From IMG/VR virus record IMGVR_UViG_3300045110_000103, positions 1-40,878 of that record: a stretch of DNA of 40,878 bases; one strand, written 5' to 3'. Within the stretch, counting starts at the first letter, position 1, and each line of letters begins with the position of its first letter. This DNA comes from a virus. A model generated the notes under the pieces. That model was not told where the DNA came from and made no database searches. It worked only from the letters and a program-made list of their open reading frames with translations. A program made the translations under genes and the position numbers. Shown here in pieces: positions 1 through 40,878 of this stretch.

Positions 1-52
1 CGGAGCCGAGGGCCAGGAGGAGAGCGACGATCGCGGCGGCGATGGCGGTCAT
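1..52 (-). CDS. Start of RlpA-like secreted protein gene (cut by window end)
   Basis: Only the first 17 codons are present, coding for a hydrophobic signal-peptide core (MTAIAAAIVALLLALGS). The ATG overlaps the TGA of the upstream winged-helix gene as ATGA. The same codons begin the full gene at the right end, so this is the second copy of that gene's start, and the rest would be found by joining the window ends. Confidence 0.7.
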   Translation of the reverse strand, partial: MTAIAAAIVALLLALGS

Positions 53-471
53 GCGTCCACCGGGAGGTCGAGTTTCCGGTAGGCGTCGATGATGGTCGGG
101 CTGCCGTTCTTCGGTGCGCGCTCTTGCGCGCGCGTTTGCTCTTCTTTTCTATGCTCTTCTTTGCTAGGCATTGCTGCGCTTTGCCAACGCACTGCGGCCG
201 CATTGCGCGCGGACTGCGAGCGCTTCTCACGTTCAGATGCGAGGCCATGCACGCGGTAGTGCGTCGCACCGACGCGCTCGATGAGGCCAGACTCTAGGAG
301 GATCTCCAGCGTCTTCGGGCGCAGGCCCAGAGGCCACGGTGCCGGAGCCGGGAAGGTGGCGTCAGCGACGAGGAGAAGCCGGAGCCAGGCGGCGAGCGCG
401 GCGTCGTTCGGATAGACGTGCTCGAACCGGGGATCGTCGATGATGGAGTGGTGGACCCGGCTGTAGGCCAT
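49..471 (-). CDS. Winged-helix replication/regulatory-type protein, allele 1
   Basis: 140 residues. The N-terminal ~90 residues (DDPRFEHVYPNDAALAAWLRLL ... LLESGLIERVG ... YRVHG) have the length and pattern of the winged-helix domain at the front of phage replisome-organiser/DnaD-like proteins. A charged linker (PSKEEHRKEEQT) and a short tail ending DAYRKLDLPVDA follow. The ATG was chosen because AGGAG lies 6 nt upstream and because the homologous start is used in the right-hand copy; the open frame further upstream is leader RNA. The tail is identical to the right-hand copy while the winged-helix domain is only distantly similar. DNA binding is inferred from the fold pattern; a replication role is a guess from family resemblance. 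Confidence 0.65.
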   Translation of the reverse strand: MAYSRVHHSIIDDPRFEHVYPNDAALAAWLRLLLVADATFPAPAPWPLGLRPKTLEILLESGLIERVGATHYRVHGLASEREKRSQSARNAAAVRWQSAAMPSKEEHRKEEQTRAQERAPKNGSPTIIDAYRKLDLPVDA

Positions 472-483
472 GCGTGACTCCTG

Positions 484-526
484 CTGACTCAGGGCGGGCG
501 GGCCGGAGTGAGTCAGCACTCCGGCC
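484..526 (-). promoter_or_regulatory. H-type pseudoknot in leader of winged-helix gene
   Basis: In the minus-strand transcript a perfect 10-bp stem (GGCCGGAGTG / CACTCCGGCC) encloses the hexaloop CTGACT. The loop is complementary to AGTCAG 11 nt downstream, directly in front of the CAGGAG Shine-Dalgarno sequence. The second helix can extend to 9 bp (TGCTGACTC / GAGTCAGCA) by opening the first. The right-hand copy keeps both helices through compensatory changes. Placement next to the ribosome site suggests translational control, as in the phage T4 gene 32 operator; the ligand or protein is unknown. Confidence 0.75.
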
Positions 527-540
527 GCTCTCCCGCGATC

Positions 541-559
541 GACGGTTCCGGGTTCCGTC
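541..559 (-). promoter_or_regulatory. Upstream leader hairpin
   Basis: A 5-bp stem (GACGG/CCGTC) with a 9-nt loop lies 14 nt upstream of the pseudoknot in the transcript. In the right-hand copy the stem is 7 bp (TCGACGG/CCGTCGA) with the same loop. It may be part of the same structured leader. Confidence 0.4.
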
Positions 560-574
560 AGCATCACCATACCA

Positions 575-892
575 CTACGACCGGAGCTCGCGCGTCTCGA
601 AGAAGCCGTCGAGGTCGGGGTATTCGGCGATGGCCCGGCGCACGAGACGGCTGGCGTAGTGGTCGTTGATCTTGAAGCCGTCCTCGGGTCCGACCTGGAT
701 GTTCCGGTCGTAGCGGATCGTCTCGATGATGGCCTTGTGGCTGTAGTGGTGCCACCCACGCTTCCTCAGCGCAAGAGCCCGGAGGACCAGTTCGGAGTAC
801 ACGAGGTAACCGTCGCGGGTGAGCATCCACTCATCGAACCGTTGCTGGATGGACGCCCGACGGGCTGGAGTCATCCACAAGCTGTCCATCAT
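575..892 (-). CDS. Conserved phage protein of unknown function, copy 1
   Basis: 105 residues, soluble, rich in Arg and aromatic residues. The pattern (FDEWMLTRDGYLVYSEL ... IIETIRYD ... FKINDHYASRLVRRAI ... FFETRE) recurs in small proteins of many actinobacterial-type phages, none with a function known to me. The start overlaps the preceding stop as ATGA, and a structured 103-nt leader separates it from the next gene. Only two residues differ from the copy at the right end (H/R and P/S), in contrast to the diverged neighbour. Confidence 0.75.
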   Translation of the reverse strand: MMDSLWMTPARRASIQQRFDEWMLTRDGYLVYSELVLRALALRKRGWHHYSHKAIIETIRYDRNIQVGPEDGFKINDHYASRLVRRAIAEYPDLDGFFETRELRS

Positions 893-1083
893 GACGGTCG
901 CCTCGCCCGCTTCCCAGCCTCGCGGACCATGCAGCCGTGGACGCCGCCGGTCGGATCGCGCCAGGCCAGCCAGCCCGGCAGCGTCGGACCGTTCCAGCCC
1001 TTGCGGGTATGGCTCCGGGCCCAGTAGACGAGCGCCCCGCAGCCCTGGCAGACGGCCGGGCCCATGACCACGCCGCTAATCAT
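889..1083 (-). CDS. Small putative zinc-binding protein
   Basis: 64 residues. CQGC near residue 11, followed by a His and a late HGC group, suggests a single metal knuckle. Start chosen at the ATG overlapping the upstream stop by 8 nt; an ATG six codons later (MGPAVCQGC) is also possible. It ends in an ATGA overlap with the 105-residue gene, so the two are probably translationally coupled. No function recognised. Confidence 0.55.
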   Translation of the reverse strand: MISGVVMGPAVCQGCGALVYWARSHTRKGWNGPTLPGWLAWRDPTGGVHGCMVREAGKRARRPS

Positions 1084-1360
1084 CCTGCCACGCCCGCCAC
1101 TGTAGATGCGCGGTGGATAGGTTGTGCATCTCCACCGCCTGGGCGATAGCGGTCGGGTGGTCCTCGGCTTCGATCGTGCCACCGCACGCGCACTCAGAGG
1201 TCAGCCGTAGGTATCGCTCGCCGCCCGCTGGTGTATTGCGGTAGCCGTGCCAGAGGGCACGCTCGCCGAGGGACGAGGCGGGATCGCCGGACGCACTGTG
1301 CTTCGGCCCGGACAGGTCACGGGCGCCGGCGTAGCCGTGGGGCGATCCCGTCTTGTTCAC
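1076..1360 (-). CDS. Small protein with C-terminal Cys/His motif
   Basis: 94 residues from a GTG that overlaps the upstream TGA as GTGA, the arrangement used throughout this operon; an in-frame ATG at 1387 is the alternative start. The C-terminal third (CACGGTIEAEDHP ... EMHNLSTAHLQW) has a CxC pair and HN/H residues, like small phage proteins thought to bind zinc. Function unknown. Confidence 0.55.
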   Translation of the reverse strand: MNKTGSPHGYAGARDLSGPKHSASGDPASSLGERALWHGYRNTPAGGERYLRLTSECACGGTIEAEDHPTAIAQAVEMHNLSTAHLQWRAWQDD

Positions 1361-1593
1361 GACGGAACATCGGGTATGACCAGCCATCCTAGCCGGACGT
1401 AGGCTTGGAGCAGCGTGTCCACCCCAAGCTCACGAAGTAGCCGCGAGGCGTAGATCTTCACGGTCTGCTCGCTGATTCCCATCTCGAACGCGGTCATCTT
1501 GTACGTTCCCGCTGTCGGATACCGCCGCAGCATCTCGGCGACACGTGGGGGCACGATGACACCGGGCGCGACCTGGACTTGCGGATTAGCCAT
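1357..1593 (-). CDS. LuxR/GerE-type helix-turn-helix protein
   Basis: 78 residues. Residues ~37-72 (EMGISEQTVKIYASRLLREL ... AYVRLGWL) match the C-terminal four-helix DNA-binding domain of LuxR/NarL regulators, including the typical 'S..TVK.....LL..LGV' recognition-helix region. There is no receiver or autoinducer domain, so it is a stand-alone DNA-binding module and probably a phage regulator. It starts 12 nt after the annealing-protein gene without an obvious Shine-Dalgarno sequence. The family call is fairly secure; targets are unknown. Confidence 0.7.
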   Translation of the reverse strand: MANPQVQVAPGVIVPPRVAEMLRRYPTAGTYKMTAFEMGISEQTVKIYASRLLRELGVDTLLQAYVRLGWLVIPDVPS

Positions 1594-1605
1594 CGCCAGC
1601 CCGGG

Positions 1606-2844
1606 TCACGGCACCTTCTCCATCACCGCATCAAGGTCGGCCTCGTCGACACCGGCCTCGGCCTCCGGCGAGGGCCGGTACGGCAGCGTCCATTCCGCCG
1701 TGGTCAGGCTCTTGATGATGAGCCGCTGGAAGGGCGGCATGGCGTGGCCCTTGGGCTTGTCCCACGGCACCCGGTACAGGTCACCGAGGATCGTCACCGG
1801 CTGGGTCCAGAGGAACGCCGAGCCTGCCGCGGCATCGTGGATGTCTGCCGCGAGTTGACCTTCGGCCAGCACCTGCGGGATCCACTTGTCGTCCTCGCCG
1901 CGGAGTTTGAAGCCGAAGTGCCAGCTGTCGTCGGCGCCCCGGCGTAGCTCCATGTCGAAGGGCGGCGTGCTCGGGTGGACGGCACCCTTGACAGTGGCGT
2001 CGGCCACTTCGAGCCAGGGCACCGTCGTATCGGCTTGGGCCACAGGATGACGGACGGGCGTGCCGCTCACGAGCGCGGGCTGTCGCGCGCCCGTCCGATC
2101 CTGCACCTCATCCTCCATGTCTTGTGAGAACAGTCCCGACGACGCTGTGGCTCGTAGGACCGCATCGACGTAGGACCGCTTCTCGCCCATCTTGAGGAGC
2201 GTATTGCCGAGCTCGAACGGGTCAGGGTTCTCGATCTGGCGGTCGTCCTGGCTCGTCAGCCGCTCATCGTCCTTGGCGAAGTTCGCTCCGCAGCCACCGG
2301 CCGGCTTGGCGTCGGATGGGTGCCACCACTGGCCGCCGCGTCCCTTCGTGAAGATGACACCGGGGAGGTCGCACTCCGGGCAGATCCGTCCGCCCTTGCG
2401 CCAGCGGTAGCGGTTCTCCCACGACGAGGCCATGCCCATGCCCTGCGCCACCACCGGACCTTCATGGCCGCCGAGGTGCAGATAGCAGTCGACAACGACG
2501 GTGATGGGCGGCGCGGAGATGCCGTCGCCGTAGGTGATGGAGTGAGCGAAGCGTCCAGTGAGGCCGTAGGCGAGCGCCAGCTTCTCCGCGCCAGGCTTGA
2601 GGAGCGTCGGCTTCTTGGTGCCGGGGATGAGGCCGAAGTCCTCGTCCTCAACCATGATCGCCTCTTTCATGCGGGCTGCGCGCTCGACGCCCTTGCGCAT
2701 GGCCTCGAGGTTCCGATCGAAGTCATCGTCGCTCATGGCGGCGAGAGCTCCCACGCCCACGGCAAGATGCGCCTGGACATGAGGCACTAGCCCGCGTTCC
2801 TCCTCGATCTCGACGGCAGTGCCGTCCACGACGTCATTCGGCAC
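1606..2844 (-). CDS. Putative single-strand annealing/DNA-binding protein with zinc-ribbon insert
   Basis: 412 residues. The N-terminal half has the pattern of a recurrent phage family: an acidic helix, DFGLIPGTKKPTLLKPGAEKL (residues ~69-89), a beta region ending SSWENRYRWR, a cysteine insert (CPEC ... GGCG), then NTLLKMGEKRSYVDAVLRAT. The KPGAEKL and KMGEKR segments resemble the core of Rad52/RecT-like phage annealing proteins, into which the zinc ribbon is inserted. The C-terminal ~170 residues, with several Trp, look like a separate domain. A role in recombination or replication is inferred from this resemblance and from the company of helicase and nuclease genes in the same transcription unit; I am not certain of the family name. 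Confidence 0.5.
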   Translation of the reverse strand: MPNDVVDGTAVEIEEERGLVPHVQAHLAVGVGALAAMSDDDFDRNLEAMRKGVERAARMKEAIMVEDEDFGLIPGTKKPTLLKPGAEKLALAYGLTGRFAHSITYGDGISAPPITVVVDCYLHLGGHEGPVVAQGMGMASSWENRYRWRKGGRICPECDLPGVIFTKGRGGQWWHPSDAKPAGGCGANFAKDDERLTSQDDRQIENPDPFELGNTLLKMGEKRSYVDAVLRATASSGLFSQDMEDEVQDRTGARQPALVSGTPVRHPVAQADTTVPWLEVADATVKGAVHPSTPPFDMELRRGADDSWHFGFKLRGEDDKWIPQVLAEGQLAADIHDAAAGSAFLWTQPVTILGDLYRVPWDKPKGHAMPPFQRLIIKSLTTAEWTLPYRPSPEAEAGVDEADLDAVMEKVP

Positions 2845-3127
2845 CGATGGCCTCCTTGGTCTTGGCCCACTCCTCGTCGGGCTCGAGCGGCTGGCCGACG
2901 AAGGCCAGCGCCTTCACGATCGCATCCCAGAGGATGTCACGCGGCACCCGCTGCCAGTCGTAGTCGACGCCGCCCGGTCCCCAGACGCGGACGGTGAACA
3001 TGGCCGGCGTCGCGCCGATGACCTGGAGCCGCCAGTTCGGCGCGACGTGGAGTTGCAGCCGGAGCAGGTTCTCCTCACCGAGCGCCACGCGGGCCCATGG
3101 CGCGATGCCCTCGCGGACGCCGTTCAT
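2834..3127 (-). CDS. Hypothetical protein
   Basis: 97 residues, mostly beta-type with a C-terminal acidic helix (FVGQPLEPDEEWAKTKEA). No family recognised. It starts in an ATGA overlap with the coiled-coil gene upstream and overlaps the putative annealing-protein gene by 11 nt, so it may be co-translated with it. Confidence 0.6.
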   Translation of the reverse strand: MNGVREGIAPWARVALGEENLLRLQLHVAPNWRLQVIGATPAMFTVRVWGPGGVDYDWQRVPRDILWDAIVKALAFVGQPLEPDEEWAKTKEAIGAE

Positions 3128-3306
3128 CGTTTGGCTACCTGCGCCATGGCCTCGAGTTCGTCGGCCAGCTTGTGCAGGTCGATCGCCTCAAGCGTGGCCT
3201 CCTTGGCGGACTCCTCATGGCTCTTGGCTTCGAGCACTAGCTGCTCGGCCTCCGCGCGCTTGCGCTTCGCCCACTGGAGCAGGAACTGTCGGCTGTGCTC
3301 GCTCAT
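3124..3306 (-). CDS. Small coiled-coil protein
   Basis: 60 residues, almost wholly helical and charged (WAKRKRAEAEQLVLEAKSHE ... LHKLADELEAMAQ), with heptad-like spacing of Leu/Ala, so probably a short coiled coil. Coupled by ATGA to genes on both sides. No function recognised. Confidence 0.6.
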   Translation of the reverse strand: MSEHSRQFLLQWAKRKRAEAEQLVLEAKSHEESAKEATLEAIDLHKLADELEAMAQVAKR

Positions 3307-3356
3307 CGTGAGCCGAACCAGACGCCGCCCACGACGCTGACGATTGCTAGGCTCAT
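3303..3356 (-). CDS. 17-residue hydrophobic micro-protein
   Basis: ATG overlaps the upstream TGA and its own TGA overlaps the downstream ATG, both as ATGA, leaving exactly 17 codons: MSLAIVSVVGGVWFGSR. The hydrophobic core is long enough to insert in a membrane. The double overlap in a chain of coupled genes is the main support; without this ORF the spacing of the neighbours would have no reason to fit. It may act mainly as a coupling ORF. Confidence 0.5.
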   Translation of the reverse strand: MSLAIVSVVGGVWFGSR

Positions 3357-3601
3357 GACGGGTAGACGAAGTGGTCGCCGAGGCTCAGGTCGTCCTCGTC
3401 GCGGGGTACTTCGAGCGCCGCCCGCAGCGCCAACTCGGCGCGCTCGTTCTTGGCGATCGCCTCGTCCCAGAGCGCGGGGATGATGGCGTTGTGGCGCTGG
3501 GTCCGCAGCCATTCGCGGCGGGTGATGCTCCCGTTGAGGAGCTCCAGGCCTTCGGCGAGATCCACTTCGATGAGGATGCGGCGGCTGATGGTTGCGTCCA
3601 T
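3353..3601 (-). CDS. Hypothetical protein
   Basis: 82 residues, mainly helical (EGLELLNGSITRREWLRTQR ... NERAELALRAALEV). No family recognised. CAGGAG lies 12 nt before the ATG, and the gene is the first after a 67-nt gap that holds a strong hairpin, so it may head a sub-block of the operon. Confidence 0.6.
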   Translation of the reverse strand: MDATISRRILIEVDLAEGLELLNGSITRREWLRTQRHNAIIPALWDEAIAKNERAELALRAALEVPRDEDDLSLGDHFVYPS

Positions 3602-3633
3602 CGGTATCTTTGCTCCTGAGCTTTCAGAGGCTT

Positions 3634-3666
3634 GGCCGTCGGGTAGTTGGGTCCGCCCCGACGGCC
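3634..3666. terminator. Strong 10-bp hairpin after small gene
   Basis: Perfect arms GGCCGTCGGG / CCCGACGGCC with a 13-nt loop begin two bases after the TAA of the 62-codon minus-strand gene. The four-T run that would make it an intrinsic terminator lies on the plus-strand side, so for minus transcripts it lacks a U tract. It may pause or protect the mRNA, or stop antisense transcription. Confidence 0.4.
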
Positions 3667-3668
3667 TT

Positions 3669-3857
3669 TTAGTGTGCGGCGGCCGGCATGTCCGGGTACC
3701 GGCCGCCGGATCGGGCGCCGAACGTCGCTCGGGTCGGGGGGATGGCCCAAGCTGTCAGCGCCCGACCGGGATGCCGGGCCCAATCGCGGACGGCATACCG
3801 CCGCAGGAGCGAGGCGGTCTTCTGCCGCCTCGCGTGCCAGATGAGCATGGTGGTCAT
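3669..3857 (-). CDS. Small basic protein
   Basis: 62 residues, basic and without recognised motif (RRQKTASLLRRYAVRDWARH). Its ATG overlaps the stop of the 43-residue membrane protein gene as ATGA. It is the last gene before a hairpin. The start arrangement supports coding; composition alone would not. Confidence 0.45.
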   Translation of the reverse strand: MTTMLIWHARRQKTASLLRRYAVRDWARHPGRALTAWAIPPTRATFGARSGGRYPDMPAAAH

Positions 3858-3985
3858 GGCTGCGGATCGCCGAGACTCAGGATGAGGATCGTGCAGGCGA
3901 TGATGACGATGAGCGCCAGTGCCTCGCCGACCACGACGAGCCGCTCGCGCCAGACATCGCGCTTGCGGGCGTGATAGCGGTTCAC
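3854..3985 (-). CDS. 43-residue single-pass membrane protein
   Basis: The GTG start overlaps the preceding TGA (GTGA) and the stop overlaps the next ATG. A basic N-terminus (NRYHARKRDVWRER) precedes one clear transmembrane helix (residues ~16-38, EALALIVIIACTILILSL). The positive-inside rule predicts a cytoplasmic N-terminus. Function unknown; small membrane proteins in early phage operons often act on host envelope or defence functions, but nothing here shows that. Confidence 0.6.
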   Translation of the reverse strand: MNRYHARKRDVWRERLVVVGEALALIVIIACTILILSLGDPQP

Positions 3986-4089
3986 TTCGCCAGCGCAGCC
4001 TTCATCTCGGCCAGCTGGCGGGCGATGACCGGCACGCGGGCCGCCCAGATGATCGCCTCGATGCGGTCGCGGACTGTCGGCTTGTTCAC
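3982..4089 (-). CDS. 35-residue helical protein
   Basis: A GTG overlapping the HTH gene's TGA and a stop overlapping the next GTG define the ORF; GGGAGGTG lies upstream within the HTH gene. The sequence is one amphipathic-helix type stretch (VRDRIEAIIWAARVPVIARQ). No family recognised. Confidence 0.5.
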   Translation of the reverse strand: MNKPTVRDRIEAIIWAARVPVIARQLAEMKAALAK

Positions 4090-4274
4090 AGGAGCACCTC
4101 CCGATAGAAGGCGCGCAGTTGCGCCTCCTGCTCCGGCGACGGCTTGATGCCGCGCTCGATGAGGGACAGGTGGCCGCGCTTCGTCCATCCGAGGCGACGC
4201 TCCACTTCTCGCTGTGAGAGTCCACTCGCCAGGCGGAGCGCCTGCCAATGCGAGGATGGGGCGGTCTGTTCCAT
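4086..4274 (-). CDS. Cro/CI-type HTH regulator, leaderless
   Basis: 62 residues. Residues ~11-58 (WQALRLASGLSQREVERRLGWTKR, then LSLIERGIKPSPEQEAQL) form an HTH of the XRE/Cro family: the 'GLSQREVERRLG' pair plus 'LSLIERG' recognition helix is typical. The start is fixed by the promoter: the ATG falls 7 nt after the -10 box, where transcription should begin, and the upstream in-frame ATG lies inside the -10 box. It is the first gene of the left operon and overlaps three micro-genes in series. A repressor of its own or the opposing tail promoter is a fair inference. Confidence 0.8.
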   Translation of the reverse strand: MEQTAPSSHWQALRLASGLSQREVERRLGWTKRGHLSLIERGIKPSPEQEAQLRAFYREVLL

Positions 4275-4281
4275 GTCGGGC

Positions 4282-4310
4282 ATCCTAGCGGTGCTACGCG
4301 CTATTGTCAA
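4282..4310 (-). promoter_or_regulatory. Sigma-70/SigA-type promoter for leaderless HTH operon
   Basis: Minus strand: TTGACA, 17-bp spacer, TAGGAT, then 7 nt to the ATG. The -35 is perfect and the -10 matches four of six. It fills the 42-bp gap between the end of the tail module and the HTH gene. Transcription would start at or next to the A of the ATG, giving a leaderless mRNA. Confidence 0.8.
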
Positions 4311-4316
4311 GCCCTA

Positions 4317-7300
4317 TCAGACGTCCACCTGGAAGTAGTCGGCGATGACGCGCATCGAGTACACCGTAGCCGAGTTGTACATGAGCCCGAAGGCGAGCCG
4401 GTCGACGGTCACGGCATCTGCTCGGGTGCTGAATACCTTGTCCCACGCGCGGCCCGACTGGCTGATGTAGCCGGTCCACGTGCCGCTCACGCGCTTGAGC
4501 CTGAGCCACCAATCACCGTTGAGCGTCGTCCCACCGGCCGCCGTGGCACCGTGGTTGCCCCAGCTGTCAGAGTTGCTGGCGTAGGACCACGTCGTGATGG
4601 CAGCGAAGTAGGCGCCGCCATCGTTATAGATCGTGACGCCGATGCCGGTGCCGGATGAGTTGAGCGCCGCGATGCCCACCATGACGGAGGAGGAGCCCGG
4701 GTCGCCTGAGAAGCGGATGCCGCCGACCGAGAAGTCCAAGTCCGCGTCGGCGTGGGTGACGTAGAGCGCGCCCATCTGCTCGCTGAACTGCATCTCGAGC
4801 GACGAGCCGACCCACGCTTCGCCTTGCGTCATGCAGTTGCCAGTCCCGAACGAGCCGCCGGACGAGTGCGCTGAGAACGCGCCCGGCAGGGAGGCGCCCG
4901 CGAAGTCGTAGGTGGGCGTACCCGGCTTGAGTCCTGGGTACTGGACGGTGACCCCACCGCCGGGTGCCGCTGCCCACTTGAGGCCGAGCGTCTGTGCCGA
5001 GTCCGCAGTCAACACCTGAGTATCGGAGCCGATCGGGATGCGCGCGTCGACCGAGGAGAAGCCCCAGAGGTCGCCCTTCGTCGTCAGCGGTGACGTCAGG
5101 CCGCCGCCCGAGCCCGAGTCCGGAACTCCGAAGAGGATGGCGTCGGGCGTCGTCCCGCCGGTGAGGATCTGGGCGAACGAGCCAGCGTGGCGGGTGGCGT
5201 TATCCACGGCCTTCTTGACGGTCGTGCTCGTCTCAAGGTAGTTGCCGCGGGTGACGCTGGCCGTCGTGTTGACGAGCGGCACGTAGCCCTCGATGGCGAC
5301 GGGGCCGATGGCGTTGCTGGCGATTGTCGCCTGCGCGATGCCCACCACCTTCGTTACCGCCGCCGAGGTCGTGGTGGTGAAGGCGTCGTTGTTCGTCGTG
5401 TCGACGATGACGACGTCGCCCGCCGCCACCGACCCGCCCGACTTGTTGGTGAGGTGGAGGATCGTGCGCGGGCCCGCCGCGAGCGCAGCCGTGGGCGCCG
5501 GGTGTGTCGCCCCGGTCGCCGTCGGGCTGGATGCGTTGTACGTCCAGACGATGATGGCGCCGTTGACCGGCGCGGCGGCGAACGTGAAGATGCCGCTGGC
5601 CGGTGTCGTCTGGGTGACCACCTGGAGCTCACCGTCGACGTGGACCTCGAGCGAGCCGGTCGAGTACGGGAAGTTGCTGGTGAAGGCGGTGGTGGTGCCG
5701 TCACCCGTCGCCGACTCGGCACCGACGGCCTGACCGATCAGCGGCACCGTGGTCGAGGAGGACGCCGCCCCGGCATCGCCGAGTGCGTGCTGGGTGGCCT
5801 GCGCCTGCGAGAGCGCCAGCGGGTAGATGGACTGCCAGCCGTGGCGGTAGTCCTGCAAGGCCACGAACTGCCAGATGTAGTCGTTCGTGGCTGCGTTCGG
5901 CACGTCGATGTTGAGGTCGGCGCTCACGGTGCCGGTCCAGCGGTTGATGCCGTCGATGTAGAGGGTGACGATCCTGGTGGACCCGACGTAGGTGAAGATG
6001 AAGTTGTGCCAGCCGACGCCCGTGTAGGCGCTGACGTCGGTCGAGCCGGTGGTCGTGGAGATGGTGATGCCCGTCGGCGGCGACACGGTGACGTTGGTCG
6101 GCGAGCCGCCTATCTGGAGCGTCATCGTGTGGATGTTTCCCCACCGCATGATGAACGCGGCGTCGAGGAACGTCGTGATGTAGTCGCCCCAGTACTCCAC
6201 GCTCCAATCGCTATTGCCAGAGGGCCAGTCGGCTGCCAGCGTGGATGACACGACCGCCACCGTGCCGTTGGTGTCGGTGCGCTGGACGTGCCAGTTGTTC
6301 GCGCCGCTGCTGATGGACGCCGGGCCCGCGGCGAGCGTCGGGTTGGTGCCGGTCTTGGTGGTGGTGCCGGGATCGCTGTCGATGTAGTCGGCGACGGTCG
6401 AGCCCGCCGCGTCGGCGGTGTTGAAGGCCCAGGCGTGGATGGCGCCGTCGGCCCGGACCATCGAGGGATAGTCGGTGGATCCCGATGGCACGAAAGGCGG
6501 CGGCGGAGACGGCAACGGGCTGCCGCCCGTCGCGCCGCTGATGCGCGGCGTCGAGAGCTCGAGGTCGAGGTTGTAGTAGTCCGTCGTCTCCTCGTCCTGC
6601 TTGACGGTGCGCCGCACGCACCGGAGGTACGTGTAGGCCGCCGAGTAGCCGGGGAGGTGGGAGAACTTCACCTGCACCCGCTGGCCGGCCCGGATGAGGT
6701 TGACCGAGGCCGCGGGCAGCCTGACGCTGACGGTGATGGTGTCCTGCTCGGCGTTGTCCTGCGTCGCGAGGAGGTCGGCGTAATGCTGAGCCGTCGTGGC
6801 CCGGCCGATCTGCGGCGCGGGCACTGCCACGTCGCGCGGGATGAACGCCGCGGCCGTGGCCGAGTTGGTGGCACTGGAGAAGCCGCCGGTCCACGGCACC
6901 CAGATGGTCGAGTAGACCTGCGACGGATCCCGCACCAGTTCGCCCGTCGCCGCGAAGGTGGTGCTGTTGTCGACGTCCGCGAGGACGTTGGTGAAGCGCA
7001 GCGTGGACGAGAACGATGAGCCTGCCGGGTCGATGTAGGCGAGCGATGCCTGGTTCTTGGCGCTGTCCCAGTAGGCGAAGTAGATGCGGGTTGCCCCGCG
7101 CGCGCCGACGCAATCGTTGAGCACCTCGCCCGCGTACCGCCCTCGGTAGTCGGCCGCGTCGAGGGTGACCGGGCTGCTCGTGTTCACCAGCCCGTTGTCG
7201 TGGAGCTCGGGCGTCCAGCCGTTCTCGAGGATCCAGTTGATGCGGGTGGCATCCGTCTCGGACGGCCGGTTGCTGGCATTGGAGAGCAGAAGGCGCTGGC

Positions 7301-7613
7301 CGAAGATGCCGTTGAGGTCGATGAGGTCGACATCCCACGTCCGGGCCGCCCCGGTGCGGAACGAGTCGCGGCCACGAGCCACCCGGCGCATGGCGGCATA
7401 GCCGCTGAACAGGCGCGGCTCGGAGCACGTCGACTCGAGGACGTAGAACTTCTTGAGGCCCACGAGATTGAGGGCGCCAGCCGGATCGTCGATGGTGATG
7501 CCGCACGAGCCGTAGTTGCCGTTGTCGGCACACTCCTGGAGCCCGCTTATCTGCCCGAGACGGACGGCGACCGTGCCGAGGTCTGAGCCACCGTAGTTGA
7601 AGAAGAGCGCCAT
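4317..7613 (-). CDS. Receptor-binding tail protein with two LamG-like domains
   Basis: 1098 residues, last gene of the tail module. Residues ~1-355 look like a tail-tip attachment region (VNLIRAGQRVQVKFSHLPGY is typical of tail-hub domains). A Pro-rich linker (365-374) leads to a concanavalin/LamG-like sandwich at ~385-610 (WSVEYWGDY ... VTLYIDG). Further beta-rich segments and the tail-fibre motif LTTKGDLWGF ... GLKWAA follow, with a second LamG-like domain at the C-terminus (DWWLRLKRVSGTWTGYIS). Such domains bind sugars, so host-surface recognition is the likely role. The ATG overlaps the tape-measure stop as TGATG, which excludes the longer upstream frame. Confidence 0.85.
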   Translation of the reverse strand: MALFFNYGGSDLGTVAVRLGQISGLQECADNGNYGSCGITIDDPAGALNLVGLKKFYVLESTCSEPRLFSGYAAMRRVARGRDSFRTGAARTWDVDLIDLNGIFGQRLLLSNASNRPSETDATRINWILENGWTPELHDNGLVNTSSPVTLDAADYRGRYAGEVLNDCVGARGATRIYFAYWDSAKNQASLAYIDPAGSSFSSTLRFTNVLADVDNSTTFAATGELVRDPSQVYSTIWVPWTGGFSSATNSATAAAFIPRDVAVPAPQIGRATTAQHYADLLATQDNAEQDTITVSVRLPAASVNLIRAGQRVQVKFSHLPGYSAAYTYLRCVRRTVKQDEETTDYYNLDLELSTPRISGATGGSPLPSPPPPFVPSGSTDYPSMVRADGAIHAWAFNTADAAGSTVADYIDSDPGTTTKTGTNPTLAAGPASISSGANNWHVQRTDTNGTVAVVSSTLAADWPSGNSDWSVEYWGDYITTFLDAAFIMRWGNIHTMTLQIGGSPTNVTVSPPTGITISTTTGSTDVSAYTGVGWHNFIFTYVGSTRIVTLYIDGINRWTGTVSADLNIDVPNAATNDYIWQFVALQDYRHGWQSIYPLALSQAQATQHALGDAGAASSSTTVPLIGQAVGAESATGDGTTTAFTSNFPYSTGSLEVHVDGELQVVTQTTPASGIFTFAAAPVNGAIIVWTYNASSPTATGATHPAPTAALAAGPRTILHLTNKSGGSVAAGDVVIVDTTNNDAFTTTTSAAVTKVVGIAQATIASNAIGPVAIEGYVPLVNTTASVTRGNYLETSTTVKKAVDNATRHAGSFAQILTGGTTPDAILFGVPDSGSGGGLTSPLTTKGDLWGFSSVDARIPIGSDTQVLTADSAQTLGLKWAAAPGGGVTVQYPGLKPGTPTYDFAGASLPGAFSAHSSGGSFGTGNCMTQGEAWVGSSLEMQFSEQMGALYVTHADADLDFSVGGIRFSGDPGSSSVMVGIAALNSSGTGIGVTIYNDGGAYFAAITTWSYASNSDSWGNHGATAAGGTTLNGDWWLRLKRVSGTWTGYISQSGRAWDKVFSTRADAVTVDRLAFGLMYNSATVYSMRVIADYFQVDV

Positions 7614-9952
7614 CAGCCCGGGACGTAGACGTTGGACACGCGCCCGTAGCGGGCTGCCGTCGTCTGCGCGGCCTGCACCTGCCGGGTGGAGACTCCGACG
7701 TTGACGTGGACGGGCGCACGCACACCGCCGCCCGGAGCCGTCCCGCCCGCCGTGTTGCGGATGGCGTTGATGCCGGTATGCAGCGCGTTGACGGCCGCCG
7801 TGGTGCCGTGGATGGCGGTGATGGTGGCGATCTGCTTGGCGATCTGCTGCGCCGCCTTGGCGTCGTGGTGCTGGAGCGCCGTGTGCTCGAGCACCTTGAG
7901 TTCGGCGATCTTGGTAGCGTTGTTGCGCGTCGAGCGGTCGATGATCTCCGCCCGCTTGATGAGGTCGCGGGCCAGCGTCGCGGCCACCGCAGCGGCGCTC
8001 ACCTGATGGTGGAAGGCGGCCTCGGCGCGTGCCTTGATGCCCTGCTCGAGCGACTTCTGGTCGCCCCACTTGGCCCGGAACGCGGAGAGTTGCGCCTGGT
8101 TGACGGCGTCGATCGCCCTCGTGTTCTGAGCGATGGCTGCAGAGTAGGCGTTGTCCTGCCCCTGGAGAGCCTGGAGCCGGTCCGTGTTGTCGGCCGTCGC
8201 GAGGGTGGCATTCTCGATGGCCCGCAGCCCGGCCGCAGCGCCGGGAGCACCGCCGCCCGCTGAGGGAATGGCGCGAGGATTGACGCCCACCGCGCCACTG
8301 CCCCCGCCGCGCGAACGCGCACCGCCTGCTTGGATGTCGGCGCCCGGCTGGAGTCCTCCCGTGGCCTTCGCAAGAACGACTAGGCCGAGGATGGCGGCCA
8401 GTCCCGCCGCCGCGGCCGCCCCAAGAGCCCCGATTGTGACGCCGCCCGCTCCCACTGCTGCTTCACCAACGCCGATGCCACCTGCGCCCTCCGCCGCGCT
8501 CGCTGCGCCGCCAAGGCCACCGGGGATCATGTTGGTGACGAACACTGGCTGCACGAATGCCTTGCCGATGCCGGCACCGAGGAGGCCCATGCCGAGGCCC
8601 TTGGCGACAGCGCCTTTGATGGCGTCGACGGCCGTGCCCGCGATGTCAATGCCGAAGGTCCACTTGATGACCTTGTTGCCGACGAAGCCCCCGATGAGCA
8701 GCTGCTTGAGGGGATCGGGGATGCCGTCCCACGCCGCCTTCGCCGCCGAGGCGATGCCCTGGAGCGTCGGAATGACGGTGTCGCCGAGGAACTTGCCGAA
8801 GGTCCGGGCGTAGTTGGCCCCGTCCTTGAAGAACTGGATGATCTGCTTCGCCCCGCCGTGCTCGAGGAAGAGGCTGATGGTGTTGGCGAGGTCGGTGATG
8901 GTCGGCGCGAGCGCCAGGCCGATCTGGATCTGGAGGATGTCGACCGCTTCGCCGAGGTTGCGCAGTGCCGCCTTGTAGGCGTTCATGGCCGTGATGGAGT
9001 CGGTGCCCAGCGATAGCCCGAGATCGTCGATCGCCTGCTTGCTCTTGGCGATGCCCGCGCTACCGAGGGCGAGGACCGGGATGAGTGCGGCGTAGCCGCG
9101 CCCGAACACCGTGGCAGCCAGTGCGGCCTTGTTCGCCGCCGATGCGTTGCTCGTGTAGTAATCGGCGACGTGGGAGAGGACGGTCGAGAAGTTGAGCGCC
9201 TTGCCCTGCGAGTCGGTGAGGACGACGCCGTACTGCTTCTGGAGCGCCTGGAGCTTGTTGAGCCCCTGGACGCCCTGATTGGCCTGCGCGTTGGCGAGGT
9301 CGCTGGTGGCCTTCGTCAGCGCCCGTTCGGCGTCGGCGAGATGCACTTGATCGGTCGCCAGCGTCACGGCCGAGACGTGCTTCTTCTGCTCGTCGGTGTT
9401 CAGCTTGATGGTCGCCAGGCTCAGCTTTTCGTGGGCCTTGGTGACCTCCTCGGTCGCCTTCGCCACCGTCATGTTGCCGGCCGCGACGTGCGCTGAGGTG
9501 TTCTGTAGCTTGCCGAGCGTCTTCTCGGTGAAGCCGACGATCTGGGACAGGCGGTCGAAGTCGATGCCGAACTTGCCGGCGACGAGCGCGAGCTCGCCCA
9601 TCGACTGGGCCGACTCACCCGTCAGCGACGTGAGCCGCTCGAGGCTGAGGCCGAAGTCGCTCGTCTTCTTGAGCGAGCCCTCGATGATGGAGCCGAGCCC
9701 GAAGATGCCCGCGCCGAGGCCGAGGATGCCGAGCGGTCCGGTGAGCAGCCCGCCGATCTGGCTCTTGGCATGGCTGAGCGCACCGCCGAGCCGCCCGAAG
9801 CCCTGCTCGAGTTTGCCCACGGCCGACACTGCGCCGGTCGCGGCGGACGCGCCGAACTTGGCGACATCCGCCTCGGCCGCCTTGATGGCTGACGAGAAGT
9901 TCCCCGTCAGGTCCATCTGGACGACGACCTTGGCGGTGTCAGCCAGTGCCAT
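7613..9952 (-). CDS. Tail tape measure protein
   Basis: 779 residues, Ala/Gly-rich and largely helical, directly after the frameshifted tail chaperones as in siphoviruses. Two hydrophobic segments (about residues 66-90, GLLTGPLGILGLGAGIFGLG, and about 515-540) could insert in the host membrane during DNA entry. Helical stretches around 150-215 are coiled-coil-like. If ~1.5 Angstrom per residue applies, the tail would be a little over 110 nm. The start overlaps the chaperone stop by 14 nt. Confidence 0.93.
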   Translation of the reverse strand: MALADTAKVVVQMDLTGNFSSAIKAAEADVAKFGASAATGAVSAVGKLEQGFGRLGGALSHAKSQIGGLLTGPLGILGLGAGIFGLGSIIEGSLKKTSDFGLSLERLTSLTGESAQSMGELALVAGKFGIDFDRLSQIVGFTEKTLGKLQNTSAHVAAGNMTVAKATEEVTKAHEKLSLATIKLNTDEQKKHVSAVTLATDQVHLADAERALTKATSDLANAQANQGVQGLNKLQALQKQYGVVLTDSQGKALNFSTVLSHVADYYTSNASAANKAALAATVFGRGYAALIPVLALGSAGIAKSKQAIDDLGLSLGTDSITAMNAYKAALRNLGEAVDILQIQIGLALAPTITDLANTISLFLEHGGAKQIIQFFKDGANYARTFGKFLGDTVIPTLQGIASAAKAAWDGIPDPLKQLLIGGFVGNKVIKWTFGIDIAGTAVDAIKGAVAKGLGMGLLGAGIGKAFVQPVFVTNMIPGGLGGAASAAEGAGGIGVGEAAVGAGGVTIGALGAAAAAGLAAILGLVVLAKATGGLQPGADIQAGGARSRGGGSGAVGVNPRAIPSAGGGAPGAAAGLRAIENATLATADNTDRLQALQGQDNAYSAAIAQNTRAIDAVNQAQLSAFRAKWGDQKSLEQGIKARAEAAFHHQVSAAAVAATLARDLIKRAEIIDRSTRNNATKIAELKVLEHTALQHHDAKAAQQIAKQIATITAIHGTTAAVNALHTGINAIRNTAGGTAPGGGVRAPVHVNVGVSTRQVQAAQTTAARYGRVSNVYVPG

Positions 9953-10597
9953 CGGGCACTCCGAAGGCTGCGGCCTCAGCCGCCAGGCCGGCGGCGGCGG
10001 CGTCCTCGCGGGCGCGCGCCTCCCGCTGTGTCTCGCGCATGAGCCAGCCCACGCGCGACTCGGCCTCTACTTGCAGACTCACGTTCGCCTCACGCCACGT
10101 CAGGGGACCGGGGCCACGTACTCCATCCCAGCCGTACCGTTGGGCGAGGATCCCTTCGAGCGCCGTCGGGGCGTGGGCCCAGAGCCAGATCTCGCTGATG
10201 TCGATCCGTCCGTCGGCCCAGTCGGCGATGACTTGCTGGTCGTCTGGGCTAAAAAAGGTCCGAGCAACTCCTTGCTGTAGAGGTCGTCGCAGCGGTTGGC
10301 GACGATGAGAGCGCCAGCGTGGAAGGGCAGCAGCCGGTCGCGGTTGTCCTTCGTGTTGGGCACGGCATCGCGCTTCTCGTCCACGAACGACCACGCCCGG
10401 ATGGCCGTCGAGAGGTAGGCGTTGAGGATGGCGGCGAAGACCGCCTCCTCACCGTCCGCCTGGCTCTGCTGCATCGCCATGAGCGCCGCCGCCCCGATGC
10501 GGAGGTTGAGGGTGGGCTCGATGTCCACCCAGTCCTCGTCGTGCGGCTTGGCCGGACAGCGGCACTCGCCGACCGGGACGCGGACCGACTCGCTCAT
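9939..10597 (-). CDS. Tail assembly chaperone GT, -1 frameshift product
   Basis: The upstream gene shifts -1 at TTTTTTA into the frame that ends just inside the tape-measure gene. The fusion has ~116 residues of the G part joined to ~103 of the T part (SPDDQQVIADWADG ... LAAEAAAFGVPDGTG), about 219 in all. The C-terminal part has the Trp/Ala-rich helical pattern typical of T extensions (SEIWLWAHAPTALEGILAQRYGWDG). The pair G/GT between tail tube and tape measure is a hallmark of long-tailed phages; it binds the tape measure during assembly. Confidence 0.88.
10100..10597 (-). CDS. Tail assembly chaperone G, unshifted product
   Basis: 165 residues if read without a frameshift. The first ~116 residues form the chaperone domain (DEDWVDIEPTLNLRIGAAAL ... 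LVANRCDDLYSKELLGPFL). The 49 residues after the slippery site are Ser/Pro/Gly-rich and look non-native. Many G proteins stop soon after the site, so this tail is longer than usual. The ATG overlaps the tail-tube stop as ATGA. Confidence 0.85.
   Translation of the reverse strand: MSESVRVPVGECRCPAKPHDEDWVDIEPTLNLRIGAAALMAMQQSQADGEEAVFAAILNAYLSTAIRAWSFVDEKRDAVPNTKDNRDRLLPFHAGALIVANRCDDLYSKELLGPFLAQTTSKSSPTGPTDGSTSARSGSGPTPRRRSKGSSPNGTAGMEYVAPVP
10250..10256 (-). promoter_or_regulatory. Slippery site T TTT TTA for -1 frameshift
   Basis: In the G frame the codons read CCT TTT TTA, so the heptamer is a classic X XXY YYZ slippery sequence. A -1 slip continues as AGC CCA GAC, in the open T frame. 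It lies where tail chaperone genes normally shift. Confidence 0.9.
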
Positions 10598-11619
10598 GTG
10601 AGCGCCGCCCGTGTGCTCTGGCTGATGACCTGGAATGGATACGTGGCCGTGGTGTCGTAGATCTGCTGCCCTTGCAGCGTGAAGGCCTCGTTGGTGTTGA
10701 TGACCGCCTCCGCGCGGGTGAACCAGTAGCCGGGGATGCGCCACCGCATCTGGTGCGGGATGCCGGCCGACGCCGCCACGGAGGACGTGGTGCGGATCTC
10801 GGCGAACCGCTCGGTGGGCGAGGCCGCGATCCACTTGGACGCTTCGGCGATCGCCGCCGTGGCCTGCGCCATCGTGAGACTGAAGTTGAGGACGCGCTCG
10901 CCGCGGCTGAGGCCCTGCACGATGCGCATGGAGTTCGAGCCGTTGGCGAACCGCTTGACATCGAAGTTGTTGGACAGCTGGATCTGCGCGCCGTACACCT
11001 GCGACACGAGTTGTGACGTGCCGATGGCGGCGAAGGAGTCGTTGACGAAGAAGTACGTATCGCCGCAGTAGAAGGGCACGGGCGCGGCGTCGACCGTCAG
11101 GCCGCCCGTCGGCGCGCCCGGGTAGGTCAGGGTGGCGAAGCGCCAGTTGGCCGTCGCCATGATCGGCCCGAGATCCTGCGGGTAGTCCAGCGTCAGCTGG
11201 TCGACGACGCCGCCGCCGAAGGTGTGAGCGTCGCCCGAGGCGTCATCGAACCACTGCCCGGTGTAGGAGTCGATGACATCCTGCGAGGTGGCCGAGGGCG
11301 CGGCCGTCAGGATCTTGGCGGTGCCCGACGTGGTGAGGGCCAGACCGCCCATGACGGTGGCGCTGATGAGCGTCGGCAGATCGTTGCTGTTGAGCTCGCC
11401 GACCGACGTGCCGGTCAGATCGAGCGAGTGGGCATACGGCGCGACGGCCAGGTCGAGCGTGCCCGTGTCGTTGGCGGTCTTGGTCCAGTTGGGGTTGGTG
11501 GTCGGTGTGTACGTCCACGGATAGCGGCGCGTCGCCGCGACGGTCGTCCCGAAGGTCGTCTCCAGTCCAAGCTGGAACGCCCGCAGCCGGGTGACGCCCG
11601 CGACTGGAGTGAGTGGCAT
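10594..11619 (-). CDS. Major tail tube protein
   Basis: 341 residues, beta-rich, Thr/Ala/Gly-rich, with no signal or membrane segment. Placement between the tail terminator and the G/GT chaperones identifies it. The N-terminus (LRAFQLGLETTFGTTVAATR) and the repeated short strands fit the two-lobed tube proteins of siphoviruses; the length is somewhat above the smallest members and suggests an added domain. GGGAG 9 nt upstream fixes the ATG. It is probably the most abundant tail protein and may carry its own control in the 74-nt gap upstream. Confidence 0.85.
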   Translation of the reverse strand: MPLTPVAGVTRLRAFQLGLETTFGTTVAATRRYPWTYTPTTNPNWTKTANDTGTLDLAVAPYAHSLDLTGTSVGELNSNDLPTLISATVMGGLALTTSGTAKILTAAPSATSQDVIDSYTGQWFDDASGDAHTFGGGVVDQLTLDYPQDLGPIMATANWRFATLTYPGAPTGGLTVDAAPVPFYCGDTYFFVNDSFAAIGTSQLVSQVYGAQIQLSNNFDVKRFANGSNSMRIVQGLSRGERVLNFSLTMAQATAAIAEASKWIAASPTERFAEIRTTSSVAASAGIPHQMRWRIPGYWFTRAEAVINTNEAFTLQGQQIYDTTATYPFQVISQSTRAALT

Positions 11620-11693
11620 CGAAGGTACTCCCGCGAGTAGGGATTGACGTCACCGGCCATCACTCGCACTCAGGCCGGGCGGGCTCTAGAGCC
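11620..11693 (-). other. Intergenic leader before tail tube gene with palindrome
   Basis: A 12-bp perfect palindrome, GGCTCTAGAGCC (11682-11693), follows the TAA of the tail-terminator gene directly, and CCGGCC/GGCCGG arms lie further down. The stretch CCCGCCCGGCCTGAGT resembles part of the winged-helix gene leader, but the second pseudoknot helix cannot form here. It may be an mRNA processing or expression-boost element for the tube gene. Confidence 0.4.
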
Positions 11694-12323
11694 TTAGATT
11701 CGTCCTTCCGCCTTGGTCGCGGACAACGTGTAGACGTTGCCCAAGTAGAGTGGCTGCCCTTCTGATAGCGGCACTTCCGCCACCGATTGGAGCTCGAGGA
11801 TGGAGGAGCCGTCACCCGCATGGTACGCGGCGGTGAAAGCGTCCACGAGGGCGTCGCAGACGACGTCGGTATAGGCGCCGGCCTGATCGTTGTCGGGAGC
11901 CTGGACGGCGAGCACCACGTCGATCATGACGACGCGCGTCCGCACGCCGCGGGCGTAGCTGATCGTCTCCACGATGGTGTCGAGGTAAAGGCCCGGCAGG
12001 CTCATGTTCGAGTAGGACTTCGGGTTGCTGGTGAGCACCTCGCCGGGGATGGCCCACGGGTTCGCCGTCTTGAAGTTGCGCATGGTGGCGAGGGCACCGT
12101 CGCGGGCGAGTTGCCGCCACGAGGTCGCCAGCTGCCACGTCACCGTGCCGTCCACGATGGTCCACGGATCCGTGGTCGGCCAGACGGGTTCAGCTGCCGC
12201 CGACGTGCCGCCGATGAGGGCGTACCAGTTGAGGCCGTTGGGCGTGACCGGCGTGACCCGTGCACCCTGGAGATAGGCCGTCAGCGCCGTCCAGGCGGGC
12301 GTGGTCAGCGGCGGGCCGGCCAT
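11694..12323 (-). CDS. Tail terminator-like protein with N-terminal Trp-rich module
   Basis: 209 residues. Residues 1-65 (WTALTAYLQGARVTPV ... NWYALIGGTSA ... VDGTVTWQL) form a small beta module like the chitin-binding type 3/CBM5-12 folds attached to phage structural proteins. The rest (VMIDVVLAVQAPDNDQAGAY ... EVPLSEGQPLYLGNVYTL) has the alternating pattern and position of a tail terminator/completion protein, which caps the tube and meets the head. The ATG abuts the TAG of the preceding gene. Confidence 0.7.
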   Translation of the reverse strand: MAGPPLTTPAWTALTAYLQGARVTPVTPNGLNWYALIGGTSAAAEPVWPTTDPWTIVDGTVTWQLATSWRQLARDGALATMRNFKTANPWAIPGEVLTSNPKSYSNMSLPGLYLDTIVETISYARGVRTRVVMIDVVLAVQAPDNDQAGAYTDVVCDALVDAFTAAYHAGDGSSILELQSVAEVPLSEGQPLYLGNVYTLSATKAEGRI

Positions 12324-12797
12324 CTACGCCGCCCCGTTCCACTCGTCGATGACGATGGACGCGCCCATCTTCTTGGCCGCCAGCATGGCTCCGGGGACCA
12401 TGAACGGCTGGGCCTTCGTACCTGGATGGTGGACCTTCATGGCGAAGACCATGGCACCGGCCTTGACGCCCTTGCGGGTCGCGCCGGATAGCCGCCGGAA
12501 CGCGCCGCCGGCCGCGCCAGGAGCCCACGCCAGCACCCGCGCCACCTTTGGGGTGATCTCGTGCGGCCGGGTGCCGTGCTCTACGTAGCCCGCGTAGTTG
12601 GCCGACGCCTCGGTGGTCGCGCTGTGCGCCGTCGTCGCGACGAGGTGGATCGAACGCCCGAGGTTGCCCGTCTTGCGTGCCACGAGCAACTTCTGCTCAC
12701 GGACGGCGCGCAGCCCCAGCTGCCGCATGAAGACCTCGGTGTTGCCCATCGCGTGCAGCCGCCGATCGAGGGCGGCCGTACCAGTCACCCTAACCAT
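12324..12797 (-). CDS. HK97 gp10-like head-tail/tail completion protein
   Basis: 157 residues. The signature of the gp10 family is plain: basic helix at the N-terminus, then SANYAGYVEHGTRPHEITPK and a C-terminal VHHPGTKAQPFM. Such proteins join the tail terminator to the connector. The gene overlaps the zinc-knuckle micro-gene by 8 nt. Confidence 0.88.
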   Translation of the reverse strand: MVRVTGTAALDRRLHAMGNTEVFMRQLGLRAVREQKLLVARKTGNLGRSIHLVATTAHSATTEASANYAGYVEHGTRPHEITPKVARVLAWAPGAAGGAFRRLSGATRKGVKAGAMVFAMKVHHPGTKAQPFMVPGAMLAAKKMGASIVIDEWNGAA

Positions 12798-12930
12798 GTG
12801 CCACCAGCCCGCGCATATGAGCGAGCATCCGGGGCCCGCGGTGTCGATCGCAGAGCGACCGGAGCTCGCCCGTCAATGGCATCGGCACGGGGCGGCCGTG
12901 GTGCGGGCAGCCGGGCCAGATGCACTTCAT
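12790..12930 (-). CDS. 46-residue putative zinc-knuckle protein
   Basis: MKCIWPGCPHHGRPVPM and LCDRHRG give a C-x4-C-x-H-H ... C-x2-H set, enough for one zinc site. The ATG overlaps the connector gene's TGA as ATGA, and the stop overlaps the gp10-like gene. Small Cys/His proteins at this place occur in other phages, with unknown role. Confidence 0.65.
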   Translation of the reverse strand: MKCIWPGCPHHGRPVPMPLTGELRSLCDRHRGPRMLAHMRGLVAHG

Positions 12931-13781
12931 CCGATCGAAACCACCTGCTGGCCCGCACTCCAGTTCTTCACGAAGTCCTGTACCTCGGGCGGCATCTGGC
13001 TGTAGCTGACGATGCCACCGGCCGGGGTGATGACGCTATCGGCCAGGAGCGCGGGCGGACGGGCCGTGTACCACGCCGCGAACACCTTGAGGGCGTGGAT
13101 GAAGGAGCCCGGCTCGAACGTCGGCTCCCAGCCCCAGTCGCCCGTGAACGCCGAGTCGTTGGGCATCGAGGTGAAGGCGTAGCCGCCGCCGTAGTTGCCG
13201 GGGTAGAACGGCGAGTCGAGCGCCTTATCGAACCAGAGCGGATCGGCGAGCCACCACGGCCCGCTATCGCTGGTGCGGAGCGCCCGGAACTGGATGCCGG
13301 TGTTGACGCCGCTGTTCATCACGTCGGGCAGGAGCCAGTACGCGCCCGAGGTCAGGAGCGTGCCCGCGTAGGTGATGGCGGTGGCCGTCCGCAGCCCCGG
13401 GATCGGCAGGCTGGCGCGGAGCATCGAGGTCATCGTGATGGTGGCACCTGGCGTGTTGGCGAGGAAGCGCCGCGTGGTCTGCTCCATCGAACTGATGGCG
13501 TCGAGGAGGTTCTGCCCGATGATCGCATCGGTGTACTGATCCGAGCCGCTCGTCGTCAGGCTCATCATGTCGCGGATCTCGGACGGCTTGACGACGGTGT
13601 ACGGCACCCACGTCACGCTGCCGTCCGTGATGTTCTGGTATCGCCCGGCCCACGTCGGCTCGGTGCCGCCCGAGTTGCCCGTGCTGGCGGCAGCCCGGAA
13701 CGTGTTGCCGTTGCTCACGGTCGGGTTGACGAGCGCATCGACCGAGTAGGCATGGTTGGCCTGCCACGTCGGGACTGTCAT
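12927..13781 (-). CDS. Head-tail connector protein with N-terminal Trp-rich module
   Basis: 284 residues. Residues ~5-58 (WQANHAYSVDALVNP ... TFRAAASTGNSGGTEPTW ... ITDGSVTWV) are a carbohydrate-module-like domain, homologous in layout to the one in the tail-terminator protein. The helical remainder (SEIRDMMSLTTSGSDQYTD ... ISSMEQTTRRFL) resembles gp6-type head-tail adaptors, and the large mixed C-terminal region is unassigned. ATGA overlap with the glycosyltransferase gene sets the start. Confidence 0.65.
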   Translation of the reverse strand: MTVPTWQANHAYSVDALVNPTVSNGNTFRAAASTGNSGGTEPTWAGRYQNITDGSVTWVPYTVVKPSEIRDMMSLTTSGSDQYTDAIIGQNLLDAISSMEQTTRRFLANTPGATITMTSMLRASLPIPGLRTATAITYAGTLLTSGAYWLLPDVMNSGVNTGIQFRALRTSDSGPWWLADPLWFDKALDSPFYPGNYGGGYAFTSMPNDSAFTGDWGWEPTFEPGSFIHALKVFAAWYTARPPALLADSVITPAGGIVSYSQMPPEVQDFVKNWSAGQQVVSIG

Positions 13782-15007
13782 GCCGCTATCGCCTCCCGCT
13801 GCGCGATGACGGCCGCGAAGCCCTCGGCGGCCTGCGCCCATGTGAACATGGAGCGAACGTGCTCCGGGCCCTTGCCCGCCAGCTTCCAGCGCATGGAGCG
13901 GTCACGCACCAGCGTATCGACGGCCACCGCGAACGCCCGCTCGTCCGCCACGCCCCAGAAGTGGGCATAGATGTTCTCCGTCAGTGGCTGCCGCACCGGC
14001 ACTACGATACCAGCCGGTCCTATCACCTCTGGCACGCTCGTGAAGTCGAGCCCGACGCACGCCACGCCGCAGGCAGCCGCCTCGGCGATCGTGAGGCCAA
14101 AGCCCTCCGACGAGTTGCTGGCGTAGATGTCGGCCGCGTTGTAGAGGACCGCCAAGGCGGTGCGCTCGAGCCCGACGTAGCGCCATGGCACGAGCATCCG
14201 TGCGCCGATGTGCGGCGGGAAGTGAGAGCGCATCTCATCGAAGTTGCCGCCATAGCCCTGGACCCGCGCGTTGATGAGCAGCATCGTCTTGGGGTTCCGG
14301 TCGAGCACCGCGGCCATCGAGCGCAGGAACGGCCCGTAGGCCTTGCGCGGCGCGTTGGCATCGCAGCGCAGGATGAGCGTCAGCTTCGGATCCAGGCCGA
14401 AGGCCCGCTTGGCATCGGCGCGGCTCGTGATGACCTTGTCCTCCCAGATGATCGGGTTGCGCGCCGTGGCCGGGTGGAAGACCTCGGCATCGACGCCGTG
14501 ATAGACCATCGGCGGTGCCACGCCCATCAGGCGCTCGATCTCAGCTGCCCCGCTGTTCGCCATGGCGATCGGTTGGATGCGCTGCCAGATGGCCGCCCAG
14601 AGCGGCGGCAGCCCGACGCCCTCGATGGCGACGTAGTGGTAGGCCGGCAGCCCGTCGGGCAGGATGTCCATGAGCTCCGCGCCGAGGATGGCGGCGGGGT
14701 CCGAGTGGATGATGACCGCCTCGGGTGCCCAGTCGTCGTCATAGGACGCCCCGGTGAAGAGGCCGCGCAGGCCCTCGCGCATCCGGTCGATGTCGCTGGC
14801 GATCTCCTCCGACGTCATCCACGTCTGCGGGCGGCTGACGCTGACGGTGCGCCCCTCGAGGAAGTCGGGCACGCCAGCCAGTAACTCCTCGCGGAACTGG
14901 AAGAGGCGCACGTCCTCGCCCCGTGCCAGGAGTGCCTTGATGGCGTCGGCGGTGACGGTGCCGAAGCCCGTGGGGCCGAGGTCGCCGATCCAGAGAATGC
15001 GCGTCAC
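13778..15007 (-). CDS. GT4-type glycosyltransferase
   Basis: 409 residues, GT-B fold. The N-terminal half begins RILWIGDLGPTGFGTVT, with the glycine-rich loop of the acceptor domain. The C-terminal half has SSEGFGLTIAEAAACGVACVG, the E-x7-E signature of Glycos_transf_1, which binds the sugar nucleotide. GTG start overlapping the upstream TGA as GTGA; the open frame further upstream overlaps the preceding gene and is not used. It is the third of three adjacent sugar-transfer type genes placed between capsid and connector genes, which suggests it acts on virion proteins. Confidence 0.85.
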   Translation of the reverse strand: MTRILWIGDLGPTGFGTVTADAIKALLARGEDVRLFQFREELLAGVPDFLEGRTVSVSRPQTWMTSEEIASDIDRMREGLRGLFTGASYDDDWAPEAVIIHSDPAAILGAELMDILPDGLPAYHYVAIEGVGLPPLWAAIWQRIQPIAMANSGAAEIERLMGVAPPMVYHGVDAEVFHPATARNPIIWEDKVITSRADAKRAFGLDPKLTLILRCDANAPRKAYGPFLRSMAAVLDRNPKTMLLINARVQGYGGNFDEMRSHFPPHIGARMLVPWRYVGLERTALAVLYNAADIYASNSSEGFGLTIAEAAACGVACVGLDFTSVPEVIGPAGIVVPVRQPLTENIYAHFWGVADERAFAVAVDTLVRDRSMRWKLAGKGPEHVRSMFTWAQAAEGFAAVIAQREAIAA

Positions 15008-16035
15008 GGCCGCAGCCCGAGCAGCGCCACGTCGTCGGGGTTCGGATCCCACTCGATGATGTTTTCCGTCGGCATGATGGCGTACTGGAGGCGAACCGTG
15101 TTCAGCTTCATCAGCCCGGCGAACTCCTGTCGGATGTTCGCGCACATCAGGGCGTGGTCCGCCTTGCTCATGCCCTCGATGATGGTCGCGGCCTCCTCGA
15201 GCGAATGGCGGTCGAGGTCGATGCACGTCTCCATGTCGCGCCACAAGGGCTCGGCCCACTGGCCGCGGTAGTAGCGGGCGTGGCCGATGAGCGGCCGGCC
15301 CACGGCAGCCCAGCCCGCGATGACGTGGCCGAAGCCGTCGCCGGTCACCTTGTCGTGGTAGGCCCAGCCCGCCGCGGCCATCTCCTCGGCGACGTTCGCC
15401 ACCGGACGCAGGAAGCCGTCCGGGCACTCGTGGCCGTAGGAGCGGAAGCCGTAGCCTGGCAGGCGGTCGCGCAGCCCGGCGAAGCCCTCCCACATCTCTG
15501 GCACGAGTGGCAGGAGATTGACGAATGAGACGATGCGATCCTGGCGGATCGGTGGTCGCCAGCGGAACGTGCGGTGGTGGTCGAATAGCTGAGGCCCTGA
15601 GATGATGGACGGCCGCAGGGTGTAGTCGACGGGCTGGTTCGCGTTGCCGATGTGGTAGAGGTAGCCGCCCTCAGCGGCGTACTCGCGGGCGAACCGGGCG
15701 AAGCCCGACTGATTCTCCTCGACGGTGGCGATGACGCTCTTCCAGATCATCGTCCGGGCCCGCGCCAGCGACACGCCATAGATGGGCCGCTCAGGGTGGT
15801 GCGGGTCGAAGGTCAGCCAGAGGCCGGGCTCCATCTCGCGCGCCTCGGCGATGGGCGAAACGAGGAACTGCCCGGCGAGCCGGTCGTCGCCGTACACCTG
15901 GCCGAAGCGCCAGTAGCCCTCGTCCCACCAGTCGTGGCCCATCGGCGTATAGAGGTCATCGCCGTCGCGGTTCTCCACCTGGAGTTGGAGCGCGTAGAAG
16001 AGATCAGCGTGGTGGCGGTCGGCGAGGACGTTCAT
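15004..16035 (-). CDS. Glycosyltransferase-like protein
   Basis: 343 residues. The opening MNVLADRHHADLFYALQLQV and HDWWDEGYWRFGQ recur in GT-B-like proteins of uncultured phages that stand beside true glycosyltransferases. The C-terminal half (GHVIAGWAAVGRPLIGHARYY ... EEAATIIEGM) resembles the nucleotide-sugar domain, with no clear E-x7-E. So it may be a divergent transferase or a non-catalytic partner. Coupled by ATGA to the small membrane protein gene and by GTGA to the next transferase. Confidence 0.6.
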   Translation of the reverse strand: MNVLADRHHADLFYALQLQVENRDGDDLYTPMGHDWWDEGYWRFGQVYGDDRLAGQFLVSPIAEAREMEPGLWLTFDPHHPERPIYGVSLARARTMIWKSVIATVEENQSGFARFAREYAAEGGYLYHIGNANQPVDYTLRPSIISGPQLFDHHRTFRWRPPIRQDRIVSFVNLLPLVPEMWEGFAGLRDRLPGYGFRSYGHECPDGFLRPVANVAEEMAAAGWAYHDKVTGDGFGHVIAGWAAVGRPLIGHARYYRGQWAEPLWRDMETCIDLDRHSLEEAATIIEGMSKADHALMCANIRQEFAGLMKLNTVRLQYAIMPTENIIEWDPNPDDVALLGLRP

Positions 16036-16193
16036 CGCTCGTACGCCCACGGCACGATGATGGCGCCACCGAGCCACGCCAGCGGGATGCCGATGAAGGT
16101 CCGCACCATGACATCGGGAAGAGCCCATTGAAGGACGACGACGAGGATGAGGCCATAGAGCGCCAACCCGACGAACGCTCGGAGGTCATTCAT
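16032..16193 (-). CDS. 53-residue two-helix membrane protein
   Basis: ATGA overlaps on both sides define 53 codons. Two hydrophobic segments (residues ~6-24, FVGLALYGLILVVVLQWAL, and ~33-49, FIGIPLAWLGGAIIVPW) are joined by a short turn. Sitting between two glycosyltransferase genes, it may anchor sugar transfer at the membrane, or be an unrelated small membrane protein. Confidence 0.6.
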   Translation of the reverse strand: MNDLRAFVGLALYGLILVVVLQWALPDVMVRTFIGIPLAWLGGAIIVPWAYER

Positions 16194-17224
16194 CCGAGGA
16201 ACGCCCTCCACTGCGCGCCGATCGTCTCCTTGCCGAAGAGCTCGATGGCCCGCGCCCGTGTCTCGGCGCTGATGGCCTCAGCGACGCCGTTGTCCTCCAT
16301 GAGCATCGGGAAGAACGAGCCGTAGGCCTCGTTGCCCGGATGGCGCGTCACCAGCTGGTCCGCCTCGAAGAGTTCGTGACCATACGGGAAGACGCGCATG
16401 AAGCAGCCGTCGATGGAGAACGTCGGAATGCCCGTCATCATCGCCTCGACGAGCCCCAGCGTGTACGGCGCCGGCTGGGTGCCGGTGTAGAAGTAGGCAC
16501 GAGCGCGCCGGAGCCAGCGGCGCATATCGTCGTAGGACAGCGCGCCGGGTCCGCCGATCTCCTCGCTGCCTGGCCCCAGTGCCAGGAACGGGACCGATGG
16601 CACGGCACGCTTGGCGCTGTCCCACGCCAGCCAGTTGGTGTACGGATCGCGCTGGTAGAGGTGCTGGGTGATGTTGATGACGACGCGCTCGGTGCCCGTC
16701 CAGCCCGTCCACACGTCCGGGTCAGCGTAGAAGCGGATGAGTGCGTCGTGGCCGGTGTAGCCGGGGATGTTCGCCTCCCGCGGTGAGTAGGCCACGCGCT
16801 GGAGTCCCTCGGCACGGTAGGGCCGCATCACGTTCTCGTTGTGCTCGACGGTCTGGCCGACCGATCGCCAGACGACGCGCTTGTGCTTGATGCGGTCCCA
16901 CTGGTGCGGGATGAACGTGTGCTCGGCCTCATGGACGATGAAGACGTCCATCCAGTCGATGACCTCATCGGGCAGGTTCACCTTGGCCCAGTCGAAGAGC
17001 ACGCCAGGCTCGCCCCACGCATCGTTCATCTTCTCGCGCTGGCGCTGGCACGCCGCGCGGAGCTCAGGATGATCGGGCGCCTGCGGCAGCGCGGGTCGGA
17101 GGCCCTCGTGGTGGTGCGGATCCTCATAGGCGCCGATGCTGAACACGTCGTAGCCGAGGCCCGAGAGCAGCGAAACTTGGTCGAACTCTTCTATTTCATG
17201 GAGGTGAGCCAAAACGATATTCAC
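16190..17224 (-). CDS. GT-B glycosyltransferase-like protein
   Basis: 344 residues from a GTG in GTGA overlap. The N-terminus NIVLAHLHEIEEFDQVSLL and the C-terminal part (RARAYFYTGTQPAPYTLGLVEAMMTGIPTFSIDG) match GT4-like enzymes: the EAMMTGIP segment is the usual E-x7-E region in shortened form. Part of the same cassette as the two other transferase genes, the FkbM-type methyltransferase and two small genes. Confidence 0.75.
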   Translation of the reverse strand: MNIVLAHLHEIEEFDQVSLLSGLGYDVFSIGAYEDPHHHEGLRPALPQAPDHPELRAACQRQREKMNDAWGEPGVLFDWAKVNLPDEVIDWMDVFIVHEAEHTFIPHQWDRIKHKRVVWRSVGQTVEHNENVMRPYRAEGLQRVAYSPREANIPGYTGHDALIRFYADPDVWTGWTGTERVVINITQHLYQRDPYTNWLAWDSAKRAVPSVPFLALGPGSEEIGGPGALSYDDMRRWLRRARAYFYTGTQPAPYTLGLVEAMMTGIPTFSIDGCFMRVFPYGHELFEADQLVTRHPGNEAYGSFFPMLMEDNGVAEAISAETRARAIELFGKETIGAQWRAFLG

Positions 17225-17445
17225 GTCGCCGCTCGCTCGGCTTGGAGCCGTGAGAATGTCGTGCCGATAGGCCAGTCCACACCAGCCTTTTCGACGATGA
17301 GCTCGCCGGACTCGGCTAGGTCGATGTACCGTAGTCCGCCGCCTTCTTCGACCACTACCGCGGCGGCGCTATAGCCGTTCTGCGCGGCCACGAAGCCGAC
17401 GATGAGGACGTCCCGGTCGTGGTACTTCGCCTCGATGGCGGTCAC
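17221..17445 (-). CDS. Hypothetical small protein in glycosylation cassette
   Basis: 74 residues, beta-rich (DVLIVGFVAAQNGYSAAAVV ... RYIDLAESGELIVE), soluble. No family recognised. Coupled by ATGA to the methyltransferase gene and by GTGA to the transferase gene, so it belongs to that operon segment. Confidence 0.6.
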   Translation of the reverse strand: MTAIEAKYHDRDVLIVGFVAAQNGYSAAAVVVEEGGGLRYIDLAESGELIVEKAGVDWPIGTTFSRLQAERAAT

Positions 17446-18173
17446 TTCCGCACCGCCCGGAAGAGCCAGCCGTCCACCGTCACGTCATGCGTCTTGGACA
17501 GGCGCGCCACCATGTCCTCGACGACATGGTCGCCGACCGGATGCGCCTCGCCGACGATGAGCGGCAGCCGCCGCAGGCTGGCGAGCGTCGCCGTCTCGAA
17601 GAACGGCCACTCGGCGCCCTCGCAGTCGATCTTGACGAACTCGGGTTCGGTCATACCGAAGCGGTCGAGGAGCGCCTGGAGGCCGAGCGTCTCGACCTCC
17701 ATCGCCTCGTGCTGGATGGTCCCGGCGTCGGGGTACGTGAGCGAGGAGTTGCCGACGAAGGCGTGGTGTTCGAGGTTCGAGTCGCCGACGTAGCGGAAGC
17801 GGATCTCGCTCGTGGTGATGCCCTTGGGCCCGATCGCGCCGCGGTAGACCGTCACCCGGTCGGCCACGCCGTTGGCTGCCGCGTTCTGCTCGCAGAGGTC
17901 GGCGTTCTCCGGCACCGGCTCGACGATGACCACGCGCGCCTCGGGATTATCGACGGCGATCGCCATGCCCACCGTGCCGAGGTAGCCGCCGATGTCGAGC
18001 ACGTCGCCGGTCACGTAGAGGTCGGCGAGGTGGTACTCGTCGTTGGTGCCGAGCGTGCTGCTGGCGGTGTTGAAGTCGTTGGTGTCGTCGCGCAGCGTCA
18101 CGAGAACGTGCTTGCCGCGTGGTGTCTGGAACGTCTCGTGCGCGATGGGGTAGCTGATGGCCTCGAGCGTCAC
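17442..18173 (-). CDS. FkbM-family SAM-dependent methyltransferase
   Basis: 243 residues. DVLDIGGYLGTVGMAIAVD is motif I (SAM binding), VVIVEPVPENADLCEQNAAAN the acidic ribose-binding loop, and PEFVKIDCEGAEWPFFE the FkbM signature (KID.EG.E). FkbM enzymes O-methylate sugars and small molecules. Next to glycosyltransferases it most likely methylates the attached glycan. The GTG was chosen because two Shine-Dalgarno copies precede it; an upstream ATG at 18248 lies within a hairpin. Confidence 0.85.
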   Translation of the reverse strand: MTLEAISYPIAHETFQTPRGKHVLVTLRDDTNDFNTASSTLGTNDEYHLADLYVTGDVLDIGGYLGTVGMAIAVDNPEARVVIVEPVPENADLCEQNAAANGVADRVTVYRGAIGPKGITTSEIRFRYVGDSNLEHHAFVGNSSLTYPDAGTIQHEAMEVETLGLQALLDRFGMTEPEFVKIDCEGAEWPFFETATLASLRRLPLIVGEAHPVGDHVVEDMVARLSKTHDVTVDGWLFRAVRK

Positions 18174-18197
18174 TGTCTCATCTCCTGTCTCATCTCC
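18174..18197 (-). repeat. Tandem 12-bp duplication carrying two ribosome sites
   Basis: Two perfect copies of GGAGATGAGACA stand directly before the methyltransferase GTG. Each holds GGAG, at 8 and 20 nt from the start codon. The near copy has good spacing; the far one looks like a recent slippage duplication. Confidence 0.75.
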
Positions 18198-18207
18198 GGC
18201 GGGTGGT

Positions 18208-18244
18208 GCTCCCCGGCCGGGGAGATGAGGGCCGGCCGGGGAGC
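18208..18244 (-). terminator. 13-bp GC hairpin before methyltransferase gene
   Basis: Perfect arms GCTCCCCGGCCGG / CCGGCCGGGGAGC with an 11-nt loop; the arm nearest the gene is also part of a 16-bp palindrome (18209-18224). There is no U tract. It lies 7 nt past the stop of the acidic capsid-associated gene and could attenuate transcription from the abundant capsid message into the glycosylation genes. Confidence 0.5.
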
Positions 18245-18251
18245 CCATGCA

Positions 18252-18470
18252 TCAGGCGAGATCCTGAGCGCGCCGCGACATCTCCTGTGCCTCGGCCTTC
18301 GCCGCGGCCTTCTGCGACTTCTCCTGCGCTTTCACCATGGCGGCCAGCTTGTGCTCGGCCGTCTCCGGCTTGGGCTCATCTGGCTCAATCGGCTCGGCTG
18401 GTTCGGTGGTATCGGGCTCGGCCGGCTCGGCTTCGACCGGGTCGGTCGGTTCAGTGACTTCCTCAACCAT
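18252..18470 (-). CDS. Acidic Pro/Glu-rich protein next to capsid gene
   Basis: 72 residues. The first ~38 are Glu/Pro/Asp repeats (EPAEPDTTEPAEPIEPDEPK); the rest is a Lys/Ala-rich helix (MVKAQEKSQKAAAKAEAQEM). AGAAGGAG before the ATG fixes the start over an upstream ATG. Small proteins of this type beside capsid genes are often scaffold or decoration factors; here that is only inferred from place. Confidence 0.65.
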   Translation of the reverse strand: MVEEVTEPTDPVEAEPAEPDTTEPAEPIEPDEPKPETAEHKLAAMVKAQEKSQKAAAKAEAQEMSRRAQDLA

Positions 18471-18488
18471 ACGGGCGCTCCTTCTGGT

Positions 18489-18525
18489 GTGGTGGGTGGC
18501 CGGGAGGGAGCCGACCACCCACCAC
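18489..18525 (-). terminator. 11-bp hairpin downstream of capsid gene
   Basis: Perfect arms GTGGTGGGTGG / CCACCCACCAC with a 15-nt loop, 5 nt past the capsid stop codon. No U tract follows. Position suggests partial termination or 3'-end protection of capsid mRNA. Confidence 0.55.
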
Positions 18526-18530
18526 GGCGA

Positions 18531-19994
18531 CTACGGGATGACCGAGGTGAGCAGGTAGGCCGCGCCGACTTCGACGCCTGGACCTGCATGGAAGCCGATC
18601 TCCTCCTCACCGCGGTAGCCGACCACGTTGACATCCCAGCGGGTGCCAGCCTGATCGCTGGAGTCCACGCGGAACTCCATGCCACGGAAGAGCTTGAACA
18701 CGTCCCACTGCGCCCCGATCGCGATCTTGGTCGTCGCGTTGGTGCCGAGGTTCGTGTCGTAGTAGATCGGGACCGTCCACCACGCCAGCTGCCCAGAGGG
18801 CAGGAGGTTGAAGCCGGTCGGGCCGCCTGCCGGGTTGACCCAGAAGCCAGCCGCGTCGGCACCTTCTCGGGCTCCGGTGAAGTAGGTGACGTGGTCCACG
18901 ACGATAGCCGACACCTCGCGGTTCTGTGCCGCGACGTTCTGCATGATCGTGTTGCACGCCGCCGCGAACGAGCCCGCGACCGTGGTCGTGCTCGCCGAGG
19001 CGAACGCGGACTTGAAGTTCGGCCGCGCATTGAGCGCGGTGTAGACGCCGGTCGTCGGGTCGCCTGAACCGACGGAGCCGGTGCCTGCGCCCGCGATGAT
19101 GTAGAAGTTTTCGCCGAGGATGATGCCCTTGGTGAGCTCATCGAGGACGTCCTGCTCGGCGGATCCGGCCGAGAATCGCAGGTACTGCTTGCCCACGTCG
19201 TAGATGCGGGCGATGGTGCCGAGGTTGGCCGTGTACGAAGCGTAGGCCTCGTTCACGTTTTCCTTCGTCTGGCCCCAGTCTTGGAAGGTCGCCCGTGCCG
19301 GTGCGCCGGTCCGGTACGGCTGATCCACACCACGGACGGCCACGCCAGGGCGCACCGTCACGAGGTTCTGGTAGACCGCCCGCTGGGTGGACGGCTTGAT
19401 GAGGTCGGCGACGAGGTTGTTCGGCAGCACGAAGCCGCCGGTCGCTCCCGTTGCGCCGAGGGTCGCCTTGCCCTCCGCATCGACGTAGGAGTAGGACGAC
19501 GAACTCTCCGGGGTGCCCTCGCGATGGGCCCCGAGGCCCTTGAGGACGCCCTTGCCCACCAGCTGGTCGTCGGCATCGCGGCTGTTTGCAGCCGCCACCG
19601 CCGTGATGAACTGGCCGGGTGCGAAGCTGCCACCGGCCGCCTCGTAAGCCGCCTTGACGAGCGGATGCGCGTCGATCAGCGACTCGTGGACGGATCGTGC
19701 CTTGGCTGCCGATCCGCTGCCGATGGCCGCTGCCATCGACGGGGTGCGGATGCTGGAGAGCACGGCCTTCACCTGCTCGGCGACTTCCGCCTTGAAGGCC
19801 GCGCGCTGCGCGTCCTCCTTCTCCATGTCGGCCTTGGCAAGATGGTCGGCGATCTCCTTGGAGCCGTCGAGGGCCGCCGCATAGCGGCCACCCTCGGCGT
19901 CGGGAGCGCCGGGCTGCGCCTCCTGGCGGGTCGCCGCCAGCTTGGCGATCGCCGAGGTCAGGTTCTCAACCTGCTCCGGCGTGTACTCGCTCAT
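18531..19994 (-). CDS. Major capsid protein, HK97 fold
   Basis: 487 residues. Residues ~1-110 are helical and charged, like the delta/scaffold region removed by the protease. The HK97 core follows: GGFVLPNNLVADLI, then DQPYRTGAPARATFQDWGQTK, the spine-helix region, VSAIVVDHVTYFTG, and the C-terminal P-loop/A-domain part ending WDVNVVGYRGEEEIGFHAG. GGAG 9 nt before the ATG and overlap with the protease end by 29 nt support the start; the longer open frame upstream is a shadow of the protease gene. Confidence 0.93.
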   Translation of the reverse strand: MSEYTPEQVENLTSAIAKLAATRQEAQPGAPDAEGGRYAAALDGSKEIADHLAKADMEKEDAQRAAFKAEVAEQVKAVLSSIRTPSMAAAIGSGSAAKARSVHESLIDAHPLVKAAYEAAGGSFAPGQFITAVAAANSRDADDQLVGKGVLKGLGAHREGTPESSSSYSYVDAEGKATLGATGATGGFVLPNNLVADLIKPSTQRAVYQNLVTVRPGVAVRGVDQPYRTGAPARATFQDWGQTKENVNEAYASYTANLGTIARIYDVGKQYLRFSAGSAEQDVLDELTKGIILGENFYIIAGAGTGSVGSGDPTTGVYTALNARPNFKSAFASASTTTVAGSFAAACNTIMQNVAAQNREVSAIVVDHVTYFTGAREGADAAGFWVNPAGGPTGFNLLPSGQLAWWTVPIYYDTNLGTNATTKIAIGAQWDVFKLFRGMEFRVDSSDQAGTRWDVNVVGYRGEEEIGFHAGPGVEVGAAYLLTSVIP

Positions 19995-21078
19995 CTTCAG
20001 GTACTCCAGTAGGTGGAAGCAGGGCCTCCTGCCGCACGATCTCGTCGAGCTCGTGGAGAGCCGCTTCGATCGCCGCGCGGAGTTTCGCCTCCTTACTTGC
20101 TGCCAGTACCCGGCCGCTCTTCGCCGCTGCTTCGCCGACCAGTGCGGAAGTGAGGACCGCCGCGTCTGGTGAGGTCGACAGAAGGTCGACGTCCGAGTCA
20201 TCGAGCCCCGTCAGGAATGCCTTGACGGCATCCGCCGGGATCTCGTCCAAAGAAGGGGAGCCGAGCGCTGCCTTGAGCGCCGGCATGAGGGCCGCCGTGT
20301 TCTGCGGCGACGTGGTGATGGTGTGGTAGCGGATCGGCCAGACGTCGATGCGCCCGCCGTCGGCCTTGACGATGCCCGCCTGGACGGGCTGCGATGAGCC
20401 GAAGAGTTGCGCGCCGCGCTTCTCGAGCATCGCCACGAGCTTGCGCCGTTGCTCGCCAGCGTTGGCCCAGAAGTCCGCCCAGAGGCCGTCCTGCTCGGTG
20501 TCCTCATCGAGCACGAGGTTGCCGAGGATGGCGCCCTTCATCTGGCCCATCGGATCCTTGCGCGTGGCCGACATGAACGTGGTGTGGTGCCAGTCCACGA
20601 GCCGGTCGCGGGTCGCCCGCAGGGACGGGAAGTCGCCGTAGAAGTCGGTGGCCGGTGCGTCCTCCTCGTCGGGATGGAAGTACTCGCCGTCGAGGTCGCG
20701 GCCCTTGCCGTCAGCGCCCGGGATGGGCCCGTAGAACGGCGCCACGAGGATGCGGCGGCTGATCTTGCCCGCCAGCCAGCGGTCGAGTCGGCTCGTCTCC
20801 ATCGGCTCGGCCTTGAGCTCGACGGCCTTACCCGACGCCGGCTCACCGATGCCCATCTTCTTGGCGGCGGCCTCGACCTTGGCGCGCGCCTTGTCGCCGA
20901 ACGGACTCTGGGAGAGTCGCGCCAGCGCGTTGCGGACGTGCGCGGCGTCGTGGATCGGGAAGTGGCGCAGCGATCGCGGCGTCGTCTTGCCCTCATCGTC
21001 CTTCTTCCCGCCAGGCTCGATGTAGGCGAAGTCGCTGTCTGGGAGATCGTCGATGCTCGCTGCCGTCATCTGCGCCAT
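19966..21078 (-). CDS. Prohead protease-like protein
   Basis: 370 residues. The N-terminal ~70 residues (PRSLRHFPIHDAAHVRNALARL ... AAAKKMGI) match the small helical domain often fused to phage protease or scaffold genes. The central part (GKISRRILVAPFYGPIPGADG ... DWHHTTFMSATRKDPMGQMKG) resembles capsid maturation proteases, with a candidate catalytic His and Ser, not firmly assigned. The C-terminus is helical and could act as scaffold. ATG chosen with AGGTG 9 nt upstream; a GTG four codons earlier is possible. Directly upstream of the capsid gene, as expected. Confidence 0.75.
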   Translation of the reverse strand: MAQMTAASIDDLPDSDFAYIEPGGKKDDEGKTTPRSLRHFPIHDAAHVRNALARLSQSPFGDKARAKVEAAAKKMGIGEPASGKAVELKAEPMETSRLDRWLAGKISRRILVAPFYGPIPGADGKGRDLDGEYFHPDEEDAPATDFYGDFPSLRATRDRLVDWHHTTFMSATRKDPMGQMKGAILGNLVLDEDTEQDGLWADFWANAGEQRRKLVAMLEKRGAQLFGSSQPVQAGIVKADGGRIDVWPIRYHTITTSPQNTAALMPALKAALGSPSLDEIPADAVKAFLTGLDDSDVDLLSTSPDAAVLTSALVGEAAAKSGRVLAASKEAKLRAAIEAALHELDEIVRQEALLPPTGVPEDERVHAGAG

Positions 21079-21179
21079 GTCGTCGTTCACCTCATGCGTC
21101 CTGCGAAGGCAGCACAACGATACCACCCCGTCAAGCGCCCGAAGCCGGTGCGGACTGGCAACGGATGTTGTGTAGATGC

Positions 21180-21208
21180 TTGACAAGGTAGTGTGCAGGG
21201 CCTACACT
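21180..21208 (+). promoter_or_regulatory. Plus-strand promoter of HTH/74-residue cassette
   Basis: TTGACA, 17-bp spacer, TACACT. The -35 is perfect and the -10 matches four of six, including TA...T. It lies in the widest gap of the window (21079-21260), between the divergent protease gene and the plus-strand cassette, and is the clearest plus-strand promoter. The rest of the gap shows no gene and no convincing minus promoter. Confidence 0.78.
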
Positions 21209-21216
21209 GGCATTGT

Positions 21217-21254
21217 CCCCTCGAGACACGGGGGGCGCTCCCCCTCCCTGGAGG
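21217..21254 (+). promoter_or_regulatory. Leader with alternative hairpins around ribosome site
   Basis: A 5-bp GGGGG/CCCCC hairpin with loop CGCT can form, or its 3' C run can extend into CCTC pairing with GAGG of the Shine-Dalgarno sequence. The two are partly exclusive, so the leader could switch ribosome access. Pairings were read by eye. Confidence 0.35.
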
Positions 21255-21260
21255 TGCCAG

Positions 21261-21320
21261 ATGGCCTTCTCCGCGGTCCCAGTCTCCCGCTCCCTTCGAG
21301 GCACAGCATGGATGAACTGA
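21261..21320 (+). CDS. 19-residue leader ORF
   Basis: MAFSAVPVSRSLRGTAWMN, with TGGAGGTG 5-6 nt before the ATG, the best ribosome site in the area. Its TGA lies 10 nt inside the HTH gene. It may be a leader peptide whose translation controls the HTH gene by coupling, as in attenuation or arrest leaders; no repeated regulatory codon is seen. Confidence 0.45.
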   Translation: MAFSAVPVSRSLRGTAWMN

Positions 21321-21493
21321 CACGGACCGGCCGCCGCTACCAGCGGCGGCGCCGACTCCTCGAGGAGACGCACGACGAGCTCGTGGTGCAGATCCTCGAG
21401 GCTCGCAAGACGCTCACCCTGCGCGCGATCGCAGACCGGACTGGCCTGTCATTCGCCCGCATCCACCAGATTGAGAAGGACCACCGTGGCTGA
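21308..21493 (+). CDS. Small HTH DNA-binding protein
   Basis: 61 residues. After a very basic N-terminus (GRRYQRRRRLLEE), residues ~22-58 (ELVVQILEARKTLTLRAIADRTGLSFARIHQIEKD) form a sigma-70 region 4 / HTH_23-like motif: 'TLRAIADRTGLSFARIHQIE' is the helix-turn-helix. GAGG 6 nt before the ATG. Own promoter and plus orientation against the surrounding genes suggest an independently controlled regulator, perhaps of the divergent head genes or of itself. Confidence 0.7.
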   Translation: MDELTRTGRRYQRRRRLLEETHDELVVQILEARKTLTLRAIADRTGLSFARIHQIEKDHRG

Positions 21494-21710
21494 CGCCAAC
21501 TACTACACGCTCCTCGGCGATCCGTCGGTCGGTCTGCCGGACCGCTACTACCGGCTCGCCTCCGACGGCTACGCCCGCTGGGATCCGGTCGCTCGAGACT
21601 GGACGCCCATCACGGACCGGGACGTCGCCAACTACCTGGCCGACCGCATCTTCAACGGCGACGGCATGGTGCCGTCTTCCCAGACGGAGATCGCGCAGCG
21701 CCAGGCCTAG
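21486..21710 (+). CDS. 74-residue acidic protein; possible immunity/antitoxin partner
   Basis: Starts at a GTG that overlaps the HTH stop by 8 nt. Tyr/Asp-rich (DANYYTLLGD ... DRYYRLASDGYARWDPVARDWTP ... DVANYLADRIFNGDGM), soluble, net acidic. Small proteins with this 'YYR..DG...RWDP...W' pattern occur in actinobacteria, with no function known to me. Its stop overlaps the stop of the MuF-RelA/SpoT-like gene tail to tail. Being next to a toxin-like gene but separately expressed, it could be the protecting partner; this is inference only. Confidence 0.6.
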   Translation: MADANYYTLLGDPSVGLPDRYYRLASDGYARWDPVARDWTPITDRDVANYLADRIFNGDGMVPSSQTEIAQRQA

Positions 21711-22885
21711 CGGACGATCGGGAAGACCTCATCGAGCCACGGCAGATCGCCGAGGCCGCCGTTCACCTCAGCATCGCGGAAGGTCCGCCATAGGGCGTTG
21801 ACCTCGTTGTCGATCTCGAGCCGGCGCGGCGAGTCCGCAGGCAGGAGTCGCTGCTCTTCGTAGAGCGGGTGACTGAGCACTTCCTTCGTCTCGAGCCCGT
21901 ACTGGGTGTGGAACTGGATCTCGAACATCTGCCCGTCGGCCGTCCGCCAGTTGGTGTTGAGGCCGGCGTAGCCGTCGGCCCGCTCCCAGTAGTTGGTGGC
22001 GCGGTACGGCTCGTATCCGCGCGCCACCAACTCGTCAACGGCCGTTCGGACCGACGCATCGTAGGAGGCCGGATCGCCGACGAAGGTGTATCGCAGGTTG
22101 TCCTTCATCTCGGCGGCCATCTGGTCGCGCGTAATCATCGGATCGTCCTTCACCATGCCGTTGAGCTTCCGCAGCGTCGACCCTTCCTCCTTGACCGCCG
22201 CCTTCAACGTGTTCAACTCCTTGCCGTCGAGGACGAAGTGCGCGTCGGGGTTGAGGTCGGCCAGCTGACCGATCGCCTTGAGATCCTCCGTGACGCCAGG
22301 TTCGGCAGCCCTGGCCGAGTCGACAAGATCGGTGGTCAGCGACTGGAGCTCCTCTGGGCCCACCGTCTGCATGAACTCCGGCGGCAACTCCTCCGTCGGC
22401 ATCTCGCCCGCGACCGCGCCTTCTGCGGCGGCGGCTCCAGGCTCCTCGCCGACGATCGGCACCCAGTCGAGCGTGCCGTTCGGGTGGTCCTCGATGGTGT
22501 CGGCCTCGTCGATGTCGAAGGTCTGCCCGTCGCGCGCCGCGCACTCCTCGTCGCCGTCCCCGTCGATGGCCTGCACCTGGCTGACACCGGCCTCGGAGTA
22601 CGAGGCGAGGGCGGTGGCGTTGTAGGCGTCCATGAGCTCGGTCCGGGCGATCATCTCGGCGCGGTAGTCGTCGAAGAGGCTGCCCATGTTCAGCCCGTCG
22701 ATGACGCCGCCGGATTGGATGGCATCAGCCACCTGGAGGACGCTCATGCCGGAGTCAAGGCCCCGGCCGATCGCCTCGTTGATCTTGTCGCGGGTCGTCT
22801 CGTTGATGCCGGTGACACGCGCCGCGCCGCGCTCCATCACCCGCTCGACGGCACCCGCTGGAGCGGCCTTGGCGAAGGACAGCAA
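21707..22885 (-). CDS. MuF-like protein with C-terminal RelA/SpoT-like domain (toxin candidate)
   Basis: 392 residues. Residues ~24-140 match the C-terminal half of MuF/head morphogenesis proteins (VTGINETTRDKINEAI ... RAEMIARTELMDAYN ... DGDEECAARDGQ ... HPNGTL). An Ala/Glu linker follows. Residues ~230-370 carry the pattern of RelA/SpoT-type nucleotidyltransferase domains found at the end of polymorphic toxins: RK (239-240), KDNLRYTF with D262, YAGLNTNW, and FEIQFHT with E322, then HPLYEEQR. MuF proteins enter the capsid, so the enzyme could be carried in the virion and delivered or released in the host. The start is TTG, three bases after the previous stop and in the same frame, with no clear ribosome site; a downstream ATG near 22837 is possible. 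Confidence 0.7.
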   Translation of the reverse strand: MLSFAKAAPAGAVERVMERGAARVTGINETTRDKINEAIGRGLDSGMSVLQVADAIQSGGVIDGLNMGSLFDDYRAEMIARTELMDAYNATALASYSEAGVSQVQAIDGDGDEECAARDGQTFDIDEADTIEDHPNGTLDWVPIVGEEPGAAAAEGAVAGEMPTEELPPEFMQTVGPEELQSLTTDLVDSARAAEPGVTEDLKAIGQLADLNPDAHFVLDGKELNTLKAAVKEEGSTLRKLNGMVKDDPMITRDQMAAEMKDNLRYTFVGDPASYDASVRTAVDELVARGYEPYRATNYWERADGYAGLNTNWRTADGQMFEIQFHTQYGLETKEVLSHPLYEEQRLLPADSPRRLEIDNEVNALWRTFRDAEVNGGLGDLPWLDEVFPIVR

Positions 22886-22888
22886 GGC

Positions 22889-23059
22889 TCAGAGCGTGAG
22901 GGCGAGAGCCAGCAGTTCCTCGTCGTCCTCTGGCTCCTCGAGGGGTCGCCTGGCCGGTGGTCGACCGAAGCCGTAGCCGTACCGCGTCTTGCCCGTGGCG
23001 ACCACGCACGGCGCGGCGTCGAAGATGGTCGGGTCGAAGATGCAGCCGTCGAAGATCAT
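22889..23059 (-). CDS. 56-residue phage head-region protein
   Basis: ATGA overlap with the methyltransferase gene sets the start. The N-terminal repeat MIFDGCIFDPTIFDAA is typical of small proteins found near phage structural genes; the C-terminus is acidic (EEPEDDEELLALA). Function unknown. Its TGA is followed after one codon by the TTG of the MuF-RelA/SpoT-like gene in the same frame, so stop readthrough would fuse the two. Confidence 0.65.
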   Translation of the reverse strand: MIFDGCIFDPTIFDAAPCVVATGKTRYGYGFGRPPARRPLEEPEDDEELLALALTL

Positions 23060-23691
23060 CGGCGCTCCAGGCGGATGGTCAGGTCGCCCAGCGCGTTCCA
23101 GTAGTGCGCGCGGGCGAAGGTCTGCACCTCGAGGGCACGGGTGGCGATGTCATCGGCGATCGAGCCGCTGATGGTCACCACGTTGAAGTCTGCCGTGACC
23201 GGGTAGTGGTCGAGGCCCTGCGCCTTCCGCCACTCGGCGTCGAGGTAGTACCACGTCTGCTCGTGGATGAAGCGCACGTGCGTCGGATCCCAGAAGGCGC
23301 GGTCGCTCTTGACGTAGGGGTGCGTGACGTTGACCACCGCACCCGGCTTGGTGATGCGGTGGACCTCATCCCAGAAGAGCCACCAGCCGTCGACCGTCTG
23401 GCCCGGCAGCGCGTGCGGGATGTGCTCGACGAAGTGCGAGCAGTTGACCTCCTCGACGACGCCATCCGCGATCGGCCACGGGAAGCTGAACAGGTCATGG
23501 ACGATGTCGGCGTCGCCGGCCAGGTCGATGCCGGTGAAGCCCTCGGCCTTATTCTGGCCGCAGGCGATGTCGAGCTTCGTCGGCGAGTGGAGCAGGTAAC
23601 GCCGCCCGACGTCGTAGATCTTCGCCATCGTCTTGAGCGTCTCGGTATATTCGCCGAGCTCCTCGTCCGGTGCCGCTTTCGCTCGTGCCAC
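23056..23691 (-). CDS. SAM-dependent methyltransferase
   Basis: 211 residues. PTKLDIACGQNKAEGFTGIDLAG is the SAM-binding motif I to acidic loop, VVEEVNCSHFVEHIPH the later core strand, and LFWDEVHRITKPGAVVNVTHP the helix and strand typical of type-11 methyltransferases. The GTG overlaps the glycosyltransferase TAG by one base (TAGTG). Paired with a glycosyltransferase, so sugar or small-molecule methylation is likely. Confidence 0.8.
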   Translation of the reverse strand: MARAKAAPDEELGEYTETLKTMAKIYDVGRRYLLHSPTKLDIACGQNKAEGFTGIDLAGDADIVHDLFSFPWPIADGVVEEVNCSHFVEHIPHALPGQTVDGWWLFWDEVHRITKPGAVVNVTHPYVKSDRAFWDPTHVRFIHEQTWYYLDAEWRKAQGLDHYPVTADFNVVTISGSIADDIATRALEVQTFARAHYWNALGDLTIRLERR

Positions 23692-24422
23692 TACCACACC
23701 ATCCCAGTGGCCGGGTCGAGGTGCCCGACCTTGACCCGCGTGTCGCACGCAACCTTATACCCCGCCTTGCGGGCCCTCTCGAAGAAGTAGAGATCCTGCG
23801 TGTACATCCCGACGCCGGCATCCGGCCGCCACTCCTGCTGGGTCTTGAACCACGGCCGCTCGAGGCTGCGGAAGACCTCGGTGCGGAAGAGGGTGAAGCC
23901 CATGCCCAGCCCGTTGCACTCCTGCACCGTGTCCATCCGCGGCGGCTGCGGCACGAAGTCGAGCACGCCCTCGGGGTTGCCGTAGATCATCGGCTGGCCC
24001 GCCTCGCCCTTCGTCCAGTAGAGGCCTCCCACCGCCGCGTACTCCTCGATGGACTCGTACAGCTTCAAGAGGCCGTCGGGCGGCGGGAGGTTGTCCTCCT
24101 CGAGCGTCAGGACGTAGGGCCAGGTCGAGAGTTGCGGGTGGCCGAGGATCGTCTCGAAGGCCTGCTCGTATGCCGCGCCGACCTCCATGCCCGAGACGAA
24201 GAGCCGCACCACCTGCTGGTTCATGGGCGTCATAAGGCCCATCCAGTTCTCCACGGCGCGGGCCGGGATGCTGCCGCGGGTGGGCACGACGATGACGGTG
24301 GACAGGTTGCGATAGGACCGGGATCGCTCGAGACGCTCGATGCTCCGCCGCATCTCCCGGTTGTGGACGCCCTGCGCATCGTGGCTGATGGTCGGCGCTT
24401 CGGACAGGATGAGCTCAGGCAT
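23691..24422 (-). CDS. GT-A type glycosyltransferase
   Basis: 243 residues. STVIVVPTRGSIPARAVENW opens a GT-A fold; PYVLTLEEDNLPPPDGLLKL supplies the acidic metal-binding cluster (EED in place of DxD); MYTQDLYFFERARKAGYKV and the final GHLD are the acceptor-side base and metal-binding His pattern. TGATG overlap with the repeat-protein gene. Phage enzymes of this type lie beside structural genes and are thought to modify virion proteins. Confidence 0.8.
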   Translation of the reverse strand: MPELILSEAPTISHDAQGVHNREMRRSIERLERSRSYRNLSTVIVVPTRGSIPARAVENWMGLMTPMNQQVVRLFVSGMEVGAAYEQAFETILGHPQLSTWPYVLTLEEDNLPPPDGLLKLYESIEEYAAVGGLYWTKGEAGQPMIYGNPEGVLDFVPQPPRMDTVQECNGLGMGFTLFRTEVFRSLERPWFKTQQEWRPDAGVGMYTQDLYFFERARKAGYKVACDTRVKVGHLDPATGMVW

Positions 24423-26056
24423 CAGACGACATTCCGCAGGATGACCATGAGGCCGGCCCGCTGGAGTTGCGTGCCCGAGACGGTCACCTGGCTTGCCTGA
24501 TGCGTCTGGCTCGTGGCGCTGATCGACACGCTGTTCATCCCCTGCATCGGGTTCATCTCGTTGATGGTACTCACGGTCGGGTCGGCGCTGATGAGCCGCC
24601 ACGGAGCGGCCGTCATCGTCGACCCGTAGATCATGCCGATGGTACCGCCGAGGTTGGTGGTCGATGCGCCCACCGACGACGTGTTCGTGGACAGCTGGAA
24701 GCCGAAGTAGTACTCGCCCGCCGAGAGCCGTGAGGCGAGGTTGAACGACATGAGGCGCGGACCCGAGAGCGACGAGAAGACGCCCGTGTTGCTGGCGTAA
24801 GAGATGGTCGTGGTCGAGCTCTGCCCGACGATCGCGTTGAGCGTCGAGGCGTTCCGGCTGTAGAGCACGCCCACGGCCGAGATGACGATGGCGTTGGTGG
24901 CCGTGGTGGCGGCGGTCGCCAGCGATACGGACACCGGGATGTCGACGCGGCTGAACGACACCGCCTTCTCGAGCACGAAGCGCACGAGGCTGACCGAGGT
25001 GTTGATGGGCACCGACGTCGCCGACGAATAGAGGACCGCGCTGTTGGCGTGGTAGAAGGACAGGTCGCCAGGCGGCACGATGCTGACGGTCGCGCCGTTC
25101 GCGCCGGTGGATCCCGAGAGTGTCACGTCGCCCGTCCCGACGAGGACAAGCTGGGTGCCGCTGATGCCCGTGCTACCGACGGTGTTGCCGAGGTTGCTGA
25201 TGCCGGCCGACATCTGGCCCTGCGTCTGCACCGACTGGGTCGAGTTGCCGCTGATCGTGATGGTCTGCGCGTTGCTGCCGAGGGTGATGTTCGCGCCCGC
25301 CGAGAGCACCACCGTCCCCGACGTGTAGGTGGTCGCCGCGTTCATGGCGATGCCACCGAGGTTGCCCGTGGCGCTGGCGCCAGCCGGGACACTCAGGCCG
25401 AGCGATCCATTCGACCAGCCGACGCTGATGCCGCCAGAGGCGTAGATCGACAGGCTCTGCGCGCTGTACGTGCTCGAGGACGTACCGCCGAACGTCTGGC
25501 TTGAGGCATAGATGCCGAGTGTCTGGACGGTCTGCGCCACCGGGGCGGCCACGCTGATGTCGACGCGCTGGCCGGTGTTGGAGGACACCGTGACGCCACC
25601 ACCGACGCCCGTGATGGAGACGACACCCGACGTGTACGTGGTGTTGCTGGCGGCGATGCCCGACACGAATGTCTGCGCCGTCTGGGCGTTGACCGAGAGC
25701 AGGATGGTGCCCGCGTTGTACGAGGCCGTCAGCGCACCGGATCCCGACAGGACGACGGTGCCGCTGGTGTACGTCGAGTTGCTCGCCGCGATGGCCCCGA
25801 GGTTGCCGGTCGCCGACGCCCCGGCTGGCACGCTGAACTGGTACTGGTTGCCCGTCGTCGAGCGGATCGTGATGGCGCCGAGTTCGGAGAGCGAGACGGT
25901 GCCGGACGTGTAGGTCGTCTGGCTGTTGGCGATGCCGCTGATGCCGGTCTGGGCCGTCTGGGCTACGGGCGCGGCCACCGACAGATTGACCTGAGCGCCT
26001 ACCGTGGCCGCGGTTACGCCACCACCCACGCCGCTGATCGCGGTGATGAGCGCCAT
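24422..26056 (-). CDS. Repetitive beta-rich virion surface/fibre protein
   Basis: 544 residues, Ser/Thr/Ala/Gly-rich, with no Cys. The first ~330 residues are irregular repeats of ~45-65 residues marked by 'IAASNTTYTSGTVVLSGSG' and 'SLSVPAGASATGNLG' units, a layout common in uncultured phage surface proteins. The last ~200 residues are a different beta domain (LRFVLEKAVSFSRVDIPVSV ... GEYYFGFQLSTN), a candidate binding head. It sits between portal and glycosyltransferase genes, so it may be a head fibre; its Ser/Thr content would suit glycosylation. Confidence 0.65.
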   Translation of the reverse strand: MALITAISGVGGGVTAATVGAQVNLSVAAPVAQTAQTGISGIANSQTTYTSGTVSLSELGAITIRSTTGNQYQFSVPAGASATGNLGAIAASNSTYTSGTVVLSGSGALTASYNAGTILLSVNAQTAQTFVSGIAASNTTYTSGVVSITGVGGGVTVSSNTGQRVDISVAAPVAQTVQTLGIYASSQTFGGTSSSTYSAQSLSIYASGGISVGWSNGSLGLSVPAGASATGNLGGIAMNAATTYTSGTVVLSAGANITLGSNAQTITISGNSTQSVQTQGQMSAGISNLGNTVGSTGISGTQLVLVGTGDVTLSGSTGANGATVSIVPPGDLSFYHANSAVLYSSATSVPINTSVSLVRFVLEKAVSFSRVDIPVSVSLATAATTATNAIVISAVGVLYSRNASTLNAIVGQSSTTTISYASNTGVFSSLSGPRLMSFNLASRLSAGEYYFGFQLSTNTSSVGASTTNLGGTIGMIYGSTMTAAPWRLISADPTVSTINEMNPMQGMNSVSISATSQTHQASQVTVSGTQLQRAGLMVILRNVV

Positions 26057-26131
26057 CTAGGCGTCCCTCGCCGCGATGTAGAGCACTACCGCCATGCAGA
26101 GGACGATGCCGAGCACTGCCAGCAGCAGCAC
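26057..26131 (-). CDS. 24-residue membrane micro-protein
   Basis: GTG two bases after the portal stop, GAGG 8 nt upstream, and a TAG that abuts the next ATG: the ORF fills the gap exactly. The first 20 residues are one hydrophobic helix (VLLLAVLGIVLCMAVVLYIA) followed by ARDA. Likely a single-pass membrane peptide of unknown role. Confidence 0.55.
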   Translation of the reverse strand: MLLLAVLGIVLCMAVVLYIAARDA

Positions 26132-26132
26132 G

Positions 26133-28454
26133 TCAGTCCTCGGTGACGCTGTACGAGCCGTCGCGGTTCTTCTTCACCGTGCGATTGCGAGCCGGCGGGA
26201 TGATGACCGTCGGCGGCTCCACGGGCGGCAGGTTGACGATTGGCGCGGCGACGCTCACCTGGACGTTGTGCGGCGTCTCGGCGAGCGTGCCGATGCGCCC
26301 GCCGAGATCCGCCAGGCCGGAAGTCACCGTCTCCATCGTCGCCTCGTGGACGGCACGCATGGCCGCCATGCCCTCGGAGTGGGCAGTTGCGAAGCCCATG
26401 ATGGCCTGAGCGATCGCACCGTCGTCGGCCTTGCCCTCGTCACCAGCCACGAGCTCGTCGGCCGTGAGCGCGTCGTCCATCTCGCTCTTGGCGATCGTCT
26501 CGGCCCGCTCGTCAGCGAAGGCGTCGATACCGAGTGCGGCGGCGGCCTCCTCGGATCCAAGCCCTTCGATGAGGTCCGCCACCGCAGCAACCGACAGACC
26601 GCGTTCGAGGCCGCGCGCGATGCCGTCCTCCACCTTGGCGCGCGTCACCTCGTTGATGGCCGCCGCCTTGGCGGGCAGTGGCGGCAGCACGTCATGGACA
26701 CCGGCCGCGACCACCTGCGACACGGCCTCGAGCCGCGGGGCGAGCGCATGGTGCAGCTTGGCATCCCACGTCTTGCTCCACCAGATCGACGAGTCGCCCG
26801 GATGCTTCTCGACGTGGGCGGCGTGCTTGCGCAGCCGCTCGGCGATGTCGTGCTGCTGCTCCTTGAGCACGTCGCCGACGGTATTCTTCAAGAGCGGCGT
26901 GTACTTGCTCATGGCGTGTTCGCGGTAGCGCACGAGCGAGGCGTGGAGCGGCGCGACCCGTGGGCTGAGCCGGGACGGCAGGACGGCCTTGGCCGCGCCA
27001 GCCTGCGGAGCCATGGCAGCCGGGCCGCTGGACGTCTCGCCGGCAGCGGCGGACGCGGCGGACTGTTGGCCGCTGGTGTCGTTCTCCGGCGTCCGGCCGA
27101 GCACCTCCTCGGTCGGCGTGGCGACGTTGCCCTCCTGATCCGGTGCCTGCGCATACGGCACGATGGTGGCGGGCAGGAGGATCGCATTGTCGATGGACGG
27201 GTCGCCGGTCGGCGGCAGCCCGATGAGCGCGCGCCGCTCGAGGTTGGTGAGCGGGCTGTTGAGCGACTTGCCGAGGAGATCGTAGCGCGGCGAGTCGTCA
27301 TCGAACTCCGGTTCCTCGATCTCGAGCTCCACGGTGACGCCGAGCGCCTGCCAGCGGTCGAGCAGCTGGTACTGGGTCACCTGGCGGAAGATGTTGAGAC
27401 GGTGGTGGACCGGACCCTGCCAGATGGCCGCCTCATCGTACTTGCGGGTGTCGCCGCTGTTGAGCCCGGCCGGCGTGGTCCCGCCGATGATGGACAGCGG
27501 GACGCCCCAGAGCGTGAGCAAATCGTCGCGTGCCCCGTCCATGAGATCGCGGATCTGCATCTCGGCCGGCGTCAGGGTGGTCGGCGTGAAGTCGACCGGG
27601 GCGGCCATCAGCTGGAGGCGCTTGGCGGCATCGGATTGCTCGACGACGGTGCGCCAGTCGCGCTCGGCCTGGAGCATCTGGTCGCTGCCCATCACGCCCG
27701 TCTTCGGCGAGAGGAAGCCCGACAGCCGACCACCCGCCTCGATGACCATGGCGAGGTGATTGTCGAGGCCCTGGCTCAGCTGCGCCTTGGTGAGCGCCGA
27801 CTCCACGAGGCCGATGCCGAAGTGACCGACGTAGCCCGGGCGCAGACGGTAGTGGAGGATCTCGTCCATGCGGACGGCGATGCCCGGATCGGTCCGCGTC
27901 TTGTCGATGCTCCAGCCGATGAGGTTGCCGTTGTCGTCCTCCTCGGGATACATCCGCCAGGGCGCGATCGGCAACATGGCCGACGGCGTGTTGGCGTAGG
28001 CATCGAGCATATCGAGGAAGATGAAGCCTGAGCCGCAGACGCCCATCGCGCGCCCCGTCAGGCCCCACAGGTCGGACTGGTAGTACGGCGCACCGACCGT
28101 CAGGTTGCTCGATGGCTTCTCGAGGAGCGTCTTGGCGCGCTGCGCAGCCTCATTCGGGTACTGGTCGTCGATCTCCTCGTCGTTCTCGTCCTCGAGATCC
28201 CAGTCGACGTTCGCCATGCGCTCGGTGATGGCGTCCTCGGCGGCGGCGATCCACGGCACGGCGAAGGACAGCGCCCATGCCCGCTGCATCTTCTTCTGCG
28301 GCGAGTTATTGGCGGCATAGCGGTCAAGCGGGTACTCGGTGTTGAGGACGCCAGCGCCAGGCCCGACCGGACCGGCCTTGCTGTAGATGGCAGCCTCGGC
28401 CTTGGCGACTGGAGCAGGACGCGGAGCGGGACGAGGAGCGATGTGGATGCTCAT
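26133..28454 (-). CDS. Portal protein with C-terminal MuF-like region
   Basis: 773 residues. Residues ~40-420 follow HK97/SPP1-type portals (WALSFAVPWIAAAEDAITER ... ILHYRLRPGYVGHFGIGLVE ... LLTLWGVPLSIIGGTTPAG ... WQGPVHHRLNIF). After an Ala/Pro-rich linker, residues ~510-680 resemble a MuF head-morphogenesis domain (INEVTRAKVEDGIARGLERG, then ERAETIAKSEMDDAL), and the end is an extension with basic residues. A portal-MuF fusion is unusual in length; a second MuF-like half is found in the RelA/SpoT-like gene downstream. GGATG is a weak ribosome site before the ATG. Confidence 0.88.
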   Translation of the reverse strand: MSIHIAPRPAPRPAPVAKAEAAIYSKAGPVGPGAGVLNTEYPLDRYAANNSPQKKMQRAWALSFAVPWIAAAEDAITERMANVDWDLEDENDEEIDDQYPNEAAQRAKTLLEKPSSNLTVGAPYYQSDLWGLTGRAMGVCGSGFIFLDMLDAYANTPSAMLPIAPWRMYPEEDDNGNLIGWSIDKTRTDPGIAVRMDEILHYRLRPGYVGHFGIGLVESALTKAQLSQGLDNHLAMVIEAGGRLSGFLSPKTGVMGSDQMLQAERDWRTVVEQSDAAKRLQLMAAPVDFTPTTLTPAEMQIRDLMDGARDDLLTLWGVPLSIIGGTTPAGLNSGDTRKYDEAAIWQGPVHHRLNIFRQVTQYQLLDRWQALGVTVELEIEEPEFDDDSPRYDLLGKSLNSPLTNLERRALIGLPPTGDPSIDNAILLPATIVPYAQAPDQEGNVATPTEEVLGRTPENDTSGQQSAASAAAGETSSGPAAMAPQAGAAKAVLPSRLSPRVAPLHASLVRYREHAMSKYTPLLKNTVGDVLKEQQHDIAERLRKHAAHVEKHPGDSSIWWSKTWDAKLHHALAPRLEAVSQVVAAGVHDVLPPLPAKAAAINEVTRAKVEDGIARGLERGLSVAAVADLIEGLGSEEAAAALGIDAFADERAETIAKSEMDDALTADELVAGDEGKADDGAIAQAIMGFATAHSEGMAAMRAVHEATMETVTSGLADLGGRIGTLAETPHNVQVSVAAPIVNLPPVEPPTVIIPPARNRTVKKNRDGSYSVTED

Positions 28455-28455
28455 G

Positions 28456-28484
28456 CGTTACATCCATTCGTTACAATGGTTACG
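28456..28484 (+). promoter_or_regulatory. GTTAC repeats and -10 box between divergent genes
   Basis: Three GTTAC copies (CGTTACA, CGTTACA, GGTTACG) lie in the 29-bp gap between the portal gene and a plus-strand gene. TACAAT (28472-28477), inside the second repeat, ends 6 nt before the plus-strand GTG, so a leaderless plus transcript is possible. No good -35 is seen; the repeats could be an operator. Confidence 0.45.
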
Positions 28485-28807
28485 TGAGCCGTAGCCGCGC
28501 CGAGTACATGAGGGACTACCGGCGAAGGAAGGCCGCGCCCGATCCGCGCGACCTCCGCATCGCCGAGTTGGAGGCGGAAGTGGGGCGCCTCACCGCTGCC
28601 CTGGAGACGTGGCGCATCGTGCTCGAGGGCGCGCCAGCCGTGCGCGATGAGGCGCGCACCATGAGCGAGCAGATCATGGGCCGCGAGACGCCGCGCGAGG
28701 AGCACGCACCGCACGGTCAGGCTGAGGGCTTCATCCACTTCGGCCGTCCTGCCCCGGCACCGAAGCCGGTTCCGCGCGGCGGTCGTTCACGATCAGGGCC
28801 ACGATGA
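28484..28807 (+). CDS. Small basic phage protein with coiled coil
   Basis: 107 residues from GTG. The start SRSRAEYMRDYRRRKAA is a motif at the head of many small phage proteins, followed by a short coiled coil (LRIAELEAEVGRLTAALE). It is one of few plus-strand genes and is convergent with a small membrane protein gene, overlapping it by 77 nt. The antisense frame of 95 codons has no such motif and was dropped. Possibly a DNA- or RNA-binding regulator; unknown. Confidence 0.65.
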   Translation: MSRSRAEYMRDYRRRKAAPDPRDLRIAELEAEVGRLTAALETWRIVLEGAPAVRDEARTMSEQIMGRETPREEHAPHGQAEGFIHFGRPAPAPKPVPRGGRSRSGPR

Positions 28808-28904
28808 GGAACGCCGCCGCCACGATGAGCGCGAGCGGCGGCCAGATCATCGCGGCACCGGCCACGACGAGAGCGTAGGCCGCATCCTGCGCAGAGATCG
28901 TCAC
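28731..28904 (-). CDS. 57-residue membrane protein
   Basis: GTG overlapping the large-terminase TGA as GTGA. Residues ~8-44 (AYALVVAGAAMIWPPLALIVAA and on) make one long or two short membrane helices; a polar tail follows. Unknown function. Its 3' part overlaps the opposite-strand gene, so both cannot be highly expressed at once without antisense effects. Confidence 0.6.
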   Translation of the reverse strand: MTISAQDAAYALVVAGAAMIWPPLALIVAAAFLIVALIVNDRRAEPASVPGQDGRSG

Positions 28905-30190
28905 GCGATCGCTCCCACACGCTGGCCGGCCAGCTGCGCCCACGGGTTGTCCTCGAGGATGCCGGTGATGCCCACCACGGCATAGCGGAGCGCGTCGCAG
29001 GCGTCGTCGTTGATGTCGATGGGCTCCTCACGGAAGCCGCCCGCCCGATTGGGCTTCCACGTGTAGCCCGGCAGCTCGCCGAGCAGCCCGCGGCACGTAG
29101 GTGCGATGCTCATGCCGCGGGCGATCGCCATGCTAACGGCTCCGATGCCAGGCGACACGGCGTTGGTGGCAGGCTCGACGGGCAGGCCGGCACGCTGGCA
29201 CTGGAGGATGTAGCCGGGCTCGGACGGGTCGGCGTAGAACGTCGTGACGCCGTGCGTGCGCTGGATGAACTCGAGGACGGGGATGATGCGGTCGATCGTC
29301 TCGCCCTTCTCGTACACCTCGTCGATGACGTGCAGCCGGCCCTCGCCCGACTGGCCCACCACCTCGCAGGCGAAGGCATGGACGAAGCCCCAGTCGAGGC
29401 CCGCCACCACGCGCTTCCACGGGCCCGCCTCGTTGCGCACCTGATCGTCGGGCAGCGTCCAGATGACGCCCTCGGCACCGACCCACTCGCCGTAGATGTA
29501 GCGGCGCTTGAGGTAGTCGTCGGCCTGGCTCTGCGCGTCCGCCACGTAGTCCCCGGGCAGCAGCGGGTTATCGAACGTCGAGGCATGGAGGTAGACGCGC
29601 TCCGGCGTCGGCGGCGTGAAGCGCACCTTGAGCCAGTGCTTCGGGCTGGCCGGGTTGGTGGCCGCCGCAATCTGGTGGAACGGGATGCCGGGCCAGGAGA
29701 GCCGGCCCTTGACCATCGACCAGTCGGACTCGACGCACTCGGCCGCCTCGTCAACGAACGCCCAGCCGAGCTCGACCGAGCCGACCTTCGACGGCAGGCC
29801 GGTGATGGGATCCGGGTCGAGGCCGAAAAACCAGATGCGGCTGCCGTTCGCCAGTTCGTACCACCGCTCGGTGCGGTTGTGGCGGACGATGCTGTTACGC
29901 GGTATCACATCGTGGAGCAGGGTGCGCTCGGTCGACGCGGCGAGGCTGGCCGCCGTCTTGCGAAAGATGCCGATCGGGATGCCGGGATACCGCTTCGCCA
30001 AGTCGTAGGCCTTCTCGCAGCCGATGCGGCTCTTACCGGCCCGGTAGGCGCCGCTGTACAGCACCTCGGACGCCCGACTCCAGAAGAAGGCGCGCTGCTG
30101 GGGGTTGGCGAACGTCGGCGCTAGTTCACGCCGCAGCGCCTCGAGGATCGGGCGGGGTGCGTCCCTAAGTTGCGGCGGTGCTGTCAGCAT
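28901..30190 (-). CDS. terL: Terminase large subunit
   Basis: 429 residues. ATPase: Walker A GAYRAGKS (residues ~47-54), Walker B WAFVDEAAE (~143-151). Nuclease, RNase H-like: D266 in AGLDWGF, D321 in YADPSEPGY, and the late acid in DINDDACDALRY. The motor packages DNA through the portal and cuts it. ATG chosen at a 26-nt overlap with the small-subunit gene; upstream ATGs are deep in that gene. Confidence 0.95.
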   Translation of the reverse strand: MLTAPPQLRDAPRPILEALRRELAPTFANPQQRAFFWSRASEVLYSGAYRAGKSRIGCEKAYDLAKRYPGIPIGIFRKTAASLAASTERTLLHDVIPRNSIVRHNRTERWYELANGSRIWFFGLDPDPITGLPSKVGSVELGWAFVDEAAECVESDWSMVKGRLSWPGIPFHQIAAATNPASPKHWLKVRFTPPTPERVYLHASTFDNPLLPGDYVADAQSQADDYLKRRYIYGEWVGAEGVIWTLPDDQVRNEAGPWKRVVAGLDWGFVHAFACEVVGQSGEGRLHVIDEVYEKGETIDRIIPVLEFIQRTHGVTTFYADPSEPGYILQCQRAGLPVEPATNAVSPGIGAVSMAIARGMSIAPTCRGLLGELPGYTWKPNRAGGFREEPIDINDDACDALRYAVVGITGILEDNPWAQLAGQRVGAIA

Positions 30191-30605
30191 CGGCCGTCTC
30201 TGCCAGCCACGCATCAATGACATCGGCCAATGCCTGACGTTCGTGGTCTGGAAGGTCTGCGGTGAGATCGCGATGCTCGGTGCGGCTGGTCGCCTCACCA
30301 CTCAGGAGCAGCCCCTTGGTGGTCGCTAGCTCCACGGCGTCGATGAGGTCGCCGTCATCCATATCGGGAAGGCGCTCGGCGAGCCTGGCCCATCCAATCT
30401 TGGCGGTGGTCAGTACATCCTCGGCCATCTGCTCACGCGCGCGGAGGCGAAGTTCGGCGAACTCCGGGCGGTCGAGCCAGTACTCCAGCGTCTTGCGCGG
30501 AACGCCGCCTGCCTCAGCTGCCGCGCTGATGCTGGACTGATCGGCGAGCAAAACGAGGGCGGCCTTCGTCGCCTTGGGATACCGCCGATGCTGGCGATCT
30601 GTCAT
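30165..30605 (-). CDS. terS: Terminase small subunit
   Basis: 146 residues. An N-terminal HTH (SSISAAAEAGGVPRKTLEYWLDRPEF, residues ~24-49) is followed by helical oligomerisation segments and an acidic tail. Immediately upstream of the large subunit. It recognises the packaging site. The gene follows a 25-nt gap with a -10-like box. Confidence 0.85.
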   Translation of the reverse strand: MTDRQHRRYPKATKAALVLLADQSSISAAAEAGGVPRKTLEYWLDRPEFAELRLRAREQMAEDVLTTAKIGWARLAERLPDMDDGDLIDAVELATTKGLLLSGEATSRTEHRDLTADLPDHERQALADVIDAWLAETADADSTAAT

Positions 30606-30630
30606 CGCCCGCTAGCCTAGCACGCGCCTG
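30606..30630 (-). promoter_or_regulatory. Possible extended -10 promoter before terminase genes
   Basis: Minus strand TGCTAGGCT: a TGn extended -10 box (TAGGCT at 30614-30619), 8 nt before the terS ATG, so again compatible with a leaderless start. No -35 at the right spacing, hence weak. Confidence 0.3.
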
Positions 30631-30840
30631 TCAGCGTTTGGGCAGTGAGATACCACCGCCAGCAAAGAAGTACCACAGGCCAGCGAGGACGCCGATGACC
30701 GCGCCCCAGCTGACGAAGAAGCGGCCGATGGTCGTGGCGATCTCCACCTTGAGCGTCTCGAGGATGGGACCGAGCAGCCCGACGAGGACGATGGTCACGA
30801 CCACCGCGATGACGACGGCGAGAACGATGCGGGTTATCAC
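30631..30840 (-). CDS. Holin-like membrane protein, 69 residues
   Basis: GTG in GTGA overlap with the preceding membrane gene. Two transmembrane helices (residues ~5-25, VLAVVIAVVVTIVLVGLLG, and ~42-62, FVSWGAVIGVLAGLWYFFAG) and a basic end (PKR). Size and place after the endolysin candidate fit a class II holin. Confidence 0.65.
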   Translation of the reverse strand: MITRIVLAVVIAVVVTIVLVGLLGPILETLKVEIATTIGRFFVSWGAVIGVLAGLWYFFAGGGISLPKR

Positions 30841-31058
30841 TGGTGCGGCGCTCCGTTCGTTGGTGTCTGCTGGAGCCTGACGGCGTTGCTCGTCGCGGAC
30901 TGTCCCGCGCTATCGCGGATGATCCAGCCGACGATGAGGCCGACGACGGTCCACGGCTGGGCGTTGTTCGCGTCCTGATAGATGATGACGAAGGAGCCGG
31001 CTATCACCGCCAGGGCGATGACGTACTTGCCGATGGTGCTGATGAGATCCGCCGACAT
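30837..31058 (-). CDS. Holin-like membrane protein, 73 residues
   Basis: GGGAGG lies just before the ATG, which abuts the endolysin TAG. Two hydrophobic segments (YVIALAVIAGSFVIIYQ and WTVVGLIVGWII) flank a short polar loop, and a polar tail follows. Could be holin or antiholin with its neighbour. Confidence 0.65.
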   Translation of the reverse strand: MSADLISTIGKYVIALAVIAGSFVIIYQDANNAQPWTVVGLIVGWIIRDSAGQSATSNAVRLQQTPTNGAPHQ

Positions 31059-31865
31059 CTAGACCTCCCGTAGCGTGACGCGGCCGACGCCGACCCGGAT
31101 GACTTGATCCTTGAACGCGCCCGCTGTTACGCGCGTCGTAACCGCACCGGATAGTCCGTTGCACGTTACGCGATGCACGGGTGCCGAGGCTGGGGCGCTT
31201 GAGTTGCGGTTGACCCAGCGGGTGTCCCGCCAGGCGAGGATGCAGCCGTTGTGGCCGAGCGTGTAGGAGCGGATGACGGCCAGCGCGCCGATCGACACGA
31301 CATAGCTCTTGTGCGACTCGTGGCTGAACTCGACGATACCGAGCGAGCCGAAGGCATAGGTGGCGCAGAACGCGCGGAGCGCGGCGAGCGGCATCGGCTT
31401 GCTCGTCGGATGGCCCGAGGGCCCGGACTTGTCGAGCGGATCCACCCACTGGCACGTCTTGCTGTCTCGAGGACCGACCGCGGTGCAATGGAGGCCGTGG
31501 AACGTCGGCTGCGGCGTGCGGAACGCGGCCGGGAGGGCGTCGTAGTCGCCGATGACGGCGAACCACTTGCCCTGCGAGACAAGGCCGGTGGTGATGGTCT
31601 GCCATGACTCATCGAGGGTGCCCGTCCAGCCGTAGCGCACGGTCATCCCGTGGGCCAGCTGCTGGAGGTTCTCGCCGCCCGCGGTGTCGCCCGTCGCCAC
31701 GCGGAGCGCCTGGACCTCGGCATCGGTGGTCGGCACGGTGCCGTTGGTGGCCGCGCCTGCGATGTTCACGCCGCTGGCCGCCACGCAGTTGATGAACGGC
31801 GGCACGCCGAGTCGCTCGTCGGCCCACGGCTGGGCCTGGCCGACTGCTCCCGCGTAGTGGCTCAC
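31059..31865 (-). CDS. Papain-like cysteine peptidase, endolysin candidate
   Basis: 268 residues. Catalytic set by pattern: Cys27 in FINCVAASG, His126 in FHGLHCTAVG, Asp142 in WVDPLDK, as in C39/NlpC-like papain folds found as phage lysins. A 70-residue C-terminal part (YTLGHNGCILAWRDTRWV ... RVTLREV) may bind the wall. No signal peptide, so release would need a holin; two holin-like genes follow. Amidase or endopeptidase action on peptidoglycan is inferred. Confidence 0.7.
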   Translation of the reverse strand: MSHYAGAVGQAQPWADERLGVPPFINCVAASGVNIAGAATNGTVPTTDAEVQALRVATGDTAGGENLQQLAHGMTVRYGWTGTLDESWQTITTGLVSQGKWFAVIGDYDALPAAFRTPQPTFHGLHCTAVGPRDSKTCQWVDPLDKSGPSGHPTSKPMPLAALRAFCATYAFGSLGIVEFSHESHKSYVVSIGALAVIRSYTLGHNGCILAWRDTRWVNRNSSAPASAPVHRVTCNGLSGAVTTRVTAGAFKDQVIRVGVGRVTLREV

Positions 31866-32818
31866 AGGACGACGTGCATGGTCGACGGGTCGATCGTCGG
31901 ATCCTGCCAGACGTTCGTGTTGGTCCCGTCCCAGCCAACGACACCCGTGATGCTCGAGGGCTTCCAGGCAGGGTTGTCGTAGGCCGGGTTGTTGTGCCGG
32001 GCCCAGACCCGGTTGCGGCTGACCTCCCAGCCGCCGGCGGTATCGGGTGCCTTGAGGCCATAGATGCCGACGTTGCTCTTGTCCCGCTGGGCGAGGTACA
32101 CGACGTTGTCGAGGTAGTGCACATCGTCGCCGCCGTTGAAGCCGATGCCGCCTTGGCCGACGTTGAGGTAGCTGTTGCGCTGGACGATGATGTGATGTCC
32201 TGACTCGACCATCGTGCCCGAGCCAGAGCCCGACGTGTAGGCGAGCGGATCGGGAGGCAGCGGCGACTCGAAGGCGCTGAGCTCGAGGACGAGCCGGTGC
32301 GCCGCATCGACACCGCCCGAGCCGAAGAAGCTGACCATGTCCTCGGTCGGCCCGCCGAGCGACTTGATGCGCCGGATGCCATCGGTCGGCGCGTTGGTGA
32401 ACGACGAGGCGTTCAGCTGGATGATGTTCGAGTGGCCTGATCCGATGGTGTTGTCGCCCGTATTCCGTGCCCGGATGTCCTCGATCCGCAGCGTGCCGGA
32501 GCAGTTGAGCAGGTAGATGTCGCCGATGTTGTCGGCGAAGTCGAGATCGTGGAGGTAGATGTTCTTGCAGTTGACGAGCGCCAGGGCGACGGCCCGGATG
32601 CCAACGAACGAGGCGTGCGCGAGCTCCACGCCCGTCTGGCCGTTGATGGTCTGCTGCCCGCTCTTCGGATAGGAGAGGAACGCCCAGACCGGCGGCGGCA
32701 GGGGTGGAGGAGGTGGCGTCGGGGCAGCCGGAGCCGTGAACGTCTCGTCGTAGGCCGTGCCGTCAGGACGGTCGACATGAACGTGGACGCTCTGGCCTGG
32801 CTGGATCGGTGTGCTCAT
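31862..32818 (-). CDS. Right-handed beta-helix protein
   Basis: 318 residues. After a short N-terminal domain and a Pro-rich linker (PTPPPPPLPPP), the repeating strand pattern (LALVNCKNIYLHDLDFADN ... IIVQRNSYLNVGQGGIGF ... NVVYLAQRDKSNVGIYGL) is that of parallel beta-helices seen in pectate lyases and tailspikes. It lies in the lysis region, coupled by ATGA to genes on both sides, not with the tail genes. Polysaccharide depolymerase or attachment protein are both possible; no catalytic residues are assigned. Confidence 0.7.
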   Translation of the reverse strand: MSTPIQPGQSVHVHVDRPDGTAYDETFTAPAAPTPPPPPLPPPVWAFLSYPKSGQQTINGQTGVELAHASFVGIRAVALALVNCKNIYLHDLDFADNIGDIYLLNCSGTLRIEDIRARNTGDNTIGSGHSNIIQLNASSFTNAPTDGIRRIKSLGGPTEDMVSFFGSGGVDAAHRLVLELSAFESPLPPDPLAYTSGSGSGTMVESGHHIIVQRNSYLNVGQGGIGFNGGDDVHYLDNVVYLAQRDKSNVGIYGLKAPDTAGGWEVSRNRVWARHNNPAYDNPAWKPSSITGVVGWDGTNTNVWQDPTIDPSTMHVVL

Positions 32819-32991
32819 CGGTCGTCCTTCTGATCGCACTTGGGGCAGTAGATGACCGTCGGGTAGGGCGTGTGGTCAAGATAGACCTTCATCGTATCGG
32901 CACCACACTCGACCTTCTGCCGACCGACCAGCGCCTTGCACGGCTTGCCCACCCGGACGACGCGCCGCGGCTTGGCGTGCGGCTCGGTCAT
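32815..32991 (-). CDS. 58-residue zinc-ribbon protein
   Basis: CKALVG, VECG and CPKC give four cysteines (positions ~18, 29, 49, 52) in a short beta frame, as in zinc ribbons. AGGGTG just before the ATG. Function unknown. Confidence 0.65.
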   Translation of the reverse strand: MTEPHAKPRRVVRVGKPCKALVGRQKVECGADTMKVYLDHTPYPTVIYCPKCDQKDDR

Positions 32992-32995
32992 CACC

Positions 32996-33298
32996 CTACC
33001 GATACCCGTCGCGTGGGCCGATGCCACCGACGCGCTGGTGGTTCGTCCGGCCGAAGTAGAAGCCGATGACGAGGAAGAAGGCGTTGGAGAGGAGCAGGAA
33101 GGCCGCCGTCTCGTTCGAGCCTTGCGTGGCGAGTGACCCCGAGACGAAGAGCGTGGTAACCGTGACCGAGATGGCGATGGTCGCCTGAGTGAGTTCCCAG
33201 ATGAGGTTGATGCGCCGCTGACCGAGCGATACGCGGTCCTTCTCCTCGGCCTCGCCACGGGCAACGTGGGCCGACTCTGGCAGATCCGGCTCGGTCAT
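32996..33298 (-). CDS. Holin-like two-helix membrane protein, 100 residues
   Basis: A charged N-terminal half (EPDLPESAHVARGEAEEKDR) precedes two membrane helices (TIAISVTVTTLFVSG and AAFLLLSNAFFLVIGFYFG) and a basic tail. GAAGGA 5 nt before the ATG. The 70-nt gap upstream holds an 11-codon ORF (33337-33372, MTEWLTDGGVG, in ATGA overlap) of doubtful meaning and TAGGCT boxes. Confidence 0.65.
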   Translation of the reverse strand: MTEPDLPESAHVARGEAEEKDRVSLGQRRINLIWELTQATIAISVTVTTLFVSGSLATQGSNETAAFLLLSNAFFLVIGFYFGRTNHQRVGGIGPRDGYR

Positions 33299-33368
33299 TC
33301 ATCCTTCGCCTTCGTCTAGTCGCGCGCTCAGGAGTCCTAGCCTACACCACCGTCGGTCAGCCATTCGG

Positions 33369-33647
33369 TCATCCGCCGCCCGCCGTGTCCGTCATCGGGA
33401 CGCCGAGGTACTCCATGATGTCGTCGACGGCGAGCGCGATGGCGTTGGCGAGGGTCGGACGGATGAGCCAGCCTTGGTCGAATATCCGCTCCTCGATTAT
33501 TGCCCGCAGCCGCGCGGAGTCCGGCACGACCGTCGGGGCGGCGTCGATGTCCGACTGGTGGACGTGGTGCTCGTCGCCATCCAGCGACAACGGGCAGCGC
33601 GGCGTGGCGAGCAGCGCGTTCGCGTCGATGAGCCTCCGGTCAGCCAT
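33369..33647 (-). CDS. Hypothetical protein
   Basis: 92 residues. The opening RRLIDANALLA and IDAAPTVV follow a pattern ('RLIDANAL ... I..APTV') common in small phage proteins of unknown role. The second half is helical (LRAIIEERIFDQ ... ALAVDDIMEYLG). TGATG overlap with the preceding gene. Confidence 0.65.
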   Translation of the reverse strand: MADRRLIDANALLATPRCPLSLDGDEHHVHQSDIDAAPTVVPDSARLRAIIEERIFDQGWLIRPTLANAIALAVDDIMEYLGVPMTDTAGGG

Positions 33648-33847
33648 CACGACCTCGGTCCTGAGACGTGGCGGACGTTCACGCGGTACTGTGAGCAACC
33701 GGGCTCGTAGCCGTCGCTCTCGCGGCGGAGGACGGCCACCTTCTCGGCTGCCCACGCCCAGTGCATCCGACCGCAGATGAGGATGTCGCCCTTCGACAGC
33801 CCGTGGCGCGGGTCATCGCGGAGCAGTTCGTATCGCGAGTCAGCCAT
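33647..33847 (-). CDS. Hypothetical protein
   Basis: 66 residues, with beta-type content and several Trp/Cys (LSKGDILICGRMHWAWAAEK). Start and end each share one base with neighbouring genes (TGATG). The 'GDIL....' pattern resembles small beta-barrel phage proteins, unassigned. Confidence 0.6.
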   Translation of the reverse strand: MADSRYELLRDDPRHGLSKGDILICGRMHWAWAAEKVAVLRRESDGYEPGCSQYRVNVRHVSGPRS

Positions 33848-34338
33848 CACGACGGACCTCGGAGAGCGGCGTCGAGGGCGGCGGTGATGGTGGCGAGCAA
33901 TGGCTGGCGGATGCGCTCGACATCCTCGGCGCCGGTCCCGCCCCAATCGGAAGCGATGAACGACCATGCCTCCTCCAGCGCCGCCCGCAGCCGTGCGACG
34001 TTGTAGAGCGTCGCGTAGTCGGGACGAGCCACCAGCGCAGCCAACTCCGCGCCGTGGGCCTCGATGACGTTGGCGGACATGGCGATGAAGGCGGCGTCGG
34101 CGGCCCATCCTGTGCGGCTGCTCGTCTGCCCGGTGAAGATCGGGCGCGTGTCCTTCCGCTCTCCAGCGATGCCGATGGCGTCGATGGGCACGGGTTCCAA
34201 CACCCAGTTGTCGTGGATGCCCGTGCCTTGTCGCCACGGCCCCTTCGTCGCCGCCTCCCGTGCCGCGATGAGGGCGGCGAGGTCGTCTGCGAGTGTGGTC
34301 ATACCAGCCGCCCCGCCAGCAGGCCGATGCTCCGTCAT
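33847..34338 (-). CDS. Ea22-like phage protein
   Basis: 163 residues. DLAALIAAREAATKGPWR and, later, DAAFIAMSANVIEAHGAELAAL are the paired helices of the Ea22-like family, a recurrent phage accessory protein of unknown role. ATGA start overlap. An ATG 12 codons later is possible. Confidence 0.65.
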   Translation of the reverse strand: MTEHRPAGGAAGMTTLADDLAALIAAREAATKGPWRQGTGIHDNWVLEPVPIDAIGIAGERKDTRPIFTGQTSSRTGWAADAAFIAMSANVIEAHGAELAALVARPDYATLYNVARLRAALEEAWSFIASDWGGTGAEDVERIRQPLLATITAALDAALRGPS

Positions 34339-34556
34339 CGGACGTGCTCGTTCCCGCAATCCGGGCACTTATGCGGCGGCGGCGGATAGCCAAGCTCCGT
34401 TAGGATGACATCGAGTCGCTGGCCGATGGCCTCGAGCTTCGACATCCCCGCCGCTGGCGTTTTACTGACCCAGTCACCAACGGCCGACTCCAGATCGGCC
34501 CTCGCGTTCTCCATCCACTTCGCGTTGTCGATGCGGCGCGGGCTCTTAGCGGTCAT
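34335..34556 (-). CDS. Small protein with C-terminal zinc knuckle
   Basis: 73 residues. A helical body (ENARADLESAVGDWVSK ... LEAIGQRLDVILTEL) ends in HKCPDCGNEHVR, a half zinc ribbon. ATGA overlaps on both sides. Unknown function. Confidence 0.65.
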   Translation of the reverse strand: MTAKSPRRIDNAKWMENARADLESAVGDWVSKTPAAGMSKLEAIGQRLDVILTELGYPPPPHKCPDCGNEHVR

Positions 34557-34864
34557 ACCGGCAATTCCACGAACAGATGCAACGCCTGAGCTGCCAGCAG
34601 GCCGATGACGAAGCCCGCGATGGCGCCCATGAGGAGGTCGATGCGGGTGAAACGGCCGGAGTGCCAGCCGTCCATCGCTTCGGCCAGATGCTCGCGGCTC
34701 TCGCGCAGGTCCGCGATCATGCCGCGGTACGGGTCGTCGGGCAGGATCGTGAGCGGGTCGGGGTCGAGCGGCAGCGGCAAAAGGCCGACGGTCGCCCGCA
34801 TGGCATTGTTCACTCGCTGCTCGCGAGGCGTCATCTCAGCGTGCGTGAGCGGGTCAGGCGGCAT
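34553..34864 (-). CDS. Membrane-anchored small protein
   Basis: 103 residues with a soluble N-terminal ~70 and one C-terminal membrane helix (LLMGAIAGFVIGLLAAQALHLF), so tail-anchored. The ATG overlaps the alanine-repeat gene's stop by 11 nt. Unknown. Confidence 0.6.
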   Translation of the reverse strand: MPPDPLTHAEMTPREQRVNNAMRATVGLLPLPLDPDPLTILPDDPYRGMIADLRESREHLAEAMDGWHSGRFTRIDLLMGAIAGFVIGLLAAQALHLFVELPV

Positions 34865-35771
34865 CGTCGTCCTCCAGCTTCCCGACCGCGATCATCTTCG
34901 AAAAGAGCGCCAGTCCCGAGGCGCGCAGCTCCGCGACCGTGTCGGCGAGCGCGGTGGCGAACACCTCGTCGGCCGCCTTGCGAGCCGCGACGTACTGCGC
35001 GTCGTAGCCCTTCTTGCCTTTGGCGGCGGCCCCGGCGGCGGCCCCGGCGGCGGCCCAGGCGGCGTCCCCGGCGGCGGCCCCGGCGGCGTCCCCGGCGGCG
35101 GCCCCGGCGGCGGCCCTGGCGGCGTCCCAGGCGGCGTCCCCGGCGGCGGCCCCGGCGGCGTCCCCGGCGGCGGCCCCGGCGGCGGCCCAGGCGGCGTCCC
35201 TGGCGGCGGCCCCGGCGGCGGCGGCGGCGGCGGCCCCGGCGGCGGCCCCGGCGGCGGCCCTGGCGGCGGCCCCGGCGGCGGCCCCGGCGGCGGCCCCGGC
35301 GGCGGCCCTGGCGGCGGCCCCGGCGGCGGCCCTGGCGGCGTATGCCTCGCTCCTCGCCTTTTCGATGATGGCCTGGGCGCTCCTCGCGAGTTCGCTGCTC
35401 GTCAGCTCCGGCAGCGCCTCGAGCTCGGCCGCTCGGTCGGTGAGGCCGGCGCGGCGTAGCCACGTCGGGGCGAAGGTCCGGACGAGCCAGTCGGTCGCGA
35501 GCCACGCCCGGCGCTCGTCGGCCGCGGGGTCGCCCGCCGTCCCGACGAGACGCGGGATGTACGGGATGAGCTCCTGGCGCTGCTCGTCTGAGGCGGCGTC
35601 ATTCCACGCGATCGCGAACGCGGTGAGGACGGGGCTCGTGCAGGCCGGGTGGTCGGTGTGTTCGAGGTCGGCCCACCACGCGACGGCCTCCATGACGCAC
35701 ATGCCCGCGTCGCGGCTGGCGTGGCTCCCGGTGGCGAGCGTCAGCGTCCCGAGGTCTACGTGGTGCGTCAC
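34854..35771 (-). CDS. Alanine tetrapeptide-repeat protein
   Basis: 305 residues from a GTG in GTGA overlap. Residues ~1-135 form a conserved domain (MCVMEAVAWWADLEHTDHP ... LIPYIPRLVGTAGD ... ATDWLVRTFAPTWL) seen in actinobacterial and phage proteins with similar Ala-rich tails; function unknown to me. Residues ~145-250 are about 26 units of (G/R/W)(A/D)AA, probably a long helix. A short basic and helical end follows. Repeat number should be unstable. Confidence 0.75.
   Translation of the reverse strand: MTHHVDLGTLTLATGSHASRDAGMCVMEAVAWWADLEHTDHPACTSPVLTAFAIAWNDAASDEQRQELIPYIPRLVGTAGDPAADERRAWLATDWLVRTFAPTWLRRAGLTDRAAELEALPELTSSELARSAQAIIEKARSEAYAARAAAGAAARAAAGAAAGAAAGAAARAAAGAAAGAAAAAAAGAAARDAAWAAAGAAAGDAAGAAAGDAAWDAARAAAGAAAGDAAGAAAGDAAWAAAGAAAGAAAKGKKGYDAQYVAARKAADEVFATALADTVAELRASGLALFSKMIAVGKLEDDDAA
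35021..35340 (-). repeat. 12-bp GC-rich tandem repeat array
   Basis: About 26 units whose minus-strand codons are (G/A/T)GG-G(C/A)C-GCC-GCC. Variation is almost limited to one base in the first codon (Gly/Arg/Trp) and one in the second (Ala/Asp). The array stays in frame. Long GC-rich open frames on the other frames here are by-products. Confidence 0.9.
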
Positions 35772-36004
35772 GATGTCTCCTCCAGCTTGCGCAGCCGCCG
35801 CATGAGTTCCTGCGGGGACAGGGGCGGCGGTGCCATGATCTCCGCGATGAGGTCGTCGAGCGAGATGGCGCGGGTGGCCGCGATGTAGCCATTGAGGCAG
35901 CGGTAGCCGAGCCGGACGGCGGTGCCGTCCACCTCGAAGGCGGCGACTTCGTGGCGGCACTCCGAGCAGAGGTCATCGACGGGGGCGGCTTCGGCGGTGG
36001 TCAT
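35768..36004 (-). CDS. Small CxxC protein
   Basis: 78 residues. DLCSECRHEV with a later CLNGYIAATR gives Cys/His spacing for one metal site; the C-terminus is helical (ELMRRLRKLEE). Start in ATGA overlap with the methyltransferase stop; it ends in GTGA overlap with the repeat gene. Confidence 0.6.
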   Translation of the reverse strand: MTTAEAAPVDDLCSECRHEVAAFEVDGTAVRLGYRCLNGYIAATRAISLDDLIAEIMAPPPLSPQELMRRLRKLEETS

Positions 36005-36975
36005 CCCGCGCCGACCGCTGCGAGCCATGACTCCTCGACATGCTCAGGCCGTTCGAGAGCTTCGAGGTTGCGGACCGCCTGGCGATAGTAAGACGGCTTG
36101 AGTTCGATCCCGATGCCGCGGCGGCCTGCCCGGACCGCTCCGTAGACCTCGGAGCCCACGCCCATGAACGGAGTGAGGACCGTCTCGCCGGGATTGCTCC
36201 ACAAGACGACGGCCCGGTCGATGACATCGAGCTGGAGCGGGTGGACGTGCTTCTCATCCTCCTCGTCGCGCGCCTCACGGAACGGCAGCACGCGGTCGAG
36301 TCGCACGTCATCCCAGAAGGCCGAGGCGTACTGTCGCCAGATCCAGTGGGAGTAGCGGTTCTCGATCTGGTTGCCTTGCCAGCCGCGATAGCGGAGCACA
36401 TCGGCCGGGATCGGCCGCTCGCCGGCGTACTCGAGCAGCCCGTGAGGGTGGGCGACCGGAACCGGGTTCGTGCCCTTGCGGCGGAACATGAGCAGATAAT
36501 CCGCTGAGGCGACCGAGCATCGGGTCGAGTCGTCCACGATCGTCTTGTGGGCGAGCCCCTTGACCATCGTGCGATTGCGAACGGTAAGTGGTTCCTTCCA
36601 GACGTGATAGCGGGCCGTGTAGGTCCAGCCTTCGGCCTCGTGGAGTCGGATAAGGTCACCCGGGAAGTCACGCAGCCCGTCGCCCTTGCCGGTGTTGCTG
36701 GTCGGGATGTCCATGCAGTGCACCGCCGTCATCCGGCCCGGCATCGTGAGACGGTAGAGCTCGCGGACGAAGTAGGCGTAGTGCTCGAGGAACTCGGGGT
36801 AGCCCGTCGAGTTCGACAGATCACGCTCGCTTGAGCTGTACTGGTAGAGACCGGCGAACGGCGGCGAGTAGAGCGACAGATGGACCGACTCGGCTGGCAT
36901 CGTGGGCATGACTTCCATCGAGTCGCCGTTGTAGATCGCGTACGTGTCGGTCACGAGCTGGTCTAGGACTGCCAC
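36001..36975 (-). CDS. DNA methyltransferase, beta-class (N4/N6)
   Basis: 324 residues. SPPF at ~37-40 (catalytic motif IV) comes before FMGVGS at ~270-275 (SAM motif I), the order of beta-class amino-methyltransferases; IYNGDSMEVM precedes motif IV as usual. The GTG start has GAGGAG 5 nt upstream and overlaps the MazG-like gene by 13 nt. No restriction gene nearby, so it probably protects phage DNA or marks it. Confidence 0.88.
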   Translation of the reverse strand: MAVLDQLVTDTYAIYNGDSMEVMPTMPAESVHLSLYSPPFAGLYQYSSSERDLSNSTGYPEFLEHYAYFVRELYRLTMPGRMTAVHCMDIPTSNTGKGDGLRDFPGDLIRLHEAEGWTYTARYHVWKEPLTVRNRTMVKGLAHKTIVDDSTRCSVASADYLLMFRRKGTNPVPVAHPHGLLEYAGERPIPADVLRYRGWQGNQIENRYSHWIWRQYASAFWDDVRLDRVLPFREARDEEDEKHVHPLQLDVIDRAVVLWSNPGETVLTPFMGVGSEVYGAVRAGRRGIGIELKPSYYRQAVRNLEALERPEHVEESWLAAVGAG

Positions 36976-37244
36976 AGGCTCGGCTCCTCTTCGTCGAATG
37001 CCTCGAGCCACGCCACTGCGACCGCAGCGACCTGGATCAACTCGCGGCGCATGTCCTCGTGACGGGCATCGAGGACAGCGCGCGCCACTTCGCCGCATTC
37101 CTCGGTGAGTACGGTCGACTTGACCGCCTCATCGACAGCTCGCGATGAGCAGTCGCCGGATCCCCATGCGTGTTCGCCGTTCCACTTAGCGGCCTGGCGA
37201 GTTCGCTCGGCGTCGATGGCCGCGTAGACGGCACCGCGGGTCAT
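36963..37244 (-). CDS. MazG-like all-alpha NTP pyrophosphohydrolase
   Basis: 93 residues. VLTEECGEVARAVLDARHED and RRELIQVAAVAVAWLEAF contain the EExxE and late acidic helix motifs of the MazG/dUTPase-like all-alpha superfamily. Such phage enzymes hydrolyse (d)NTPs, or perhaps alarmone. Start taken at the ATGA overlap; an ATG three codons earlier is possible. Confidence 0.75.
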   Translation of the reverse strand: MTRGAVYAAIDAERTRQAAKWNGEHAWGSGDCSSRAVDEAVKSTVLTEECGEVARAVLDARHEDMRRELIQVAAVAVAWLEAFDEEEPSLWQS

Positions 37245-38632
37245 GCGAGCCATGCCGGCACCTCGACAGGTCGGTCGTAGCCGCGGAGGCGGTCGATCCG
37301 CAGCGCGTCGCCCATATGCGCCACGAGCGCGTCAAACATCCGGTCAGCCAGGTCGGCCTTGCGCTGGAGATTGTCGAGCGCCCGGCTGCCGCCCTCGGTG
37401 GTCACGATGTCCACGACGACGGGCGAGCGTTGGCCGAACCGCCATGAGCGGCGGACGGCTTGGTAGTACTGCTCGTAGGAATGGCTGGGGAAGAACGTCA
37501 TGCGGTGGCAGTGCTGCCAGTTGAGGCCCCACGCCCCGATCTTCGGCTTCGTCACGAGGACGCGGATCTCGCCACGACTGAACGCGCGGAGTTTGTCCTC
37601 CTTCTCGTCAGGGCCGTCCGAGCCCGCGACCTGGACTGCACCCGGGATGGTGCGGGCGAGCCGGTCGCCCTCCGCGTTGAGGTGACACCACGCCACCGCC
37701 GAGTCCGCGTCGGCCAAGAGGTCGACCACTTGGTCACATCGTTCCCCGATGGTCCGTCGCGCCTCTTCCCGTTCCTCGTCGAGCCCGATGGCGGGGAGGT
37801 CGAATAGGGTGCCCTCAGGCCGGGTCATCGCCTGGACGACATGCTCGCGGTGCTCGAGCGGCGGCAGGACGAAACCGTCGTCATCGAAGCCGAGGTCGGA
37901 CGGGCGGCGGACCGATCGGGCCCACGAGCAGACCCACCGCCAGAACGCCTCTTCGGCGTGGCCCTTGAACCGCCACTTGGGCGCACCGAATGACCCGACC
38001 GCCGACCAGCGGAACCGGCCGCCGCGCGTGGCCGAGTTATTCATGTCGTTCTTGAAGAAGCGGTTGAGCATGTCCATGTGGCCGAGGTACCCGAGGGCCT
38101 CGGAGGACGTGCCGAGTTCGATGTAGTCGTTCGGCGCCGCGGTCGCGGTGCAGAGGAGGCGGTAGCGCATCTTCCGCATGTAGTCGGTGACGAGCGCGCG
38201 GTGCTTGCCGTCGAAGCTCTTGATGGCGCTCGACTCGTCGCACACCATGCCGCCGAGGATCGCCGGGTCGAAGAGGTGCAGCCGCTCGTAGTTCGTCACG
38301 TTGATGCCCGGCCGGACTGATCCGTCGCGGGAGATGTGCGCCTCGAGCCCGAACTTCGCGGCCTCAGCCTCGGTCTGGAAGCCGACCGCGAGCGGCGTCA
38401 CGATGAGGACCGGCTTGGCGGTGTGACGGACGACGTTCTCGGCCCACACCAGCTGCATCGGCGTCTTGCCGAGCCCGCAGTCGGCGAAGATCGCCCCGCG
38501 GCCCTGCCGGATCGCCCATTCGGTGAGCAGCGCTTGGAACGGGAAGAGGAAGTCCGGCATCCAGTCGGGCTCGAAGCCGTCCGCGCCGTCCAGTTGGACC
38601 TTCCGGTCGAGGAAGTCGGCGTAGCTGATCAT
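37241..38632 (-). CDS. SF2 (SNF2-like) helicase
   Basis: 463 residues. Q-like region FPFQALLTEWA, Walker A DCGLGKT (~51-57), DESS box (~132-135) in place of DEAH, motif III LLCTATAAPND, and motif VI QAVRRSWRFGQ (~391-401). This is the phage-type DNA helicase/translocase common beside recombination genes. ATGA overlaps at both ends. Role in replication, repair or recombination inferred. Confidence 0.9.
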   Translation of the reverse strand: MISYADFLDRKVQLDGADGFEPDWMPDFLFPFQALLTEWAIRQGRGAIFADCGLGKTPMQLVWAENVVRHTAKPVLIVTPLAVGFQTEAEAAKFGLEAHISRDGSVRPGINVTNYERLHLFDPAILGGMVCDESSAIKSFDGKHRALVTDYMRKMRYRLLCTATAAPNDYIELGTSSEALGYLGHMDMLNRFFKNDMNNSATRGGRFRWSAVGSFGAPKWRFKGHAEEAFWRWVCSWARSVRRPSDLGFDDDGFVLPPLEHREHVVQAMTRPEGTLFDLPAIGLDEEREEARRTIGERCDQVVDLLADADSAVAWCHLNAEGDRLARTIPGAVQVAGSDGPDEKEDKLRAFSRGEIRVLVTKPKIGAWGLNWQHCHRMTFFPSHSYEQYYQAVRRSWRFGQRSPVVVDIVTTEGGSRALDNLQRKADLADRMFDALVAHMGDALRIDRLRGYDRPVEVPAWLA

Positions 38633-39120
38633 GTCGGCTCCCCGTGATGCTCGGCGAACTCATCGAGGTCGAGGACGATGAGGCGGCGTCCGCCGCGACC
38701 GGGCTGGATGAGGGCCACGCCGCGCATCTCCCGCCCGGCCGGGATGGCGTCGATCCACTCCGTGACTTGCGTGAGGGAGGGGTAGCGGGCGAGCTTCTTC
38801 ACCTGGAGGCGGCACCAGCCGGGGCGTTCCACGTCCCACGGATGGCCGAGCGGGCCGACCTTGCTGGCGCCGAGGGTCCGCGCCACGTCGAGCTCGGCGG
38901 CGCCGCCGCGCTTGCGTGAGTTCCTGCCACGGCGCGCCGCGCTTAGCGAATGCGGCTTCCCGCAGCGGACGCATTCATCGACGTAGACGACGTCACCGTC
39001 AGGCGTCCGCTCGTTGACGATGCCCCACTGGTGCCGACACTTCCGTGCGGCCATCCCCGGCGTAGCGGGGCCAGCCTGCGAGACGAGCATATCGTCGAGG
39101 GAGTCGAAGTCCGGCCTCAT
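38629..39120 (-). CDS. PD-(D/E)XK-like nuclease with zinc ribbon
   Basis: 163 residues. Residues ~28-57 hold C, H, CxxC, H (zinc ribbon). The nuclease core follows: E76 in KRGGAAELDVAR, D96 in HPWDVERPG, and QVKK (~106-109), the (D/E)XK position with Gln replacing the acid. Patterns of this sort occur in phage Holliday-junction resolvase-like proteins. Coupled by ATGA to helicase and RlpA-like genes. Confidence 0.7.
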   Translation of the reverse strand: MRPDFDSLDDMLVSQAGPATPGMAARKCRHQWGIVNERTPDGDVVYVDECVRCGKPHSLSAARRGRNSRKRGGAAELDVARTLGASKVGPLGHPWDVERPGWCRLQVKKLARYPSLTQVTEWIDAIPAGREMRGVALIQPGRGGRRLIVLDLDEFAEHHGEPT

Positions 39121-40025
39121 CGCGCCCGACCGAGAACTTGCACCGATACCTCAGCGATGCCCATCGTCCACCGGACACCCGAGACAGCCTCAAACGTCGG
39201 CACGTCGACGTCGATGACCCGGCCCTTGCGCTGTCCGGCGAGGGAGGGGCCGGCGTCGTTGCTCGTCACCGTCCGGCAGCCGCCGGCGCCGCAGACGCGA
39301 AGCCGCCAGCCCGGGCCGTCGGGCCAGGCGATCCAGCCGTCCCAGCCCGGGCCGTACGTCGTCATGATCCCGGTGCGCACCAGCACCGGCTTGCGCGGCT
39401 CGAGCGTCGGACACGGCCCGGAGCAGAGCGGTGGGATCAGTCCACCGAGGCCCACCGTTCGCGGCGGACAATGTGCCCGATCGTCTGGAACGCCACATCG
39501 AACTGACGGGCTAGGGCTCGCTGGGACTCCCCCTCCGCAGCCAGCCGCCGAATCTCCCGAACCTCCGCACCCGTCAGGCGAGCATAGTGATTGGCTTCCC
39601 CCGACCTCCCCGCCAGGGAGGCCCGGCCCTTGGCTTTGCGATCCGCGATATTGTCGAGGTTCGTTCCCAGCCAAAGGTGAGTCGGCTCGATGCACGGTGG
39701 ATTGTCGCAATGATGGAGAACGTGCATCCCGGGTGGGATTGGCCCATTGGTCAACTCCCAAGCCACTCGATGAGCGGACCGCGAAGGCGTACGCCAGGTC
39801 AACCGCCCGTACCCCTTGACGAACCGACGGCCCTGCCACTCCAGGCACTCCCCCACCCGGATAGCCATCTGCCAGAACTCCGCTTCCGTCCACCGTCGGC
39901 CCGGTTTGCGTCGGATCATTGCTCCCTCCGATACACAGTTGCCCGACTCCCATGCCCGGCATTGCGACCACCGCGGAGCCGAGGGCCAGGAGGAGAGCGA
40001 CGATCGCGGCGGCGATGGCGGTCAT
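39117..40025 (-). CDS. Secreted RlpA-like (double-psi beta-barrel) protein, split by HNH gene
   Basis: 302 codons, open throughout. The first ~22 are a signal peptide (TAIAAAIVALLLALGSAVVA); the last ~110 are a double-psi barrel of the RlpA type (WIAWPDGPGWRLRVCGAGGC, TSNDAGPS, RVIDVDVPTFEAVSGVRW). The middle ~160 codons only mirror the HNH gene in another frame and have no protein-like character. 'LC' occurs on both sides of the insert (GQLCIGG and PPLCSGP), so the parent protein probably ran straight across. RlpA-like domains act on peptidoglycan or bind it. Whether a fusion, a short form or nothing is made is open. Confidence 0.6.
   Translation of the reverse strand: MTAIAAAIVALLLALGSAVVAMPGMGVGQLCIGGSNDPTQTGPTVDGSGVLADGYPGGGVPGVAGPSVRQGVRAVDLAYAFAVRSSSGLGVDQWANPTRDARSPSLRQSTVHRADSPLAGNEPRQYRGSQSQGPGLPGGEVGGSQSLCSPDGCGGSGDSAAGCGGGVPASPSPSVRCGVPDDRAHCPPRTVGLGGLIPPLCSGPCPTLEPRKPVLVRTGIMTTYGPGWDGWIAWPDGPGWRLRVCGAGGCRTVTSNDAGPSLAGQRKGRVIDVDVPTFEAVSGVRWTMGIAEVSVQVLGRAR
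39437..39919 (-). CDS. HNH homing-type endonuclease
   Basis: 160 residues. HVLHHCDNPPCIEPTHLWLGTN (residues ~66-87) with a following N and DRKAKGR is the HNH_3 core: metal-binding His pair, Cys pair and 'THLWLGT'. The C-terminal ~45 residues (GAEVREIRRLAAEGESQRAL ... DVAFQTIGHI) form an HTH that would give target specificity. GGAGGGAG lies before the ATG. Nested in the RlpA-like gene in a different frame; a free-standing insertion, without visible intron core. Confidence 0.88.
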   Translation of the reverse strand: MIRRKPGRRWTEAEFWQMAIRVGECLEWQGRRFVKGYGRLTWRTPSRSAHRVAWELTNGPIPPGMHVLHHCDNPPCIEPTHLWLGTNLDNIADRKAKGRASLAGRSGEANHYARLTGAEVREIRRLAAEGESQRALARQFDVAFQTIGHIVRRERWASVD

Positions 40026-40456
40026 GCGTCCACCGGGAGGTCGAGTTTCCGGTAGGCGTCGATGATGGTCGGGCTCCCGTTCTTCGGTGCGCGCTCTTGC
40101 GCGCGCGTTGGCTCGGTTTGGTTAGGCTCGGCTCGGTTAGGCATCGTTTCCGCAGTGCCGTGCCTAATGCGGGCCGCATGGCTAGCGGCACTGCTCCGAG
40201 CAGTGCGCTCCGCATCCATGCCCTTGATGCGGTAGTACGGCCCTCGGGCGATCGTGAGGACGAGCCCGGCATCTACCAAGACACGGAGTGGGCGAGGACG
40301 CGCGGAGCGGGGCACTTCCGGCAGTGCGGGCCACATGGCCTCGGCTACCGTAAGGAGGCGGATATACGTCGCGAGGGCCGCATCGTCATGCCAGACGTCG
40401 GCATAGTCCCGCTGGAGGTCCACGTAATAGATGCGTGAATACGGCCGGTCTGCCAT
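40022..40456 (-). CDS. Winged-helix replication/regulatory-type protein, allele 2
   Basis: 144 residues. The same domain plan as allele 1: a winged-helix part (RDYADVWHDDAALATYIRLL ... LVDAGLVLTIARGPYYRIKG), a linker made of short repeats (PNRAEPNQTEPTRA), and the identical tail RAQERAPKNGSPTIIDAY. AGGAG lies 6 nt before the ATG. The domain is as different from allele 1 as distant family members would be, whereas flanking DNA is nearly the same; a swapped cassette is the best explanation. Confidence 0.65.
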   Translation of the reverse strand: MADRPYSRIYYVDLQRDYADVWHDDAALATYIRLLTVAEAMWPALPEVPRSARPRPLRVLVDAGLVLTIARGPYYRIKGMDAERTARSSAASHAARIRHGTAETMPNRAEPNQTEPTRAQERAPKNGSPTIIDAYRKLDLPVDA

Positions 40457-40468
40457 GCGCGACTCCTG

Positions 40469-40511
40469 CTTGCTCAGGGCGGGCGGCCCGGAGTGAGCAA
40501 GCACTCCGGGC
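40469..40511 (-). promoter_or_regulatory. H-type pseudoknot in leader, allele 2
   Basis: Stem GCCCGGAGTG / CACTCCGGGC with loop CTTGCT, which pairs with AGCAAG 11 nt downstream before CAGGAG. Against allele 1 there are two base-pair swaps in the loop helix and one in the stem, each compensated, while the 11-nt connector is unchanged. Confidence 0.75.
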
Positions 40512-40523
40512 GCTCTCCCGCGA

Positions 40524-40546
40524 TCGACGGTTCCGGGTTCCGTCGA
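40524..40546 (-). promoter_or_regulatory. Upstream leader hairpin, allele 2
   Basis: Stem TCGACGG / CCGTCGA, 7 bp, with a 9-nt loop; the counterpart of 541-559. Confidence 0.45.
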
Positions 40547-40559
40547 CATCATCGTACCA

Positions 40560-40877
40560 CTACGACCGAAGCTCGCGCGTCTCGAAGAAGCCGTCAAGGT
40601 CGGAGTATTCGGCGATGGCTCGGCGGACGAGACGGCTGGCGTAGTGGTCATTGATCTTGAAGCCGTCCTCTGGTCCGACCTGGATGTTCCGGTCGTAGCG
40701 GATCGTCTCGATGATGGCCTTGTGGCTGTAGTGGCGCCAGCCGCGCTTTCGCAGCGCAAGAGCCCGGAGGACCAGTTCGGAGTACACGAGGTAACCGTCG
40801 CGGGTGAGCATCCACTCATCGAACCGTTGCTGGATGGACGCCCGACGGGCTGGAGTCATCCACAAGCTGTCCATCAT
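40560..40877 (-). CDS. Conserved phage protein of unknown function, copy 2
   Basis: 105 residues, the near-identical counterpart of the gene at 575-892 (two substitutions). Its start codon is one base from the window end, so its own upstream overlap cannot be seen; joining the ends would place it after the 64-residue gene. Confidence 0.75.
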   Translation of the reverse strand: MMDSLWMTPARRASIQQRFDEWMLTRDGYLVYSELVLRALALRKRGWRHYSHKAIIETIRYDRNIQVGPEDGFKINDHYASRLVRRAIAEYSDLDGFFETRELRS

Positions 40878-40878
40878 G

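Follow-up and report, generated by a model that had tools for sequence, protein, structure and literature searches.

A leader element in front of a replication-initiation-like gene probably acts in cis as an RNA lock on translation, with a pairing code that drifts. The window analyzed here is the whole IMG/VR virus contig IMGVR_UViG_3300045110_000103, with a length of 40,878 nt, and all features described in it lie on the minus strand. Structured leaders are mostly recognized by conserved sequence, whereas this one conserves only its pairing plan and its placement at the Shine-Dalgarno sequence (SD), which is why covariance searches built from sequence miss it. As judged from sequence, a preliminary proposal is supported, namely that a covarying pseudoknot-type element is positioned for translational control of the winged-helix gene.

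Architecture of the leader element

From 5' to 3', copy 1 begins with the first strand of the hairpin S1, GGCCGGAGTG (517-526), which was identified from the letters, by the structure detector and in the alignment. It is followed by the loop CTGACT (511-516), which is at the same time the 5' strand of the second helix S2 (the anti-target, strand B), by the S1 3' strand CACTCCGGCC (501-510), by an 11-nt connector, CGCCCGCCCTG (490-500), and by the S2 3' strand AGTCAG (the target, strand C; 484-489), which ends directly 5' of the SD. After the target, the order is CAGGAG, then TCACGC, then ATG (471), the SD AGGAG (478-482) being read from the sequence 6 nt 5' of the start codon. Copy 2 follows the same order, with S1 strands GCCCGGAGTG (40502-40511) and CACTCCGGGC (40486-40495) around the loop CTTGCT (40496-40501), the unchanged 11-nt connector, AGCAAG (40469-40474), CAGGAG, TCGCGC and ATG. 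The letters and positions that had been given for both copies hold when read on this strand.

S1 is thus a hairpin of 10 bp with a 6-nt loop, complementary to the 6 nt that adjoin the SD. The loop helix sits within a perfect 10-nt inverted repeat, TGCTGACTCA/TGAGTCAGCA in one copy and TGCTTGCTCA/TGAGCAAGCA in the other, which overlaps S1 by 2+2 nt. L1 is 0 nt, so that one closing S1 pair has to open. When the window leaders were folded as nested structures, no strong alternative stem masking the SD was found. Further upstream lie hairpin A, GACGG/CCGTC (541-559), probably close to the putative 5' end of the RNA, and a candidate -10 box, TATGGT (566-571), which is a consensus match only (p=0.20).

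Two probable alleles at the ends of one record

The two copies differ at 6 of 43 positions, all of them in pairs, giving exactly three double-sided compensations (G-C to C-G, G-C to T-A and A-T to G-C), and 16 of 16 pairs are kept. Six randomly placed substitutions reproduced this pattern 15 times in 2,000,000 simulations (p ~1e-5). The reported compensation of three altered pairs around a constant connector is confirmed. The allele pair can be regarded as a natural compensatory-mutation experiment. Helix energy alone was modest, with 40 of 2000 shuffles equally good for copy 1 and 29 of 2000 for copy 2, the latter value referring to the detector's top structure, which is another pairing and not the pseudoknot described. 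For this reason, the case rests on covariation and on the relatives described below. It should be noted that the first, energy-only detector was too permissive on S1 span and mispaired the window copies; the stricter version used here is imperfect for copy 2.

The first 905 nt of the record (1-905) align with its last 904 nt (39975-40878), the terminal regions being almost the same toward either edge and divergent in their central part. The assembly probably continued around a genome of ~39,974 bp, circular or circularly permuted, and into a second strain. Copy 2, the sequence of which was reported correctly, is therefore probably a second allele of one locus and not a duplicated leader. The diverged patch covers the winged-helix protein over its first two thirds, plus the pseudoknot, between near-identical flanks; with allelic divergence confined to these two parts, it has the appearance of a local diversification hotspot.

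The gene behind the element is encoded at 49-471 (allele 1, P0001) and 40022-40456 (allele 2, P0002). Both proteins share 52% identity overall, and their C-terminal 28 residues are identical. In an AlphaFold model, helices and a beta hairpin make up a core predicted with confidence (pLDDT ~90 or more, residues 11-80), indicating a topology of winged-helix type; a fold search with this model returned no significant PDB match. PHROG 3926 (replication initiation protein) was matched by 11 of 18 members of the family. A helicase, a DNA methylase and an HNH endonuclease are encoded nearby on the same strand, and a small XRE-type HTH protein (PF01381) is encoded at 4086-4274. An N-terminal extension of the protein through the leader was considered and rejected, since stop codons ahead of the start close the in-frame opening of the window in both L093 and L027.

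Related leaders in other phages

Relatives, which are uncultivated, were collected through the neighboring helicase, which gave 80 viral loci, and through the winged-helix N-terminus, which gave more loci and one Chloroflexota MAG. Winged-helix relatives in L093, L094 (= L004), L095, L096 (= L027) and L085 carry, before the start, a hairpin loop complementary to the SD region, in letters unrelated to those of the window. None of 2000 dinucleotide shuffles was as good as the leaders of L091, L093, L094, L095, L096 and L047, and the leader of L085 was better than 1999 of 2000. Under the same shuffle test, winged-helix starts that abut or lie inside an upstream coding sequence displayed no unusual structure. 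The element of L091 stands before an 82-aa gene that lies directly 5' of the winged-helix gene, that of L013 and L015 before another helicase-linked gene (the two genes 70% identical), and that of L047 before a non-homologous initiator family, PHROG 1408 (replication initiation). With few exceptions among the listed members, the target contains or adjoins the SD.

The preliminary description had pointed to other leaders as the place to look for further covariation, and covarying relatives were indeed found there. The 56-nt elements of L091 and L140 can be aligned gap-free, with identical spacing, in front of non-homologous genes; of the nine S2 pairs, five are compensated on both sides, and all 16 core pairs are retained, a result matched by 1 in 1,000,000 simulations. 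Between L013 and L015 three more S2 compensations are present, one edge pair being lost in L015; energy alone was weak for both (11 and 74 of 400 shuffles, respectively). Together with the window alleles, the alignable covarying pairs total three, pair counts for L085/L096 being left out on account of an ambiguous register alignment.

Two anatomical classes can be distinguished. In class I (the window, L085, L096, L091, L140, L013 and L015), S1 has 7-12 bp, L1 is short, the connector measures 11-30 nt and a -10-like box lies 37-55 nt 5' of S1. Four of these (L085, L091, L096 and L140) possess an upstream hairpin A between the -10-like box and S1, the loop of which repeats the SD-side target, and their sequences suggest that A:B pairing could compete with B:C pairing. 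In class II (L093, L094, L095 and L047), S1 has 14-16 bp and starts a few nt from the -10 box, L1 is long and the connector measures 0-6 nt. Given such stem and connector lengths, a coaxial H-type fold may be strained, and S1 and S2 may there be alternatives. Most initiator-type leaders have a -10-like box just 5', these being consensus matches only (shuffle p 0.00 to 0.39).

The element of L047 (L047:3225-3302) is contained in the 3'-terminal part of a methylase gene, the stop of which overlaps the GTG of the next gene (TAGGTG), and translational coupling may open it. For the L047 initiator gene, three distant phage relatives were considered, and by annotation each begins immediately behind or within the gene before it. 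The element is absent from many winged-helix relatives, implying that it is dispensable. Among Chloroflexota genomes the winged-helix gene was found in G001 only, in two copies (L126 and L127), both without the element; the two genes are 39% identical and follow near-identical upstream sequence, so that, as in the window, a gene varies while its surroundings stay constant. L087, with a perfect 10-bp hairpin and an S2 of just 5 bp (19/2000), was excluded from the members, while L008, L040, L054, L055 and similar matches were judged to be chance or unclear.

Tandem targets and gene-wide scans

A second element of the window precedes an FkbM methyltransferase gene. Its S1 strands GCTCCCCGGCCGG (18232-18244) and CCGGCCGGGGAGC (18208-18220) enclose the loop CTCATCTCC (18221-18229), and two tandem targets, GGAGATGAG (18177-18197), each with a GGAG SD, stand before GTG 18173. 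The FkbM homologue of L142 has the same plan in other letters, with loop GTGCGAGC and two targets GCTCGCAC around AGGAGG. In L134 (L134:15696-15767), the loop TAGCCCGT faces three copies of ACGGGCTA, the last of which overlaps the start codon ATG. The FkbM and L134 elements are intergenic and have no visible promoter. The FkbM gene belongs to a stretch (13778-18173) within the structural gene region that also encodes a glycosyltransferase, which suggests surface modification of the virion or host.

A scan for hairpins of at least 8 bp with a loop word of at least 8 nt and its complement before an SD and start returned 49 sites, against 30 and 31 in controls with the target reversed or complemented, and from this excess perhaps about one third of the sites are real. 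Multi-target sites numbered 3 vs 0 and 1 in the controls. Members in good context were the FkbM leader of the window (18173), L142, L134, L140 and L013 with its homologue L015. A strict energy-rule count of pseudoknots over all called genes displayed no enrichment (43 found vs 37.6 expected), and just its highest-ranking hits were conspicuous; no genome-wide use is therefore claimed, and the claim is carried by the individual elements and their covariation.

Proposed mechanism and alternative explanations

The following mechanism would account for these features. The leader transcript would fold into the stable hairpin S1, leaving loop B free to pair with strand C at or in the SD of the next gene, either as an H-type pseudoknot or as a hairpin-to-strand kissing complex, and we infer that this pairing would exclude the 30S subunit from the start site. 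The replication initiator and the downstream operon would thereby be kept low or timed. Since the SD lies in or against the helix, pairing most likely represses translation rather than activating it as in IncI repZ. Selection would act on the pairing and the SD placement and not on the letters, allowing the B:C code to drift, even between alleles in one sample. The lock might be opened or set by A:B pairing during transcription, or by a trans partner carrying the C (or B) sequence, both being suggested by the repetition of C in hairpin A (L085, L091, L096 and L140) and by the tandem C strands of the FkbM and L134 leaders. If translation follows pairing, this would be a very simple way of metering a replication initiator. 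A broader reading, for which the expectation is low, is that a modular, sequence-private lock is reused by a group of uncultivated phages for replication initiators and late genes. Its loop-target code would then diversify in the manner of an incompatibility or immunity type, and co-infecting relatives, as in this sample, could neither unlock nor lock one another's initiator.

The alternative that survives best, though it is unlikely, is control of the initiator by a pseudoknot together with a small RNA, of the IncI-alpha repZ or P1/P7 c4 kind, in which case the window alleles would represent two incompatibility or heteroimmunity types. The target genes include replication initiators (PHROG 3926 and PHROG 1408), and loop letters switch with pairing kept, even within one sample. 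IncK RNAI groups that lie five nt apart are compatible, and one change is enough to switch compatibility (PMC10724649), while c4 loops partly occlude the ribosome binding site (RBS) and their variable loops confer specificity; a small-RNA component like c4 (PMC5320573) or RNAI (PMC10724649) would account for rapid code change. Against this, no antisense promoter rose above background in 15 elements (p of at least 0.24, for sigma-70-like promoters), c4 was not matched in Rfam, and no integrase was present in the subset of window proteins scanned, so that lysogeny is unsupported. If the code also acts in trans, the system would be one of RNA-based incompatibility in phages, with alleles six nucleotides apart.

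Two readings involving a protein are far less probable. The predicted winged-helix-like topology and the perfect 10-nt inverted repeat would suit a DNA operator at which the protein represses its own promoter, the compensations reflecting dimer symmetry; this is very improbable, given that arm spacing varies widely among members, that the 3' arm is fixed to the SD, that two inverted repeats interleave in pseudoknot fashion, and that homologous elements with other letters stand before non-homologous genes (L091/L140), the design also occurring before FkbM genes. Just as improbable is an autogenous translational operator bound by the gene product, for which the start-site position and the precedent of T4 gene 32 (PMC535899) speak; members have no conserved nucleotides that a protein could read, the proteins behind the element are unrelated (the FkbM methyltransferase and the products in L140 and L134), and the homologous pair L091/L140 fronts different genes. 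Quasi-palindrome template switching could produce matched changes without selection, but under it the constant position of the 3' strand at the SD of unrelated leaders would go unexplained.

Members have in common that they pair, that they sit on or against the SD and that their letters are not conserved; for this reason the cis translation lock appears to fit better than either a protein-read operator or a ligand-binding riboswitch.

Comparison with known systems

Leader pseudoknots that control translation are already known, and this element would be a further one of that kind. The exact DNA pattern of the window element was absent from the viral contigs searched, a first-pass search of which also gave no relatives of P0001/P0002 or P0003, and among named phages or plasmids no DNA or encoded relatives were close enough, in collections that may lack close neighbors of the window. 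In the mainly open-access literature covered, the systems described were repZ, c4 and gene 32, and no account of this element was present.

The preQ1-II and SAM-II riboswitches are likewise H-type pseudoknots with the 3' strand at the SD. They have conserved ligand-binding nucleotides, whereas none are conserved among the present members, in which loop and stem letters are unrelated and no sequence resembling a ligand pocket recurs. Rfam returned no family match at the gathering or a lax threshold, and the earlier term "riboswitch-like", in its small-molecule sense, was accordingly dropped. In T4 and RB69 gene 32, a leader pseudoknot is likewise found on the mRNA of a phage replication protein, but the RBS there is unstructured, and the pseudoknot, located 5' of it, serves to nucleate protein binding (PMC535899), whereas the pairing here touches the SD.

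In P1/P7 c4 RNA (RF01695), upstream hairpin loops are likewise complementary to an RBS in the same transcript, and variable loops set specificity (PMC5320573). The c4 hairpin RNA is cut from its own transcript and represses the SD of its own mRNA and that of an incoming phage. It comprises three conserved stem-loops, is processed by RNase P and has been described from Proteobacteria and their phages, whereas a single hairpin core is present here, and the three-stem covariance model gave no match by cmscan at gathering and lax thresholds.

In IncI-alpha, IncL/M and IncB, a hairpin loop likewise pairs near the SD of the replication initiator repZ (repA), and the loop sets specificity. Control of repZ includes a leader peptide and uses an antisense RNA, encoded opposite the hairpin, that blocks translation, and the pseudoknot there releases the RBS from an inhibitory stem; here, no leader peptide is conserved and no sigma-70-like antisense promoter was found above background. 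The repZ pseudoknot lies 5' of the RBS and activates translation (PMC8383071), whereas the paired strand here contains or abuts the SD. The repZ-type feature of a leader pseudoknot 5' of a replication initiator gene is present here, as indicated by sequence and covariation. By analogy, the element resembles the control of IncI-alpha repZ and that of P1 c4, a likeness that does not by itself make it a member of either.
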